Shown here: piece after piece, positions 1 to 64,000 of the stretch
Numbering within the stretch: position 1 is the stretch's first letter
Layout of the letters: each line of letters opens with the position of its first letter
Origin: Diphasiastrum complanatum
Taxonomy: Eukaryota; Streptophyta; Lycopodiopsida; Lycopodiales; Lycopodiaceae
Reading direction: 5' to 3'
DNA length: 64,000 nucleotides
NCBI GenBank assembly: GCA_029204225.1
Contig: CM055107.1
Location: 7,288,873-7,352,872, forward strand
Notes under the pieces: model-generated
What the model was told of the DNA's origin: nothing
Database searches by the model: none
Seen by the model: the letters and a program-made list of their open reading frames with translations, nothing else
Made by a program: the position numbers and the translations under genes

Positions 1-118
1 CGATTTCGCAGCCGCTCCTGCAGCAGTAGACCAAACTGTCATTGGTTGAGCTTTGATCTTCGCTTGGAGGCCGCAAGTGCTGTGCTGGCATGCAGTTCCC
101 TTCAATCGTCTTTGTTCA

Positions 119-951
119 TTACCCGGATGTTGTGGTTTGCAGTTTGTCGTGCTTCGTTATCTTCATTGTTTGTATGTGTCGCAATACGGTTGCGATAGCG
201 GTGGTTTGTGGTTCATAAGCTAGCAATGCTTTGTGGGTAGAGACTTCAAGTTTCTTCAGCTCCCTCTCAAAGTATGGTAGTTTTGTGATTCCTAAGCTCG
301 CACGCTGCTTCTCAAACATTGCCTTGTCAAGAGGCTTGGTAAAAATATTACCTCCATCTACTTTGTTCGAACAAACTCGATCTTGAGCTTCTCTTTCTCA
401 ACTAGATCCCTTTTCAGATGGTATTTGATAGTGATGTGTTTCATTTTTGAATGAAACACAGGATCCTTCGTCAAGTGTATGGCAGATGTGTTATTCATGT
501 GCAAGATCAGTGGCTCGTCAGTGTTCCCTCCTAGTTCATCAAGGAATTATCTGAGCCATGTAAGCTTGTTGGCCATCTTGGCTGTTGCAACATATTCTGC
601 TTCGCAGGATGATTGTGCGATAATCGTTTGTTTCCTACTGATCCAAAGAACAATTGCATTGGCTGCTATAGTGCAACCCCTTGAAATACTCTTAGAGTCG
701 TCCTCTATAGAAGAACATCTTGCATCGCTGTTAGACGTCATTTGAAACCCTGCATCATGAGAAAAACAAAGACCATAGTCCTTTGTCTGTTTCAGGTATT
801 GCAAGATCCTCTTAGCAATCTTCCAATGTGTAGGTCCTAGATTAATGTTGAACTGGCACATTCTGAATACTACGTAAGCAATATTTGGTCGTGTGTTGTC
901 TGCCGAATACATTAATGAACCAATAAGCCTTCTATAAGGCCTTTGCAGCAT
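119..951 (-). pseudogene. copia RNase H domain, broken
   Basis: The segment at 547-951 has the copia pattern YRRLIGSLMY, TRPNIAY, HWKIAKRILQYLKQTKDYGL, then ISRKQTIIAQSSCEAEYVA, which is the end of the polymerase and the RNase H fold. Further down the minus strand, in other frames, come a DPVFHSKMKHI segment and then IFTKPLDKAMFEKQRASLGI, the usual C-terminus of copia Pol, near 215-335. At least two frame changes separate these parts. The normal role is removal of the RNA strand during reverse transcription. This copy cannot make a whole enzyme. Confidence 0.85.
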
Positions 952-960
952 AGCTTCCCA

Positions 961-1898
961 CTATGCATAGTCTCTAGGACAGTCTTGATTTGTCAGCATT
1001 GTGCCAAGAATCATTGGAGTGTTTACTCCCTTGCAATCCGTCATGTCAAAATCATCAATGATCCTTTGAATGTATCTTGACTGGTGTAGATATAATTTCC
1101 CACCTTCAAAATCTCTATCAATTTGCAAGACTAGGTAGCATTTTGCTTCTCCTAGATTTGATATCTCAAAGTGCCTTGAGATATCGTCTTTCACTTGTGC
1201 GATTAGAGTGTCGCTTCTTGACAAAAACAAGGTGTTGTGACTCGCAAGTAGAACCTGGCGGTTGGTCAATGTAGATTTATTCCTTCATATTTCCATGCAG
1301 AAACATTGTCTTCTCATCTACAATATGGATTTTCAGACTATAGGCTACTGCATATGCGAACAATATGCATAGTGATGTATACTTGACCACAGGAGAAAAG
1401 GTATCAGTGTAGTCAACACCATATTTTTGTGAGAAACCCTTCGCAACCAGCCTAGCCTTGTATTGAGATACATTGACATCTGGTCCATATTTGTATTTGT
1501 AAACGCATGTACATTTGATATTCTTCATGTCTGATGGCACGGTTTGAGATCCAACACATCGTTCTACTTCATGGAGGTCATTTCTTCTTCCATGGCCTTT
1601 ATCCAATTGTCCTTATTTGGACTGTTGATGGCTTCTTCATACGCTTGTAGTTCACTACCAAATTTGCAGAAGTCTTCTTGAGTTGAAGATGAGTTGTCTG
1701 ATATATATCTAATGGGTTGTCTTCTCTCTTTATTGGATCTCCTTGGAGGTGATGCAGGTGCGGCGACTCTTTTGCCTTTGTCCCTTCTGTTGACAGTAGA
1801 ACTATCCTACGTCGCAGGTGTTCTGGATATAAATTGCATATCGGGTTGTTCGTCATCTGAACTGTCACTCGGTATGTCTGTAATTTGAACATCTTCAT
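961..1898 (-). pseudogene. copia reverse transcriptase with internal deletion
   Basis: On the minus strand the Ser/Pro-rich linker (1607-1898, partly in a second frame) leads to YKARLVAKGFSQKYGVDYTD and then LHGNMKE, the N-terminal half of a copia reverse transcriptase. A stop follows at about 1277. The sequence then jumps to LLASHNTLFLSRSD and NLGEAKCYLVLQIDRD. The stretch that should lie between, holding the SLYGLKQ motif and the catalytic YVDD, is absent, so some 80-90 residues have been deleted. The polymerase is therefore dead irrespective of its stops. Confidence 0.85.
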
Positions 1899-1908
1899 CC
1901 TGATGCTC

Positions 1909-2514
1909 AGGGTCTGTAAGAATTTTGGATGCAGATGTTATGTCAACATTACTCTTGATGATAGGACCAAGGAAGATCCATCTTCAAGAAAAGGTATTTT
2001 TGTTGGATATAGTGAGGTGAGTAAAGCCTACAATGTTTACATTCCTTCTACTAACAAAGTGATTGTTGGTAGAGATGTCATTTTTTATGAGGGGAACATT
2101 CCAAAAGTGTCTTCAAGTACTACTAATGATGATGTGGATGGATCTAACATTCTTGATGTTGATGTAAAGGATCCTACTTTAGATGGTGATGATGATGGAC
2201 CTTCATAAAGTCAAAAGCCAAGGAGAACATCAAGGGAAAGACAAGTACCTTCAAGGCTCACATATGATGAAAAGGGTAAGCAAGTAGTTCCTGGAATTTA
2301 TGTTGCTTTCCTAACCTCTTTTGATGAATCTAAAAGTGTAGATGAAGCAAGGAAAGAAGAGGAGTGGATCCAAGCAATGGATCTTGAGTATCAAGCTCCT
2401 ATGAAGAATGGCACATGGAGATTGGTGGAGTTACCTAAAGACAAGAGAGATATTGGATGTTTTCATGTTTTTACAGCAGTTAAATGGATCTGGAAAACAA
2501 AGTTTGTTCAATGA
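1909..2514 (+). pseudogene. copia integrase C-terminus and RT start, copy B
   Basis: The plus-strand reading contains FGCRCYV, then KGIFVGYSEVSKAYNVYIPST and a GRDVIFYE segment, which is the copia integrase C-terminal region. A short acidic linker rich in Asp and Ser follows, a stop at 2206-2208, then EEWIQAMDLEYQAPMKNGTW and KWIWKTKF, the first motif of the copia reverse transcriptase. Coding similarity ends at about 2514. Orientation is opposite to copy A. Confidence 0.8.
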
Positions 2515-2728
2515 CTTTGATGGTCAAGTTGATGATCAAGAGGTTGATCTCAAAGGGCTTCAACTAGTCAAAAGGGAAGATGACAATTTGGAGCTAGTCA
2601 AGAGCATCAAAGGGGACTCAATTGGCAAAAATGTTATGGATCTATTTTAGAAAAAAGAGGAGTGGATCCAAGCAATGGATCTTGAGTACCAAGCTCTCAT
2701 GAAGATCAACACATGGAGGTTGGTGGAA
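2356..2728 (+). repeat. 75-bp direct duplication of copia RT start
   Basis: The segment 2356-2430 recurs at 2654-2728 with roughly 90 percent identity by eye; both encode EEWIQAMDLEYQA. The second copy joins directly to gypsy protease sequence. The 220 bp between them read through in one frame but match nothing I recognise. The arrangement looks like template switching or a duplicated insertion footprint. Confidence 0.75.
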
Positions 2729-3600
2729 GATCAAGAAGCTAGTATTTTATTAGACAATGATTCTATTCATAACTTCATTAATTATATTCTTGTGCAAAAA
2801 CTCAGCTTGTCAACTAAAGCCATCAATCATATATACAAAGTTTATCTAGCTTCAGGAGCAGAGTTGGAGACTTGGAATATGAAAGTGCCAAATCTCCCAG
2901 TTTTGATACAAGGACATAGAGAATGAGTTAATTTTCATGTTTTAGACCTAGCCCGTATTGATTTAATTTTTGGTTATGAATGGTTATTTAGTATATCGCC
3001 TTCTCTGGCTATTGATTTTGTGAAATATGTTCTCACTTTCAAAGAGGGTAATAAGGTAGTACTTTTATTTGGCATTAAATTTTGTAGATCTGTCGGATGA
3101 AATTTCTACAATTAATATAATGGAGGCATTTGATTACTCATAGTAAGAAGTTTTTTCGGTATTCGTTATTCCTATTATGGATGTTTTTGACGTGTATCTA
3201 AATAGTTGTGAATTTTCTACAATTATTAACTCAGTAAGTTTAGATCACAAACAAGCAATGAAAAATCCGATCATAAGTGAAATGAAAGATATTTTTTCAT
3301 CAAAGTTACCTCATGGTTTACCACCATCTAGGTCAGTAGACCACATGATACAGGTAATTTTAGGAAGTCAACCTATCTCTAGACAACCTTATTAGGTTCT
3401 CTAAAAAAACAAAGATAGAGATTTCAAATCAAATAGAAAACTATATGAGGATGGGACATATCCAACCCAATAAGTCACCATGGGGCACTCTTGTTCTTCT
3501 GAAAGCAAAGAAAGATGGATGTTTCCGGATGTGTGTAGATTACAAGGGGTTGAATAAAATGGCTATTAAGAATAAATATACATTACCCAAGATGGATGAC
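2729..3600 (+). pseudogene. Ty3/gypsy protease and RT start, truncated
   Basis: Immediately after the copia duplication the plus strand reads ILLDNDSIHNFIN and a DLIFGYEWL segment, a retropepsin-like domain in which the usual active-site DSG appears as DND. A stop at about 2924 interrupts it. From 3177 comes FSSKLPHGLPPSRSVDHMI and from 3445 HIQPNKSPWGTLVLLKAKKDG, RMCVDYKGLNKMAIKNKYTL, the first motifs of a gypsy reverse transcriptase. Similarity stops abruptly near 3600, before the catalytic YxDD. Confidence 0.8.
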
Positions 3601-5442
3601 CATGGCACAAAGTGTCATTCCAAAGTTAGGGTCCAATCTAGAATACATATAGAATTTATTCTTAAGTTCTAATCTAGAATAACTTAAGATTCATCGAAAC
3701 TTCATTACGTGAGGCTCTATCTTTTGGCTACTATCAACTGTCCAACTCTCTTGAGTCTTCCGAGATAGCATGCCATCCTTTCCAATCGAGAAAAGATAAA
3801 GCCAAAAGTTCTCGTGTATTCTATGCACATAAACCTTTAAATGAATCCAACCTTGAACCATAAAGGTTGCAACTTATAAGCAATACATTTCAACAACAAT
3901 ATCCATAAGTAAGGTCACATTGTTGATTTTTAACAACTAACTCTGAAGTAGCACTCCTGACTCGGTTAGTTGTATTGGATTTAGAAAGTATTTAAATTTA
4001 TAGGTGTGGTACCAAAACACCATATTTAATCTGATTCTAAATCTATTCTAGTTCAATAAGCAATTCTCAGTGAGAAATTACTATAACCTACTGAGAAATT
4101 GTCTCTATACAATTCTCATCAATATGCCTATGTATTAGAAAATAGTTTATGCATGCAAATAACTTAGTCCAAGGAATCCTTTGTAGATCCACAGGATTAA
4201 AAGTTTGTACAAAAGGTTTTATGATCATACAAAGATTCACTACATAGAATATCTCTACAGATATCACCTGATCTGTACACAATACTATCTTAACCAAGAA
4301 TCTTGTAACTTGATTATCCTCTAAGAATATTTCTCAAAGAGTGCTATTCCACAACCAAAATCTCAACCAGAGATTACCTCAAACGAATATATTGTTAGCG
4401 TGAATTTCCTTCCTTGCATCAATCCACGGATTTCAGTCCTCACTAAAATCAAGTCTGATTATACCAACAAGGAACATGTTTCAACAAACCTCCATCTTGC
4501 AATAGAATTCCATAGTTCTGACACAAATCAATTAGACTTGTGATCAACAACTATTCTACTACAAGAGTATTTTCTAATTTCTTTCTCTTACATCTTCAGA
4601 CCAAATATCTGATATAATCCTAAAAGGAGTTTTGTAATATCTAAATATCCTATCATTTCTTATTCTTGAAACAGATTCGTCATCTATTCATACAACAGAT
4701 TCCTCCTAGAATCTACGATAGATGTTTCTCTTTGATAACTCTTTTTTTTTTCCTTCTCCCCCTTTTAACAGGAAACCACACGAGTTTCCAAGGGGTGCAT
4801 ATCCATCTAGATTTGCCCTAGGAGAAGTTTTAAAGAAGAGATCCAAGAGAAAAACTTAAAAGTCCAAAAAAGGTGTTGCATTATCATAACCCAATATTGA
4901 TAATGTCCCAACACATTTTCGTGAATGACTTATCAAAAGATCTTCTTCGTTATCAACACTAAAAAGTGACCCGTAAATTTGAAAAGGAATTATTGAAGAT
5001 TTACATAAGAAAAACAATTTAGAAAACAATTGCATTAACCATTCATGTGACATCATCCAAGGTCAATGGGTAATAAAAATTACCTACCAAGGAATCACAA
5101 GAAATCGGGCTAATCAATGTTTTAGAAATTCACCAGTATATTTTTATAAAGAAATAGCATGCGGGTTTCCGGTTTTGTAAATTTGAGATATCCATAAGGG
5201 GTCATGACCAATATCTCAAATTTTTGACAAAACACCCGTTTTATGACCCATAGTATTTGGGATCAATTAGATTTAAGACCTTACTATGGTCAACTAATCC
5301 AGTTCGTTTTAGATCTTCATTTTGGAATTGCCTGCGTCCCATACCACATGTTCTTCCTCCATGAAGGCCCATCAAAAAACAAACTTTTTCGTTTATTTCT
5401 AGTCTTTTTCGATCTTAGGCTCCGAGGCCATTTGGCCTTGCA
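3601..5442. other. Non-coding, AT-rich, no gene seen
   Basis: Many stops in all frames and no recognisable protein. The right end lies immediately downstream (minus sense) of a primer-binding site at 5443-5455, so at least part is probably the untranslated leader of a minus-strand LTR element. A pyrimidine run lies at about 4740-4765. Confidence 0.4.
5163..5237. repeat. Imperfect hairpin, ~28-bp arms
   Basis: Arms at about 5163-5191 and 5210-5237 are inverted, including AAATTTGAGATAT against ATATCTCAAATTT (13 bp perfect) and GGGT/ACCC outer ends. The loop is about 18 bases and itself contains GGTCATGACC. Confidence 0.7.
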
Positions 5443-5455
5443 CACTCTGATACCA
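5443..5455 (-). promoter_or_regulatory. Primer-binding site, tRNA-iMet type
   Basis: The minus strand reads TGGTATCAGAGTG. The first eleven bases match the standard plant LTR-retroelement primer site complementary to initiator tRNA-Met. It implies a minus-strand LTR ending near 5457, with LTR sequence to the right and element body to the left. I cannot find the partner LTR. Confidence 0.7.
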
Positions 5456-7860
<2,405 letters not shown>

Positions 7861-8121
7861 CTGTTCTCCCATGCTTGTACACTATTTATAGCAGGTCCAT
7901 GCCTCATTAATGAGCTTGGTTTTCCTCCATAGAAACTTCTAGATCAAAAATCCTACTACAACATGAAATAGATTCAATGTATCTAACATTCAAATTTGAA
8001 TGTGTCCAAACTTGACCTTCTACTTTCCCTCACTTTCTAAAAGTGGTAATTCAAAAACATGTAGACTAAAATAACTTTGTCATTGCACAAACTATTTCTT
8101 ATGAATTTTCTAGTAATCAAA

Positions 8122-8310
8122 ACAATGGGTGATCCAACTTATTATGTGCTAATTGGAAGACCATGGTTATAGCAAGATAATGTTGTTGTTCACTAGAAGA
8201 AGAAGAAACTTTGGTTTCCAATTTGTAAAGATGGAAAGAAACAAAAAACAGAACATGTAGTCTCTTGGGAAGCTGACAAGCATGAAGGTGAAAACACCAA
8301 CCTCTGATAC
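8122..8310 (+). pseudogene. Gypsy-like protease fragment
   Basis: One frame reads YYVLIGRPWL, then after a stop DNVVVH, another stop, and LWFPICKDGKK. The LIGRPWL block is typical of the C-terminal part of gypsy retropepsins. Two in-frame stops and no continuing domain show it is a relic. The assignment rests on one motif, so it is tentative. Confidence 0.4.
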
Positions 8311-8689
8311 AAGTTTTGTTGCAGATGACTCATCTTATGGTATATCGACCCTAGAGAAAGAGGACGTTTGAATTAATTATTTTGAATCTTATGACGTAGA
8401 ATCATCTTCTACTAACGAAAGAATCCCCTCAACTCGTGAAGTTCAGGATTATAGCTTTACAAATGTGATGGAAGAAATTATCAAACTAGACAATGTTATA
8501 GATATCACTTTGCACTAATCTAATATTTGTAAAAAAGATCACAAATGTCGACATGGAAGTTGTGTTGTACGAGACATGTTACAAAATCACTAAAGTAAAC
8601 CAAAGGGTAGGAGATCTATTCATGGTCAACGATATTGTTCAAGATAAAATATTGATGGCAAAGCCATGACCTCTAGTGAAAGGAAGGGC

Positions 8690-9215
8690 CAAATATGACA
8701 TGAAAGATTGGGGCATTTCAACACCAATGCTCTATAGAAAATGGTTGACAAAGGGATAGTGATAGACATGGAGAAATGTGTTTTCTAGAAGGTTGGCAGA
8801 TATACGGGTGGTCTAATTGGAAAGATACACAAACTTCCAATTGGAAACTCGACATATGGTTAGTATGAATTCTAATTCACACAAAAAATTTGTGACTATG
8901 CAAATGACAGGCATGGTAGGGGTGAGGTACTTCATAACATTCATTGACAACTTCTCGAAAAAGACTGCTACATACTTAATGAGATGAAGGAATGAGTGTC
9001 TAGAAATGTTCAAACATTTTAAGGTATTAGTTGAAATACAAACAATAAAGCATATAAAGAAACATATGAGTAACAAAGGAGGAGAATACACCTCCAAAAA
9101 ATTTAGAAATTATCATTTAAATAATAGGAAAAGAACTAAGTGTACCACACAAACGAGAACAAATTAAAACGACATTGCAAAAAGAAATAATCGGAGGATA
9201 GCCGCTTTGATAGCC
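8690..9215 (+). pseudogene. copia GAG-pre-integrase and integrase core
   Basis: HERLGHFNTNAL, then MVDKGIVIDMEKC (with a stop between) is the zinc-binding pre-integrase block. In another frame follow RYFITFIDNFSKKTATYLM, CLEMFKHFK and NKGGEYTSKKFRNY. In the last, the catalytic Asp of the usual DNGGEY is Asn-Lys, so the second acidic residue is lost. Multiple frame changes separate the blocks. Confidence 0.75.
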
Positions 9216-9894
9216 AATCACATAACCAATAGGTGTCCTACAAGGGCACTAAAAGATATGGCTCTTAAGGGATCTTGGTCGGGAGTGCACTCAGACGTAG
9301 GGTATTTTCTTATTGTTTGAGAGTAGATGCTTTGCTCACATCCTAACAAAAGCGCAACCCAAAAGGCAAGGAATGACAAAGGATACAAACTCTATGATAC
9401 CATATAAAGAAAAATCATCAACAACAAGAACATGGTTTTTTTATAAATAGGTGATGAAACATATGAGGAGACACTCAACCCAATGGGAGCTCCTAAGGGA
9501 AAACAATTGATTCTATACGAACATGAATGAATTGATTAGAAAGACAAAGGGTCCAGGCCAAGACATGCAAGAGGACAATGAAGAAATTGAAGCAGACAAC
9601 TTGAGGTACATAGAGGACACAATAACCTTAAGAAAGTTTGTGAAGGAAAGGCACCTACCCTAGAAACTTTAGAGACTATAGCTAGATTGCTCATGCTACA
9701 TCAAAAGACGAGGAGCCATGAAGTGTGAAAGAGGCCTCGGATGTGTGAAATTCAAAAGACCATGACTAAAGAGTACAAATCACTGAGGGAGAACAATGCG
9801 TGGACACTCGAAGACCAAGGAATTATCTACATGAATACCCTATGCATCCATTGTCCCATTTTCATCCATTTGAGCTCTTATTGGCATAGTAATG

Positions 9895-10160
9895 GCCCAT
9901 GTTTTATTGTTGCTTGAGATGGATGTTATGATCGCCTTCTTGAATGGCAAATTAAAGGAAGATATTTGCATGAAGTAGCTGGAGGGCTTCATCCAAAATG
10001 AATCCAAAGCTTGCAAACTGTAAAAATCCTTCAAGGTGTTGCTATTGCAAAATTGGCTAGTACTTTGTAGAAAATAAATACACTAGATGCAAGCTTCTAT
10101 GCTAAAACAGAGTAGAGAGGTACACTCCTAATAGCTCTATACATAGATGACTTCAGCAAA
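9895..10160 (+). pseudogene. copia reverse transcriptase fragments
   Basis: LLEMDVMIAFLNGKLKEDIC, then GFIQNESKACKL and a KSFKVLL segment correspond to the first catalytic Asp block and the SLYGLKQ region. Further on ALYIDDF near 10130-10150 is the YxDD catalytic motif (here YIDD). The joining sequence is short, so part of the palm domain is missing. Confidence 0.65.
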
Positions 10161-10329
10161 TATGTTGAATGAAGATAAGGAGGGAATGGAGACATATACA
10201 TGAATTAAATGATGTTTATTGAATACTTTCTCGGAAGATATAGAATGAAAGACTATAAGGTGGTTGGTATAACTATGGAAGGAAAGAAAGACTGAGGACA
10301 ATGCAAGGGAATTGAAGGAGAACTGAGCC

Positions 10330-10970
10330 TGAAGATTTATAGAAAATTGTTGGGCAGGTTAATGAGCAGATTGTTGGTAACAAGGCCTGACACTGCTTAT
10401 GTTAATGACTATGCTTTGGAAGAATTTAAAGAGGGTGCTAAAATACCTCAAAGGCACAATCAATCATGGACTGGTCTTGGTCTGCAAAGCCTCAAGCACT
10501 GAAATAGATTTGAGTGGGTACTCAGAGGCGTTGATCTGGAAACGAGGAGATCAAGTGCAGGATTTGTATTCTTGCTCAATTGGATAGCAACAGCATGGGG
10601 AAGTAAGGCAAAGTACAAATGCTCTGTCGCCCACACTGAGGCCGAATACATGGCTTTGTCCTTGGCAATATGAGAGGGCCTCTCGCTCAAACAAGTAATG
10701 GAAGACCTGCAGCACCCAACAATCTATGGAAGACCTACAGCACCCAATCACATGTGTAACATCAATGGGGATATCCAGGGAAGCCTAGCCTTAGCAAATA
10801 ATGTGCATCGTAGGACTAAGCAGATATCAATCAGATATCATTTTATAAGAGAAATTGTTGGGAAAGGGCTGATAGAATCAAGGATTGTAGGACAAATTGT
10901 ATGTTATAGCTGATATGCCTACCAAACCTTTAAGCAAAGAAAAACATGATTTTGGCAAATGGTTGAATTC
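10330..10970 (+). pseudogene. copia RNase H and Pol C-terminus
   Basis: YRKLLGRLMSRLLVTRPDTAY leads to LKRVLKYLKGTINHGL; after frame changes come SAGFVFLLN, AHTEAEYMALSLA, then a RRTKQISIRYHFIREIVGKG block and the terminal MPTKPLSKEKHDFGKW. These are the copia RNase H landmarks in order, spread over all three frames. Confidence 0.75.
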
Positions 10971-11229
10971 TGTTGGAGCGTTGGAATTAAGCAGCCGAAC
11001 AAGTACCTAGACGGTAGCTAACTGTCCGTGAAGGTTTGTTAGACTGTGGTGCCTTCTGGGCATGAAGGTTGTAAGCATAAAATACCGTTATGAGAAATGT
11101 GAGGCATCGTTGCGACTCTGTCTCATTGTCTTGGTCTTGTTTGTCTTGCGCACTTTTGCCCAGATAGTTTCTTTGTGAACATTACAAGGGTAAGTATTGT
11201 TTCTATTAACAATGTATTCTTCTCTAATG

Positions 11230-12075
11230 TTCTAGAGCCTATCGCGATGAAGAAACTAATCCTAGAACAACGATCAGACGAGATGTTCTATTTGACGAGA
11301 ATAGCTTTGGGATCATCCCTGAAAATGCAAATTCTGCTGACCTGTATCTGGATTCATATGATTCCAATGATAAATCTATACAAAACAAGCCAGTCTTTGA
11401 ATGGTCCAAGCTTGCTGCAGAACTAACAAATGAACATGATGAGCTAGTAGAAGTTCCATCTCCTTGGGAAGCCAGATAAATCAAACACCCCTCTTCATAA
11501 CTCAGAATTGCCGCCAATGTTTCGCACGCAGATACTATATATAACCAAGGATCTAGAACCCCAGAAACTTCCGAAAGACCTTGAAGGTCCTGAAACCAAA
11601 CAACTGAGCTTTGTTGTACAAGGGAAACTTGATTCTCTTCAAGCTAATAATACTTGAACTCAGGGTTCAGTTGCCCCAAGATCATTCCATATTGAAATGC
11701 AAGTCGATCTTTAGGTTGAAAAACAATGTAAATGGTGTCATTGGAAAGATTCAAAGCCTCACTTGTTTGCAAACTTATTCACACAACAAACTGGGTGGGT
11801 TAGATTATATTGAGGTGTTTGCAGCAGTGGGCCCCCTGTCAGAGATCTATTGCTTTGGCCAGAAAGCCTGTGTTACACTCTCGCTCTAAACACGATGAAA
11901 TTTCTTATCACTTTCTCAGAGACAAAATGGAACAAGAGGAAGCAAATCTGATTTACTGCAGAACTACTGACTGTCGAAAATCATGCTTCACTAAGTTTGA
12001 ATCGAGGGAAACTTTGAGACTTTGTAAAACTTTCAGTTCAATAGATCTGAGACAATTTGCTGACTCGGGGAAATC
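11230..12075 (+). pseudogene. copia pol deletion derivative, copy D
   Basis: The plus strand reads TIRRDVLFDENSFGII (integrase C-terminus), an acidic linker ending in a stop at 11477, then from about 11710 an RT N-terminal block ending LDYIEVFAAVGPLSE. With no gap this joins SIALARKPVLHSRSKHDEIS and YHFLRDKMEQEEANLIYC, which is the far C-terminal end of RNase H. The whole palm, thumb and most of RNase H, several hundred residues, are missing at the join near 11838. This is an internal deletion derivative, now further decayed. Confidence 0.75.
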
Positions 12076-12870
12076 AGCGAACCAGTCCCACCACGTTCTT
12101 GAAAGGACCCACTTCTCTAGTTTAAATTCACGAGCAACCTTATACTTTTTTAATCCGCCGTAATAGACAATGCTTTAATGCGATGTAATGGACAACGCTT
12201 AGTTCTACTGAATTAACTTTCTTGGAGAGTACTGGTTTTCAATTAATGCGTTGGCTCGCCGATCTTCAGTACTTCTAGCCGTCTTCAGCTATCAGATTGC
12301 CGGAAGCAATAGCAAAGGAGCTACACGCGCTTAGAGCGAGGACACAACTTGTTACCGCTTACATATGCTATTCTTTCTTGAAAAACTTCGTATGCCAGAT
12401 TTATACGCAGGGAACAATTTACAAGATTCCATACACACAGAATTCACTGATCAAGGGAACAGTAATGACAAATCTGACAGTTCAGTACTTAGTCTACATA
12501 TAGTACAGTAATCATTTCATCAACCAAACGTTAGGTGCAACGTTTCTGTTCGTCTATCTGATGTTAAGGCGCATTCATATTTTATGCGCTAAAGAACTTA
12601 GTTCACAAATTATCACATGACCGGCTTGCTCGCCTGTAAACGTATGAGTTGTCCCTTTATCACCAGTATGGCTAAAAAGTTAAAAACACTGTTATTAAAA
12701 ACACTGTTGAGTCTGGCCTATAGAGTGCTAGACTCTCTGATATTGATCTTAGATCACAAAAGTGACCACTCCAGTCTCCACTATATCTCTTTACCAGTAC
12801 CATGGCTTTTGTCTATAACAAATTTGATTAGACTTTCAGTATAGAGTATTCACTATCTAGTTTCTATAGC
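12076..12870. other. Non-coding spacer downstream of the EXORDIUM-like gene
   Basis: It holds the tail of copia copy D and the 3' side of the minus-strand EXORDIUM-like gene. At 12163-12205 a short imperfect repeat of TAATRGACAAYGCTT occurs twice. No protein or RNA gene is recognised. Confidence 0.4.
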
Positions 12871-12875
12871 AATGA

Positions 12876-13945
12876 TCAACATAAGGCGGCCTGACGCAGG
12901 CTCCTGTTCAAGCCTCCCAATTTATGCATAATAGGATGGGAAAATAGATGTTTTCTTTGTGGTTGCCCAGCGCAGGCAAGTGTTATCGGATTCCACATCC
13001 ACGGAACTAGGAATTTGCGTTCCATAACTCCTCCCACATTATAGCTAGCTCCAGTCTTGACATCTTTTAGAAGATCCCCAGGGTAACCTGGATATGCCCC
13101 CGGGCTGTAGCTTCTGGAGCAAGCGCCTGCTGCCTCCAGTGCAGCAGAAGCATCGCCCTGGTAGTAAGCATTTCCGTAGGGATTTGTAGCTGCACCTGCC
13201 AAAACCTTGGCAATGGTAATGATCATTCCATCTACACCAACTCCATTAGGCGCCAGCAGTGGCTCTGTGTTGGGACCGAAATCAGGCTTTGCGTAAGGCC
13301 ATGCGCAAAATCCAGTGCACTGAGTCTCAGAATTGCCAACCCACGCGTAGGGGAGCATTTGTCCAGCTGAGTGAAAGCTTGGATAAGTGTAGAAATGATC
13401 TCCGCAGGTACTTCGACAAAACCCATCGACAGACACATTAGCTGCAGTCAGAACGAGATAAATTGCTTTGGGATCTTTTGGAAAGATCTTGAGAGAATTA
13501 ATAACCAAAGAGCTGATATCATTTTTCTGTAGATTCTTTCCCGACTGTAGCAGGCATCTGTGGTCTCTCCACTGAGCTCTATACTCTGAAATACTTGGGC
13601 TCCGTGAAGATCGACGTAGTCTTTGGTGATTGACCACCATTTGGCGACGGTGGGCGTGCCTCTGGGATCAGAGGGAGCCATGAAGGATGCCAGAAACTCC
13701 CTAGTGATGGTGGACTTGTCGGAGCTGGAGAAAGAACCATAGAACACAAGGTAGAGCTTGATTGGCGTAGCGCTGGAGAGAACTGGGCCGTTGTGGTATG
13801 GGAGGATGAGTGGTTCCACAGGAACAAGATCTGCTCTACTGAATTCCATCCCCAATAAGCACAAATATAATGTCATTGCAATGCCTAGCAGATTCAATCC
13901 ATTCACTCCGGAAAACCATGTCTTCCCCATGAGCATTTTCAGCAC
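12876..13945 (-). pseudogene. EXORDIUM-like / phosphate-induced protein 1, one frameshift
   Basis: Secreted plant proteins of the EXORDIUM/PHI-1 family act in the apoplast and affect cell expansion and sugar/brassinosteroid responses; no enzymatic reaction is established for them. The first frame starts at 13945 with a hydrophobic N-terminus (LLGIAMTLYLCLLG) consistent with a signal peptide, then PYHNGPVLSSATPIKLYLVF and WWSITKDYVDLHGAQVFQSI. After GETTDACYS the frame changes at the C-run 13540-13542 and continues AIYLVLTAANVSVDGFC, LPYAWVGNSETQC, PNGVGVDGMI, GASYNVGGVMERKFLVPWMW to a stop at 12876. Adding one G on the coding strand would join the frames. In EXO itself HELAE follows GMI; here it is KVLAG, as I recall for the EXL5/7-like and moss members. 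The tail after CAGQ is unusually long. It is either a real pseudogene or a sequence error in a live gene. Confidence 0.88.
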
Positions 13946-14554
13946 AGGTTCTTATTCTAAGACTAACAGAATCTGCTTCAAGATCTATTTCTTTTCCAGA
14001 ATTCAACGATCCAGCTGGATATTGCAGCTTAAAATGAGAGCACTGGCTGTGACAACAACAGAAATCCGGATACTGTAAACCTTGGACTTTCAAAGCTGAA
14101 CTAAGAACTGCAAGCTAGAAGATAGATGGTTTGCTGAATCATTGAGCTTGGAAACTAAATACTAAAACGCAGGAGACGATGATGAACGAGAGCAGCAGAG
14201 GCCTTGACCCAAATTGAGCTCGAGACTAAAGATATCCGAAAGGTAAGAACAAAATTCCAAGAGAAAAACCCGAAGAAGGACTAGAAAGAGGGACAGAGAC
14301 AAAGCACACTAATGAATATTCAGAAGATACGAAGCAAATTACCAAAAAACTAGATCCTAGACATGAAAGTGCTCTCAAAAAGTAATAGTTCTCAACCCAA
14401 TTTTTTAACTCGATGTATTAAGCATTTTGTATGACATCTTGAGCATTATGAAAGGGAAGGAGTAGGGCAGATGGCATTTTCCTGGACAAGGAGTCAAATG
14501 CCTCTCTATTGGGCTTCTAGAATGTCATCACCTTGAGCTACTTTCACATAATAA
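13946..14554. other. Upstream region of the EXORDIUM-like gene
   Basis: About 600 bp with no other gene. It should hold the 5' UTR and promoter of the minus-strand gene. I see no clear TATA box at a convincing distance, so I do not mark one. Confidence 0.4.
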
Positions 14555-14770
14555 GGGCATTAGATTTTTTTTCTGACAACCATTATAAAATGAAATCTCT
14601 CTAAAAGCAGATTTATCATACACTTGAGGGCATTAGATTTTTCTTGTGACAACCATTATAAAATGAAATCTCTCTAAAAGCAGATTTATCATACACTTGA
14701 GGGCATTAGATTTTTCTTGTGACAACCATTATAAAATGAAATTTCTCTAAAAGCATATCTATCATACTTT
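14555..14770 (+). repeat. 73-bp tandem repeat, three units
   Basis: Units begin at 14555, 14628 and 14701 with the same start (GGGCATTAGATTTTT) and core (CAACCATTATAAAATGAAAT). The first two are nearly identical; the third diverges at its 3' end. A further loose duplication, ACATGTTGT...AGAGAAATA, follows at about 14869-14960. Confidence 0.92.
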
Positions 14771-15669
14771 TTCTCCTTTCTCATGGCATCATTAGTTTCT
14801 GCAAATTGTGCTTTTTAAGGAATATGTGGCCAAAAAGAGCCACATGTGATCATTACGTACTATGTAACATGTTGTCGAGAGTTCATTTCACTTAGAGAAA
14901 TACTTGCTCTAGAATCTTGGTGAGGTAACATGTTGTTAGAGAAATATTTGCTCGAGAATTTTGGCGAGCTCAATAAGGTATCAAAAGTTAAAGGGAAGTC
15001 GAAATGGGATGGTACTATGGTTTTGAGTGAATTTTCACATGGGCCATTGTGAATCCATAATGGCTTGCAATCACTTTTTGAATGTCATTTTGAGGATAAG
15101 CATTTTTTTGGGGGGAATAACATGTCTTAATTTAGTATTTTATGCACTTCATTAAAATGTTGTAAGGTTGGAACTTGGGTTTTTACAAGCAAAGTTCAGA
15201 TGCGAATTATGTACTATGTATCATTCATGAGGAGGCGAGGCCTGTGCTAGCACACTGAGCTACAGGAGTGACAAAGTATGCTACATGGAGATGGCTAGCT
15301 ATCGGATGAATGATATATGACATAGCAATTTGGAAATGGATGGTTTGGATGACAGTAGTTTCTAAGCCCGTGCTATGGTCTACAATAAAGTGTTTCTTGG
15401 TCAAACCATAAACTGTCACGTGCATGTTTTTTTCCTTTTGGAGCTACTACCTATATGTAACGGATAGTTGGAATTTTATTTTGCTTGTTTTTTAAATCTC
15501 TTAAAGAAAGTAGGATGGGAATCACCCCTACAACCCAATGTTTCATTTTTATAAAGTTGATTATGCTTTTAGAAAAGTTTAACCATTCAAGTTGCAATGA
15601 AAGGATTGCATGCTAGATAAGGGATTAAAGGTTTGGCCTTGTAACTCCGAGGTAAGGTCATCATAATAT

Positions 15670-16020
15670 CAATGTTCGGGATACCTTTTTGAGGTTTCCC
15701 TCCAATTTTGTAAGGTTTTAGATATTGTCTATTTTTGAAATTTTTTGCCTTCTAAATAATGCATGTTAGATTTTTTGACGACAAAATACTGGAAATTTAT
15801 ATTAATTAATTATTTTATTAACTCAAAAAATTTTATGTAACCTAAGTTTCAAAAGGACGTACCTACTTTACTATATACTCCATATAAAAAGAATGAACCT
15901 ACATTTAAAAAACTTTGTCATTTCTTTAAAAGTCAATTTCTTGTAAAAATTTTGAAATTGATTTTTGAAGAAAGATGTCGATTTCCTTCTTATACTTTGT
16001 CGACTTTTCTAAACACATTG
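15670..16020 (+). mobile_element. MITE family member A
   Basis: It begins CAATGTTCGGG, followed by ACCTTTTTGAGGTTTCCCTCC, and ends TGTCGACTTTTCTAAACACATTG, about 351 bp. The two ends match those of members C, D and F at corresponding positions. No coding capacity. The right inverted end is degraded relative to other copies. Confidence 0.65.
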
Positions 16021-16289
16021 TCATATGCCCGGTTAATTCTATAGTAAATTTGTAACTCTAGTCATTCAAAGAGGCACTAGTCGTTATGGGCATCTAGCAG
16101 GTTCATCTTAATGACGCGGAAGAGACTTACACTACCGTAACTTGATAGACGATGTATTAAGTCGTCTTTAAATTTAAAAAGCTTACACTGGTAGACGTAG
16201 GTATTTTAAGAACATCGTCTGTATATATGTTGTGTATAACTGTGACCACTAGTAGCTTAACAAGTACACAAAAAGAAAGAGCATGGCCT

Positions 16290-16470
16290 CAGTGTTCGGG
16301 AAAATCGGCAAACTATAGAAATGGAACAGGAGAGTTTTCTCGAAAATTGGCATCATAAAATGCCTGACGATTTTTAATACAAAGCATATATATCATTTTA
16401 TAAGTAAAAGTCTTAAAAAACTGAGTTGTTCCATAAAATAAGATAACTCAAAGTGGTTTCCCGAGCACTA
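16290..16470 (-). mobile_element. MITE family member B, inverted
   Basis: The left end CAGTGTTCGGGAAAATCGG plus the following bases is the reverse complement of the right end of members C and F; the right end GGTTTCCCGAGCACT matches the left end of the family. It is about 181 bp, reversed relative to A and C. No target duplication is obvious. Confidence 0.65.
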
Positions 16471-17159
16471 ATCTGCCCAATAAAAAATTTATATCAATGA
16501 GTAATATACGTATTCTCTACAAAGCATTTAAGAAAGCCCTCTCTTTTGAATTGAAGTGCAATAATATCTGCCTTTTATATTACACTTCAAAATGGCATTG
16601 ATAGCCAGCACATTACACTTTAGTCCCTTTCAAGCGTGGCCTTGGAAGTCAAGTTGTCTCCCATTAAATGTACGCACACCCACATTATAAAATAATACAT
16701 GAACGACCCTAACTAAATTTCTTTTATCGATAAAAGACTCGACTTTCGAGCTCATAAAACATAAAACATAAAACATTATTTATATATTTTATATTTTATA
16801 TTTTATAGTCTAATTTTTGAAATATCTGAAATGGATTACGTGGCATATGGTTATAGGGGTCACGTGTAAACAAAATATCTAGAAAATATCTAGAAAGAAG
16901 GGCGACATGACTTGTGCAAAAACGGTGGACACGTCACTGATAAAAGACAATATCTAAGAAGAAGGGCAACGTGACTTCCTAGCATTTCATCGCCAATTTT
17001 CCCTTTACTAAAATCATATTTTTTTTTTCATTTTTGTTTTTCTTTCATATTCGGAATGCGTGCAACTTTTCTTTTTTCTTTTTCTTTCTCCAATTTTTTA
17101 TTTTATTTTTAGTTTACATGTATTTGAGTGGTGCATGCTAAAAATTTAAACACTTTTGT

Positions 17160-17369
17160 CAGTGCTCTGGAACCTCTTTTTGATTTATCCGCAAAAAATT
17201 TGCATTTAAAATAACTTATCTATCGCCCGAGCATGAAAGCCCTTCCCCGGCGGAATGGTCTCGGAGAGTTACCTTCCTCCCATAAAAGATTGTTAAATAT
17301 TTTATGATATTGATTTTTGAGAAAACTTGTCGATTCCATTCTTATACTCTGCCGATTTTCACAACATTG
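17160..17369 (+). mobile_element. MITE family member C with 8-bp flank repeat
   Basis: It starts CAGTGCTCTGGAACCTCTTTTTG and ends CTGCCGATTTTCACAACATTG, 210 bp. The flanks are ACTTTTGT (17152-17159) and ACTTTCGT (17370-17377), seven of eight identical. An 8-bp target duplication with CARTG ends is characteristic of the hAT superfamily. Confidence 0.65.
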
Positions 17370-18120
17370 ACTTTCGTTGAAAAGTAAGTGTAAAAACAGT
17401 TTACACTAATAAAGTAAACAAAAGAATAAGTGTTTTAATGTCTTGGAAGACGGGACTACGTTCTCCTTGACTTATTTGTTGTAGAAAGGGCCTTTCACGA
17501 GACCTCCGAGGGTATTGATTAACGTATTTGTATTTATTTCAAATTTCCAAAGACTCTTGGTATTTGTTTTTTGGATACAGAGTTAAGCCACTAGTGGATT
17601 ATACACAATATATACAGCCTGGCCACACCATCTGGGCAATGCCAAGAGCAGAGCAAGCTCCTTACAATGTCACTACGCAGCGGTTGGGATTCGAGCCTGC
17701 GATGGACAAGACTCTTGGTATTGACTACTTCAACTTGTATCACTCCATTTAGTCAAGAAATTTTTAAAGAGGCTACCAAGATTAGCTGCTTTAAGAAATA
17801 GTTCTCTTTCAATTGTATTTTTTTTATAAAGTCCTTAAATCTATGGTTAACCATGCAAAGAGAAAAAAATAACTTAAACACGAATTGTTTTATAAGTTCA
17901 TAAAGTCTTTATACGTGCCATTGTAACTTTTACCAAGTATTGGATTCCATGCCCAAGGGCATTTTGCCTTGTGATGACAACTATTTAGTGCAAACAAATT
18001 TTATGTGTATCTATACCTATAATAATGATGTAATTGTCGTTCGGCTGACTTTAAGGCCCTTTTGGGCCCTATATTATTTTGCTTGATATAGGACCCATGT
18101 CTTTTGCTCTTTTTTAATCG

Positions 18121-18254
<134 letters not shown>

Positions 18255-18726
18255 GGCTCCAAGTGCAACTCCTCAAACTGGCAATCATTTGCGAAGTGGC
18301 TCTGTTCTTCTTAGAATTGCCTTGAAATGATAAATGCAAAGTGGTGGAATTTGTTAGGCCTGAAAAATCTCTATTAGTGTTGCAGGTAAACAATTCACTT
18401 GTGCTTCTTGAATCTCTAAGAACCTTTTGAATTTGTATGCTGGACCTGCTCAAAAATTTACGGAAGCTGGTTGAGCAAACAACACTCAAAATATGGTCAT
18501 AAGTGTGCTCAAAATATTGATATTATCTTTGAATCTTTGTTGGAATTCAAACAGGTCTGCAAGAGAAAATACTAACTCGTTGAGCCAAATTCCAAATAAA
18601 ACATTGCCCAGATTTTCATGTTGTGATAGACGGAACCTATGGAAAACCCTGTAAAATCACATTGAATCTGCTTGACATAGTGTGTTGAAGAACTATCTCA
18701 GAAACATTGTTTTCTTGATAAAGCAT

Positions 18727-18854
<128 letters not shown>

Positions 18855-19800
18855 CGTTGTCGGGTCCCAGATTATTTATGGTAATGGCCCTCCTAATGGC
18901 CATTTCCTAATGTCGTCCAAATTGAAGATAGAAACATGGGAATTTTTATAGATAGTTTCACGGATTTCCTTAACTAAAGTGCCAATTATCAAAATAGGTA
19001 ATAGAAGCTAGTTGGTTGCCCTAGTGTTGTAACTTTTGGCAACATTTTAAAGTTATTCATGTTATTACACTAAGAGTATCAATGTTTGTAATCACATGGA
19101 GAATCTAAGTAAATTCAAAGCAACCATAGACTATAAAAATGATATGCATATTATCTCTAGAAATCCCAATGTGGCCAAAAAGGCTTTGAATATTGGATTT
19201 ATGAAATGTGTATAGTTGGTACTTGAAAGTGATGAACACACCCTTTTATGAACATAGGGGGCATTCAATTATTTTATTGTATATTTAATTTTTTTCTCAT
19301 TCAATAGTTGATGAGGTGTTTTGGGCCTTAGGGCACCTCATAAAAGTTTTTTGAGCAAGTCAATGTGCTAAAAGGTTTTCAAGAATCTCCAATACAAGAC
19401 TTCAAAGTCATATATTTGGCAATAATTCTTATGAGATGTACCCTTTGTAACTTGAAGATTTTACATGAGCGCATACCATGCTTCAAACATCAGTCAAAAT
19501 GTATTTGACACTTTTGGTATGTGCTAATAAACATAATAAAATCCATAGCATGCCATTTAAATTTAATGTTTAATGTGATGTATTAATGTGTATGATTGTA
19601 TACATTTTATGTGAGTCAAACACTTAAAGTTTTGGCTAGTATGTCATCATTTTGCCATGCATGTTTTTTCCATTATCAATCTAATTTATTATGAACATTC
19701 ATTACATGGAAGACATATTCTTCAAGTACAAGTTTTGAAAAATAACGTGAAAAATCACAAAAAGGGATCTCACACTATTAGTTATGGAATATATTAGCTG

Positions 19801-19886
19801 ATTTCCAAGCTTATGGTATATGAGACTCATGCATAACACACCAATTTCCAAGCTTATGGTATATGAGATTCATGCATAACACGCCA
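19801..19886 (+). repeat. 43-bp tandem duplication
   Basis: Two adjacent units begin at 19801 and 19844 (ATTTCCAAGCTTATGGTATA) and differ at about two positions. Confidence 0.9.
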
Positions 19887-20360
19887 AATAAACACAATTC
19901 CTACATATCAAGACAAAATTTTACTAGCATAATTGACGCATTTAGTCTTATGGGTATTACCAACTATTATTTCAGAAAATTGATCTCAAATACAATAATC
20001 CCTCCCTCTTGCTGATTTAGAACAAATGCACTGATATAATGCAATTTTATCTTTTTTGGTTGTTCACACTAAAATATCAACATTGTTTACACATCATGAA
20101 GCCTTTGGGAGAAGAAAATAAATATCTTCACATCAAACCTTCTGATTATGATTGGTATTGTACAAGTGATTTCATAACTTCATCAAAAAAGGAATAATTC
20201 TATTGAGAAGTTAAAAGATTGAACAACATTGATGTTTAGTGGTATAAGAAATTACCATGGAACTTGTATCATGAAGTCTTGTAATGCCCATAAAAGGTGA
20301 AAATGGGACCCATTTGAATGGGAATGTTATTCAAGTTGCTTTTGAATTGACTGATTGCAA

Positions 20361-20369
20361 AACAAAATT
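20361..20369 (-). terminator. Pol III terminator of tRNA-Trp
   Basis: On the minus strand the base after the discriminator begins a T-rich run (ATTTTGTTTT) containing two stretches of four T, the usual Pol III stop. Confidence 0.8.
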
Positions 20370-20441
20370 TGAACCTGACGTGAATCGAACACGCAACCTT
20401 CTGATCTGGAGTCAGACGCGCTACCATTGCGCCACAGATCC
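20370..20441 (-). tRNA. tRNA-Trp (anticodon CCA)
   Basis: The minus strand folds into a standard 72-nt cloverleaf: acceptor GGATCTG pairing with CAGGTTC (two G-U pairs) and discriminator A; D arm GCGC/GCGC; anticodon arm TCTGA-CTCCAGA-TCAGA with CCA; T arm GCGTG-TTCGATT-CACGT. The internal A box (TGGCGCAATGG) and B box (GTTCGATTC) for Pol III are intact. There is no intron and no encoded CCA tail, as expected for a nuclear plant gene. A T-run follows directly. This is the clearest functional gene in the window. Confidence 0.97.
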
Positions 20442-21742
20442 TATGTGCTTTTGTTATTGATCTTTAATGACTTGATCCTTTGCTGCTATGGCAAATCAAA
20501 AAGGAAAAGGTGAGTGATTCTAAGGTTCACAATCTACCTATCTACATAACCACATAAAACCACATTGGCAAGGTACATAGCATGGCCCCTTGGAAGATGA
20601 CGCCCTCAGTAGACCTACATAGCTAAGAAAAGAGCCACCACATGTGAAGAAGAAAAAGATTCATATACAAACATCGAAGATACATCCATTAAAGCTCAAA
20701 GTTGTGAATATATACCATGTGTTATACAAAAATTTACTTCTAAAGAATGAAGCATTCATTGAGGATGTAAACATGTAACCCATTGGATATCACAAGGTAA
20801 TTCAAGAGATTATGTCCATCTTGGTATTTTCAACAAGATAAAGACATGAATTTGGTGGTCACTAGTGTGTGCCAAGCATGGTGCCATAAACACACTAGAA
20901 AGAGGGATTGAGTCTTGGAACTCCATGGTGCCTTGGCTAGTCACACATTCAACTCCCGTATAGTTTTGTTGCCATTCAACATTTTTCCTTGTGTCTATAA
21001 ACTATAGATTTCCATATTCATGCTTTTTCAAGGAGTGTGGACATAAAGCTTAACTTTTTGCAAATTTGAGACGGGTGACTTTGAGAGAAACTAGAGCATA
21101 TGCACACAAGTGGGGTGTCCTAGGTGTTAGTCCACATATGATACGACATTAACACTAAACATTGATAACTTGAAAGGAGCTCTTTGATCATACAAAGAAT
21201 GAAAAAAGTTCGAATTGAATTAGACATTTATGGAACTCACAAGAGCATTTTTGTTGATCGAGACCACTAGGGAAATTGTCCATGTCCATGTTCCCGAGAA
21301 TCCAGGGACACAAAAATAGAACTTGGTAAAACAGGAAAATGAACAGTTTCAAATGACAAGTGTCTTCTTTCTTGTAGGTCCTCTAACATTTTTCGGACTC
21401 TTTTCGATCATTGAACTGTCTTCGAATCTTCTCTTTGGATTTTCCAAACAGTTTTTCTCGAAGGCCTTGCCAAATAGTCATCCAAGGCCGTGGCACTCTT
21501 TGCATCAGGTAGTCTTGTTTTGAATCCTCAGGCCTTGGTCCTATGCCTTGGTCTAGCAAAGGTGTCGCTCTTACTTCTTGGAAGGGTTGAAGAAAGTCCC
21601 TTCAAAGGCTACACAGTCTCATCAAGTGGATCTTGATCAAAAACATTGAAATTTGGTGGTGACAGAGGTGAGCTTAGTTGACGATTGGTGGGTGGTGGGT
21701 TAGTTATGAGGTTGTATTGAGTTGTTGGTGAAATGAATTGTT
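20442..21742. other. Intergenic, no gene seen
   Basis: AT-rich sequence upstream of the tRNA on its strand, with stops in every frame. Nothing recognised. Confidence 0.5.
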
Positions 21743-22870
21743 TTAAAAAATTGTCATCAGATTTAAAAGAAGATGTGGTGGGAATGGTGTCAAAGGTGGA
21801 GGTGGAGGAATGGTAACAATAGGGGTGAGAGAGATGATAACAGTGGTAGTATCAACAATGGTGGTGATAGTAAATGTAGGAATGGGGGTTAGTGGTGAGA
21901 CTGGTGCAATCTCCTCGAAAACTATCTCCACCTTCTCCTCCACAATGTCGCCTTCATCAAAGCAGTCAAGAGCATCTACATCGATGAAGTCATCTTGCTT
22001 CAGAGAAGAGAGGTCTTCTACTTTTTTCTCAACCTTTGGGCTTTCCTGAACATTTTATATTACAAGTGTCGCTTCAGTATTGTCTTCTGCCTCGACTGCA
22101 AGTGTGTCAGCAGGCAGTTTCCTTTCTCCCTCCCTTGAATCTATTGCATGTGGTTGTAGTTGGATTGCCATCATAGAATCAACCACTTGTTGGATGCGAG
22201 AGGGGGTGATTGCAGCACTTGGATGGACCCGGATGGTGATTGGGACCTGGACCTAGCAGCAGGAGGTGATTGTGCTCATGGTGACTGGGCCTATTGAGTG
22301 TCCATCAACTGGAGCTCTGGTGAGGAGGCGACAGATTTTTGTTTTCGTGTTCTGGTTCTTCTTGTCTGCAAGCTGCCTTCCTCTTTGTCCTCATTGTCCT
22401 TACTACTTGATGGGATGTCTTGATAACCTTCCGTCCTTTTCTTCTTTCTTGGGAGCAACTTTTGTGTTTTGGATGGTGGTGGGCTGTCGGATTCCGTCTC
22501 TGAGTTAGGAGCCGATTTTCTTGTAGTGACCTTTCTTCTCTGCTTATTTGCTGGTGTGGTGTAGGCCCAAATATCTATGGAGACGATCTATCTTGACGTT
22601 TCTTGGACATGAGCTCATGTGATGCAGCAACAGGTTGTCGTGATGTTGTGCATGAGGGAGAGGCTTTGGAAGGTTTGTAACCTTTGATAGCAGCAGCATC
22701 TCGTGGCGCCAAGCAAGCTTCAAATCTAAGTTGTTCTGACTCTTGGCTATGTCAAAAATGATGTAGCCCAAAGATGTGACTGGGGCTCTTTTCTTCAAGG
22801 CACTTATCAGCTATCTGGAGATGATCTTTGCCCAGTTATACATATTTTGCTGGCCTTCGTAGGATTCTCC
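21743..22870 (-). pseudogene. Unrecognised protein remnant, Pro/Thr-rich tail
   Basis: On the minus strand several long open stretches have protein-like composition. At 22544-22870 the frame reads NMYNWAKII, a stop, LISALKKRAPVTSLGYIIFD; around 22035-22230 it reads VHPSAAITPSRIQQVVDSMM and ends at one stop. Then come an acidic segment (DDFIDVDALDCFDEGDIVEE) and a Pro/Thr/Ile-rich end at 21743. Single stops and probable frame changes break it. The arrangement could be a retroelement gag or an accessory ORF, but I do not recognise the family. Confidence 0.4.
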
Positions 22871-22899
22871 TAGCATGGCAAAAATCTGAAGAGGGATCA

Positions 22900-24015
22900 A
22901 AACTGTCGGATCGAAATTGGAATGCTATTTGTCGGATGCAAAAAAGTGTGGCTTTTTGGAAACAAACGTATATGCAATGTCGGATGTATTGTAAACTTGT
23001 TGGATGCAAATTGGAAAAAAAAAATTGAGAGTCCAATGCAACATGATCCAAGTTTCGATTCTTTTGAAACTTCTTGAAACTGCAAAAGAAAGCGTGTGCT
23101 TGCATTCGTCACTCTGAAGAAGGCAGATTCTATTTTATCACCAGAATATATAAAAGGAATTTTGATGCAGCCTTGTTGTAAGAAATTATGTATACGCAAA
23201 ATCATTTACAAAGAATGTGAAGAATTGAGACTAAGTGTATGGAGAAAGCGAGGATCGGATAGACAATACTGACAGATGCAAACTGTGTAGGCAAATTTGG
23301 ATGTTGATTGTATTGCACTTCGGAGGCAGATGTAGAAGGTAGTGATGGATGTGAATTGGTCGGATACAGAAAATGATGAGACAGTCGGATGCAACAAAGT
23401 TGGTGTTGATGTAAAACTCCAAAAACGTGAATGGCAAACTAGAAGAACACTTCAGACAATCTATGAAAAATAGAAACAAAGTACAAATAGTGTGGGAGTG
23501 GATGCTAAATGCATAAAAGATAGAAATGTATTTAGACTTTTAGAAAGAAGTTAAAACTTGTAGGGTTTGTGCCGCACAGATGGATGAATCTATGGAAGCT
23601 ATGGAGTATGGAACAAATGATAGAATGATTGAGGGCGGTCAAATTGCAAGAAAACTTGTCTGAATCGGATCATAGAACGCAAAGATCATCAGAATTTCCC
23701 AATCGGACATGAAATATCTCGAGAATTTTTGTGAAGTGAAAATGACTTGGACCTCCGATGTACTTATACAAAAAAATTTAGGTCAGGCATCAGATGCATC
23801 TTGTCGAATGAAAATCATCGGATGCATCTATGGGATGTAAATCGTCAGATGCATAAAACTGGTAGATGTAATCTATTATGGAAAGATCGTCGGAAGTAAA
23901 CGTGTCGAAAGGGAATGCATCGGATGTAGGTGTAGTCATCATCAGGCAAACTGTCGGATGTCATCAGTGATGGCATCGGATGTAGGCTGTTGGATGCACC
24001 GTCAGATGCAGTCTG
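22900..24015 (+). repeat. Dispersed GTCGGATGCA-rich degenerate repeat
   Basis: The words TCGGATG, CGGATGCA, CAGATGCA and GGATGTA recur some twenty-five times, densest at 23785-24015. Spacing is irregular, so this is a decayed minisatellite or low-complexity region rather than a clean array. It flanks the DUF7869-like fragment on both sides. Confidence 0.65.
23028..23270 (+). pseudogene. 5' fragment of the DUF7869-like gene, second copy
   Basis: The plus strand encodes LAFVTLKKADSILSPEYIKG, then QPCCKKLCIRK and ECEELRLSVWRKRGSDR, nearly identical to the N-terminal part of the larger gene at 49646-51729, which is on the opposite strand. DNA similarity starts near 23028 and stops abruptly near 23270 at GATAGACAATA. 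The upstream short frame carries the same frame break relative to LAFVTLKK as the large copy. Only about 80 codons remain. Confidence 0.85.
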
Positions 24016-24118
24016 AACCTATTGTCAGTTGTACATTTGGATGAAAAAGTTGAAAAAAAAAATTTGGATTTTTTGGATACTGTGAAAAAAAATGGAAATA
24101 TATTGTACACAGGACTTA

Positions 24119-24960
24119 CCGTAATTCTACTGGCATAATTATAGCCTCTTGGCCATATACCAGCTCAAATGGTGTTTTCTATCCCATGGCTCATTTCGGC
24201 GTTGTTCAATATGCCCAGATAGCAAAAAATAACTTTTTTTTCCAATCTGATCGACTTGTTTCTACTATCTTGGTTAAAACCTTGCAAATTGTTTTGTTCA
24301 AAGATTCAGCCAGTCCATTGCATCTAGGATAGTCGGAATACTCTTTCGGTGTATAATGGAGTAATGCGTTAGTAAAGTGTTGATTACTTCATTAAAAAAA
24401 TGAGAATTTCGATCACTTACAAGTTCTATTGGACAACCAAATCAAGCAATAATGCTTTCATAGAGGAAGTGTGCTACAGATTTCACATTTGCTTTTCTCA
24501 TTGCTCTAGCCTCTATCCATTTTGTTGCATAATCAGTGGCAATCAGGATGTATCATGTTTGTGTGCCACGTGCTACTGGACTAATAGGTCCAAAAAGTTC
24601 AATTCCCCATTTGTGATATACTTGACTTTCAAGTATTAGAGTAAGGAGATTGTGGTTGGCTTTCTGAATATTCTTTGTGTGTTGACAAACATCGCAAAAT
24701 TTTTCATAAGCATGGGTGTCTTTGAATAGGGTTGGCCACCAAAATCCTACCAAAAGGATTGCCCTAGTAGTAGCATCAGAGGAAAAATATCCACCCCCAA
24801 TAAATTTGTGTGTAAAGGCAATAATCTGTTGGACTTCAAATTCATGTACGCAACGACGTGTAGTACCATCAACACCTAGCTTATATAGTTGTCCTGCAAT
24901 AAAATGATAAGGCAAAGCTTTGATAATGAGTTTTATTTTTTGTGGTTTTTTCAACTAGGG
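24119..24960 (-). pseudogene. gypsy integrase
   Basis: The H2C2 finger is readable: HKFIGGGYFSSDATTR, GFWWPTLFKDTHAYEKF and CDVCQ, with WGIELFGPISP opening the catalytic core (first Asp position now Glu). Beyond 24553 the frame is broken; the C-terminal KTPFELVYGQEAIIMPVEL is legible at about 24120-24180 after a stop. The middle of the catalytic core is heavily decayed. Confidence 0.85.
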
Positions 24961-25079
24961 ATCTATTTCCCCAGTTGCTAAATATCTAGTGATATCATCA
25001 ACCCATAAAGGTGTCACATCTATATAAAATAGACACGCATCTAGTAACTCATCATTTATTGGCTCATCAGATGCTTCAG

Positions 25080-26602
25080 CATTGGGTAATCATGAAATAT
25101 GATTAGCCAAAAAATGTTGTGATCCCTTTCAAATAACAACTCAAAAGTTGAATTCTAAAAGAATCAACAACCATCGTGCAATTTGTCCGATTTTGCATGG
25201 TTTATTCAATAGATATAGAAGAGCATGATGGTCGGTATAAAAGACAAAAAGCTGGCCTAGCAAATAATGATGAAATTGTTGAACGACATAGACCATTGCT
25301 AATGCTTCTCTTTCTGTAGTGGAATAGTTAACCTCAGATGGAACCAGCTGATATCTTAGGAAACTGATTGGAAAATTCATTTTGAATTCTCCAGGTTGCG
25401 TTAAAACAGCACCAATGGCATACTTACTAGCGTCCATATGCACATGGAGCTCCTTAGTATAATCAAGCACACGAAGAATTGGTGTAGTGACTAAAGCTTG
25501 TTTGAGGTCTTCAAAGGCTTTAATCCATTCTTCTGTCCACCGTGGATCAGTAACGATTTTGTATACTAACCTCACTTTATCGGTGTAGTGTATTATAAAA
25601 ATGCAATCGTAACCCATGTGGCCTAGAAAGACATAAATTTCCTTCATTGTAGCTGGTAGGGGCATTTCTAGACTCACCTTGATCTTTTCAGGATCAATGG
25701 ATATACCATTTCGAGAAATGATATGCCCCAGTACCACTCCTTTTTTTCAATAAATTTGGCACTTTTCGAAATTCAATGAAATTCTGAACCTTCGACAGCG
25801 AATGAACATCGATATGCTTATCCCTAGATGAATGTACACGAAGATCATCAAGATAAATCTCTAGATTCTTGTGTAGCAGATTCTTGAAAGCTCGTTGCAT
25901 CACCATTTGGAATGTCGATGGGGAATTGCATAGATCGAATGGCATAACAATATATGCGAATGTGCCAAACTATGTAACAAATGCCATTTTGGAATGATCT
26001 TCAAGAGCAATTTGGACTAAAAAATAGCCAATAAAACCATCCATGAAGCTAAAAACTTCTGCTCCTACCATATCTTCGAGGATTTGTGTGGTCAGAGGTA
26101 ATGGGAAGTGATCTTTTTCTGTTTGGTCATTAAGTTTTTTCAAATCCATGCAAATACGAAGTTTACAATTTTTCTTTGGTACCAGCACAATTGGTGATAC
26201 CCAACTAGTGTGCTCAATTTCATAAATGAAACTAGCATCAAGAAGCTTTTGAATGTCTTCTCTTATCTTCTCTCGATAGGTAGGATTGGTGCAATAAGAT
26301 TTCGCTCTCACAGGTATTGCACCATTCTGTAATGGGATTGTATGCACTACAACATCAGGAGGAACTCCCTTCATTTCTTTATAACTCCAAGCAAACACAT
26401 CTCTGTATTTGCGCAATAACTTTTCCAAATTCCATAATTGGGTTGGATTCAGGTGGGATCCTACGTGCACAAAACGATCTATGTCTTCATCACTATCCTT
26501 CATATTTAGAGGTATTGTCTTTGCAGGTCCCTCAAAAGAAGTTGATGGTGGTTGAGGTTCCCGTTTCGGTTTTACCATACTGATGATCACATCATCAGTC
26601 AT
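25080..26602 (-). pseudogene. gypsy reverse transcriptase and RNase H
   Basis: RT motifs run SFIYEIEHTSWVSPIVLVPK, LRICMDLKKLNDQT, FMDGFIGYFLVQIA (normally FLDGYSGY), then a TAG at 25970-25972 where Trp is expected (FVT-stop-FGTF), MPFDLCNSPSTFQMVMQRAF and IYLDDLRVHSS with the catalytic YLDD at 25844-25855. A frame change near 25740-25760 leads to GHIISRNGISIDPEKI and the RNase H domain LHVHMDASKYAIGAVLTQ, STTEREALAMV, YTDHHALLYL. The catalytic residues are largely kept, so inactivation is mainly by the stop and the shift. Confidence 0.88.
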
Positions 26603-27160
26603 GTAATCCTTAAAGTGCTATGGAACATCATATAGTGGATCATCAATTATCTTTGGTGGGATCTTAGAAATGTCCTCTACAAATTTGCTTTTTGATGATG
26701 AAGCTTGACTGGAATTTTTTTGGTTTCTTACCAAAGGTTTCATTGGTTGTTTCAGATTTTCACACATTTGGAATTGCTTTCAATCAATCTTACATCGACC
26801 TTTGTTTTGTTTTTTAGCATGAAAAATGTTTGAGTATCTATAGTAGTAGGCATGCATGGATTTTTTTTGTGTTTTTTCTCAAACTAAGTTTTCGTCAATG
26901 ATGCTCAAAACTTCATCATTATGTAAATCCCATTGATAGACTTTTAACTTTGGTCTGTATACACGAGAATTTATTGGTTGTGAATGTTGTACCTGAGCCA
27001 ATGAGGGAGTTTAATCTCTTTCGGTATACGACATCTTCCTAAACTTTTTGGATCCAGCAAATGGACAAGCTGGTCGTCAGATAACTCATCTTCTCCCACA
27101 GTAAGAATGTCATCCTGACTGGTGGATATTTTAGTAGAAAAAGTATTTTCAGATATCCAC

Positions 27161-27760
27161 TCAATAGGGAGTGTATCTATCATATATAAAGGCATGATGG
27201 GAGTGTTGATATCCGTGGAGTTTATAGTTATATCGAGTGGGTCCTCTTCCTAAACTCTTGTTCACAAAGAGTACCATTGACATCGGTAAAGCATGAACCC
27301 AGTTAATGATATCAATACTCTGCATGTAATGACTCTTTATGGTTGAATCGACACTTTTTGGGTCATCATAGGTAGTAGAAGACCAATCATTTTCAATTCG
27401 TGCAGGCTTTATTTTTTCGGTGGCATCGATAGAGATTCTCTTGTCTCTGTTGCCGAAGACTATCTTGTTTTTCTTCCAATCTTGAATCACTCTGGCCATT
27501 TCTAACCAAGACATTCCAAAAAGAAATTTATAGGTGTGTGGTTCATCATGAAAGTTTAGTACAATACACTCTATGGTGAAATTCAAACCTACAATTTTAA
27601 TCGGTAAATTATGTGACATACAAGCATCATCATTCTTTGGTCAGCCATTCATAACTTGTACTTAGGCTTTTCTACTGTGGATATTCCCCATGCCTTTGCT
27701 AAGGACAAGGTGATAATATTCAGTCCAGACCCACTATCGAGAATGGCTTGTATGGATGGA
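27161..27760 (-). pseudogene. gypsy aspartic protease
   Basis: Near 27690-27735 the minus strand reads IQAILDSGSGLNIITLSLAK, which carries the retropepsin DSG triad. The following block at 27500-27620 reads LPIKIVGLNFTIECIVLNFH and FLFGMSWLEMARVIQDW, the C-terminal part of the same domain. A frame change separates the two. Confidence 0.82.
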
Positions 27761-28200
27761 TAGGATTTGTAGTGCACAGGTAAGGTGATGATGTTACCTT
27801 TAGCAACACAAATGAAGTAAGCTCATGTCTACACTATGAACCACCTCATTGTTTTTCAGTTGTCTCAACTTATCTGGTATATCAAGCTGTTGGGAGCTGT
27901 GCAATACGGCATCCTACAGGGGTTTCAAAAAGTTGATGGCCATGTAGAAGGGCATGATGATTTGTGCTTGTAAGAGATTGAAAAAAATCTCTATTCCTCA
28001 TGGTGGTTGCCCCTGCATAGGTAGCTGGGCAATGGCGAAGCAGAAATCCTCTCTTCATCTCTATCCAACTCATCTCGAAATTCATGGTATTGCCTTTGAG
28101 CTTCTACAGGGTCAAGTTAGGATTGTGGAATCATGGAAGTATTGGCACTAGGTTGTGGTTGTGCTGGGTCCTTATTCTGATCTAAGGTCCTTTGTTGTGC

Positions 28201-29190
28201 TCATGTGACAGCAAGCAACAGCTCTTCAGATATCCTATATGCTAGAACTATCTTTTTGGTTTGGTTAGGGCAATATTTATAGCAATGTTTTCTAATAAAA
28301 TTAGCACATTCAATGACAGATTGATATTGTAGTCTACATTCACTTTGAAGGTGAGTGGTTTCTCTACATACAAAGCATCTCTTCTTAAGGGCTGAAGGAA
28401 AAATTGCATAAGCCTCTTGGTTGGTTTGACTAGGCTGCTCCTCCAAATAATATTGATCGTTCAGATAGGAGGTAGATGCCTCATCTACGTATGTGTTATT
28501 AGTGCCTTCATCATAAATAGATTCATCGGTTGTGGTATCATAAGAAGAATTATCTACCAAATTGGCCTATATATGAGGTCGGTTTTGTTGGTTGGGCAGA
28601 TCCTCTTGGATCTAGGAGTGCCAATCTTTGTTGTTGTGCAGGTGGGTGTTGTCTTGGCAAGTCCTGAACTTGCACTGGACTCATATAATGTGGGTTATAT
28701 TGAGCTTATGCTTGGCCTCGTGGTGCATATTGTTGTGGTCTAGAATATTGCATGTTGCATGGGTTGTACCTACAGCTTGATGTGGCATGGGTTTTTGTGT
28801 CACAAAGTATACAATGCTACGTTTCATATGGTCTGTGTGATGGACACTCATTACCGGTATGTGCACCACCACATTGTGGTCACCAGGTGTTTTCACGCCT
28901 ATGAATAGCATTACCAGATGGAAATTGCCTTGGGAACTGACTTTGAATAGACTTTAAGACTTGTTGAAACTCTTTGTTGAGTTTCTCCATTTGTTGTTGA
29001 TGTTGTTGATTCATCAACTCGAATTGAGATTTCCATACTTGGTCTGAATCTCTTGTCTCACTTGGACAATTTTCATTAAAAATATGGTGAGCTCTTTTTT
29101 CTTTATGGTCCTCATCATCCAATAAGTAAAAAAACACCCTTTGTCTTCTTCTCGAATGGCATCGGACATGTCGGATTTAAGAGTATGATA
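28201..29190 (-). pseudogene. gypsy gag with CCHC knuckle
   Basis: The reading frame at 28201-28560 contains CFVCRETTHLQSEC, an exact C-x2-C-x4-H-x4-C nucleic-acid-binding knuckle. Upstream (28880-29190) a Gln-rich, coiled-coil-like stretch (NQQHQQQMEKLNKEFQQVLK) precedes it. Intervening frames are broken. It would package element RNA. Confidence 0.7.
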
Positions 29191-29206
29191 CTCTTCACTG
29201 TCAAAG

Positions 29207-30425
29207 TACAGCAAAAAGGACCAAGAATGGATCCAAATCCGATCCACAAGTGTGATTGGGTGTTAGATTAGATTGATTTACCAATCTACACAAGATTAGA
29301 TAGCACTAGATCAAATCTACATCAACAAATCTAACAAGAACAATCAAATATGATCAAAACTTGTACTTGCTGGTTTCACACGTGTGAAGACCTGTCAAAG
29401 TACGGACTACCAGCAAATGATGAAGTACACTAAGGTTAGAAACCATTAGAAGCATAAAATCACAAGACAAATGGAGAGATTACTCAAGAAATGCACCAAA
29501 ACCAGGATTTAGCTTTCTTGTCAATTATAGCCAAATGAGCCACCATATATACACAAGAGCTGATGCTTACTCAGCTAATTTGGCACGTGTGAGAGTGGCT
29601 ACTCATCAAAGGATCCACCAATAATTATCACTATGGCACATGGACCAAGTTTCCTAACTTATAGCCACCTCCCTTGATTTTAGGCAATTTTCCTAATTTA
29701 TAGGGACTTGCACAAATATCTACTACAAGTTGAATCTCACCTACTACTGATGTTTTCACACATGTGAGCAGTCCTGGGCACGTGTGAGATCACTCCTATC
29801 CATGTGAAATAGCTTTTCCTACCAGTAAAATGATGCCAAGTGGCATATAGCTAGAAAACTAGATTTTGGCCATTTTAGCCACTCATTAGGGGAGTTTTGA
29901 GCTCCATAAAGACCCTTTAGGAATTCATGCAAGATGTAGTTTATATTATTAAAATATTATAACACTGATACTTTTGACTTGCCATAACTTTTTAATCGTA
30001 GCTCAAAACTATGTCATCTAACATATCATTGGAAAGCCCTTGTTGAGTACTTTCCAATGCACCAAACTCTGCTAAATTGGACTTACCACTAAAAAGTTAT
30101 GCCATTTTTAGTGTGGACTCAAAATGTGGACTCAAAAAGTTACGTTACGTAGATTTCAAATTTGAGTGTTTTGATTGGTCCATGTGTAAGAAAAAATTGA
30201 GAAAAAAATATAAAAAGAATCTTTACAAAGGGTCTTTTTTGGATTTAGAACTCCTCTAATGAGATCTCAAATGAAATGGTAGGTACAAACTATATGACTC
30301 ATCTAAATGATAAATGCATTTATTTCACACGTGGAAACAGGCTCCACACATGTCTAATGATGATATGTACTACTCATAATGGTATTTACAAGATTTGATC
30401 AAGTTAGCTTTTCCCAATTTTAACA
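29207..30425 (-). mobile_element. copia-type 3' LTR
   Basis: On the minus strand the LTR starts TGTTAAAATTGGG at 30425, right after a purine tract, and ends near 29207 in CCATTCTTGGTCCTTTTTG, matching the LTR end before the primer site at 35467. A block of about 120 bp around 29750-29880 also matches 34800-34950 in inverted orientation. It carries several CACACGTGTG-like palindromes, including TTCACACGTGTGAA at 29375-29388. No primer site follows it, so it is the 3' LTR of the element to its right. The left boundary is approximate. Confidence 0.75.
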
Positions 30426-30437
30426 CTCCTCCTCAAA
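30426..30437 (-). promoter_or_regulatory. Polypurine tract
   Basis: The minus strand reads GAGGAGGAG immediately before the TGTTAAAA LTR start. This is the plus-strand priming site of the retroelement and has the same form as the tract at 53843-53854. Confidence 0.75.
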
Positions 30438-30654
30438 ACTAACTTGATAAAAATATGATGATATTGAGATTGACTCCATGGGCTGAATTGGTCTTCAAAT
30501 ATGGATTCTTGCTGGTTCAAAGGTGTGAAGATCACCCAATGAGCTTGACGTCGATCCGAAATCACCGTATCCATGATAATGCCTCTTTGATGTTGACTTT
30601 TTTGATGAACTTGAGAGCTTTGCACCATTCTAGCACCTCTTTCATTGATTTGTT

Positions 30655-31974
30655 TCATCCTTGAAGCATATGGTTGATCCAAAAGCTCCTCCTCCTTGAA
30701 AATAGCTGCAACTCCATGAGAAAATAAAGAGTCCTTCTTGACTCATGAGGATCACAAAGATCCAACATCATGTTACCAAGATCTCGAGGATTAGGCTCAT
30801 CAACATTGGCAAGACTATGCATGCTATAGTAACAAAGAGTTTGTATCATATCTTCATGCTTGGTTTCCATGCTAATCTCAGATCTAATGAGGCTAGATAC
30901 TTCATTATGGAGATAAGTTTCCTTAGAGGATGATTCATTTTCTCTCATAAAGAGTTTACAATTTGCCTCAATACATGAAAAAAGACAATTTTTCACACTA
31001 TGAGTGGACAAATCACTCTTGCTCTTGCGAGACTCAAGAGCATACATTTGAAGAAATAACCATTTGCTTTCTAATTGATCTAAAATCAATTTCCAATCAT
31101 TAAGAACATCAAGTATGTTCTCAATAGAGACATCATACTCAACTAGTATGGCTTTACTCCAACTTTGAGATGCAAAAGTCTCACTAAAGCAAATTGATTC
31201 ACCAAATGACATAAGAGAAACAAGCATGAGATGTATACTACTTGAAATGTGCTCCTCTTTCCCTTGAAATGTGAGCCATATGAGCTCAACCATGTCTCTT
31301 GATATTCTTCTTGGAATCATAACTTGAGAAGGACTCTCCTCCTCAATCCTTGGCACACTTGAATTTTGAGATGACTCCTCAAGATCAACTTCTTGGTGCT
31401 CCTCTTTGATGGAAATCCAAGACCTCCATTTCTCAAAATGATCACAACAAACATGATCATATAATGTGCACTTCATATGATCATCAACATTACTTATGCT
31501 AGAAACATAAGTCCAAAAATCACCACAACTTGGCATGATTTTTCTAATATTGAAATCAAGAAGTATTTCCATCTCAATAAGGCTAACTACTTGCTTATGG
31601 ATATAAGTGTCCACTTTGGATGCTTCACTTATTCTCATAAGAAGTTTACAACTTGCCTTTAAAATTGAAAATTTACAATCTTCAACATTATGAATGAACA
31701 CATCATTCATGATCTTATTGAAACCAACAAAAAATACATTATGAAGACATTTCCATTTCCTTGACTTCATATTCAATGTAAGTTTACAAGGAAAACATGC
31801 TTTGCTATCTATTAAGGCATCACACTCAACTAGTAATGCCTTAATCCACCTTTGAGATACAAAAATCTCTTCAAAGCAAAATAGTTCTTCATAAGATTTC
31901 AAGAGAGCATAAATGAAACTATTTTCATTTTGTGATTGCTCCTCCTTAATCTTTCTTGGTTTCTCTTGGATCAT
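30655..31974 (-). CDS. Internally duplicated 439-aa ORF in an LTR element
   Basis: This frame is uninterrupted for 439 codons, rare in this window, and ends about 220 bp before the polypurine tract of the LTR at 29207-30425. The protein is two tandem copies of one unit offset by 229-230 residues: FVSQRWIKALLVECD (39-52) matches FASQSWSKAILVEYD (268-281); CKFSILKASCKLLMR (100-114) matches CLFSCIEANCKLFMR (330-344); TYIHKQVVSLI (123-133) matches TYLHNEVSSLI (353-363). The QxWxKAxLVExD block resembles the start of copia reverse transcriptase, but nothing catalytic follows. There are no membrane segments or zinc motifs. The position fits an extra or captured ORF of a non-autonomous LTR element. 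Function unknown; the start at 31974 is the first Met of the frame. Confidence 0.65.
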   Translation of the reverse strand: MIQEKPRKIKEEQSQNENSFIYALLKSYEELFCFEEIFVSQRWIKALLVECDALIDSKACFPCKLTLNMKSRKWKCLHNVFFVGFNKIMNDVFIHNVEDCKFSILKASCKLLMRISEASKVDTYIHKQVVSLIEMEILLDFNIRKIMPSCGDFWTYVSSISNVDDHMKCTLYDHVCCDHFEKWRSWISIKEEHQEVDLEESSQNSSVPRIEEESPSQVMIPRRISRDMVELIWLTFQGKEEHISSSIHLMLVSLMSFGESICFSETFASQSWSKAILVEYDVSIENILDVLNDWKLILDQLESKWLFLQMYALESRKSKSDLSTHSVKNCLFSCIEANCKLFMRENESSSKETYLHNEVSSLIRSEISMETKHEDMIQTLCYYSMHSLANVDEPNPRDLGNMMLDLCDPHESRRTLYFLMELQLFSRRRSFWINHMLQG

Positions 31975-33600
31975 AACACATATTAAACACGAAGTATTAC
32001 AAGGAAAATGTGTTATAAGAAAGATCTTACCATTATTGCTTGAAGAGATTTATTCAATACAATTTAAACAAATAGACAAGTGGATTGTGAAATACAAGAA
32101 GTCAAAAAGAAAAGAAATTTGGCATTAAATGCAGAAAAGAAAAATATTAATAAAGGAAAAATAATAGGACATTATCTTGTGCTAGTACAAAACATACAAT
32201 TCCATGTAGACATATAATGCGCATCACTTTTGTGTTGAGAGTGTTGACAACAAACAACTCACATACACACCTAATAATGCACATTTGACTGTAATAAAAT
32301 GGTGAACTTTTAACAATTGAGTCGATGAAGTACGAATGACACATACATGATTTAAGGTGATCTAGACTACATCAACACACTTCGACATATTTACGAGGTC
32401 GATTATGGAAGTAAGATAAAGTACATCATTTTTTTATGTGAAATGGTTTAAGGCCAACTATTGTAACAACAATGGCATGGTTACCAATGATGTGTCTAAG
32501 GTCTTTGCAATTGACTCAACAAAAGTGATACTTGTGGACTGATATTGCTTTGACCGTCTTTTGCAATTTGTATTATAAATTGGATGACATCACTCTAAAT
32601 TCATAAATATGATGTCGCATTATGTATTGGTCTAACTTCGTAACTTTTTTGTGTTGTAGATCATATTTCATTTAGGTCGACTATTTTCAATGGTTGTATG
32701 TCATCCACGTTGATGCAAGAAAACGAAATGTATATGAGAGAAGATATATCACATCAGATATGACAAACAATGTTCATGAGGATATTACATCTCTTATGAA
32801 ATTGGTAGAGTCCAAATCCTTGTTTTAAGCTCCAATCCTTGATCCAAGCTCCATATGATGATGCAGAAAGGACTAAAGACAAAATACAAATTGAAAATAC
32901 AAACATAGAAAGACCAAGCGAGGTTGCTATGTTTTGATGATGATTGGCTAGAGGAAGTTCCATTTTACGTGAAAAGGACTCAAGAAAATATCACAAGTCA
33001 AAATGACAAAATACGAACGTAGAAAGACAATCATAATTGAGAAATTTTTAAATTGCTTGACATCAAGGCTATGAAAAACACTTACTTCCAACTAGTCAAG
33101 CTACTTCTGTGTGCGTGCTTGTCAATAGCTTAGTATTCAGATTAAAACATTGTTTTGAATTTTTCTATAAATTTGGGGACGAATTTTATAGACTTGTTAT
33201 TATTCTTTTGCTTTCATTTATGTTACGGCATATTATCTAAAGTTTCATCTAGTTGAATAGCGAGCAAATAACTTGTTAACTATGGTATACGCTAAGAAAT
33301 ATCATGATAATGTCTAACTTAATTCTATGACTCAACATTTTTAGAATCTCTTAACCCATGAACAATGGTGTATGAGGGACTAAAAGGTTGAAACTGACAA
33401 TACAAGACTCGAAGTCTGTTCTTTATACACCCAATGATGGTGACGCTTCAATGCCTTTGATATACACTTACACAACCATAGGCTCTCATATGCAGACTTA
33501 TAAAGGACTATGCTTTTGTTAAGAAATATGGTCTCAGATATAAAACAAAAATTTTAATTTTTTTTTAAAAGTTTTTTAAATTACAATTGTTGTATCAAGA
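31975..33600. other. Non-coding, no gene seen
   Basis: AT-rich, with stops in all frames. Part may be the 5' portion of the element holding the 439-aa ORF, but no LTR or primer site was found on this side. Confidence 0.4.
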
Positions 33601-33614
33601 AAAATATTTTTCAA

Positions 33615-33725
33615 ATTATGACAAGGTGCCCTTGAAAAACCGACATTGTCCTTAAAATCACGAAAGTGTCTTTTGGCAAAATGCGAAGGCCTACAGCATG
33701 AAGGCACTGTGCAACGGATAGAAGA
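33615..33725 (+). repeat. Inverted partner of 37262-37375
   Basis: The reverse complement of this segment matches 37262-37375 at roughly 80 percent by eye, sharing CTTTTGGCAAAATG and AAAATCACGAAAGTG (here in plus sense). It lies just upstream of a gag gene, so it is probably the LTR/leader end of that copia family. The partner lies on the side of the oppositely oriented RNase H fragment. Confidence 0.75.
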
Positions 33726-33739
33726 CGGCTAATTCACAG

Positions 33740-34690
33740 TGACACGATCCTTGACTCCTCAGGATCAAACTTTCTAGCATGGAAGGTGAAGACTGAAAGG
33801 AGAAGGTTTATGGCCTTGGGTTGATGGCACAGAAGAGATGCCCACAACCACTGGCAAAGAGCTATGAAAATGGAAAGAAAGAAACGACAAGGCAGTAGCC
33901 GTCCTATCTTCCTTCATCGAAGACAGCTTGACACTTGATCTAGCCACACTCTCCAATGCAAGGGAAATGTGGGCTACTTTGCTGACCAGATTTCAAACGA
34001 AATCACGAAGCCAAATTATGCTTCTTGAAGATCAGCTGACCAATCTGAGATGGGATGGTAAAGACCTCACCTCCTTCATCAAAAGAATGAAGGACTTGTT
34101 CCTCTCGCTACACAATTCTGGAATAGAGAATGCAGTCTCAGCAGAGAAGAAGTTCACATACACACTGCAAGCTCTACCAAGATCGTTTCAAACGACCCGA
34201 ACATTACTTGCCAAAGATCCACAGATGACCCTTGAGAAGGCTGTAGTCGAGATCAGAGAAGAGGTGAAAGCCCATGAACACCTTGATGACAAGGATAACT
34301 CTGATCAAGCTTTCTACAGCAACAAAGAGAAGCAGAAGAAGAATTTCAAGATTGAAGGTAGCAGTCAGAGGGAGCCAAAGAAGGCAAATGAAAGAGCAGA
34401 ACTAAACCGAGATAGCAGAATTGTGATAAGAAGACCTGCACGAGGTGCACACGAGAAGGCCACACCGTTGATAAGTGCTGGCTCAATCCAAAGATAGAGT
34501 GCATAAACTGTCACAAAAAGGGTCACACAGCCATTGACTGCAATCAAAATCCCAGAAACAAGAAAGCTCAGAGCAGATGGGAGAGCGACAATAGCTCATC
34601 ATACGTGGAGGAACCAGAGTCCTCCAAGATGGCCGAAGACAGGGCCAACAACAGCAAGAATGTGAAAAGTACAAAAATAAGCTTGGTAGA
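33740..34690 (+). pseudogene. copia gag (UBN2-type) with two CCHC knuckles
   Basis: Plus strand: KWKERNDKAVAVLSSFIEDS, ATLSNAREMWATLLTRFQTK, LLEDQLTNLRWDGKDLTSFI and LTLEKAVVEI-type helices, the usual copia gag fold. Near 34420 the frame changes, and two knuckles follow in the same new frame: CTRCTREGHTVDKC and CINCHKKGHTAIDC, each C-x2-C-x4-H-x4-C. Coding similarity ends near 34690, where another element's LTR begins. The upstream start is obscured by stops near 33740-33850. Confidence 0.82.
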
Positions 34691-35466
34691 GGCCAAAAAT
34701 CTTGTATATGGGATAGACACACATGTGTGGAGCTTGTTCCCACGTGTGAAACTAGTGTACTTTTCATGTACCATAATCATATATGTTGTACATATGATTT
34801 AATTCAAGTTCTAGTGGCTAAAATGGCCAAAAACTAGTTTTCTAGAGATATGACACATGGCACCAATCTAATGATTGCATGAGCCAAATATTTTGAATAG
34901 GTGTCACATCCCATGTGTAGAGGACAGCTCACACGTGTGGAAATAGCTGAAGTAGACGAGTTTTTGCTTCTATAAGATTTCCATGAAGATCTCCATATAG
35001 TAGGAAAATAGACCAAAAATGCCCAAAATGGAAAGTTTTGATCCAAGTGTCAAATTGCATGATGGTGACAAGGCATCCTCACACGTGTGAGATCTGATGC
35101 ATGATCAGTACCTCGAGCTCCAAAAATGTATATATAGAGGCTTATTTGGCCATAATCAATGTAAGACACCAATCTAGGTTTTGGAAGCAATTTTGAGTGA
35201 TTCTCTCCATTTGTCTACATTCGTTTTGATTGTTTTGAGGTGCTATCAATGTGTACTTGATTTTCAGGTTGGAGTCTGTACTCAGACAGTGTTTCACACA
35301 TGTGAAACCAGAAAGTACACCTACCTTCAATTAATGAGTGTTCTTGTTAGGATTTTGTGTCTAGAATTGATCTAGATTGATCTTAATCTCGATAGATCAA
35401 GTAATCTGACAACCAATCCCTGAGGATCAGATTAGGATCCACTCTTGGTCCTTTTTGTACTTTTTT
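34660..35466 (+). mobile_element. copia-type 5' LTR
   Basis: This block is the plus-oriented relative of the LTR at 29207-30425: GGCTAAAATGGCCAAAA..CTAGTTTTCTAG at about 34816-34846 and the end CACTCTTGGTCCTTTTTG are shared. It ends directly before a primer-binding site. The left border, inside the gag gene of another copia element, is uncertain by about 30 bp. It contains CACACGTGTG palindromes at 34930-34939 and 35081-35090. Confidence 0.75.
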
Positions 35467-35478
35467 TGGTATTAGAGC
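35467..35478 (+). promoter_or_regulatory. Primer-binding site, tRNA-iMet type
   Basis: TGGTATTAGAGC differs from the standard TGGTATCAGAGC at one position and immediately follows the LTR end. Confidence 0.85.
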
Positions 35479-36068
35479 CTAGTACAAGAGGTTTTGTTGA
35501 AATTGATAGGGTTAATCCAAATCAAAGCCAAAATTAGCAGTTTTTTGGAAACTAGTCAAATTTTGTGTAGTGAGTTGGATTTGATAGCTATCCTCAAAAT
35601 TTTTGGTCCAGATCTTGTTGTGGGCTGTAGGAACCCTTTTCACACGTGTGAGGCCATACATCTCTGTTTTTGACTGAGAAATTCCAAAAATTTGTAGAAT
35701 TTGACTCACAAACCCAATTTGAGTGATTTTTGGTGCAAAATCAAGCATTTTCTATAGTGAATCTAATGCCTTGATTAGTTCTTGGATTAGATCAGCCAAA
35801 AAATTAAAATTGAAGCTTGAATTAAGTGCACTAATTGATCTTCTCTGATTTTTTTTTTTTTGGTTGAGGTTGAAGAGAGAGATTGCTAAAAATCATAGAT
35901 TAAGGAGTGATTTGCAAGTTTGAGACTAGAATCCAAATTTCCATCATTCTAGATTGGTTCATGAGTGATAGGATTGAGTCTATAAGCTTTCTAAATTGCT
36001 AGAAGACTTAAGTTTAGATCTCTTAGAGAAACCATAAGAGTTTCTAGTGCTTTTTCACATTAAAAAAT

Positions 36069-36645
36069 GGCATCAATGGGTGGTTTTTTGCTTGAAGCTA
36101 GTGAAAGACTTACATCCACTAATTGTGCTACTTGGATAGTTCGAATGGAGTCTTTGCTTGTACTTCATGATCTTTTATGACATAGTACTTGAGGTGGAAG
36201 TAGAACCTCAAGGACGAGTTGAATTGGCTAAGTACAAAAAGAGATGTAGAGTTGCATTACACTACATAAAAATGAATGTAAGTAATGAACTTTTGAAAGA
36301 AATATCATCTTGTACCACATCCAAAGAGGCATGGGATTCATTAAAAGCCATGTATGGATCCAAGAACACTTCAAGGATACTCATGCTTAGGAATTAAATC
36401 CTTCAAAGCATGAAAGGAAGTAGTGAAAGTGCCCAAAATTATGTCTTTAGGATCAAATCTTTGAATAAGGAGTTGTCTTCTATAGATGATAAAATCAAAG
36501 ATGATGAATTAGTTCAAATCATTTTGAATGGATTAGGAGATGATTATTCCAATCTTGTACAAACCTTTGCTATTCAAGATTCTCTTTCTAGTATTGAAAA
36601 ACTTCAAAGTGTGCTTGTTAGTGACGAAGCGAAACGAAATGAAAC
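36069..36645 (+). pseudogene. copia gag, truncated, with conserved-position stop
   Basis: The protein begins MASMGGFLLEASERLTSTN, homologous to the gag at 57438-56380. One extra base in a T-run near 36170 shifts the frame; it then reads EAWDSLKAMYGSKNTSRILM and LRN followed by TAA (36395-36397), then ILQSMKGSSESAQNYVFRIK and DDELVQIILNGLGDDYSNLV in the same frame. Similarity stops at about 36645, before any zinc knuckle. The leader from 35479 to 36068 separates it from the primer site, a normal distance. Confidence 0.85.
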
Positions 36646-37261
36646 AAATCGTGCTCTGCCACCACTGATGGGAGTGAAACAGCTCCGCTGATGGGAGTTT
36701 GTGACATTCCCGTTGATGAAGGCCGGATAGAGTCGACTTGGCAAGAGTAGCTACTACTACTGACTGTGGTCTAATTCTCTTCCAAGCCCCAGATCGCTTC
36801 TGATGATCTGTTGTAAAAATTAAACTTGTCAACAACAGATAATGTTGAGTAAAACAATAGTGAAAATTTATCTATTGCTAGCATGCATTCCAATATTGCA
36901 GATTATACACATCACATAATAGAGCATTGAGAAAATTGCTTCTATTATCAGAACTGAATTTACAATATTTTTCTTGAGCACTGTCTGTTTCCCATATCAG
37001 TGCGTTGGCGCGAGAGAAATGTTCTCTCTCACAAATAATATGACTAGCTACTGCTAATCTGTAAACTCACTCTGGAGCTATCTCATACTTTTACAGTTCT
37101 GTCTACTCTGTGTCCGTGACTGTCTGCTTATATATGCATCCTTCGTTGATCCTTTTTATGCGATCAATCCAGAGAATTGATTAAGTTAAAAAATCTAATG
37201 AAAAGAAATGCATTAGGCTTAATTTAAACTGATTCCAGTTTTCTATCTCTGTCCTTCGTGC
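36646..37261. other. Unassigned, no gene seen
   Basis: The truncated gag ends abruptly here and no recognisable protein follows. It may be the outer part of the LTR of the minus-strand copia fragment at 37720-38345. Confidence 0.35.
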
Positions 37262-37560
37262 ATTAGCTGCCTTCTGTCCGTTGCATAGTGCCTTCACGTT
37301 GCAGACCTTCACATTTTGCCAAAAGACACTTTCGCGATTTTAAGAGCAGTGTCGCTTTTTCAAGGGCACCTTCACTTTTATCCGGAAGGCATTTGACGAC
37401 AGTGTCGCTTTTTCTCAAAAGGCAAAAACATAAAACATTTCTAAGGCATTTTTAAGACAGCGATAGTGTCGCTTTCTCCCGAAGGGTGAAAAAGCTGACA
37501 GTGTTGCTTTTTCTCGAAATGTGAAAAACGTGACAATAGGCCAGAAAATATTTCTAAGGG
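37262..37560 (-). repeat. LTR-like block with repeated GTGTCGCTTTTTC
   Basis: 37262-37375 is the inverted partner of 33615-33725. Continuing right, the word GTGTCGCTTTTTC or close variants recurs at about 37349, 37391, 37466 and 37502. Similar AAAAAAGGCGACACTGCC words appear at about 43045-43120 in inverted sense. This looks like a subrepeat of a copia-family LTR or leader. Confidence 0.6.
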
Positions 37561-37719
37561 TTTTTGACTTAGAGTTGAATTTTTCTCATGACCCAAAAAT
37601 ACGAACTGTGTGATGAAACAGTTCAAAAATGTTGTGCGAAATATAGTTCAAAATACAACAGTCAGGAAAAAAAAAAAAAGCAAAGAAAAAACTAAGAAAA
37701 ATGCTAAGGCTTTGAAAGA

Positions 37720-38345
37720 TAGAAACTCTCAGTTTCTTCAGCTCCCTCTCAAAGCTGATATTTTTTTATTTCTAGACTTGCACGTTGCTTCTCAAAAATT
37801 GCCTTGTCAAGAGGCTTTGTGAACAAACTCGGCCTGTCTTTCTCAACCAGATCTCTAATCATGATATCTGATAGCAATGTGTTTCGTCCTAGAATGAAAT
37901 ACTGGATCCTTCGTCAGATGAATGGCAAATGTGTTATCCATGAATAGTAGCAGTGCCCTCGTTGGAGTTCCCTCCCAGTCCGTCAAGGAACTGCTTGAGC
38001 CATGTAAGCTCGTTCGCCATCTTGGTTGCTGTAACATACTCTGCTTCACAAGATGATTACACAGTTACGGTCTACTTCCTGCTGATCCATATCACAGCTG
38101 CACCAGCTGCTATTGTGCATCCTCTTGATGCCCAACTTGCATCGCTGTAGGATTTGATCTGGAATCCTTCATGCTGAGAGAAACACAACCCATAATCTTT
38201 CGTCTGTTGAAGGTACTGTAGAATTCTCTTGGTTATCTTCCAGTGCATAGGGCCTGGATTGATATTAAACTGGCACATTCTGAAAACTGCATAAGCAATG
38301 CCTACCTTTCTGAATAGCACATGTGCTTGTAGTGCCGCCACCGCT
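37720..38345 (-). pseudogene. copia RNase H fragment, same family as copy A
   Basis: Minus strand: AYAVFRMCQFNINPGPMHWK, ITKRILQYLQQTKDYGLCF, SYSDASWASRGCTIAAGAAV; then in a second frame a SSCEAEYV-like block and FMDNTFAIHLTKDPVFHSRT, KHIAIRYHD. These match copy A at 119-951 closely in protein and DNA. The upstream part (RT) is missing: similarity ends at 38345. Confidence 0.85.
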
Positions 38346-39866
38346 AAATAAGTCCAAAACCCAATCAGCTGGGTGAGAAAAAATATTCAGTTAAATGATT
38401 AATTAAATGTTGTGGCTTTTGGTAGGGACAAGCCACAGAACTTGTCATTGGATTTTTAAGCTTCTTCATCACGGCTGGATATTGGAACAAGTTGTCAAAA
38501 TGGAGGTGTTGTTGTCAAAATCACTGGTTACGCATGCATCATGCATTTAAGCATCCATGCAGGTCTATCCATACATTTCCATCATCAGAAGAGCACTACA
38601 CTGCACTACAAGCATGCATGTATCAGAACAATTCCGAAATTTTGCAAATTTAGTTCAAAAATTGCCAAACTTCAAACGGCCATAACTTTCTCTACAGGAC
38701 ACCAAATTGGTCACTGTAAAGCACAGTACGGAGGGAGAGTCGGTCTACAAGGCACTTGCCATGTCACCCTACACCTCTGGCTTCACACGTGCGAGCAGTA
38801 AATGGCTGAAAAACAGGTAGGAGGGCGCACTTTCATGGAGATGTATCATCAAAAAACACATCCCAGCCCCAAAAGCCTTGGATCAGAGGTTACAAGCACT
38901 CTACTAAGGTTCATTAGAGAGACATAGAAGCTTCTAACATGTCCAGCAAGCAATCATAAGTTCAGATCATGCAAAAAAAAGAATTTTTGGCCTCCTTTAA
39001 CAAGCAAAACTTCAATATGTTGGTGTCTAATGCACATCTATCCAAATTGGATGCATGATGGCTCAAATCAGAGGCAATCCAGCATATCTTTCAGCTCATA
39101 ACAAGAACCAACAGGTTCAGACCCCCAATCAAGAGGTATTCATGCTCAAAAATAATCAAAATTACACTATTTTTGAAGGTTTTGAGCCCCCTAATGGTGT
39201 CTAATCCCCACCAAAATTCATGAAAGCTTAATACAGCTTCATTACATCTCGGAAAACGTCCATACCTACTCTTGGCTGACAATTTTGAGATCTACCCCAA
39301 AATTAGTCCAAAAATCATCAAAAAATCTTGTTTTTTGACCAATTTTGACCAAAATTTGTGGGGGAAATCCACAAATTCGTGCCTTCAAATCCAAATCCCT
39401 GTAAATCCATTGCATGCAAGCACTAAAAGTTCTGATACAAGTCAAACATGGTTTCCATAGCCCATTTATGGTCCAAAAACCCCAATTTTTGGTCCAAAAT
39501 CACTATCTAATCAACCTTTTGACTTTTAAACCAACATTCAATCATTAAATTCTGTAATTAATGACTGTAAAACAGCAAGTACAATCTGGAAAACGTACTA
39601 CACCAGAACCTATAATCAATTCCTTGCAAAAACCATCAATTCTAGGTGAAAAATTCACTAAATTCATCAAAAATCCTATGATTTCCATCAAAATTCATGG
39701 AACAAATCCACAATCATGATCTTTAGGCTGAAAGTACATCAAGGATCTGAGAATCCACCTACTTGAAATTGAATTCCAACACCTGGAAGAAGAAGCAAAA
39801 AGCTACACCAAAGAAACTGCAAAATCCAAGATTCTGAAGCTCCACCTCCTGGTAGATGTGATCCAA
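38346..39866 (-). other. Untranslated leader downstream of a primer site
   Basis: This 1.5-kb stretch follows a perfect primer-binding site on the minus strand and carries no long frame. It is A/C-rich on the plus strand with frequent CAAAAATC words. It is best read as leader of a minus-strand LTR element whose coding body is absent here. Confidence 0.45.
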
Positions 39867-39878
39867 GCTCTGATACCA
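39867..39878 (-). promoter_or_regulatory. Perfect primer-binding site, tRNA-iMet
   Basis: The minus strand reads TGGTATCAGAGC, an exact match to the complement of plant initiator tRNA-Met 3' end. Confidence 0.88.
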
Positions 39879-40286
39879 CTATAAGAACCACCAAGTGAAG
39901 ATCTACAGGATTCCAATCACATGCAAACCAAAAGGACACCTGTGGAGCATGAACCACCCAACCAATATGGAAAGGCTAGTCAATACCCTAACCAATCCAC
40001 TTTCAAGCCACAATGAAGAACAAGAGAGGAGAGGAAACCCTGGCTCAAGAAGCACAATTCACAATAGGAGGAGGGGCGAGTTTCCACTAGACTTATTCTA
40101 CTCTAGAGAGAGAGAATATTCCCTTTAGGATCCCCATGTGATCTCCTATTCTTGCATTAACGCAATCTTCACCATGTGTAGCGCAGGCATCCCAAAGGGA
40201 GCCGGGAACCACGACTTAGTTTCCCAGCCTTCAACTCTTGCCATCCAAACCCACTTGACATACAAGCAGCCAACTCGCCAACAACG

Positions 40287-40520
40287 ATCAGACTTAACCA
40301 ACTTGAAGTTCCGAGGACCAACATTGAGATCCAACCTGGCGCCATGCCAGATCGGGGGTCCCGATGTGGGTGACTTCCCTCCAAGCAAGCCGCCCGACAT
40401 ACATCAAACTTAACCAACTCGAAGCTTCATTACAAACAAGTAACATCCATTCCAAGCAAGCGGTCTGACTTACATCAGACTTAACCAACTGAAAGCTTCG
40501 TCACGAGCGCTGGAAGCCAA
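40287..40520 (+). repeat. CAGACTTAACCAACT repeat, three copies
   Basis: RACTTAACCAACTYGAAG-type units start at about 40290, 40405 and 40477, with CAAGCAAGC and AACCTGGCGCC words around them. Spacing is uneven. Confidence 0.65.
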
Positions 40521-41175
40521 CCTGGCGCCTCGCCAGACTGGACAGCCATAAACAGGTAACATCCACCCAAGCAAGCCATCCAACTCAGCCGACAAGTTAG
40601 AGCCCGTTCCTCAAGAGCTTAACCCATTCACGTTCATGCAAGGAACACTCAGAACCACAAGCCGCGACAGATATGGAAACAACCAGCCAAGTTAAAAATT
40701 TTGAAAGCGGCCTTACAACTGGCGCTTTTACCGAACACTGAAACCCAGAAGGTAATCAGAGTCAGTTTGAGAAAAATCCCACTTTATTGATAAATCTGAG
40801 AAGGTTACATTTCAAGTGTGTGACCGACCCTAGTCTCCGGGGCGCTAGCATGCCAAGGCGAGAGCCATGACAACATTCCAGCAAGGGAGGCTGAGACTTG
40901 GTTGGAGCTCGCCCTGAGTCGCAACCCGCACTCCCCTATAGTATTGGTGTGATTCGGCACCCCCCCTCATACCAAGCACTCTACCCAAGCTGGAAAAGCA
41001 CGTTTTTTTCTCTCTCTAGAATTTTCTCTTTCTAGAAAGTCATTTTCTCTCTCTAGATTTTATTGATCCCCAGGCTTCCTTTAATCATGCCTAGATCGTG
41101 TGAGGTGATTGCACATCGATCTGAGCTCTCTGGACTTCGCTAGAACCGATCAAAGATTTTCAGCCATAGGAACTT

Positions 41176-41290
41176 GGCGCCGGCTGGATTCTGGTCACAG
41201 TGGCGCCGGGAGCGGCGCCGGCGCCGTTGGCGCCGGGAGCAGCAGGGGCGCTGCTGGCGCCGGGGACATAGCTGGCGCCGATGGCGCCGA
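41176..41290 (+). repeat. GGCGCC-rich GC island
   Basis: Within about 115 bp the 6-bp palindrome GGCGCC occurs eight or so times, often as GCTGGCGCCG or GTTGGCGCCGG, giving Gly/Ala-rich frames on either strand. The surrounding DNA is AT-rich. Confidence 0.85.
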
Positions 41291-41826
41291 AAGTAAAGCT
41301 TGTAAAGGTAGCTTTACAACATCCACCCCACCTTTATAAAATCTGATGTCCTCATCAGATGTCAGATTAAAGTAAAGGTGTCTCCCAATTAAAATAACTA
41401 TACATTTAAGCTACTTGGCACAGTACTCAATTTACTGGCCACTTTTTATTAACATTGAAGCTGGCACACCACAAGTCGGAGGCTCAGCTCTTTGTACTGA
41501 AAAATTACATAACTTGAAAATATATCTTTGTCTGGAAAAAGCGTAGATTTGATATCGCTTTCGTAAAACCCAAGAACCTTATTAACTGGTGACAGAGGCC
41601 TTTCTTTGAAATGTTCGCCCCTGTCGCTTCTGACTTTCGACTTTGGAACTCCTTTGAGCTCCTGATTTGTCCTTGATGCACTTTGTGTTGAGCTCCCTGA
41701 GCTCCAGATTTGTTCTGTTCCGCACAGGTATCAAGGCTCCCTGAGCCGAAGGATTAATCGTTTGATTGCCCACTTTATGGTCCACTCCGTGCCTTGTTTA
41801 CTCCGCAATGCACCTCTCACTTAGCT

Positions 41827-42200
41827 TGAAGTAGCTTTTTGAATCAGCCCAAATGTAACCATTGACCTCGTGGAAAGCCAAAGGGTCGCACCAGTTTGAT
41901 CCGCATCCGAACTATCTCTTCGCGTTTGTTTGAAGCACCATGTCCGTCGCGCAAAACTTGACTTTCACAATTCCATCACTGGTTAGTTGCCTCACAGTCA
42001 AAACAAGAAGTGTACATCGAGCTTGGCTTCAAGTAGCTCTCTTTGAATCAGAAACATGCACCCAGAGTTTGCACTAATCCGATCTCAACGCGAACTGTCC
42101 CTTAGCGTCCGTTCGAAATACCAAGTCTTTCATGCAAGACTCAACTTTCACAATTCCTTCATTGATCAGCTGCCTTACACGTAACACAAGCCAGCGTACT
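41827..42200 (+). repeat. ~200-bp tandem duplication
   Basis: CTTGAAGTAGCTTTTTGAATCAG at 41827 is repeated as CTTCAAGTAGCTCTCTTTGAATCAG at about 42028, and ACTTTCACAATTCC occurs in both units at matching offsets. Identity looks near 75 percent. Confidence 0.75.
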
Positions 42201-42570
42201 CATATGTTTCCTCATCATTGCTGGTCCAGAGAAAGCCTATAACAAACTTTCCTTTCCACAACAAAAGCTTGTCAACTTATTAGGTCCAAAGTTCGCCAGT
42301 CTCCTCGTGTGAGTATGGCTAGGTCACCTTGAATTTGCCCCCATTTTGATCAACTTTCATTCAAAATTTGCCCCAAGAGAGAGGTGTGTGTGATAGTTCC
42401 CCTCCACTTAATAAATCAGCTGATCGGACTTAGAGTAGAGTTCTTCGGACAAAAAACCTTTCCAACACCTTGCTTCCCATCTGCTAGGATTATGGATCGA
42501 TCCAACTTGTTGCCAATCTCTGAAGAGGATCCTAGTCTTTTCCCCTTTGAGGAAAAATCCAACTGATACT

Positions 42571-43040
42571 GGATATCACCCATGCTCAGTGAGTTTCAGT
42601 TCCGAAGGTGGCCATCGTAAAATGAAGACCAACTGCTATAGAAGATCTCCCCTGAAATTACCCTTTCCAACTTATGACTTCCTGCTTGCATCTGGTGGGC
42701 GTTGTCGCAAATGAAACTAACCCAAGAAACAGGCTAGCCATCCATCCTTTGCAAACATTGAGTCATTTCGTTGTCGTTCACGTGCGAGTACTTGAACTGC
42801 AAATCCGCCGCACAGATTCTGGATATCGCCCATGCTCAGTGAGTTTCAGTTCCGAAGGTGGCCGTCCAAAAATGAAGACCAACTGCTCCATAGAAGATCT
42901 CCCCTGAAATGGCCCTTTCCAACTTTTGACTTCCTGCTTGCGTCTGGTGGGCGTTGTCGCAAATGAAACTAACCTAAGAAACAGGCTAGCCATCCATCCT
43001 TTGCAAACATTGAGTCGTTTCGTTGTCGTTCACGTGTGAG
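42571..43040 (+). repeat. ~220-bp duplication, 250-bp period
   Basis: 42571-42788 and 42821-43040 are over 90 percent identical by eye, from GGATATCRCCCATGCTC to GTCGTTCACGTG, separated by a 32-bp spacer. No coding sequence. Confidence 0.92.
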
Positions 43041-43699
43041 TCACAGGCAAAAAAAGTGACACTATGTTTTTACACGTGACTTTTGATAGGCAAAAAAGGC
43101 GACACTGCCCTACAAATGTCGAAGTTGCCCTAATGGAAAAGCCAAGGTACCTTGTAAATCAAATTTTAAGGCATTTGTCAAAGTGTTGCATTTTTTGCAT
43201 CTTTCATATCAGCAAAGGCTGATGTCACGGCCTTCTCACGATCATCCCATGCACTGTACAATCAGATTTGACAACGACAATAGCCACCCACGATCTCCCA
43301 CAAACAGCACATCCACTTTGTACCTTCTTCATCTACACACTCGTAACATTATGTATATATTGGATACCATCTGCGTATTCAATAACAAGCAACATGTGTG
43401 AAAAATAATAGCATCAGAAGCTTATCAGAGATAGATGAGTAGATGCTTTCGCACATCGATTCTTTGAATTGTTAGTAATAGGTTTATTCCTTTTTACAGA
43501 TTGGATTAGCTTTGTGGAGCACGCGGTTTCGTCCGCTATTGTCTTGTGCTCACCAACATTATTGATCTCTATATTTTGCTATACTTAATCTGATTACAAC
43601 TCTGTTTGTTCTACGTTCATATTTGTGTCAGTCAGTTACCGGTTATTAATCAATTTTGCTTTATTGTTTCAGAAAGTATTGGCAACAAGTACTTTCAAG
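43041..43699. other. Non-coding junction, no gene seen
   Basis: The left part carries two GGCAAAAAARGYGACACT words related to the block at 37345-37515. The right part lies upstream of a gypsy integrase fragment. No frame is recognisable. Confidence 0.4.
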
Positions 43700-45114
43700 G
43701 GTCGATTCTGGTTTGTAAGATTCCTTGAATCAGATAAAGACTGAAACAGATTTTCTAATTCGAAACAGGATTTTGTTTCGTAAAGGAAAGGTGTGTGTAC
43801 CGGAAAATGGCATTGTAAGGGCCCAGATCTTGCATGAGTGTCATGATAGTCCATACGCTGGACATCCGGGTATACAAAGAACACTTGACTTAGTTCGAAA
43901 GAAATTTTGGTGGCCTAAGATGAAAAGTCAGGTAGAGGCCTGTGTACTTAAATGTACTAAGTTCCAGATAAATAAAGCAGAGAGGCTAAAACTAGTGGCC
44001 TATAACATCCTTTAGATATTCCTACCGGAAAATGAGAAAGTGTATCTATGGATTTTGTGGTCAGGCTTCCACGTACAGGGAAGAGCCATGATTCGGTTTG
44101 GGTTATTGTTGACAAAATTACAAAGTTTGTTCAATTTGTCCCAACAAAAACTACGGTTGAAGCTTCAAAACTAGCTCAATTGTTTGCTGAGAAGCTTTTT
44201 TGACTATACGGGCTGCCTTGCGATATTGTCAGGGACCGTGACCCAAAATTCACTGGGAATTTTTGGCAAGCAGTATCAGAAAAGTTGGAAACAACTTTAA
44301 GTATGAGTTCTACAGAACATTCAGAATCAGACTGTCAAATGGAAAGGACCAATCAAACGATGGAGGATATGCTTCGAGCATATGTGGGCCATTGGCAGTC
44401 TGATTGGGAACAATACTTTCCACTGGTGAAATTTGCATATAACAGTGCAAAACATTCAGCGATCGGATTCAGTTCTTTCATGCTTATGTATGGTTTTCAA
44501 CCTCGATCACCAATTAGTGTTGGCATGAAAAACCTACAGGTGCAAGCCGCAGCTGGTTTCTTGTGGATATGCAAAAAAGGTTATAGATGGTTCAAGATAG
44601 CATAAGAAGTGCCTAAGACAGGGCAAGGCACTATGCTGATCTATTTCGGAAGCACAAGGTATTAATGGTCAATGAATGGATGTTTTTGAGGGTCCCTAAT
44701 CACTCTAGGGGCTTGAAAACTGGTAAGTGTGCAAAGTTGGTGCTTAGGTATTGCGGTCCTTTTAAGGTTATCCAAGTGATAAACAAGGTCGCATATAAGC
44801 TAGACCTTCCAGTTAACGTTGGAATTCATCCTATTTTTCCATGTTAGTAAGTTGAAACCCTCGTTGGGGGTTGGGGAAATCCACCCTGGTCCCTGTGGAA
44901 GATCTAGTGGAGCTTCTTCGTGATGAGTCTGCGAGTGGACCACCTGAACCCGAGGCGATTGTTAATAGCCGGCCGGCAGAGGACACTATGGAGTAGAGTG
45001 CTTCGAGAATTTTTAGTCAGGTGGAGGGGCAAATCAGAAGAGGAGGATACCGGGGAAAAGGAGGCTGATCTCCAGAAGAATTTTTCAAATTTTTTCCTAC
45101 AAGGAAAAATTTAA
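43700..45114 (+). pseudogene. Chromodomain-type gypsy integrase, broken
   Basis: Plus strand: HECHDSPYAGHPGIQRTLDL and KKFWWPKMKSQVEACVLKC form the H2C2 finger, but the fourth ligand is Phe (CTKFQ). The core follows in several frames: VSMDFVVRLPRTGKSHDSVW (first Asp), DIVRDRDPKFTGNFW (second Asp) and QMERTNQTMEDMLRAYVGHW (Glu). Then GPFKVIQVINKVAYKLDLP (GPY/F-like) and, frame-shifted, REFLVRWRGKSEEEDT, a chromodomain segment typical of chromoviruses, which is thought to steer integration to marked chromatin. The N-terminal two thirds of Pol are missing, and at least four stops or shifts occur. Confidence 0.88.
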
Positions 45115-45116
45115 GT

Positions 45117-45130
45117 TTAGGGAGAAGGAA
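45117..45130 (+). promoter_or_regulatory. Polypurine tract of the gypsy element
   Basis: AGGGAGAAGGAA immediately precedes TGTTACATACC at 45131, which is the normal arrangement of tract and 3' LTR start. Confidence 0.8.
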
Positions 45131-46200
45131 TGTTACATACCTATGTAACTAGCAGTACTTAACACCCCTATTGGTCCATTTAGTGTTGGGGGCTACATGG
45201 CAAGTTACCCTTAGGATTAAGGGTATGTGCCCTTGAATAAGGACAGACAAGTGACTATACCTTGGTCGGAGGTATGGAGTCACGTGACCCTTGGATAAGG
45301 GATAATCTTAAGATTAAGGGTAGGTGCCTTAGATTAAGGTACTAGTGTCGTTGGTTAAGGGCAAGTAGGTGTCTATGCCTTGGATGGAGGTATGGAACCT
45401 AGAGAGGTATTAGAAAATCATTGGATGACTATTTTTCTAAACCTTGGGCCTCAACCTTGAAACATATCACTTTATTGGTCTTGGACCAAAGTATACTTGC
45501 ACAACTTGGGCAATGGGTCCTAGTAGGACGACGCCCTCCTAAAGGGTCCATTGAGTTTCAAGTTCCACAAGAATAGCATTCAAAGAGTCATAAGTTATGA
45601 TAGATGTTTGATGACCTTCCCTAAGCCTATGAAGGCCCTTGAACTCCTCTAGGCCTCTCTCTTTCTCATTGGATGTGCATGGAACTCCATAGTGTATTGG
45701 AGGGTACCAATTGCCATCTATATAAGGGGAGTAGGGTGCCCATTGAGAGGGAGAGAGATCTCTTTTGCTTGCTTTGCTTATGCTCTAGTGTGGCTACTAG
45801 TGTGTAGAGTAATTCCTTGTGTGCAGTATGCTGAGGGTTTGGATCTTGCTTATGGTATGGGACATAAGTAGGGTTTGGATTTTGAGTATGCTATGAAGTG
45901 TTGTGGTATGCTTGTGATTTGTTTATGGTTAGCAAGGGGGTGCAAGATAGGTCTTGCTTGGAGCTTGGATCTAGCTATGGTAGGTTGGTGAATACTTGAG
46001 GCCAGCTTGTTATCTACCTTTGTGTATAAGAGTAGGGACACAGGTGGAGGAGAGATCCTTGGAGGCTTGCAGATCCTTACTTGCAGGTGGAGGCATACTA
46101 GCTTGGAGTTGGGGAAGCATCTTGGAGCTTGCAAGTTGCTTGGAGGACATTTGGAGGCTCTACCTTGGATTTGGAGGATTTCCTCCCTTCTACTTGTTAA
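45131..46200 (+). mobile_element. 3' LTR of the chromodomain-type gypsy element
   Basis: It starts TGTTACATACCTATG right after the polypurine tract. It carries repeated TTAAGGG/CCCTTR words in its first 250 bp and a TATA box at 45719. There is no second copy in the window, so the right end is an estimate. Confidence 0.6.
45719..45725 (+). promoter_or_regulatory. LTR TATA box
   Basis: TATATAA followed by GGGGAGTAGGG, about 590 bp into the LTR, with a GAGAGGGAGAGAGATCTC stretch 30 bp downstream. This is a reasonable Pol II core promoter for the element. Confidence 0.5.
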
Positions 46201-47195
46201 AGTATGTTCGTTGTGAAGTTTTGAGATGGAAACAAGAGATTAATAGCTCATTCTGTTGCATGAAGGAAAGGTTAGGTGGTCGATGTTTGCACCATCTCAC
46301 AACTGCTTAGACTGTTTGTGTTAGACGATGAAGCACAACGGTGCATTTTTCAAAGAAAATAAGGAGCTATAATATTCTCTTGTGCTTGCTTCTTTGGGTG
46401 TAAAATTAGATAAGTCCCCCTATCAAGGGTGCAAAGTTCAATGAGCATGCGAATGTTGATAAAAGATGAGATGGACGCTGGCAAGATGAAACAAGAGTCT
46501 CCACATACACACAAAATATTGTGTACATGGAAGTGTTGTGAACAAAATATAATCTTTTTATGCTTTTACTATAAACATGTTAATTATACTAAAAGCTATC
46601 GTGTTGCTTTTTTGGATTCTTGGTATGTTTTTACAAGGAGTTGCGGATCAAGAATTCACAAAACGACATACAATCCAATGTAGTTCCAAATAGGTAAACA
46701 TTGCATTTTCATACCCATAATTTGGAAGCACTGAGAAAGTATCATATATTCTTTATTGTTTTGAACTGATGTTGTTTTTACAAAATACCAAAATTCGAAC
46801 ACACTGAAGAAACACTCATATTAGAAAGTAAAATTCCTTTTATTCATGTTTGCATAGTGGTAAATGAGAGACACCAGAGGAAACGAGTCTACTAGCCCCA
46901 ACCTTTCAGCATGTGTAGCACTCATAGTGAAAGGTTGAATCTAATAATAAATAGTGTGTTGTATGTTCAGACTCTTGCTCATTATAAGAGGCTAAAACAA
47001 TCAAAATTTGGATATTTTCGATGTGATGTGTTGCACAAAACAGTGCAGAATGAGTAATAGATTATGAGTTCCAATTATGCACTACTTTTTTGGAGTTAAT
47101 AGCAACAAATAGGTGAAGCTAGATTAGATTGTGCCATGTTTGAAACAAATTATTGAAGTTATCATCAACTCCCTCTTCGTATTTCACCTTTACAT
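46201..47195. other. No gene seen
   Basis: AT-rich DNA between the gypsy LTR and the MITE cluster. Frames are short and unlike proteins. Confidence 0.45.
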
Positions 47196-47411
47196 CAATG
47201 TTCGGAAAACCTTTTTCAGGTTTCCCTCACAACACCTTAATTTTTAAGAGTTGCATGGTTTTAAATAAGGGATATCTTGATACTTGCCAGTTGTCTAAAG
47301 CAAAACCTTTGGATTTTGTTTTGAAAAAAACTGATCGAATTTTGAACATACCTATTTTTTGAAAAAGATGTCGGTTCCATTCTTTAAGGATGCCGACTTT
47401 CCTGAACACTG
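47196..47411 (+). mobile_element. MITE family member D
   Basis: It starts CAATGTTCGGAAAACC, followed by TTTTTCAGGTTTCCCTC, and ends GATGCCGACTTTCCTGAACACTG, 216 bp. Its sequence, read inverted, recurs at 47512-47729. Confidence 0.7.
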
Positions 47412-47511
47412 GTGTAAGTGAGTGAAGGTACAATGCATTAAGCATTGGTTGCCATGTCTTTGGTTTTTTCCTGTAAAGGTTTAATATGGAGAGGTAGGTG
47501 ATGATCTAAAG

Positions 47512-47729
47512 TAGTGTTCAGAAAAGTTGGCATCCTTAAAGAACGAAACCAACATCTTTTTCAAAAAATCAATATGATCAAAATTCAATCGGTTTTTTTA
47601 TGGAAAGAATGAAAGGTTTTGCTTAAGGAAACCGACAAATATCAACATATCCTCGATTTGAAGCCAAAGAACTCTTAGAAATAAAGGTTCTTTTTAGCAA
47701 AACCTGAAAAAACAGTTTTCGGAACCCTG
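47512..47729 (-). mobile_element. MITE family member E, inverted copy of D
   Basis: It begins TAGTGTTCAGAAAAGTTGGC, then CATCCTTAAAGAACG and AACATCTTTTTC, the reverse complement of the right half of D, and ends AAACCTGAAAAAACAGTTTTCGG. D and E with the 100-bp gap could fold into a hairpin with ~215-bp arms. The right end overlaps the start of member F. Confidence 0.7.
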
Positions 47730-47934
47730 ACTTACACGCAGATACATTTGGGGGTTTCTCTCCAACAACTTGTGGTACATCATATTTTCCAATTTTTCAT
47801 AAAGATTAAACCCAATATGTGTTGGTTATACATTATTTTATAACTTAAAAAATCTTGTAAGTTTTGGAGCATGTCAATTTTTGGCAAAAGTTCTTAGTTC
47901 CATTCTTGGACTTGGCTGACTTTCCCGAACATTG
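47713..47934 (+). mobile_element. MITE family member F
   Basis: It starts CAGTTTTCGGAACC, has GGGGGTTTCTCTCC like the left end of A, and ends GGCTGACTTTCCCGAACATTG at 47934. About 222 bp; it probably inserted into or truncated member E. Confidence 0.6.
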
Positions 47935-48874
47935 TCCAAACCCATTAGAGATGTCATACCTTAAGATTATGGTAATATCAATGGGATTTTTATGTGGTAT
48001 TCGGCCTTCTCCAAGCATTGTGAATCTAGAGTTACACATATGAAAGCCTCATAATTGTTATCATCGGTTTCAAAAATACATTTGACAATTATAACATATC
48101 GAGTACTATAATGGCCCCGCACAAAGTATCATGTATTTTAAGAGGTGGTTGCAAGTGCCTCCACGACTTCATTCTCTAGAAGAATTTTTTTTACAACTAA
48201 AAGGTTGAAGGGCCATTGTTCTTAACAAGAGTCCCCATGAATGAGATACCATATGTGGTGATGGATGTCGTAGATGTGTGTAAACATTTGATGATGTTCT
48301 ATCCTTGGTAAAGAAACCACAAAGTTGACATGTAGGCTAAAGAATGGCACTTCTATCCATGAAAGAGTATTTTGGAATAACTCTAATTCTAGATGCTACA
48401 CTTTTACAACTGGGAGACATGTCCCTCTCTTCATCTCCAACATAATATTTGATCGAAATACCATGAAGTGGAAACATGCACGCTTATGATAGGGATTTGG
48501 ATGTTTCATGATTTCCTTCAACACATTTTTTTTTGTAGAAGCATGACCCTTCAGAACATCCTTTTCTTGATAGAGCATGACTATAAAGACATCTCTTCAT
48601 GATATTCGGGTTGGGTGGCAGCTGTGTGTAGGAAGTACATGCACATGAAAATCCCAACTGTAAATCCATCTTATAGGTCACGTGCGGTGAACATAACCTC
48701 AAAGTTTGTGCAAAAAACATTTCATACAAGACTCTCGAAAATGAAATTAGATCTACCAAGAAGAAGAGAATGGAGCATAGGAGATGAGCCAAGGCTAGGG
48801 CTTTGTTAGTACATGGTGTACGGAGTACATATGTGTCCCTATGTAGCGGTGGAGCATTGACTTCAGACATCAAT
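47935..48874. other. No gene seen
   Basis: Non-coding by inspection. Frames at 48484-48873 are not protein-like. Confidence 0.4.
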
Positions 48875-49255
48875 GTAAAATCACTTGGAAGTATTCACTG
48901 AGAAACATGCGCCCGAGCTAGAAACCCTAAAAGTAGTATATAGGGAGGTTAGACTTGTTCACTCGAAACTCCCCAAAAGTTCAGACGGAAAGTGGCCACA
49001 AGTTTGTGTGCGACACGAATCCACTGGACCATTTGCAGTTCCATTCTGATGTCATTTGCCTGAAAACGTCCTTCATGTCGGAAGGAACGTCATTAGGGCA
49101 CAATGAATGGACTACTTTTTGGCATTCCCAATAAATGGTCCAGTATCGCCGAAGGAGTCCATTTTTCCTACCGTCTATTCCATATTGTGCTGCATGTGGA
49201 TTAAGACACATGGATTCAGTAACCGAAATTGCAAAACATTTTTTGTATTGAAAAG
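48875..49255 (-). repeat. Diverged monomers of the 361-bp satellite
   Basis: Read on the minus strand this matches the array at 62411-64000 in order: GGAATAGACGGTAGG near 49185, GATACTGGACCA near 49145, AAGTAGTCCATT near 49115, CAAATGGTCC near 49035, then TTTAGGGTTTCTAGCTCGG and GCATGTTTCTCAGTGAATAC near 48890-48935, which is the next unit. It covers slightly more than one period. Identity is roughly 65-75 percent by eye. Confidence 0.8.
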
Positions 49256-49645
49256 TATGTGCATATGTACATGGGCGAGAATTGCTTTCTAATTGTTGAA
49301 TAACTATTACAAAATGTGCACCTCTTTGTTGCAATTTTAGAGCTTGAACCAAAATGTACGATCATATTGCACATTGTGCATTTTCCAAGACCAAAGAGTA
49401 GAATATGAACAAGTTTAACCTTTTAAACTAAATTATTCTATTCTAAAGGTTGCAAATTAGCAACCACTTCGATCCTTAGAATCTCTGAAAGTCATTAAAC
49501 TTTCCACATTACAACTTTCTCATGGTCTTACAATACACATGCCATGGAATAGAATTAGCTTGCAATGGGCTGACATGCCCACACCCTAACATACAAAAAA
49601 CCGGCTTTTTACAAAATTGTCAAGCTAGAATTGCAACTGAAAAAT
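49256..49645. other. 3' flank of the DUF7869-like gene
   Basis: Non-coding sequence between the gene's stop and the satellite-like monomers. No terminal inverted repeat identified. Confidence 0.4.
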
Positions 49646-51729
49646 TTACAACTTCAACCTAGTACTCATCAACATCAGCTGCACATCATCAACCAATTTG
49701 TACAAATATTTCTTGATGTGTGCTCGAGAGATTTTTGGAATAGATATTGATCTTTCAACATCATATCCATGTTTCTTTACCATCTTTTCGGTCTTGGTTT
49801 TCCATGCATAAATCACAACATCAATATCTACACTTCCTACACTGTCATTGTTTGGAACCCAGTCTTTTGAAAGACAATCTTCGTATAATTTTTTGTTGTC
49901 GATTGAATTGTTTCCGCGTCTCTGAGTGGATTTAGATTTGTACCATAATGCTTTGAGTGAAGTGACCATACCATCAGCATCGATCCCTACTCCGACAACC
50001 TTTGCCATCCAAAATGAAGCTCCCGCTGCAACATCTTCATCTGGAGGTCGTATTGCAACAAATTGGTCCATTGCAACCTCTCTATTGCGTATGAATTCCG
50101 ATAATGGTGCATCTCCTTTCCATCCGCAATAGTGACGAGGTAAGAGTTCTACTGTATCCATTTCGACTTCCGTGTTCACATTAGAAGGCATGCATCCTGA
50201 AGGTTGAAAAGCAATCATAAAAGATTGTGGCCAGAAAGTTGTTTGGTTGTATGTTGATAGTGGCAAATTCTTTTGTTTTGTGAGGTACTCAAGAAGTTTT
50301 GTGGTTTCATCCATAGATGAGAAATTTTGATCTTTGTATTCTGGATACTTCTTGTGCCACCAACATAGAACAAAGACCAAAGATGAACCTATTTTTATTT
50401 TTCCTCCAACAATTCTCATCTTGAATACGTAAGATGGGAGGGAGATTGTCGCGTGAAAGTTGCACCTTTCGTATTCTCGCATAATGGATGTGACAACTTG
50501 ATTGTTGTCATGCAAATTCAAGGTGTCTATCCACACATCACAAAGCAATTTGAATTCGTGAACTATCCAATCTTGGAGGAGTCTTTTTGAAATGGAACAA
50601 TGTTGTTGTATTTTGATCCATGCCATCAATAAGGCACAACGATTGCTCTGAATGTGATCTTGATTTTTATTTCCAATATGTGTATAGCTTTCTCGAGTTG
50701 AAAATATGCAATAAGTGGCTCTCATTGCAATATGGCGATCTCTCACCTTAATATCAGTAGAAGTTTCGATTGCATTTTTTAGCTCATCACAAATCTTGCA
50801 TTTGGACATTCTTTGTTTTGTTGGAGCCTTGACATATCGAAACTCGTGTCTCCACAACCGATACAATGTATTTTTGGAGACTGTAGACATGCTAGTTTCT
50901 TGAACTTCTTTGTTGATGGAATTGAAGACATCACCTTTAGACATGCCAAGAGGGAGATGATGTTCACAATGAGCTACTCCATCTTTTGATTTATGTTGAA
51001 GATGCGGTTGGGGTAGAGTATGCTTTTCCAAAATCCTACCCATAATAGCAAGTTCCCGTCTTGAATGTGTGCACTGTTTTAATGTACCTATGTTCCCATG
51101 AAATTTATAGACAATATTGTTGCGTGCCTCTGAGATTATCTGCCAAAACATTCCATGGGAAACTCCCAATAGATCTTGAAATGCCTTCGAACATATGGTT
51201 TTACCTGAAACTATAGGTTTAAGTCTTAAAATGGGTTCTTCCCACATATTGCATGCAAGGTTCAAATTATCTTGTGTCTTCAGAAAACACCCAAACATTT
51301 GTAAAAGGTAATTATGTCTATCTGATCCTTGCTTTCTCCATACACTGAGTCTCAAGTCTTCACATTCTTTGTATGTGATTTTGCGTATACATAATTTCTT
51401 ACAACAAGGTTGCATCAAAGTCCCTTTTATATGTTCGGGTGATAAAACAGAATCTACCTTCTTCAGAGTGACGAATGCAAGCACACGTTTTCTTTTGTAG
51501 TTTCGAGAAGCTCCAAAAGATTCGAAACTTTTTGCATTGGACTTTCAAAACTTTTCTCGTGTGATTGACCAACTCTTGATACAGATTCTTTTAACATTTC
51601 ATTCCAAATACCTATCTCGTCGTCTTCATCGAAATCAAACATAGAAAAATCTAAATCATGTTGTCTAGAAGCATTAGAAGGCAATGTTGTAGAAGATGCA
51701 CTTGTTGTCTTCTTGAATAGTCTTGCCAT
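49646..51729 (-). pseudogene. DUF7869-like transposase-type gene, frame-broken
   Basis: A frame of 612 codons runs 51484-49646, preceded by an 88-codon frame (51729-51463) offset by one base. Landmarks: QPCCKKLCIRK and LRLSVWRKQGSDRHNYLLQM near the N-terminus; CKICDELKNAIETST; C-terminal GASFWMAKVVGVGIDADGMV and LKALWYKSKSTQRRG. The central conserved block is hidden in the alternative frame: LCLIDGMDQNTTTLFHFKK at 50583-50640 and NLPPILRIQ..ENCWRKNKNRF at 50367-50449, with NLHDNNQVVTSIMREYE in the main frame between them, so several small indels compensate. DGMDQ.T and RIQ..N....NKNRF are, as I recall, the signature of DUF7869 proteins, thought to be transposon-derived with Asp-rich RNase H-like cores. 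A GHTHEDID-like block expected next is missing. A fragment of a second copy lies at 23028-23270. Confidence 0.75.
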
Positions 51730-51859
51730 TTGAGAAAGTCTATGGTGACTGTCGGTGATAGAATTGCTTGAGATGGATTGTAGTGTCCATTTTCCACATT
51801 AATGTTTCTCATATGCATCAATAAATCTGAACTAAACCCATTTCGTCGAGATACATCAT

Positions 51860-52767
51860 TTAGTCTGAGTTGTATGCACGTCGTGTCAAATCATAACCAA
51901 TTACATCGTCCACGCCTGTCGAAACATTAGAGTTATAAAGAGCTGTTCTTGTAGCATTGCTATCATTCACATCATGAGCATTGATATCATCCACACCGGT
52001 GAGAACATCTGAACTATACCTAATCCGTTTGAAGTTTGCACTATTATTATGATTGACATGTTCCACACTAGTGAGAAAATCAAAATTATATGTTGGTTTT
52101 GTCGATGTTCTCCCATCGTGATTGAAGATAATCATATATTGCATACTTGATGATCTATTGTAATTGCGATGATAATAAGTGTAATACTCACTCATTGTCT
52201 CGTCGAACGATATGTGCCTAGTATTTGTAGCATGTAAAGAAAGTTTCGATACACACCATATCATCGACTTATTTGGTGAGTAAAATGGGACTCCGTCATC
52301 TGCCATGGCATTTTGAATGGTTCCTTCATTTGTTACTGATATTAACTTTATAGTGGCAAACAACTGATTTTTGTCAAAACTATAGTAACCTTTGAAGCTA
52401 GCCAAACAAACTATGTTTCTATCAAAATCCATACAATCAACAATATCATTGGTGTTATAAATATGACATGCCAAGACTACAAGATCGTCAATCTTCACCA
52501 CATCATTGTTATCCCACAACAATCTATTTGCCATTAAGTCCAACAAATTATCATAAATGTCTGCAAGATGAGTATTACTCGTCTGTGGGTATGGCCATGG
52601 ACAATCCATCTTGAGCACTTTTGAAATACTCACCATGCATTTATTTGTGGCAATTTCATGAAAGAAACACATCTGGATTGGTTCAGTACTCAAAATTTGA
52701 CCGAATGCAATGACTTCTTGTTGTATAGCAAGGCAACACGGACATTTTTTTCACGATCATTTTCCAT
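51860..52767 (-). pseudogene. Upstream ORF of the DUF7869-like locus, repeat-tailed
   Basis: The main frame (52693-51860, 277 codons) is not a family I recognise. Its first 200 residues are Cys- and Asn-containing and soluble-looking (CFFHEIATNKCMVSISKVLK). The end is a degenerate repeat of 25-27 residues: YNFDFLTSVEHVN, YSSDVLTGVDDIN, YNSNVSTGVDDVI, YNSD then stop; in another frame FSSDLLMHMRNIN continues it toward 51750. A likely true start is the ATG at 52767 (MENDREK), joined after a frame change at the seven-T run 52745-52751. It lies directly upstream of and co-directional with the DUF7869-like gene, about 130 bp apart, so the two may once have been one protein. Confidence 0.55.
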
Positions 52768-53041
52768 TGCAAGCCCTACACACACCCAAAGAAATTATGA
52801 TGTCAACATATGTTGGAACATACATACATATATAGTGTAATATAACACACAATGTAAATAGTTGGATAAATACACTCTCAATTTTGTAAATCTTAAAATC
52901 AAATTGTGTATTTTTAAGATTATTTGTAGTTATTTTCAGCGAAGTTTTGAGATTGTTTGTAATTATCTTGGAATATTTTTATGTATTTTTAATATCTTTA
53001 TAAAATATTCGTGGATCTTCCTTAGACCTTGACCCGTAACC
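52768..53041. other. 5' flank of the DUF7869-like locus
   Basis: AT-rich, no gene. From about 53012 the sequence becomes CCTTAGACCTTGACCCGTAA, which is the left edge of the CCCTTAG minisatellite that resumes at 59020. Confidence 0.5.
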
Positions 53042-53046
53042 CTTGG
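53042..53046. repeat. Target-site duplication CTTGG, left
   Basis: Perfect 5-bp match to 59020-59024 at the other end of the copia element. Confidence 0.92.
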
Positions 53047-53842
53047 TGTTGAAATCCAGCAGGTTCCCACATGTGGGAAAACCAATTCCTAGTGTGAATG
53101 ATCTTATTAAGCTTTGTGTTTAGCACATAAATTGATTCTAGATTGAATATCAAGATCTAGTTCAAGAATTTATGACTAAAACACAATCTAGCATGCTAGT
53201 AATCAAAGAATGGTTACTTTCACAATCATATGAGAAAAGTACAAAGAAATTAATGCATTAGCATAGCCTCCTCCTCGAGTTAGAGAGAGAGAGAGAGTGC
53301 AAAATTCAAGCATACAAGGCATTATATCCAAATTGACAAGAAATGGCTTCAATGCTTGGTTCATCATCAAAAATTGAGAGAGAACTCACATACATTTATG
53401 GTGGATGGAATAGCTTGTGTTAGAGCTAGCATCTATCTACTTTCTTCCACATCTAAAAGTGAAAACTAACAAACTAGTGACATTTGTCACTTTACATGCA
53501 TTCCCATCTACCTACTTTTACCAAGTGGCAATTTCTAGACTAGAATTGTCCAAATCACTATGCATGTGTCCTTTACACTTTGTGCATGCTTTGCATGTCA
53601 CTTAGGAACACTTACAATCTTTGCATGTGATATGACTCGAGTTTCTACAAGCTCATATTTGGCATTTCTATGCCTTAAATCTATATGCATGTTGTATTTG
53701 ACCAACTAAACTTCATATAACCCATGTAGCTCGAGTTTCCTCTAGGCCAAATTTGGCATTTCCAATATGAAACATTACATACATGTAGAAAAAACCTTAT
53801 CAAAACCAAAAGTCAAGATAGATGATTTTTCATTTTTCAACA
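53047..53842 (-). mobile_element. 3' LTR of the complete copia element
   Basis: 796 bp, from TGTTGAAATCC to TTTTTCAACA in plus sense; the TGTTGAAA/TTTCAACA ends are inverted repeats. It contains CCCACATGTGGG at the start and an (GA)6-like run at 53283-53296 that is 6 bp longer than in the other LTR. Confidence 0.95.
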
Positions 53843-53854
53843 CTCCTCCTAAAA
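53843..53854 (-). promoter_or_regulatory. Polypurine tract of the complete copia element
   Basis: The minus strand reads TTTTAGGAGGAG directly before the LTR start; AGGAGGAG is the purine core. Confidence 0.85.
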
Positions 53855-53931
53855 ATTAATCTATGTTGACTTGAACATGGATCTTGGAATTAATCCAAGA
53901 TTGGCTCTATGCTTGATGAAAGAATTTTTGC

Positions 53932-55100
53932 TCAAAGGTTTGGTGAGCAAATCTGCAATACATGATGATGTGTGATGTGCTCCAAATAGATTGCTCCTCC
54001 AATGAGCTTTTCTCTCACAAAGTGATGTGCAACTTCAATGTGTTTGCTCCCTGCATGAAATATTGGGTTGTTGGCAAGGGCTTGTGCTGAAATATTGTCA
54101 CACATAATCAATGGTATATCATCTTCCTTGATAGTCTTTAGCTCCAAAAGCAACCTCTTGATCCAAAGCACTTCTTTTGTTGTAGTAGTAAGCGCTTTAT
54201 ATTCAGCTTCACAAGATGAGAGAGATATGGTATCTTGTTTTTTAGAAAGCCAAGATATTAAATTCTCTCCAAGGTATATTACATATGCACTTGTAGATTT
54301 CCGATCCACTTTGTCACTAGCAAAATCCGAGTCAGAATATTCAATCATAGATGTAATGAGTTTTTCCAAGATCTTGCATCTTGAATTCTCCTCCAAGTGC
54401 AACTTTAGTTTCTTCAACTAAATTGATACAACTTCCACTTAGGATAATATCATCAACATAAATTAGAAGAATGACAATATCACTAGCATAAAACTTGATA
54501 TACATGGAAGGATCATAGTCACTAAGAATGAATCCTAGTGAGATAAGGAAAGAGTTAAGTCAAGAATACCACGATTTTGGTGCTTGCTTTAGTCCATAAA
54601 GACTTTTGAAAAGAAAGCAAACTTTGGACTCATCTTTGATGAACCCTTGAGGTTGTTCCATATAAATTTCTTCTTCTAGATATCCATTTAAAAAACCATT
54701 TGAGACTTCTAATTGGAGCACCTTCCATTTGAAAAAACAAGCAATGGATATGATAACTCTTATTGATACCATATTTGCAACAAGTGCAAAGGTCTCTTCA
54801 TAATCAAGTCCATGAATTTGGGCAAAGCCCTTTGCACAAAGTCTTGCCTTATATTTGTTGATTGTGGCATCTTGATTATATTTGACTCGAAAAACCCATT
54901 TGTAACCAATAGTATGCTTGTTGGATGGAAGGATCCACAAGCTTCCATGTCTTGTTGGTGATCAATGCATCATATTCCTGCTTCATGGCTAAAAACCATT
55001 CTTTTGAGTTGAGTGCCTCTTGGACATCCTTTGGCTCTTCATGTGAGATAAAATATGCATAACTAGTGGAACCAAGATCCATGTTTGCCTTTTTCACCAT
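53932..55100 (-). pseudogene. copia reverse transcriptase and RNase H, deleted
   Basis: RT opens EALNSKEWFLAMKQEYDALI, changes frame near 54950, then GYKWVFRVKYNQDATINKYK, LEVSNGFLNGYLEEEIYMEQ and FKSLYGLKQAPKSW. The first catalytic Asp (normally in QMDVKTAFLNG) is Glu here. YVDDIILSG near 54455 keeps the catalytic pair. After DLGK the sequence skips the rest of the polymerase and resumes at YSDSDFASDKVDRKSTSAYV of RNase H, a loss of about 150 residues near 54410-54420. RNase H continues SLSSCEAEYKALTTTTKEVL to SKHIEVAHHFVREKLIGG. Confidence 0.92.
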
Positions 55101-55269
55101 ATGAGAGCCTCTTAGGCTCGGATCTTTCTCTTAGTGATCTTCTAGGTGAGAAGACTCGAGGTGACTCCTCCTCAATTCTCGGCCCCAGCCCTCCATGATA
55201 ATCTTCAAGAGATATAATAGGAGAACCTTTTTGAGACTCTTTGATCTCGACCTCATCAAAGATGTATTT

Positions 55270-56500
55270 CTAGTTCTCATGGAATATAACATCTCTACTC
55301 TCAATTATGATTGAGGTAGAGGGAACATAAATTCTATATGCCTTCTTGTTGGATGAATACCCGACCACGATCCCTTTGCTTAAATTTGGATCATTTTTTC
55401 TCCTTGTTTCCAAGGGAATATGTACAAAGCAAGTACATCCAAAAACTCTAAGGTGATTAACCTTAGACTTCTCTCTTCCTGCAAGAGCATTGTGAGGTAG
55501 TCTATTGCACAAATAATTTGCACAATTTATTGCTTCTCCCCAAAATTCAATAGGCAAAGAAGCTTCAATTTGAATTGCTTTAACACATTCACATAACTTT
55601 TGGCAACCCCATTTTGAGATGGGCAATAAGCACAATAAAATTCTCTCTTGATCCCTTCAAGCTCACAATAAGCATGGAATTTATTGGAGATGTATTCACC
55701 TCTTCCACCACATCTCAAAGCTTAACTTTAAAAGACAATTGTTCCTCAACATAAGCCTTGAAAACTAGGAAGTAATCAAACACCATAGCTTTCGAAGAAA
55801 GAAGGTATAACCAAGTATATCTTGTGAAATCATCAATAAAGGTAAAAAAAACAAGTAGCACCACCAATACTTTTTGAGGAAGAAAAGTGAACATCCGAGT
55901 GTATTAGTTTCAATGGATGAGTAGTCTTGATTGAAGACCTTTGATATGGCTTTCTATGTGATTTTCCAATTGCACAAGCCTCACATGGCTTGATAACTTT
56001 GGAAAGTGATTTTGGTAGGCCAATAGCCTTATCATTCTTGATCATAGAAAGCATAGATTTGAAATTGGGATGTCCCAATCTCCTATGCCATAACTCCTCC
56101 TTAGAAATAAAAGCAATTTCACAAAAAATTGCATTTTCATAAGGATTTAACTTGAAGATGCCACCATATCTAGATCCATGAGCTAGGAACTCATCACCTT
56201 TCTTAATAATGCAAGTATTGACATTGAATTTCACATTGCAACCATAATCAAGCAATTTTCCAACACTTATCAAGTTCTTTGTAAGCTTAGGAGCAAAAAG
56301 AACATTGGAAAATGGTAGAACTTCAGAAGAAGCAAGTTTTAAAGGAATATTTCCAATTCCTTCAATAGAAAACTCATGGTCATTTGCTATATATATATAT
56401 AGATCTTTTAAGTCCTTCATAAGGTACAATTGAATCAAAAGACTTCTTAGAACAACACATATGTGATGAGGCACCACTATCGATGTACCATGCTCGATCC
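55270..56500 (-). pseudogene. copia protease and integrase
   Basis: The protease active site WYIDSGASSHMCC is at about 56480-56520. A TA-repeat at 56386-56400 then shifts the frame, and the region continues FSNVLFAPKLTKNLISVGKL and ELWHRRLGHPNFKSMLSMIK with CEACAIGKSHRKPYQRSS, the integrase zinc finger. The core shows HSDVHF (first Asp) and RCGGRGEYISNKF, where the second catalytic Asp of the usual RxDxGGEY is Gly. PSQNGVAKS follows with the Glu position altered. The C-terminus HLRVFGCTCFVHIPLETRRK and GIVVGYSSNKKAYRIYVPST is well preserved. Confidence 0.92.
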
Positions 56501-57438
56501 TTCTTGAAAGGTGTTGAAGAAAGGCTTGACACCATGAGAGATCCTTGTCCGTCACTTGCAATAGAGTCTTCTTCTTTCTCATTAGACAGATTTGCTTGTT
56601 TGAGGTGATTTTTTTTTTTGAAGCAATTAGAGGCATAGTGCCCCTTCTTGCCACAAAAGAAACACTTTACTTTCTTCTTCTTGGTCTTGGAAGTAGAAGG
56701 ATGAGTTGAGTCATCTTCTTCTCCATATTTATCTTTGTTCTTTGCTTTGTCTTTGGTGAAGGCTGGAGAATATTGATTCTTGCTCCTCCCTTTATGCTTG
56801 TCCTTGACAAAGAGAGCTTTGTCTTTTTCAATATGCTCGAGTTTGTTCATCCTTGAAAGTTTGTAACTTTGCCTTGCTTCTTCATAAGTGAGAATTCCTT
56901 GAAGAGTCTCCAAATTGGGCAACTCCTCCTTTATAGCAAACGATTGAACAAGATTATCATAGTCTTCTTTTGAGCCATTAAGAATGACTTGTACTAGCTC
57001 ATCTTGGTTGACTGTAAAACCAACACAAGCAAGCTCCCTATGAAGATCTTTTATTCTCAAAACATAATTTGATACACTCTCCTCACTTCTTTGAAAACTT
57101 TGAAAGATCTAATTTCTAAGTGTGAGAATTCTAGAAGTGTTCTTGGCTTCATAAATTGATTTAAGTGCATCCCAAGCTTTTTTAGTAGTGGTGCAAGATC
57201 CTATTTCTCTTAGAATTTCATTCGAGGCATTCATCTTAATAAAATGTAGAGCCATCCTAGCTCTCTTCTTAAATTTTGGTATTTCAAGTTGTTCTTGAGG
57301 CTCCTCCTCAATACCAAGTACTATGTCCATTACATCTAGGAGTACAAGAATAGACTCCATCCTAACCTTCCATATTGAATAGTTGGAGGTGCTTAGTCTT
57401 TCACTTGCTTCTAAGAGATATCCTCCCACAGATGCCAT
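56380..57438 (-). pseudogene. copia gag with in-frame TAG
   Basis: It begins MASVGGYLLEASERLSTSNY at 57438, a natural start, and runs KKAWDALKSIYEAKNTSRIL, TLRN, then TAG (57109-57111), resuming in the same frame IFQSFQRSEESVSNYVLRIK and DELVQVILNGSKEDYDNLVQ. The knuckle CFFCGKKGHYASNC (C-x2-C-x4-H-x4-C) lies at about 56645-56690, and the frame leads straight into the protease. The stop is at the same codon as TAA in the related gag at 36069-36645. Confidence 0.93.
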
Positions 57439-58216
57439 GAATGTGAAGACTTCTTGTAGATGGACAACAATATATTTGAGTTTGTTTCTAGCTAACTAAA
57501 TGTTGCTACACTTCTCACTATAGGAATTTTCAAAGGGTGAACTACCAAATCCTATGTGAAATCTTGCAACTGTATTTGAGATATGTCTCAAATATTCCAC
57601 CAATACAAAGCAAACTAGATCAATCTCTCAAAATGAATTGGAGTATAGACAAATTTTGGTTCTATCTTCTTTTGGCATGTGTGGAATGCTCAAAGACAAC
57701 ACTATTGACTCAAAAAAACTCAATTTGTATGAACCAATGTGTTAAATTACTCAAAACTTTGTCTAGATCTCGAGTTTGTTGAATTGATATACACAAAAAT
57801 TGGATTTTGAATCAGATAGGCAAAATTTTGAATCAAATCAAAAAGTGGGTCACTTGGATTTTGGATCACTCCCTATCCTTCTTTATGAGCTTATAACTCT
57901 TGATAGACACATTAGATTGATTTGAAACCAATTGCTATGGAAAATAGATCTTACTAGCTTTCCATCAAGCTATAACATCAATATCTTTGGACCTAACATG
58001 AAGGAGATAAAGAGGTTTGAAATGTTCTGATTTTCACACGTGCAAAAATCCAAAATTCCGTACAATATCAGTTTTGATCTGAAAACTTGATTCTAACCTC
58101 TTTGATCCAAACACTTTTCAGGAAAAGATAGAAAAAAGTGGTAAACAACTTCCTTGCTTGAATAGAACTCAAAATTTCTTACACAATAACTGATAATAGC
58201 ATGCAAAGATTAATTT

Positions 58217-58229
58217 GGCTTTGGTACCA
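58217..58229 (-). promoter_or_regulatory. Primer-binding site of the complete copia element
   Basis: The minus strand reads TGGTACCAAAGCC abutting the 5' LTR; it matches the initiator tRNA-Met type TGGTATCAGAGCC at 11 of 13. Confidence 0.88.
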
Positions 58230-59019
58230 TATTGAAATCCAGCAGGTTCACACATGTGGGAAAACCAATTCCTAGTGTGAATGATCTTATTAAGCTTTGT
58301 GTTTAGCACATAAATTGATTCTAGATTGAATATCAAGATCTAGTTCAAGAATTTATGACTAAGATACAATCTAGCATACTAGTACTCAAAGAATGGTTAC
58401 TTTCACAATCAAATGAGAAAAGTACAAAGAAATTAATGCATTAGCATAGCCTCCTCCTCGAGTTAAAGAGAGAGTGCAAAATTCAAGCATAAAAGACAAT
58501 AGATCCAAATTGACAAGAAATGGCTTCAATGCTTGGTTCATCATCAAAAATTGAGAGAGAACTCACATACATTTATGGTGGATGGAATAGCTTGTGTTAG
58601 AGCTAGCATCTATCTACTTTCTTCCACATCTAAAAGTGAAAACTAACAAACTAGTGACATTTGTCACTTTACATGCATTCCCATTTACCTACTTTTACCA
58701 AGTGGCAATTTCTAGACTAGAATTGTCCAAATCACTATGAATGTGTCCTTTACACTTTGTGCATGCTTTGCATGTCACTTAGGAACACTTACAATCTTTG
58801 CATGTGATATGACTCGAGTTTCTACAAGCTCATATTTAGCATTTCTATGCCTTAAATCTATATGCATGTTGTATTTGACCAACTAGACTTCATATAACCC
58901 ATGTAGCTCGAGTTTCCTCTAGGCCAAATTTGGCATTTTCAATATGAAACATTACATACATGTAGAAAAAACCTTATCAAAACCAAAAGTCAAGATAGAT
59001 GATCTTTCATTTTTCAACA
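58230..59019 (-). mobile_element. 5' LTR of the complete copia element
   Basis: 790 bp, near-identical to 53047-53842. Its inner end has TATTGAAA where the other has TGTTGAAA, so the terminal CA dinucleotide in element sense is mutated. Confidence 0.95.
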
Positions 59020-60510
59020 CTTGGCCCGTAGCCCTTGGTGCTTGGTGCTTAGTCCTTAGCCTTTCGCCATTGGTCCTTAGAGTTTGGCCCATGCCACTTG
59101 GTCCTCAACTACTGGACTATAGCCCTTGGCCCTTAGCCCTTAGTCCTTAGATCTTGGTCCTTAGCACTTACCCCTTAGCCAGTTGGCCCTTAGTCCTTAG
59201 CCCATGGCCCTTACCTCTTACCTCTTAGATCTAGGCCCTTAGCCCTTAGTCCTTAGACGTTGGCCCTCGACCCTCGGTCCTTAGCCAGTTGGCCCTTAGT
59301 CCTTAGACTTTGACCCTTAGCCGTTGGCCCTTAGTTCTTGACCACTGGCCCTTAGCCCTTAGCCCTTGACTCTTGGCCCTTGGTTCTTAGCTATTGGCCC
59401 TCGACCCTCAGTCCTTAGCCAGTTGGCCCTTAGTCCTTATACCTTGACCCTTAGCCATTGGTCCTAGCCCTTACTTCTTAGTTGCTGGCCCTTAGCCTTT
59501 GACTCTTGGCCCTTGGTTCTTAGCCGTTGGCCCTCGACCCTCGGTCCTTAGACAGTTGGAACTTAGTCCTTAGACCTTGACCCTTAGCCGTTGGCCCTTA
59601 GTTCTTAGCCGTTGGCCCTTGGTTCTTAGCCGCTGGCCCTTAGCCCTTGGTAGTCTGCAATTGGCCCTTAGCCCTTGACTCTTGGCCCTTGGTTCTTAGT
59701 CATTGGCCCTCGACCCTCGGTCCTCAACTAGTTGGCCCTTGGTCCTTAGACCTTGACCCTTAGCCGTTTGCCCTTAGTTCTTAGCCGCTGGCCTTAGCCC
59801 TTGGTAGTCAACAATTGGCCCTTAGCTCTTGACTCTTGGCCCTTTGTTCTTAGCCATTGGCCCTCGACCCTCGATCCTTAGCTAGTTGGCCCTTGGTCCT
59901 TAGACCTTGACGCTTAGATGTTGGTCCTTAATTCTTAGCTGCTAGCCCTTAGCCCTTGGTAGTCGGCAATTGGCCCTCAGCCCTTGACTCTTGGCCCTTG
60001 GTTCTTAGTTGTTGGCCCTCGACCCTCGGTCCTAAGGCAGTTGGCCCTTAGTCCTTAGACCTTGATCCTTAGCCATTAGCCGTTGGCCCTTGGTTCTTAG
60101 TCGTTGGCCCTTAGCCCTTGGTTCTTAGTTGTTGGCCCTCAACCCTCGGTCCATAGCTAGTTGGCCCTTAGTCCTTAGACTTTGACCCTTAGCCGTTGGC
60201 CCTTAGTTCTTAGCCGCTAGCCCTTAATCCTTGGCAGTCGGCAATTGGCCCTTTGCCCTTGACTCTTGGCCCTTGGTTCTTAGTCGTTGGCCCTCGACCC
60301 TCGGTCCTTATCCAGTTGGCCCTTAGTCCTTAGACCTTGACTCTTAGCCATTGTCCCTTAGTTCTTAGCCGTTGGCCCTTAGTTCTTAGCCGCTGGCCCT
60401 TAGCCCTTGGTAGTCGACAATTGGCCCTTAGCCCTTGACTCTTGGTCCTTGGACCAATGCCTTATCCGTAGTAGGTGATTTGTCCTTAGCCCAAGGCCCT
60501 TAGTCATTGA
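59020..60510 (+). repeat. CCCTTAG/CCCTTGG minisatellite with higher-order units
   Basis: Built from 11-13-bp words such as CCCTTAGTCCTTAG, GTTGGCCCTTAG and CTTGACCCTTAG. Higher-order blocks, marked by a CAGTTGGCCCTTRGTCCTTAGAC segment, start near 59177, 59284, 59417, 59551, 59727, 59881, 60037, 60157 and 60311, spaced about 107-176 bp. A 35-bp piece of the same array lies left of the copia insertion (53012-53046). No coding meaning. Confidence 0.95.
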
Positions 60511-61380
60511 CCTTATAGGCTATTTTTTCTTGTAACTTATGTTATTGTTTTTTATTATTGTTTTAAGGTTTTTATTTCTCCTAACTGTATGGATTTTATT
60601 TTTTATTATTTTTTTAGATTTTAAATGTTTTCTATGTAATTTTTTAGTATATTTTGTACTTTTTTATTCTCATTAAGTTTTTATAATTGTATTTATTAAT
60701 ATTTTTATTTGGTCATTTTATTTTTTTAATTATATTATTCATTTATTTTGTGATTTTATTTTATTTTTATTCAATTTTTATATATCTAACTTATTGTGTA
60801 GTTTTGTATTTTATTTATTGTATTTTGTGAATTTATTATTTTATTTTAATATTTTAATAAATAATCTATTTTTTAAATTTCTATGATTTATTAATTGCTA
60901 CATTCTATTTTTTTATATTTCTCTCGTTTTTTTATGATTATATTGATTCTATTCTATTTTTTTGTTTTCTTTAATTTTATTTATATTTTATATTCTATTC
61001 TATTTTTAAATTTTTAATTTATTGATGTTATTATTATGTGATGCTATCTATTTATTCTTTTGATTTCTTCCAATCTTGATTTTCAATTTAGTTTATTTTT
61101 TTATTTCTTTGTTACAGTTTTTATTTTATTTTATTTTTATTCAATTTATTGTAATTTTTGGTGTTTTGTTGATTTTATTTTCTTATTTGACTCCATTTAT
61201 TATTGTATTTATTTATCTAGTTTGTTTTTTTATTTTTGTGTTTTTTTTATTTATGATTTTTATTTTAATTTCATAAACATTTAGTGTTATTCATATTTAA
61301 ATCTACTAATTTTCACTTCTATGTTTTCAAAAGTTAGTTATGTTTTTATGTTTTGTTTGCAATTTTTAATTATATGTCTT
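60511..61380 (+). repeat. T-rich low-complexity region
   Basis: About 870 bp dominated by TTTTATTTTTATT words. Apparent Phe/Ile/Tyr-rich frames here are composition artefacts. Confidence 0.9.
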
Positions 61381-61819
61381 ACTAAAAACATGCAAAGGGA
61401 GAAAAACACCAAGGAGAGGAGAGCACAAGGAAAGGACAACAATTATCCCATAAGTATTTCTAGAAGCATGATAGAACTCATGAGTATATATACATTGTGA
61501 AATTCGTCTTTTTCCAAGAATTGTGACTAAAGAGTCACAGTTACAATAAGATGGCTTTCCAAAAATGCCAAAAACAATAAGATTTGTTTTTTTATGAATT
61601 CAATACGGTGTTGACACATGGCAAATCATATATCCCATAAGCAAAATGAACATTTGTCTACCAAGATAGATAAACCTCATCCTCATCTCAATAGTTCACT
61701 TTGTTATTTAATTTTAAAACTTCAAGCTTCAAGCTTTTTCTTTTATGTTCTCATTTTTACTTCACGTTCAAAACATAAAATATGGGGCCGTATATCTGCG
61801 CAAATTTTCATTATAATTT

Positions 61820-61821
<2 letters not shown>
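61381..61821. other. No gene seen
   Basis: Ordinary AT-rich spacer between the T-rich region and the TA tract. Confidence 0.5.

Positions 61822-61860
<39 letters not shown>
61822..61860 (+). repeat. (TA)n microsatellite
   Basis: About 20 TA units followed by a short interrupted CACATATATATATA extension. Confidence 0.97.
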
Positions 61861-61865
<5 letters not shown>

Positions 61866-62101
61866 TATATATATAAGCATCAATGTGCATAGCCTCTCGC
61901 CGCTACGGGAGGTTCTGCGTGATTTTTCTAGTAAAGAGTGTCCGTCGTTGATGGGGCAATGACGGACGTGCGTCGATGGCGGACGTGCGCACGTGCGTGC
62001 GTGTGTGCATGCGTGTGCGTGCGTGCCCTAAGGCGTTGTGTATTTGTGTGTCCAAGTGTGTGTATGTGCATGTGTTGTGTGCATGCAATGTGTGTTTATG
62101 G

Positions 62102-62104
<3 letters not shown>

Positions 62105-62134
<30 letters not shown>
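62105..62134 (+). repeat. (GT)n microsatellite, 15 units
   Basis: Pure GT for about 30 bp in a wider GTGTGC/GTGCGT-rich zone from 61980 to 62350. Confidence 0.97.
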
Positions 62135-62137
<3 letters not shown>

Positions 62138-62181
62138 GTTGTGGATTAGGATTAGGTTGTAGCTTTAGCTTTAGGCTTAGG

Positions 62182-62182
<1 letters not shown>

Positions 62183-62250
<68 letters not shown>
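62183..62250 (+). repeat. (TG)n microsatellite, 34 units
   Basis: Pure TG for 68 bp; Cys-Val and Thr-His frames across it are artefacts. A short GTAGCTTTAGCTTTAGGCTTAGG segment sits just before it. Confidence 0.98.
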
Positions 62251-62254
<4 letters not shown>

Positions 62255-62410
62255 TGTGTGTGTGGGTCTGCGTGTGTTTGTGGGTGTGCACATTGTGTTG
62301 TGTGTATGTCTGTTTGTGTGTGTGCTATGTTCGTGTGCATGTGCGTGTGCGGCCAGCGATCTGGGTGACGGTTGGAAGGCGGTTGATGGTTTAGGAGGAA
62401 GTTATAAACA

Positions 62411-64000
62411 CCTCTTGTCCGAAGTTCTGACTGGTTTTTACTGAATCCGACTAATTTTTGGCTCGATGGGCCTAGAATCTCAAGATTGCGTTTAGGGTTT
62501 CTAGTTCGGACGCACATTTCACTGTGAGTAGTGAACCGTTTGGAGCCCGATTTAGTCATGTGCATTCGTCTCGACGTGCAGCATAGGATGGAACAAATGG
62601 TCTAAACAACAGACTTCGTTCGGCGACACTGGACCAATTCTTGAGAATGTTGGAAAGTAGTCCATTTAGTGGCATTCCCCCCGACAGAAAGGGTGTTTTT
62701 GGACAAACGATGTCGGAATTGAGCTAAAAATGGTCATGTGGGTTCGTGTCAAGCCCACGCACCTGTGGACACACACCTCTCATCTGAAGTTCTGACCATT
62801 TTTTACTGAATCCGACCAATTCCTGGCTCGATGGGCCTAGATTGCCAAGACCAGTTTAGGGATTCTGGTTCGAATGCATGTTTTATTGTGAGTACTGAAT
62901 CGTTTGGAGCCTGGTTTAGTCCCGTGGGTTCGTCTTGACATGCAGGACAAGACGAAATAGACCGTCTAAAAAGCGGACTTCATTCGATGACACTGGACCA
63001 ATTCTCGGGGATACTGAAAATAGTCCATTTAGTGGCATTCTCCCGGCAGAAAGGGTGTTTTTAGACAAACGGTGTTAGAATTGAGCTACAAATGTTCCTA
63101 TGGGTTTGTGTTGAGCCCACAAACCTGTGGACACTCCGTTCCGAGGTTCTGGCTGTTTTTGACTGAATTCGACCAATTTTTGGCTCGATGGGCCTAAAGT
63201 CCTAGAACTACGTTTAGGGTTTCTGATTCAAGGACGCACGTTTCGCTATGAAAATTGAACTATTTGGAGTCTAGTTTAGTGTTGTAGGTCCGTATCGACG
63301 TGTAGCATAGGACGGAACAGACGGTCTGAAAAATGAACTTCGTTCGGTGACACTGAACCGGTTCTCGAGGATGCTAAAAGGTAGTCCATTTAGTGGGATT
63401 CCCCCTGGCAGAAAGAGCATTTTTGGACAAACGACGTCGAAAGTGAGCTACAAATGGTCCTGTGGGTTCGTGTCGAGCCCATGAACCTGTGGACTTCTGT
63501 TCGAGGTTCTGACTGTTTTCTATTGAATCCGACCGATTCCTGGTTTGATGGGGGCCTAGAATCCTAGAACTGCATTTAGGGTTTCTGGTTTGAACGCATG
63601 TTTTGTTGTTGTGAGTACTGAACCATTTGGAACCCGGTTTAGTCTTGTCGGCTCGTCTTGGCGTGCAGCATAGGACGGAATAGACGGCCTAGAAAATGAA
63701 CTTTGTTTAGCGACACTGGACCAGTTCTCGGGGATGCTAGAAAGTAGTCCATTTAGTGCAATTCTCCCCAACAAAAAGATTGTTTTCAGACAAACGGCAT
63801 CGAAATTGAGCCACATATGGTCCTGGTTTGTGTTTAGCCCACAAACCTATGGACACTTCCTGTCCGAAGTTCTGACCATTTTTTACTGAATCCGATCAAT
63901 TTCTGGCTCGATGGGCCTAGATTCCCAAGATTGCGTTTAGGATTTCTAGTTCGGATGCATGTTTCGCTATGAATACTGAACCGTTTGGAGCTTGGTTTAG
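62411..64000 (+). repeat. ~361-bp satellite array, 4.4 units in window
   Basis: Units start GARGTTCTGRCTGTTTTTACTG at 62421, 62786, 63143, 63503 and 63866, spacing 365, 357, 360 and 363 bp. Each holds CTCGATGGGCCTAGA, TTTAGGGTTTCTRGTTC, CTGAACCGTTTGGAG, GACACTGGACCA and AGTAGTCCATTTAGTG in the same order. Neighbouring units are about 80 percent identical. The array continues past the right edge. No conserved frame runs through it. Confidence 0.95.

Follow-up and report, generated by a model that had tools for sequence, protein, structure and literature searches.

A 632-codon open frame in Diphasiastrum complanatum as a probable remnant of a large two-gene DNA transposon with a DUF7869 core

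Results and discussion

A decayed transposon copy and its surroundings

The window analyzed here, a stretch of 64,000 nucleotides from the Diphasiastrum complanatum genome, very probably contains a dead, internally deleted and 3'-truncated copy of a large two-gene DNA transposon, the DUF7869 core of which is most likely, to judge from its residues, a DDE-type transposase. Frames and deletions were observed in the window copy itself; the two-gene layout and the hallmarks of a class II DNA transposon, terminal inverted repeats and target duplication, were observed on its relatives. The window copy is laid out as follows:

49200, minus strand: broken 3' end, joined to a diverged unit of a 363-bp satellite
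49646-52767, minus strand: gene A, the DUF7869 gene, a pseudogene (three-frame translation and 15 aligned copies)
51795-52095, minus strand: (Y/F)xSDxLTxVDDIN repeat region, with a stop and indels around 51811-51862
52768-53046, minus strand: 5' side of gene A, with an acceptor-like TGTGTGTAG right before GGCTTGCAATGG and the end of a GGCTAAGG-type array
53047-59019, minus strand: Ty1/Copia LTR retrotransposon, LTRs at 53047-53844 and about 58230-59019
59020-60520, minus strand: GGCTAAGGGCCAAGG-type tandem array of the same transposon, split by the Copia insertion; other copies, for example L010, L013 and L022, have matching arrays 5' of gene A
60521-61763, minus strand: A-rich and promoter-like stretch of the transposon, with TATATATACTCATGAG near 61490 (copy comparison)

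Read from its ATG at 52767, gene A comprises an N-terminal part, the 25-residue repeats, a middle region, the DUF7869 core and a C-terminal part. The stretch 52768-53046 is also present in copies L010, L013, L019, L021, L022 and L027, and its TGTGTGTAG before GGCTTGCAATGG is a putative splice site; likewise, the stretch with TATATATACTCATGAG is a putative promoter. Many matches begin at window position 61763 (40 of 131 candidates scored), and the common part of the transposon may extend to about 61932. The Copia element, with an RVT_2 match in 54560-54961 (Pfam, E 1.1e-38) and LTRs that are 97.1% identical over 796 aligned bases, is inserted into the tandem array of the DUF7869 transposon and flanked by a 5-bp duplication, CTTGG (53042-53046 and 59020-59024).

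Position 49200 was considered as the true end of the element and rejected: 11 of the 14 copies shown extend that far, and all 11 go on with related sequence that is absent from the window. Beyond this point other copies run into a (GA)n run and then the right terminal inverted repeat. Neither an inverted repeat nor gene 2 was found in the window; of the listed gene 2 matches (150 of 576 candidates scored), the nearest is about 23 kb outside it and on the unexpected strand.

A mosaic of two reading frames

The open-reading-frame listing of the window gives a 632-codon frame on the minus strand at 49646-51544, which automatic annotation might take for an intact gene. Its DUF7869 core lies in a second frame inside it. 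In a Pfam scan of eight pieces the 632-aa frame itself showed no DUF7869 match and a single piece did, the off-frame 50307-50507 (E 4.1e-12; 46.5 bits, cut-off 26), which covers profile positions 48-101 of 192. We then compared each segment with the majority protein of 15 other copies, counting frames from 52800:

51530-50720, minus strand: frame 2, 247/270 residues identical; better alternative frame 29/269
50718-50566, minus strand: frame 1, 29/50 identical; better alternative frame 9/51; additionally carries a 3-base deletion
50564-50476, minus strand, including NLHDNNQ: frame 2, 26/29 identical; better alternative frame 7/29
50474-50353, minus strand, including LPPILRIQ..ENCWRKNKNRF: frame 1, 36/40 identical; better alternative frame 8/40
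50351-49650, minus strand: frame 2, 198/233 identical; better alternative frame 24/234

Given these identities and a Pfam match confined to the off-frame piece, the frame switching is more than chance. The 632-codon frame is a mosaic in which the true frame gives way twice to an off-frame stretch, at about 50719-50566 and 50475-50353. An earlier note, made from the sequence alone, had proposed just this: a conserved core hidden in a second frame, NLHDNNQ in the main frame between two off-frame blocks, and hence a false intact gene. All three points hold, the core being off-frame and partly deleted. The same note counted at least four small shifts without a stop; there are indeed four and no stop, but two of them are not small.

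Relative to the majority sequence, the core of the window copy has lost the following bases:

50719, minus strand: 4 bases
50565, minus strand: 38 bases
50475, minus strand: 1 base
50352, minus strand: 485 bases; at the junction 50352-50353, 18 of the 20 fetched copies match both sides, with about 366-487 nt in between

These losses sum to 528 bases, so that the reading frame is restored. The largest took out the remainder of DUF7869, together with the region where other copies have the GHTHEDIDQ motif. Copies L020 and L024 are the two without matches on both sides of the junction; none of the 15 aligned copies lacks the 485-base stretch entirely, and 10 lack from 1 to 119 bases of it. When the same deletion pattern was slid along the majority coding sequence, the frame stayed open at 44 of 1751 positions; the absence of stops in the 632-codon frame is thus luck. 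A cruder control drew a random pair of off-frame stretches with matching lengths; both were open in 20 of 5000 trials. This deletion table offers an example of how false-intact genes come about.

Decay of the window copy

Over the whole of gene A, the window copy differs from the majority sequence of the 15 aligned copies by 18 indels, 14 of them frameshifting, several of which fall in the repeat region that aligns poorly. The true frame contains one in-place stop, and a 1-base deletion at 49686 has changed the frame end. Substitutions are spread evenly over the three codon positions (45/30/37, p=0.22), with 87 transitions among 112; the copy is therefore dead and under neutral decay. The fold predicted for a C-terminal piece from the window is poor (pLDDT 36.9).

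These observations bear on three other accounts of the frame. It is very improbable that the frame changes are assembly or sequencing indel errors in a gene that is intact in the plant. Small indel errors do occur in long-read assemblies, and two of the four core shifts involve just 1 and 4 bases; the remaining two, however, span 38 and 485 bases, the 112 substitutions show no preference for a codon position, and all 15 aligned copies carry frameshifting indels, 3 to 13 each and a different set in each. We give equally little credence to a domesticated gene that kept its open frame after losing the catalytic core. The 632 open codons and the well-conserved flanking parts would suit such a gene, but the codon-position bias of substitutions is absent, the majority sequence remains open when given the identical deletions, a comparable 446-codon mosaic frame occurs in another copy, L026, and the Copia element sits between the gene and the promoter-like region.

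That introns or programmed frameshifting link the frames is the least credible account of all: the blocks are individually conserved and near one another, yet the majority of the 15 other copies crosses the core in one frame, the window differs at the switches by lost rather than gained bases, and there is no intron space between the pieces. The same majority sequence, in which the core is in frame with its flanks, also gives no support to the suggestion in the earlier note that the mixed-frame layout belongs to the element as such. Across 50360-50640 we looked for other copies that keep the main frame, against the hidden-core reading, and found the opposite.

Copies in the genome

A genome search for further copies, a consensus and element ends, as the earlier note had proposed, yielded both the 15-copy majority and terminal inverted repeats. 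The 632-aa protein query gave at least 92 genome matches (70 of 2533 candidates scored), and the DUF7869 search 2953 candidates, of which 150 were scored, all above the cut-off; none of 14 control genomes gave a DUF7869 match. Twenty loci were fetched and 15 aligned, leaving out L015 and L017 (near-duplicates of L014 and L018), L016 (divergent) and L020 and L024 (partial). No uninterrupted gene A was present among the fetched copies. The core of L018 matches the DUF7869 profile (PF25273) almost throughout, over positions 4-192 of 192 with 163.9 bits. Two copies support the view that the upstream frame with (Y/F)xSDxLTxVDDIN repeats encodes the N-terminal portion of this protein: in L009 a 533-aa open frame starts in flanking DNA, includes the N-terminal part (match at residues 87-146) and stops within the middle region; in L020 a 457-aa frame runs from repeats of this type into the stretch preceding the core.

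Element ends and two divergent genes

The element is bounded by terminal inverted repeats of about 35 bp, AACAYWRTATCAATTAATTTTGGACTTTGGCAAAA, with one base changed in some copies. The left end in L060 is the reverse complement of the right ends of the copies compared, save 1 to 3 bases. The core pattern of the repeat occurs at 217 places in the genome (98 forward and 119 reverse), and its reversed control at none. In the three elements with both ends, target duplications are AGAT/AGAT, AATC/AATC and ATTA/ATTG, that is, 4 bp, exact in two elements and agreeing at three of four bases in the third; lengths between the inverted repeats are 8.5-17.9 kb (n=3). At the expected distance no left end was found for the C16 and C774 copies, because variable-length arrays or other sequence occupy that place. 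Tandem arrays of the element comprise hairpin CCTCCCGCCGCGGCGGGAGG units, CTGCGGTCC units, GGCTAAGG units and GA runs.

The element carries two divergent genes, gene A (DUF7869) and gene 2. Pieces of gene 2 gave nothing over the Pfam cut-off, with one sub-threshold match, and the one of four pieces searched against the PDB gave no match. The layout was counted on 203 merged gene A places, 150 gene 2 places and 100 of the 217 inverted-repeat places, some of which are duplicated assembly segments, so that cases are not all independent. Thirteen pairs of gene A and gene 2 separated by at most 15 kb were listed; in 11 of them gene 2 lies upstream on the opposite strand, and two of these, on C8, look duplicated. 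Among the inverted-repeat places listed, all 15 located 3' of gene A and all 20 located 3' of gene 2 point inward.

Tails and 5' regions were counted on the first 68 of 92 gene A rows with 40 tail and 40 5'-region places; the other rows are further pieces, mostly adjoining a listed one. Gene A and tail agree in orientation in 12 of 13 cases among the matches listed, the exception being at C8:32.46 Mb. Other exceptions concern 2 of 13 gene A/gene 2 pairs (C10, C4), 2 of 7 gene A/5'-region pairs (C4, C8) and two 5'-region/tail pairs on C23, apparent duplicates, that point the wrong way. The exceptions are presumably rearranged or neighbouring copies. The C3111 element shows no gene A match among those listed.

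The two genes would be transcribed outward from the central tandem-array region. The DUF7869 core of gene A would act as the catalytic transposase, with the N-terminal part as an accessory, and an intact element would move by cut and paste; the window copy may have been mobilised by other copies before it decayed.

DUF7869 and known transposon superfamilies

Pfam gives no function for PF25273, to which the gene A core belongs (46.5 bits for the window piece and 163.9 for L018, as above); in this genome it belongs to a mobile element that also has inverted repeats and another gene. Candidate acidic residues of a DDE triad are the D of DGMDQ, the D of DN..R(E/K)NKN and the E or D of GHTH(E/D)xIDQ. 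They are kept across three copy groups, save an A for the D of DGMDQ in L058 and a G at the third position in L056; two of the eight sequences do not extend as far as the first motif. Six pieces scanned against Pfam gave no transposase match for DUF7869, and gene A gave no PDB match. A viral source of gene A was tried and rejected, an IMG/VR protein search returning five pattern matches with none confirmed and no GHTHEDID pattern; phage relatives were dismissed as well (11 records, all matching at chance level, best E 6), and PADLOC gave no match.

EnSpm/CACTA elements resemble the present family in several respects: they are large, occur in plants, encode two proteins and have repeats close to their ends. 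They have CACTA ends and a 3-bp duplication, whereas here the ends read AACA with a 4-bp duplication. The N-terminal part of gene A is weakly like Transposase_23 (TNP1) in two of five copies (14.1 and 12.4 bits, cut-off 21), with no match in the window copy, and the EnSpm/CACTA domain Transposase_21 was absent from six pieces scanned at E up to 10. Like the present elements, Sola and Academ make target duplications of about 4 bp. They too are several kb long, although the bivalve means given in a passage of PMC10294476 (Sola1, 5445 bp; Academ, 5565 bp) contrast with the 8.5-17.9 kb (n=3) found here.

PiggyBac and Kolobok elements share inverted repeats and a 4-bp duplication with ours. The passages of PMC9587614 on these groups give TTAA as the duplication of piggyBac and of Kolobok as first described, unlike AGAT, AATC and ATTA/ATTG here; they also give 3-5 bp for the KolobokP lineage, compatible with our 4 bp, and 5'-RR and YY-3' as Kolobok ends, which AA...TT fits. 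The same source places a C/DxxH motif between the second D and the last E in Kolobok, hAT, P, MuDR and Dada (PMC9587614). In L018 no such motif lies between the residues taken as the second and third acidic ones, a result that hinges on that assignment.

Two readings of the family may thus be weighed. It could well be, at somewhat less than an even chance, a plant lineage of a named superfamily, with Sola, Academ and a Kolobok lineage as candidates, and then unlabelled rather than new. The 4-bp duplications of Sola and Academ speak for this, as do the Kolobok-like ends and KolobokP-sized duplications, and the number of superfamilies with a DDD/E transposase in Repbase, 20 by the passage in PMC9587614; the lack in L018 of the motif shared by Kolobok, hAT, P, MuDR and Dada argues against it. 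More tentatively, and with the odds rather against it, DUF7869 may be the transposase of an unrecognised eukaryotic DNA transposon superfamily, with two divergent genes, 35-bp inverted repeats starting AACA, 4-bp duplications, an unusual load of tandem arrays and, in this plant genome, hundreds of copies or more. The literature searched contained no description of the whole element and no mention of the DUF7869 name or the GHTHEDIDQ motif. Under either reading, DUF7869 gains a context of element ends, duplicated target sites and a partner gene, which makes it a testable transposase, and repeat annotators gain a structure to look for in further genomes.

A degraded copy with a false-intact frame

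On the minus strand of the window, positions 49646-51544 hold an open frame of 632 codons. The earlier note had read the element at 49646-52767 as an open frame that departs from the conserved protein at its centre; this reading was borne out and was well seen. Its further claim, that DUF7869-like blocks lie off-frame and enclose a block read in the main frame, is confirmed by segment identities, which give the frame order 2, 1, 2, 1, 2. When eight pieces were scanned against Pfam, the off-frame piece 50307-50507 matched DUF7869 (E 4.1e-12, profile positions 48-101 of 192) and the 632-codon frame gave no DUF7869 match.

The window occupies C16:7288873-7352872 of the 1.74 Gb host genome. A search of this genome with the 632-aa protein returned 92 matches from the best 70 of 2533 first-look candidates scored. 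Of 20 fetched copies, 15 were aligned to the window. In the majority sequence of these 15, the core of the DUF7869 gene (gene A) reads in a single frame, with the motifs DGMDQ, QADNCWRENKNR and GHTHEDIDQ intact. Relative to this majority the window carries 18 indels. Of these, 14 shift the frame, several of them within a poorly alignable repeat region; the indels at 50719, 50632, 50565, 50475 and 50352 lie in the core.

Deletions in the window relative to the majority sequence, and other copies fully sharing each
51531, 7 bases: 0 of 14 covered copies
50719, 4 bases: 1 of 15 (L012)
50632, 3 bases: 1 of 15 (L012)
50565, 38 bases: 1 of 15 (L012)
50475, 1 base: 1 of 15 (L023)
50352, 485 bases: 0 of 15 covered copies
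49686, 1 base: 0 of 10 covered copies

In copy L012, a bigger deletion spans the place of those it shares with the window. The main frame returns because the four frameshifting core deletions remove 528 bases, a multiple of three. Imposed on the majority sequence in its actual position, the deletion pattern creates no stop; slid along the majority coding sequence, it leaves the frame open at 44 of 1751 positions. The false-intact frame is therefore a coincidence with a likelihood of a few per cent, such as a family so large should occasionally produce. DUF7869 is very abundant in this genome: 2953 first-look candidates were found, the best 150 scored were all over the cut-off, and several divergent groups are present. 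In copy L026, a mosaic frame of 446 codons resembles that of the window copy.

Substitutions between window and majority are spread evenly over codon positions 1, 2 and 3 (45/30/37, p=0.22), so that nothing points to selection having acted on the protein after the window copy arose. Transitions account for 87 of the 112, and one in-place stop is present. Fourteen of the 15 other copies likewise lack a significant codon-position bias. In the remaining one, L018, changes at third positions are too few (35/40/15; p=0.003, uncorrected for the 16 tests made), contrary to the pattern that selection on the protein would leave.

The proposal that the upstream ORF with 25-residue repeats is part of this protein held up, as two copies carry single frames across these parts: a 457-aa frame in L020 runs from the repeats into the stretch preceding the core, and a 533-aa frame in L009 starts in flanking DNA, takes in the N-terminal part and stops within the middle region. 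The repeat region is too variable for alignment, and the majority has two stops there. Taken by itself, the feature in the window is a dead copy of an ordinary kind; what is of interest is the element family brought to light by the copies.

Ends and layout of the element

The reverse complement of the copies' tail, AACATTGTATCAATTAATTTTGGACTTTGGCAAAA, was found at the left end of locus L060. The 28-base core of this inverted repeat, with at most two mismatches, occurs at 98 forward and 119 reverse places in the genome, and a reversed control pattern at none. Three pairs among the 100 places listed are inverted and no more than 25 kb apart, delimiting elements of 8.5 kb (contig C9), 13.2 kb (C13) and 17.9 kb (C3111), flanked by the 4-bp duplications ATTA/ATTG (one mismatch), AGAT/AGAT and AATC/AATC, respectively. 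Among listed hits, all three contain a second gene (gene 2) and two contain gene A. Gene 2 lies upstream of gene A on the opposite strand, and was noticed first as common to three loci.

Gene 2 and associated arrays
L039:1-1458, gene 2
L025:50-1540, gene 2
L020:8564-9868, gene 2
L039:1480-2160, L040-L051 and window about 61900, hairpin minisatellite AGAACCTCCCGCCGCGGCGGGAGGTTCT, lying between gene A and gene 2
Left of gene 2, CTGCGGTCC arrays

A Pfam scan of gene 2 gave nothing above the cut-off; its C-terminal end is acidic in L059 and L060. Its genome search scored the best 150 of 576 candidates. Of the gene A/gene 2 pairs listed at up to 15 kb apart, 11 of 13 have the divergent layout, the exceptions being on C10 and C4; two of these 11 lie on C8 and are probably duplicates of each other. 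Among listed cases, the inverted repeat faces inward 3' of gene A in 15 of 15 and 3' of gene 2 in 20 of 20. In a second count, of gene A against listed tail places, orientation agrees in 12 of 13; at the exception, C8:32.46 Mb, gene A is reversed between the 5' region and the tail of the same element. The 5' region agrees in orientation with gene A in five of seven pairs, including the window's; the two that disagree are on C4 and C8. On C23, two 5'-region/tail pairs have the wrong relative orientation and are probably duplicates. We take these exceptions as probable rearranged or neighbouring copies. The reversed gene A fragment at G000:C8:32455789-32459904 represents either an inversion inside the element or a nested copy.

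Arrays of the hairpin unit lie between the two genes and other arrays adjoin; the hairpin and CTGCGGTCC arrays are possible candidates for protein-binding repeats.

Proposed mechanism and relation to known superfamilies

Gene A most likely encodes the transposase, with DUF7869 as its putative catalytic domain. Three copy groups that otherwise differ widely have in common the acidic positions of DGMDQ, DN..R(E/K)NKN and GHTH(E/D)xIDQ; the exceptions, L056 and L058, may be dead copies. In L018 the second and third acidic positions are 39 residues apart, a spacing common among DDE transposases. The N-terminal part, which has a weak, below-cut-off likeness to the TNP1 family in two of five copies, may bind the hairpin repeats. 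The predicted transposase would make its cuts at the inverted repeats, and insertion would proceed by 4-bp staggered joints. The window copy is incapable of such transposition in any frame, because its third motif is deleted, its core frameshifted and its right end gone; its own C-terminal piece has a poor predicted fold.

The element is a class II transposon carrying a DUF7869 protein gene, its inverted repeats and target duplications being read on relatives of the window copy. CACTA differs in both ends and duplication and was rejected. So was piggyBac, whose duplication is TTAA (PMC9587614), against AGAT, AATC and ATTA/ATTG here. The same paper gives TTAA for Kolobok as first described, 3-5 bp duplications for the KolobokP lineage, and Kolobok ends of the form 5'-RR...YY-3'. 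Because of these last two features, the sole point against Kolobok is the C/DxxH motif, which was looked for in L018 and is absent there between the putative second and third acidic residues. The element may fall within Sola, Academ or some other superfamily already named. In the literature searched, no paper was found on DUF7869 by name.

Surroundings and duplicated segments

Features around the window copy
53047-59019, Copia element; LTRs 97.1% identical, 5-bp duplication CTTGG
After the array, to about 61763, A-rich stretch then promoter-like stretch, common to other copies in the same order
62418-64000, 363-bp satellite
48890-49197, diverged unit of this satellite in opposite orientation, just past the transposon's broken end

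The Copia insertion splits the transposon's GGCTAAGG-type array, which resumes at 59020-60520. All 11 copies that reach the window's position 49200 run past it into a (GA)n run and then the conserved tail; the window copy ends there, joined to the diverged satellite unit.

Around C16:8.20 Mb (L030) the sequence of window positions 60001-63399 recurs inverted, at 99.6% identity, and no near-identical DUF7869 part is found there among the matches listed for the 632-aa protein; this is a duplication, segmental or of the assembly, with a break in between. L017 and L018, both on C15, are 99.7% alike along 3.2 kb and 99.0% along another 3.7 kb, which extends beyond the element. The genome search also gave equal scores to several further pairs of places: duplicated segments are many in this assembly or genome.
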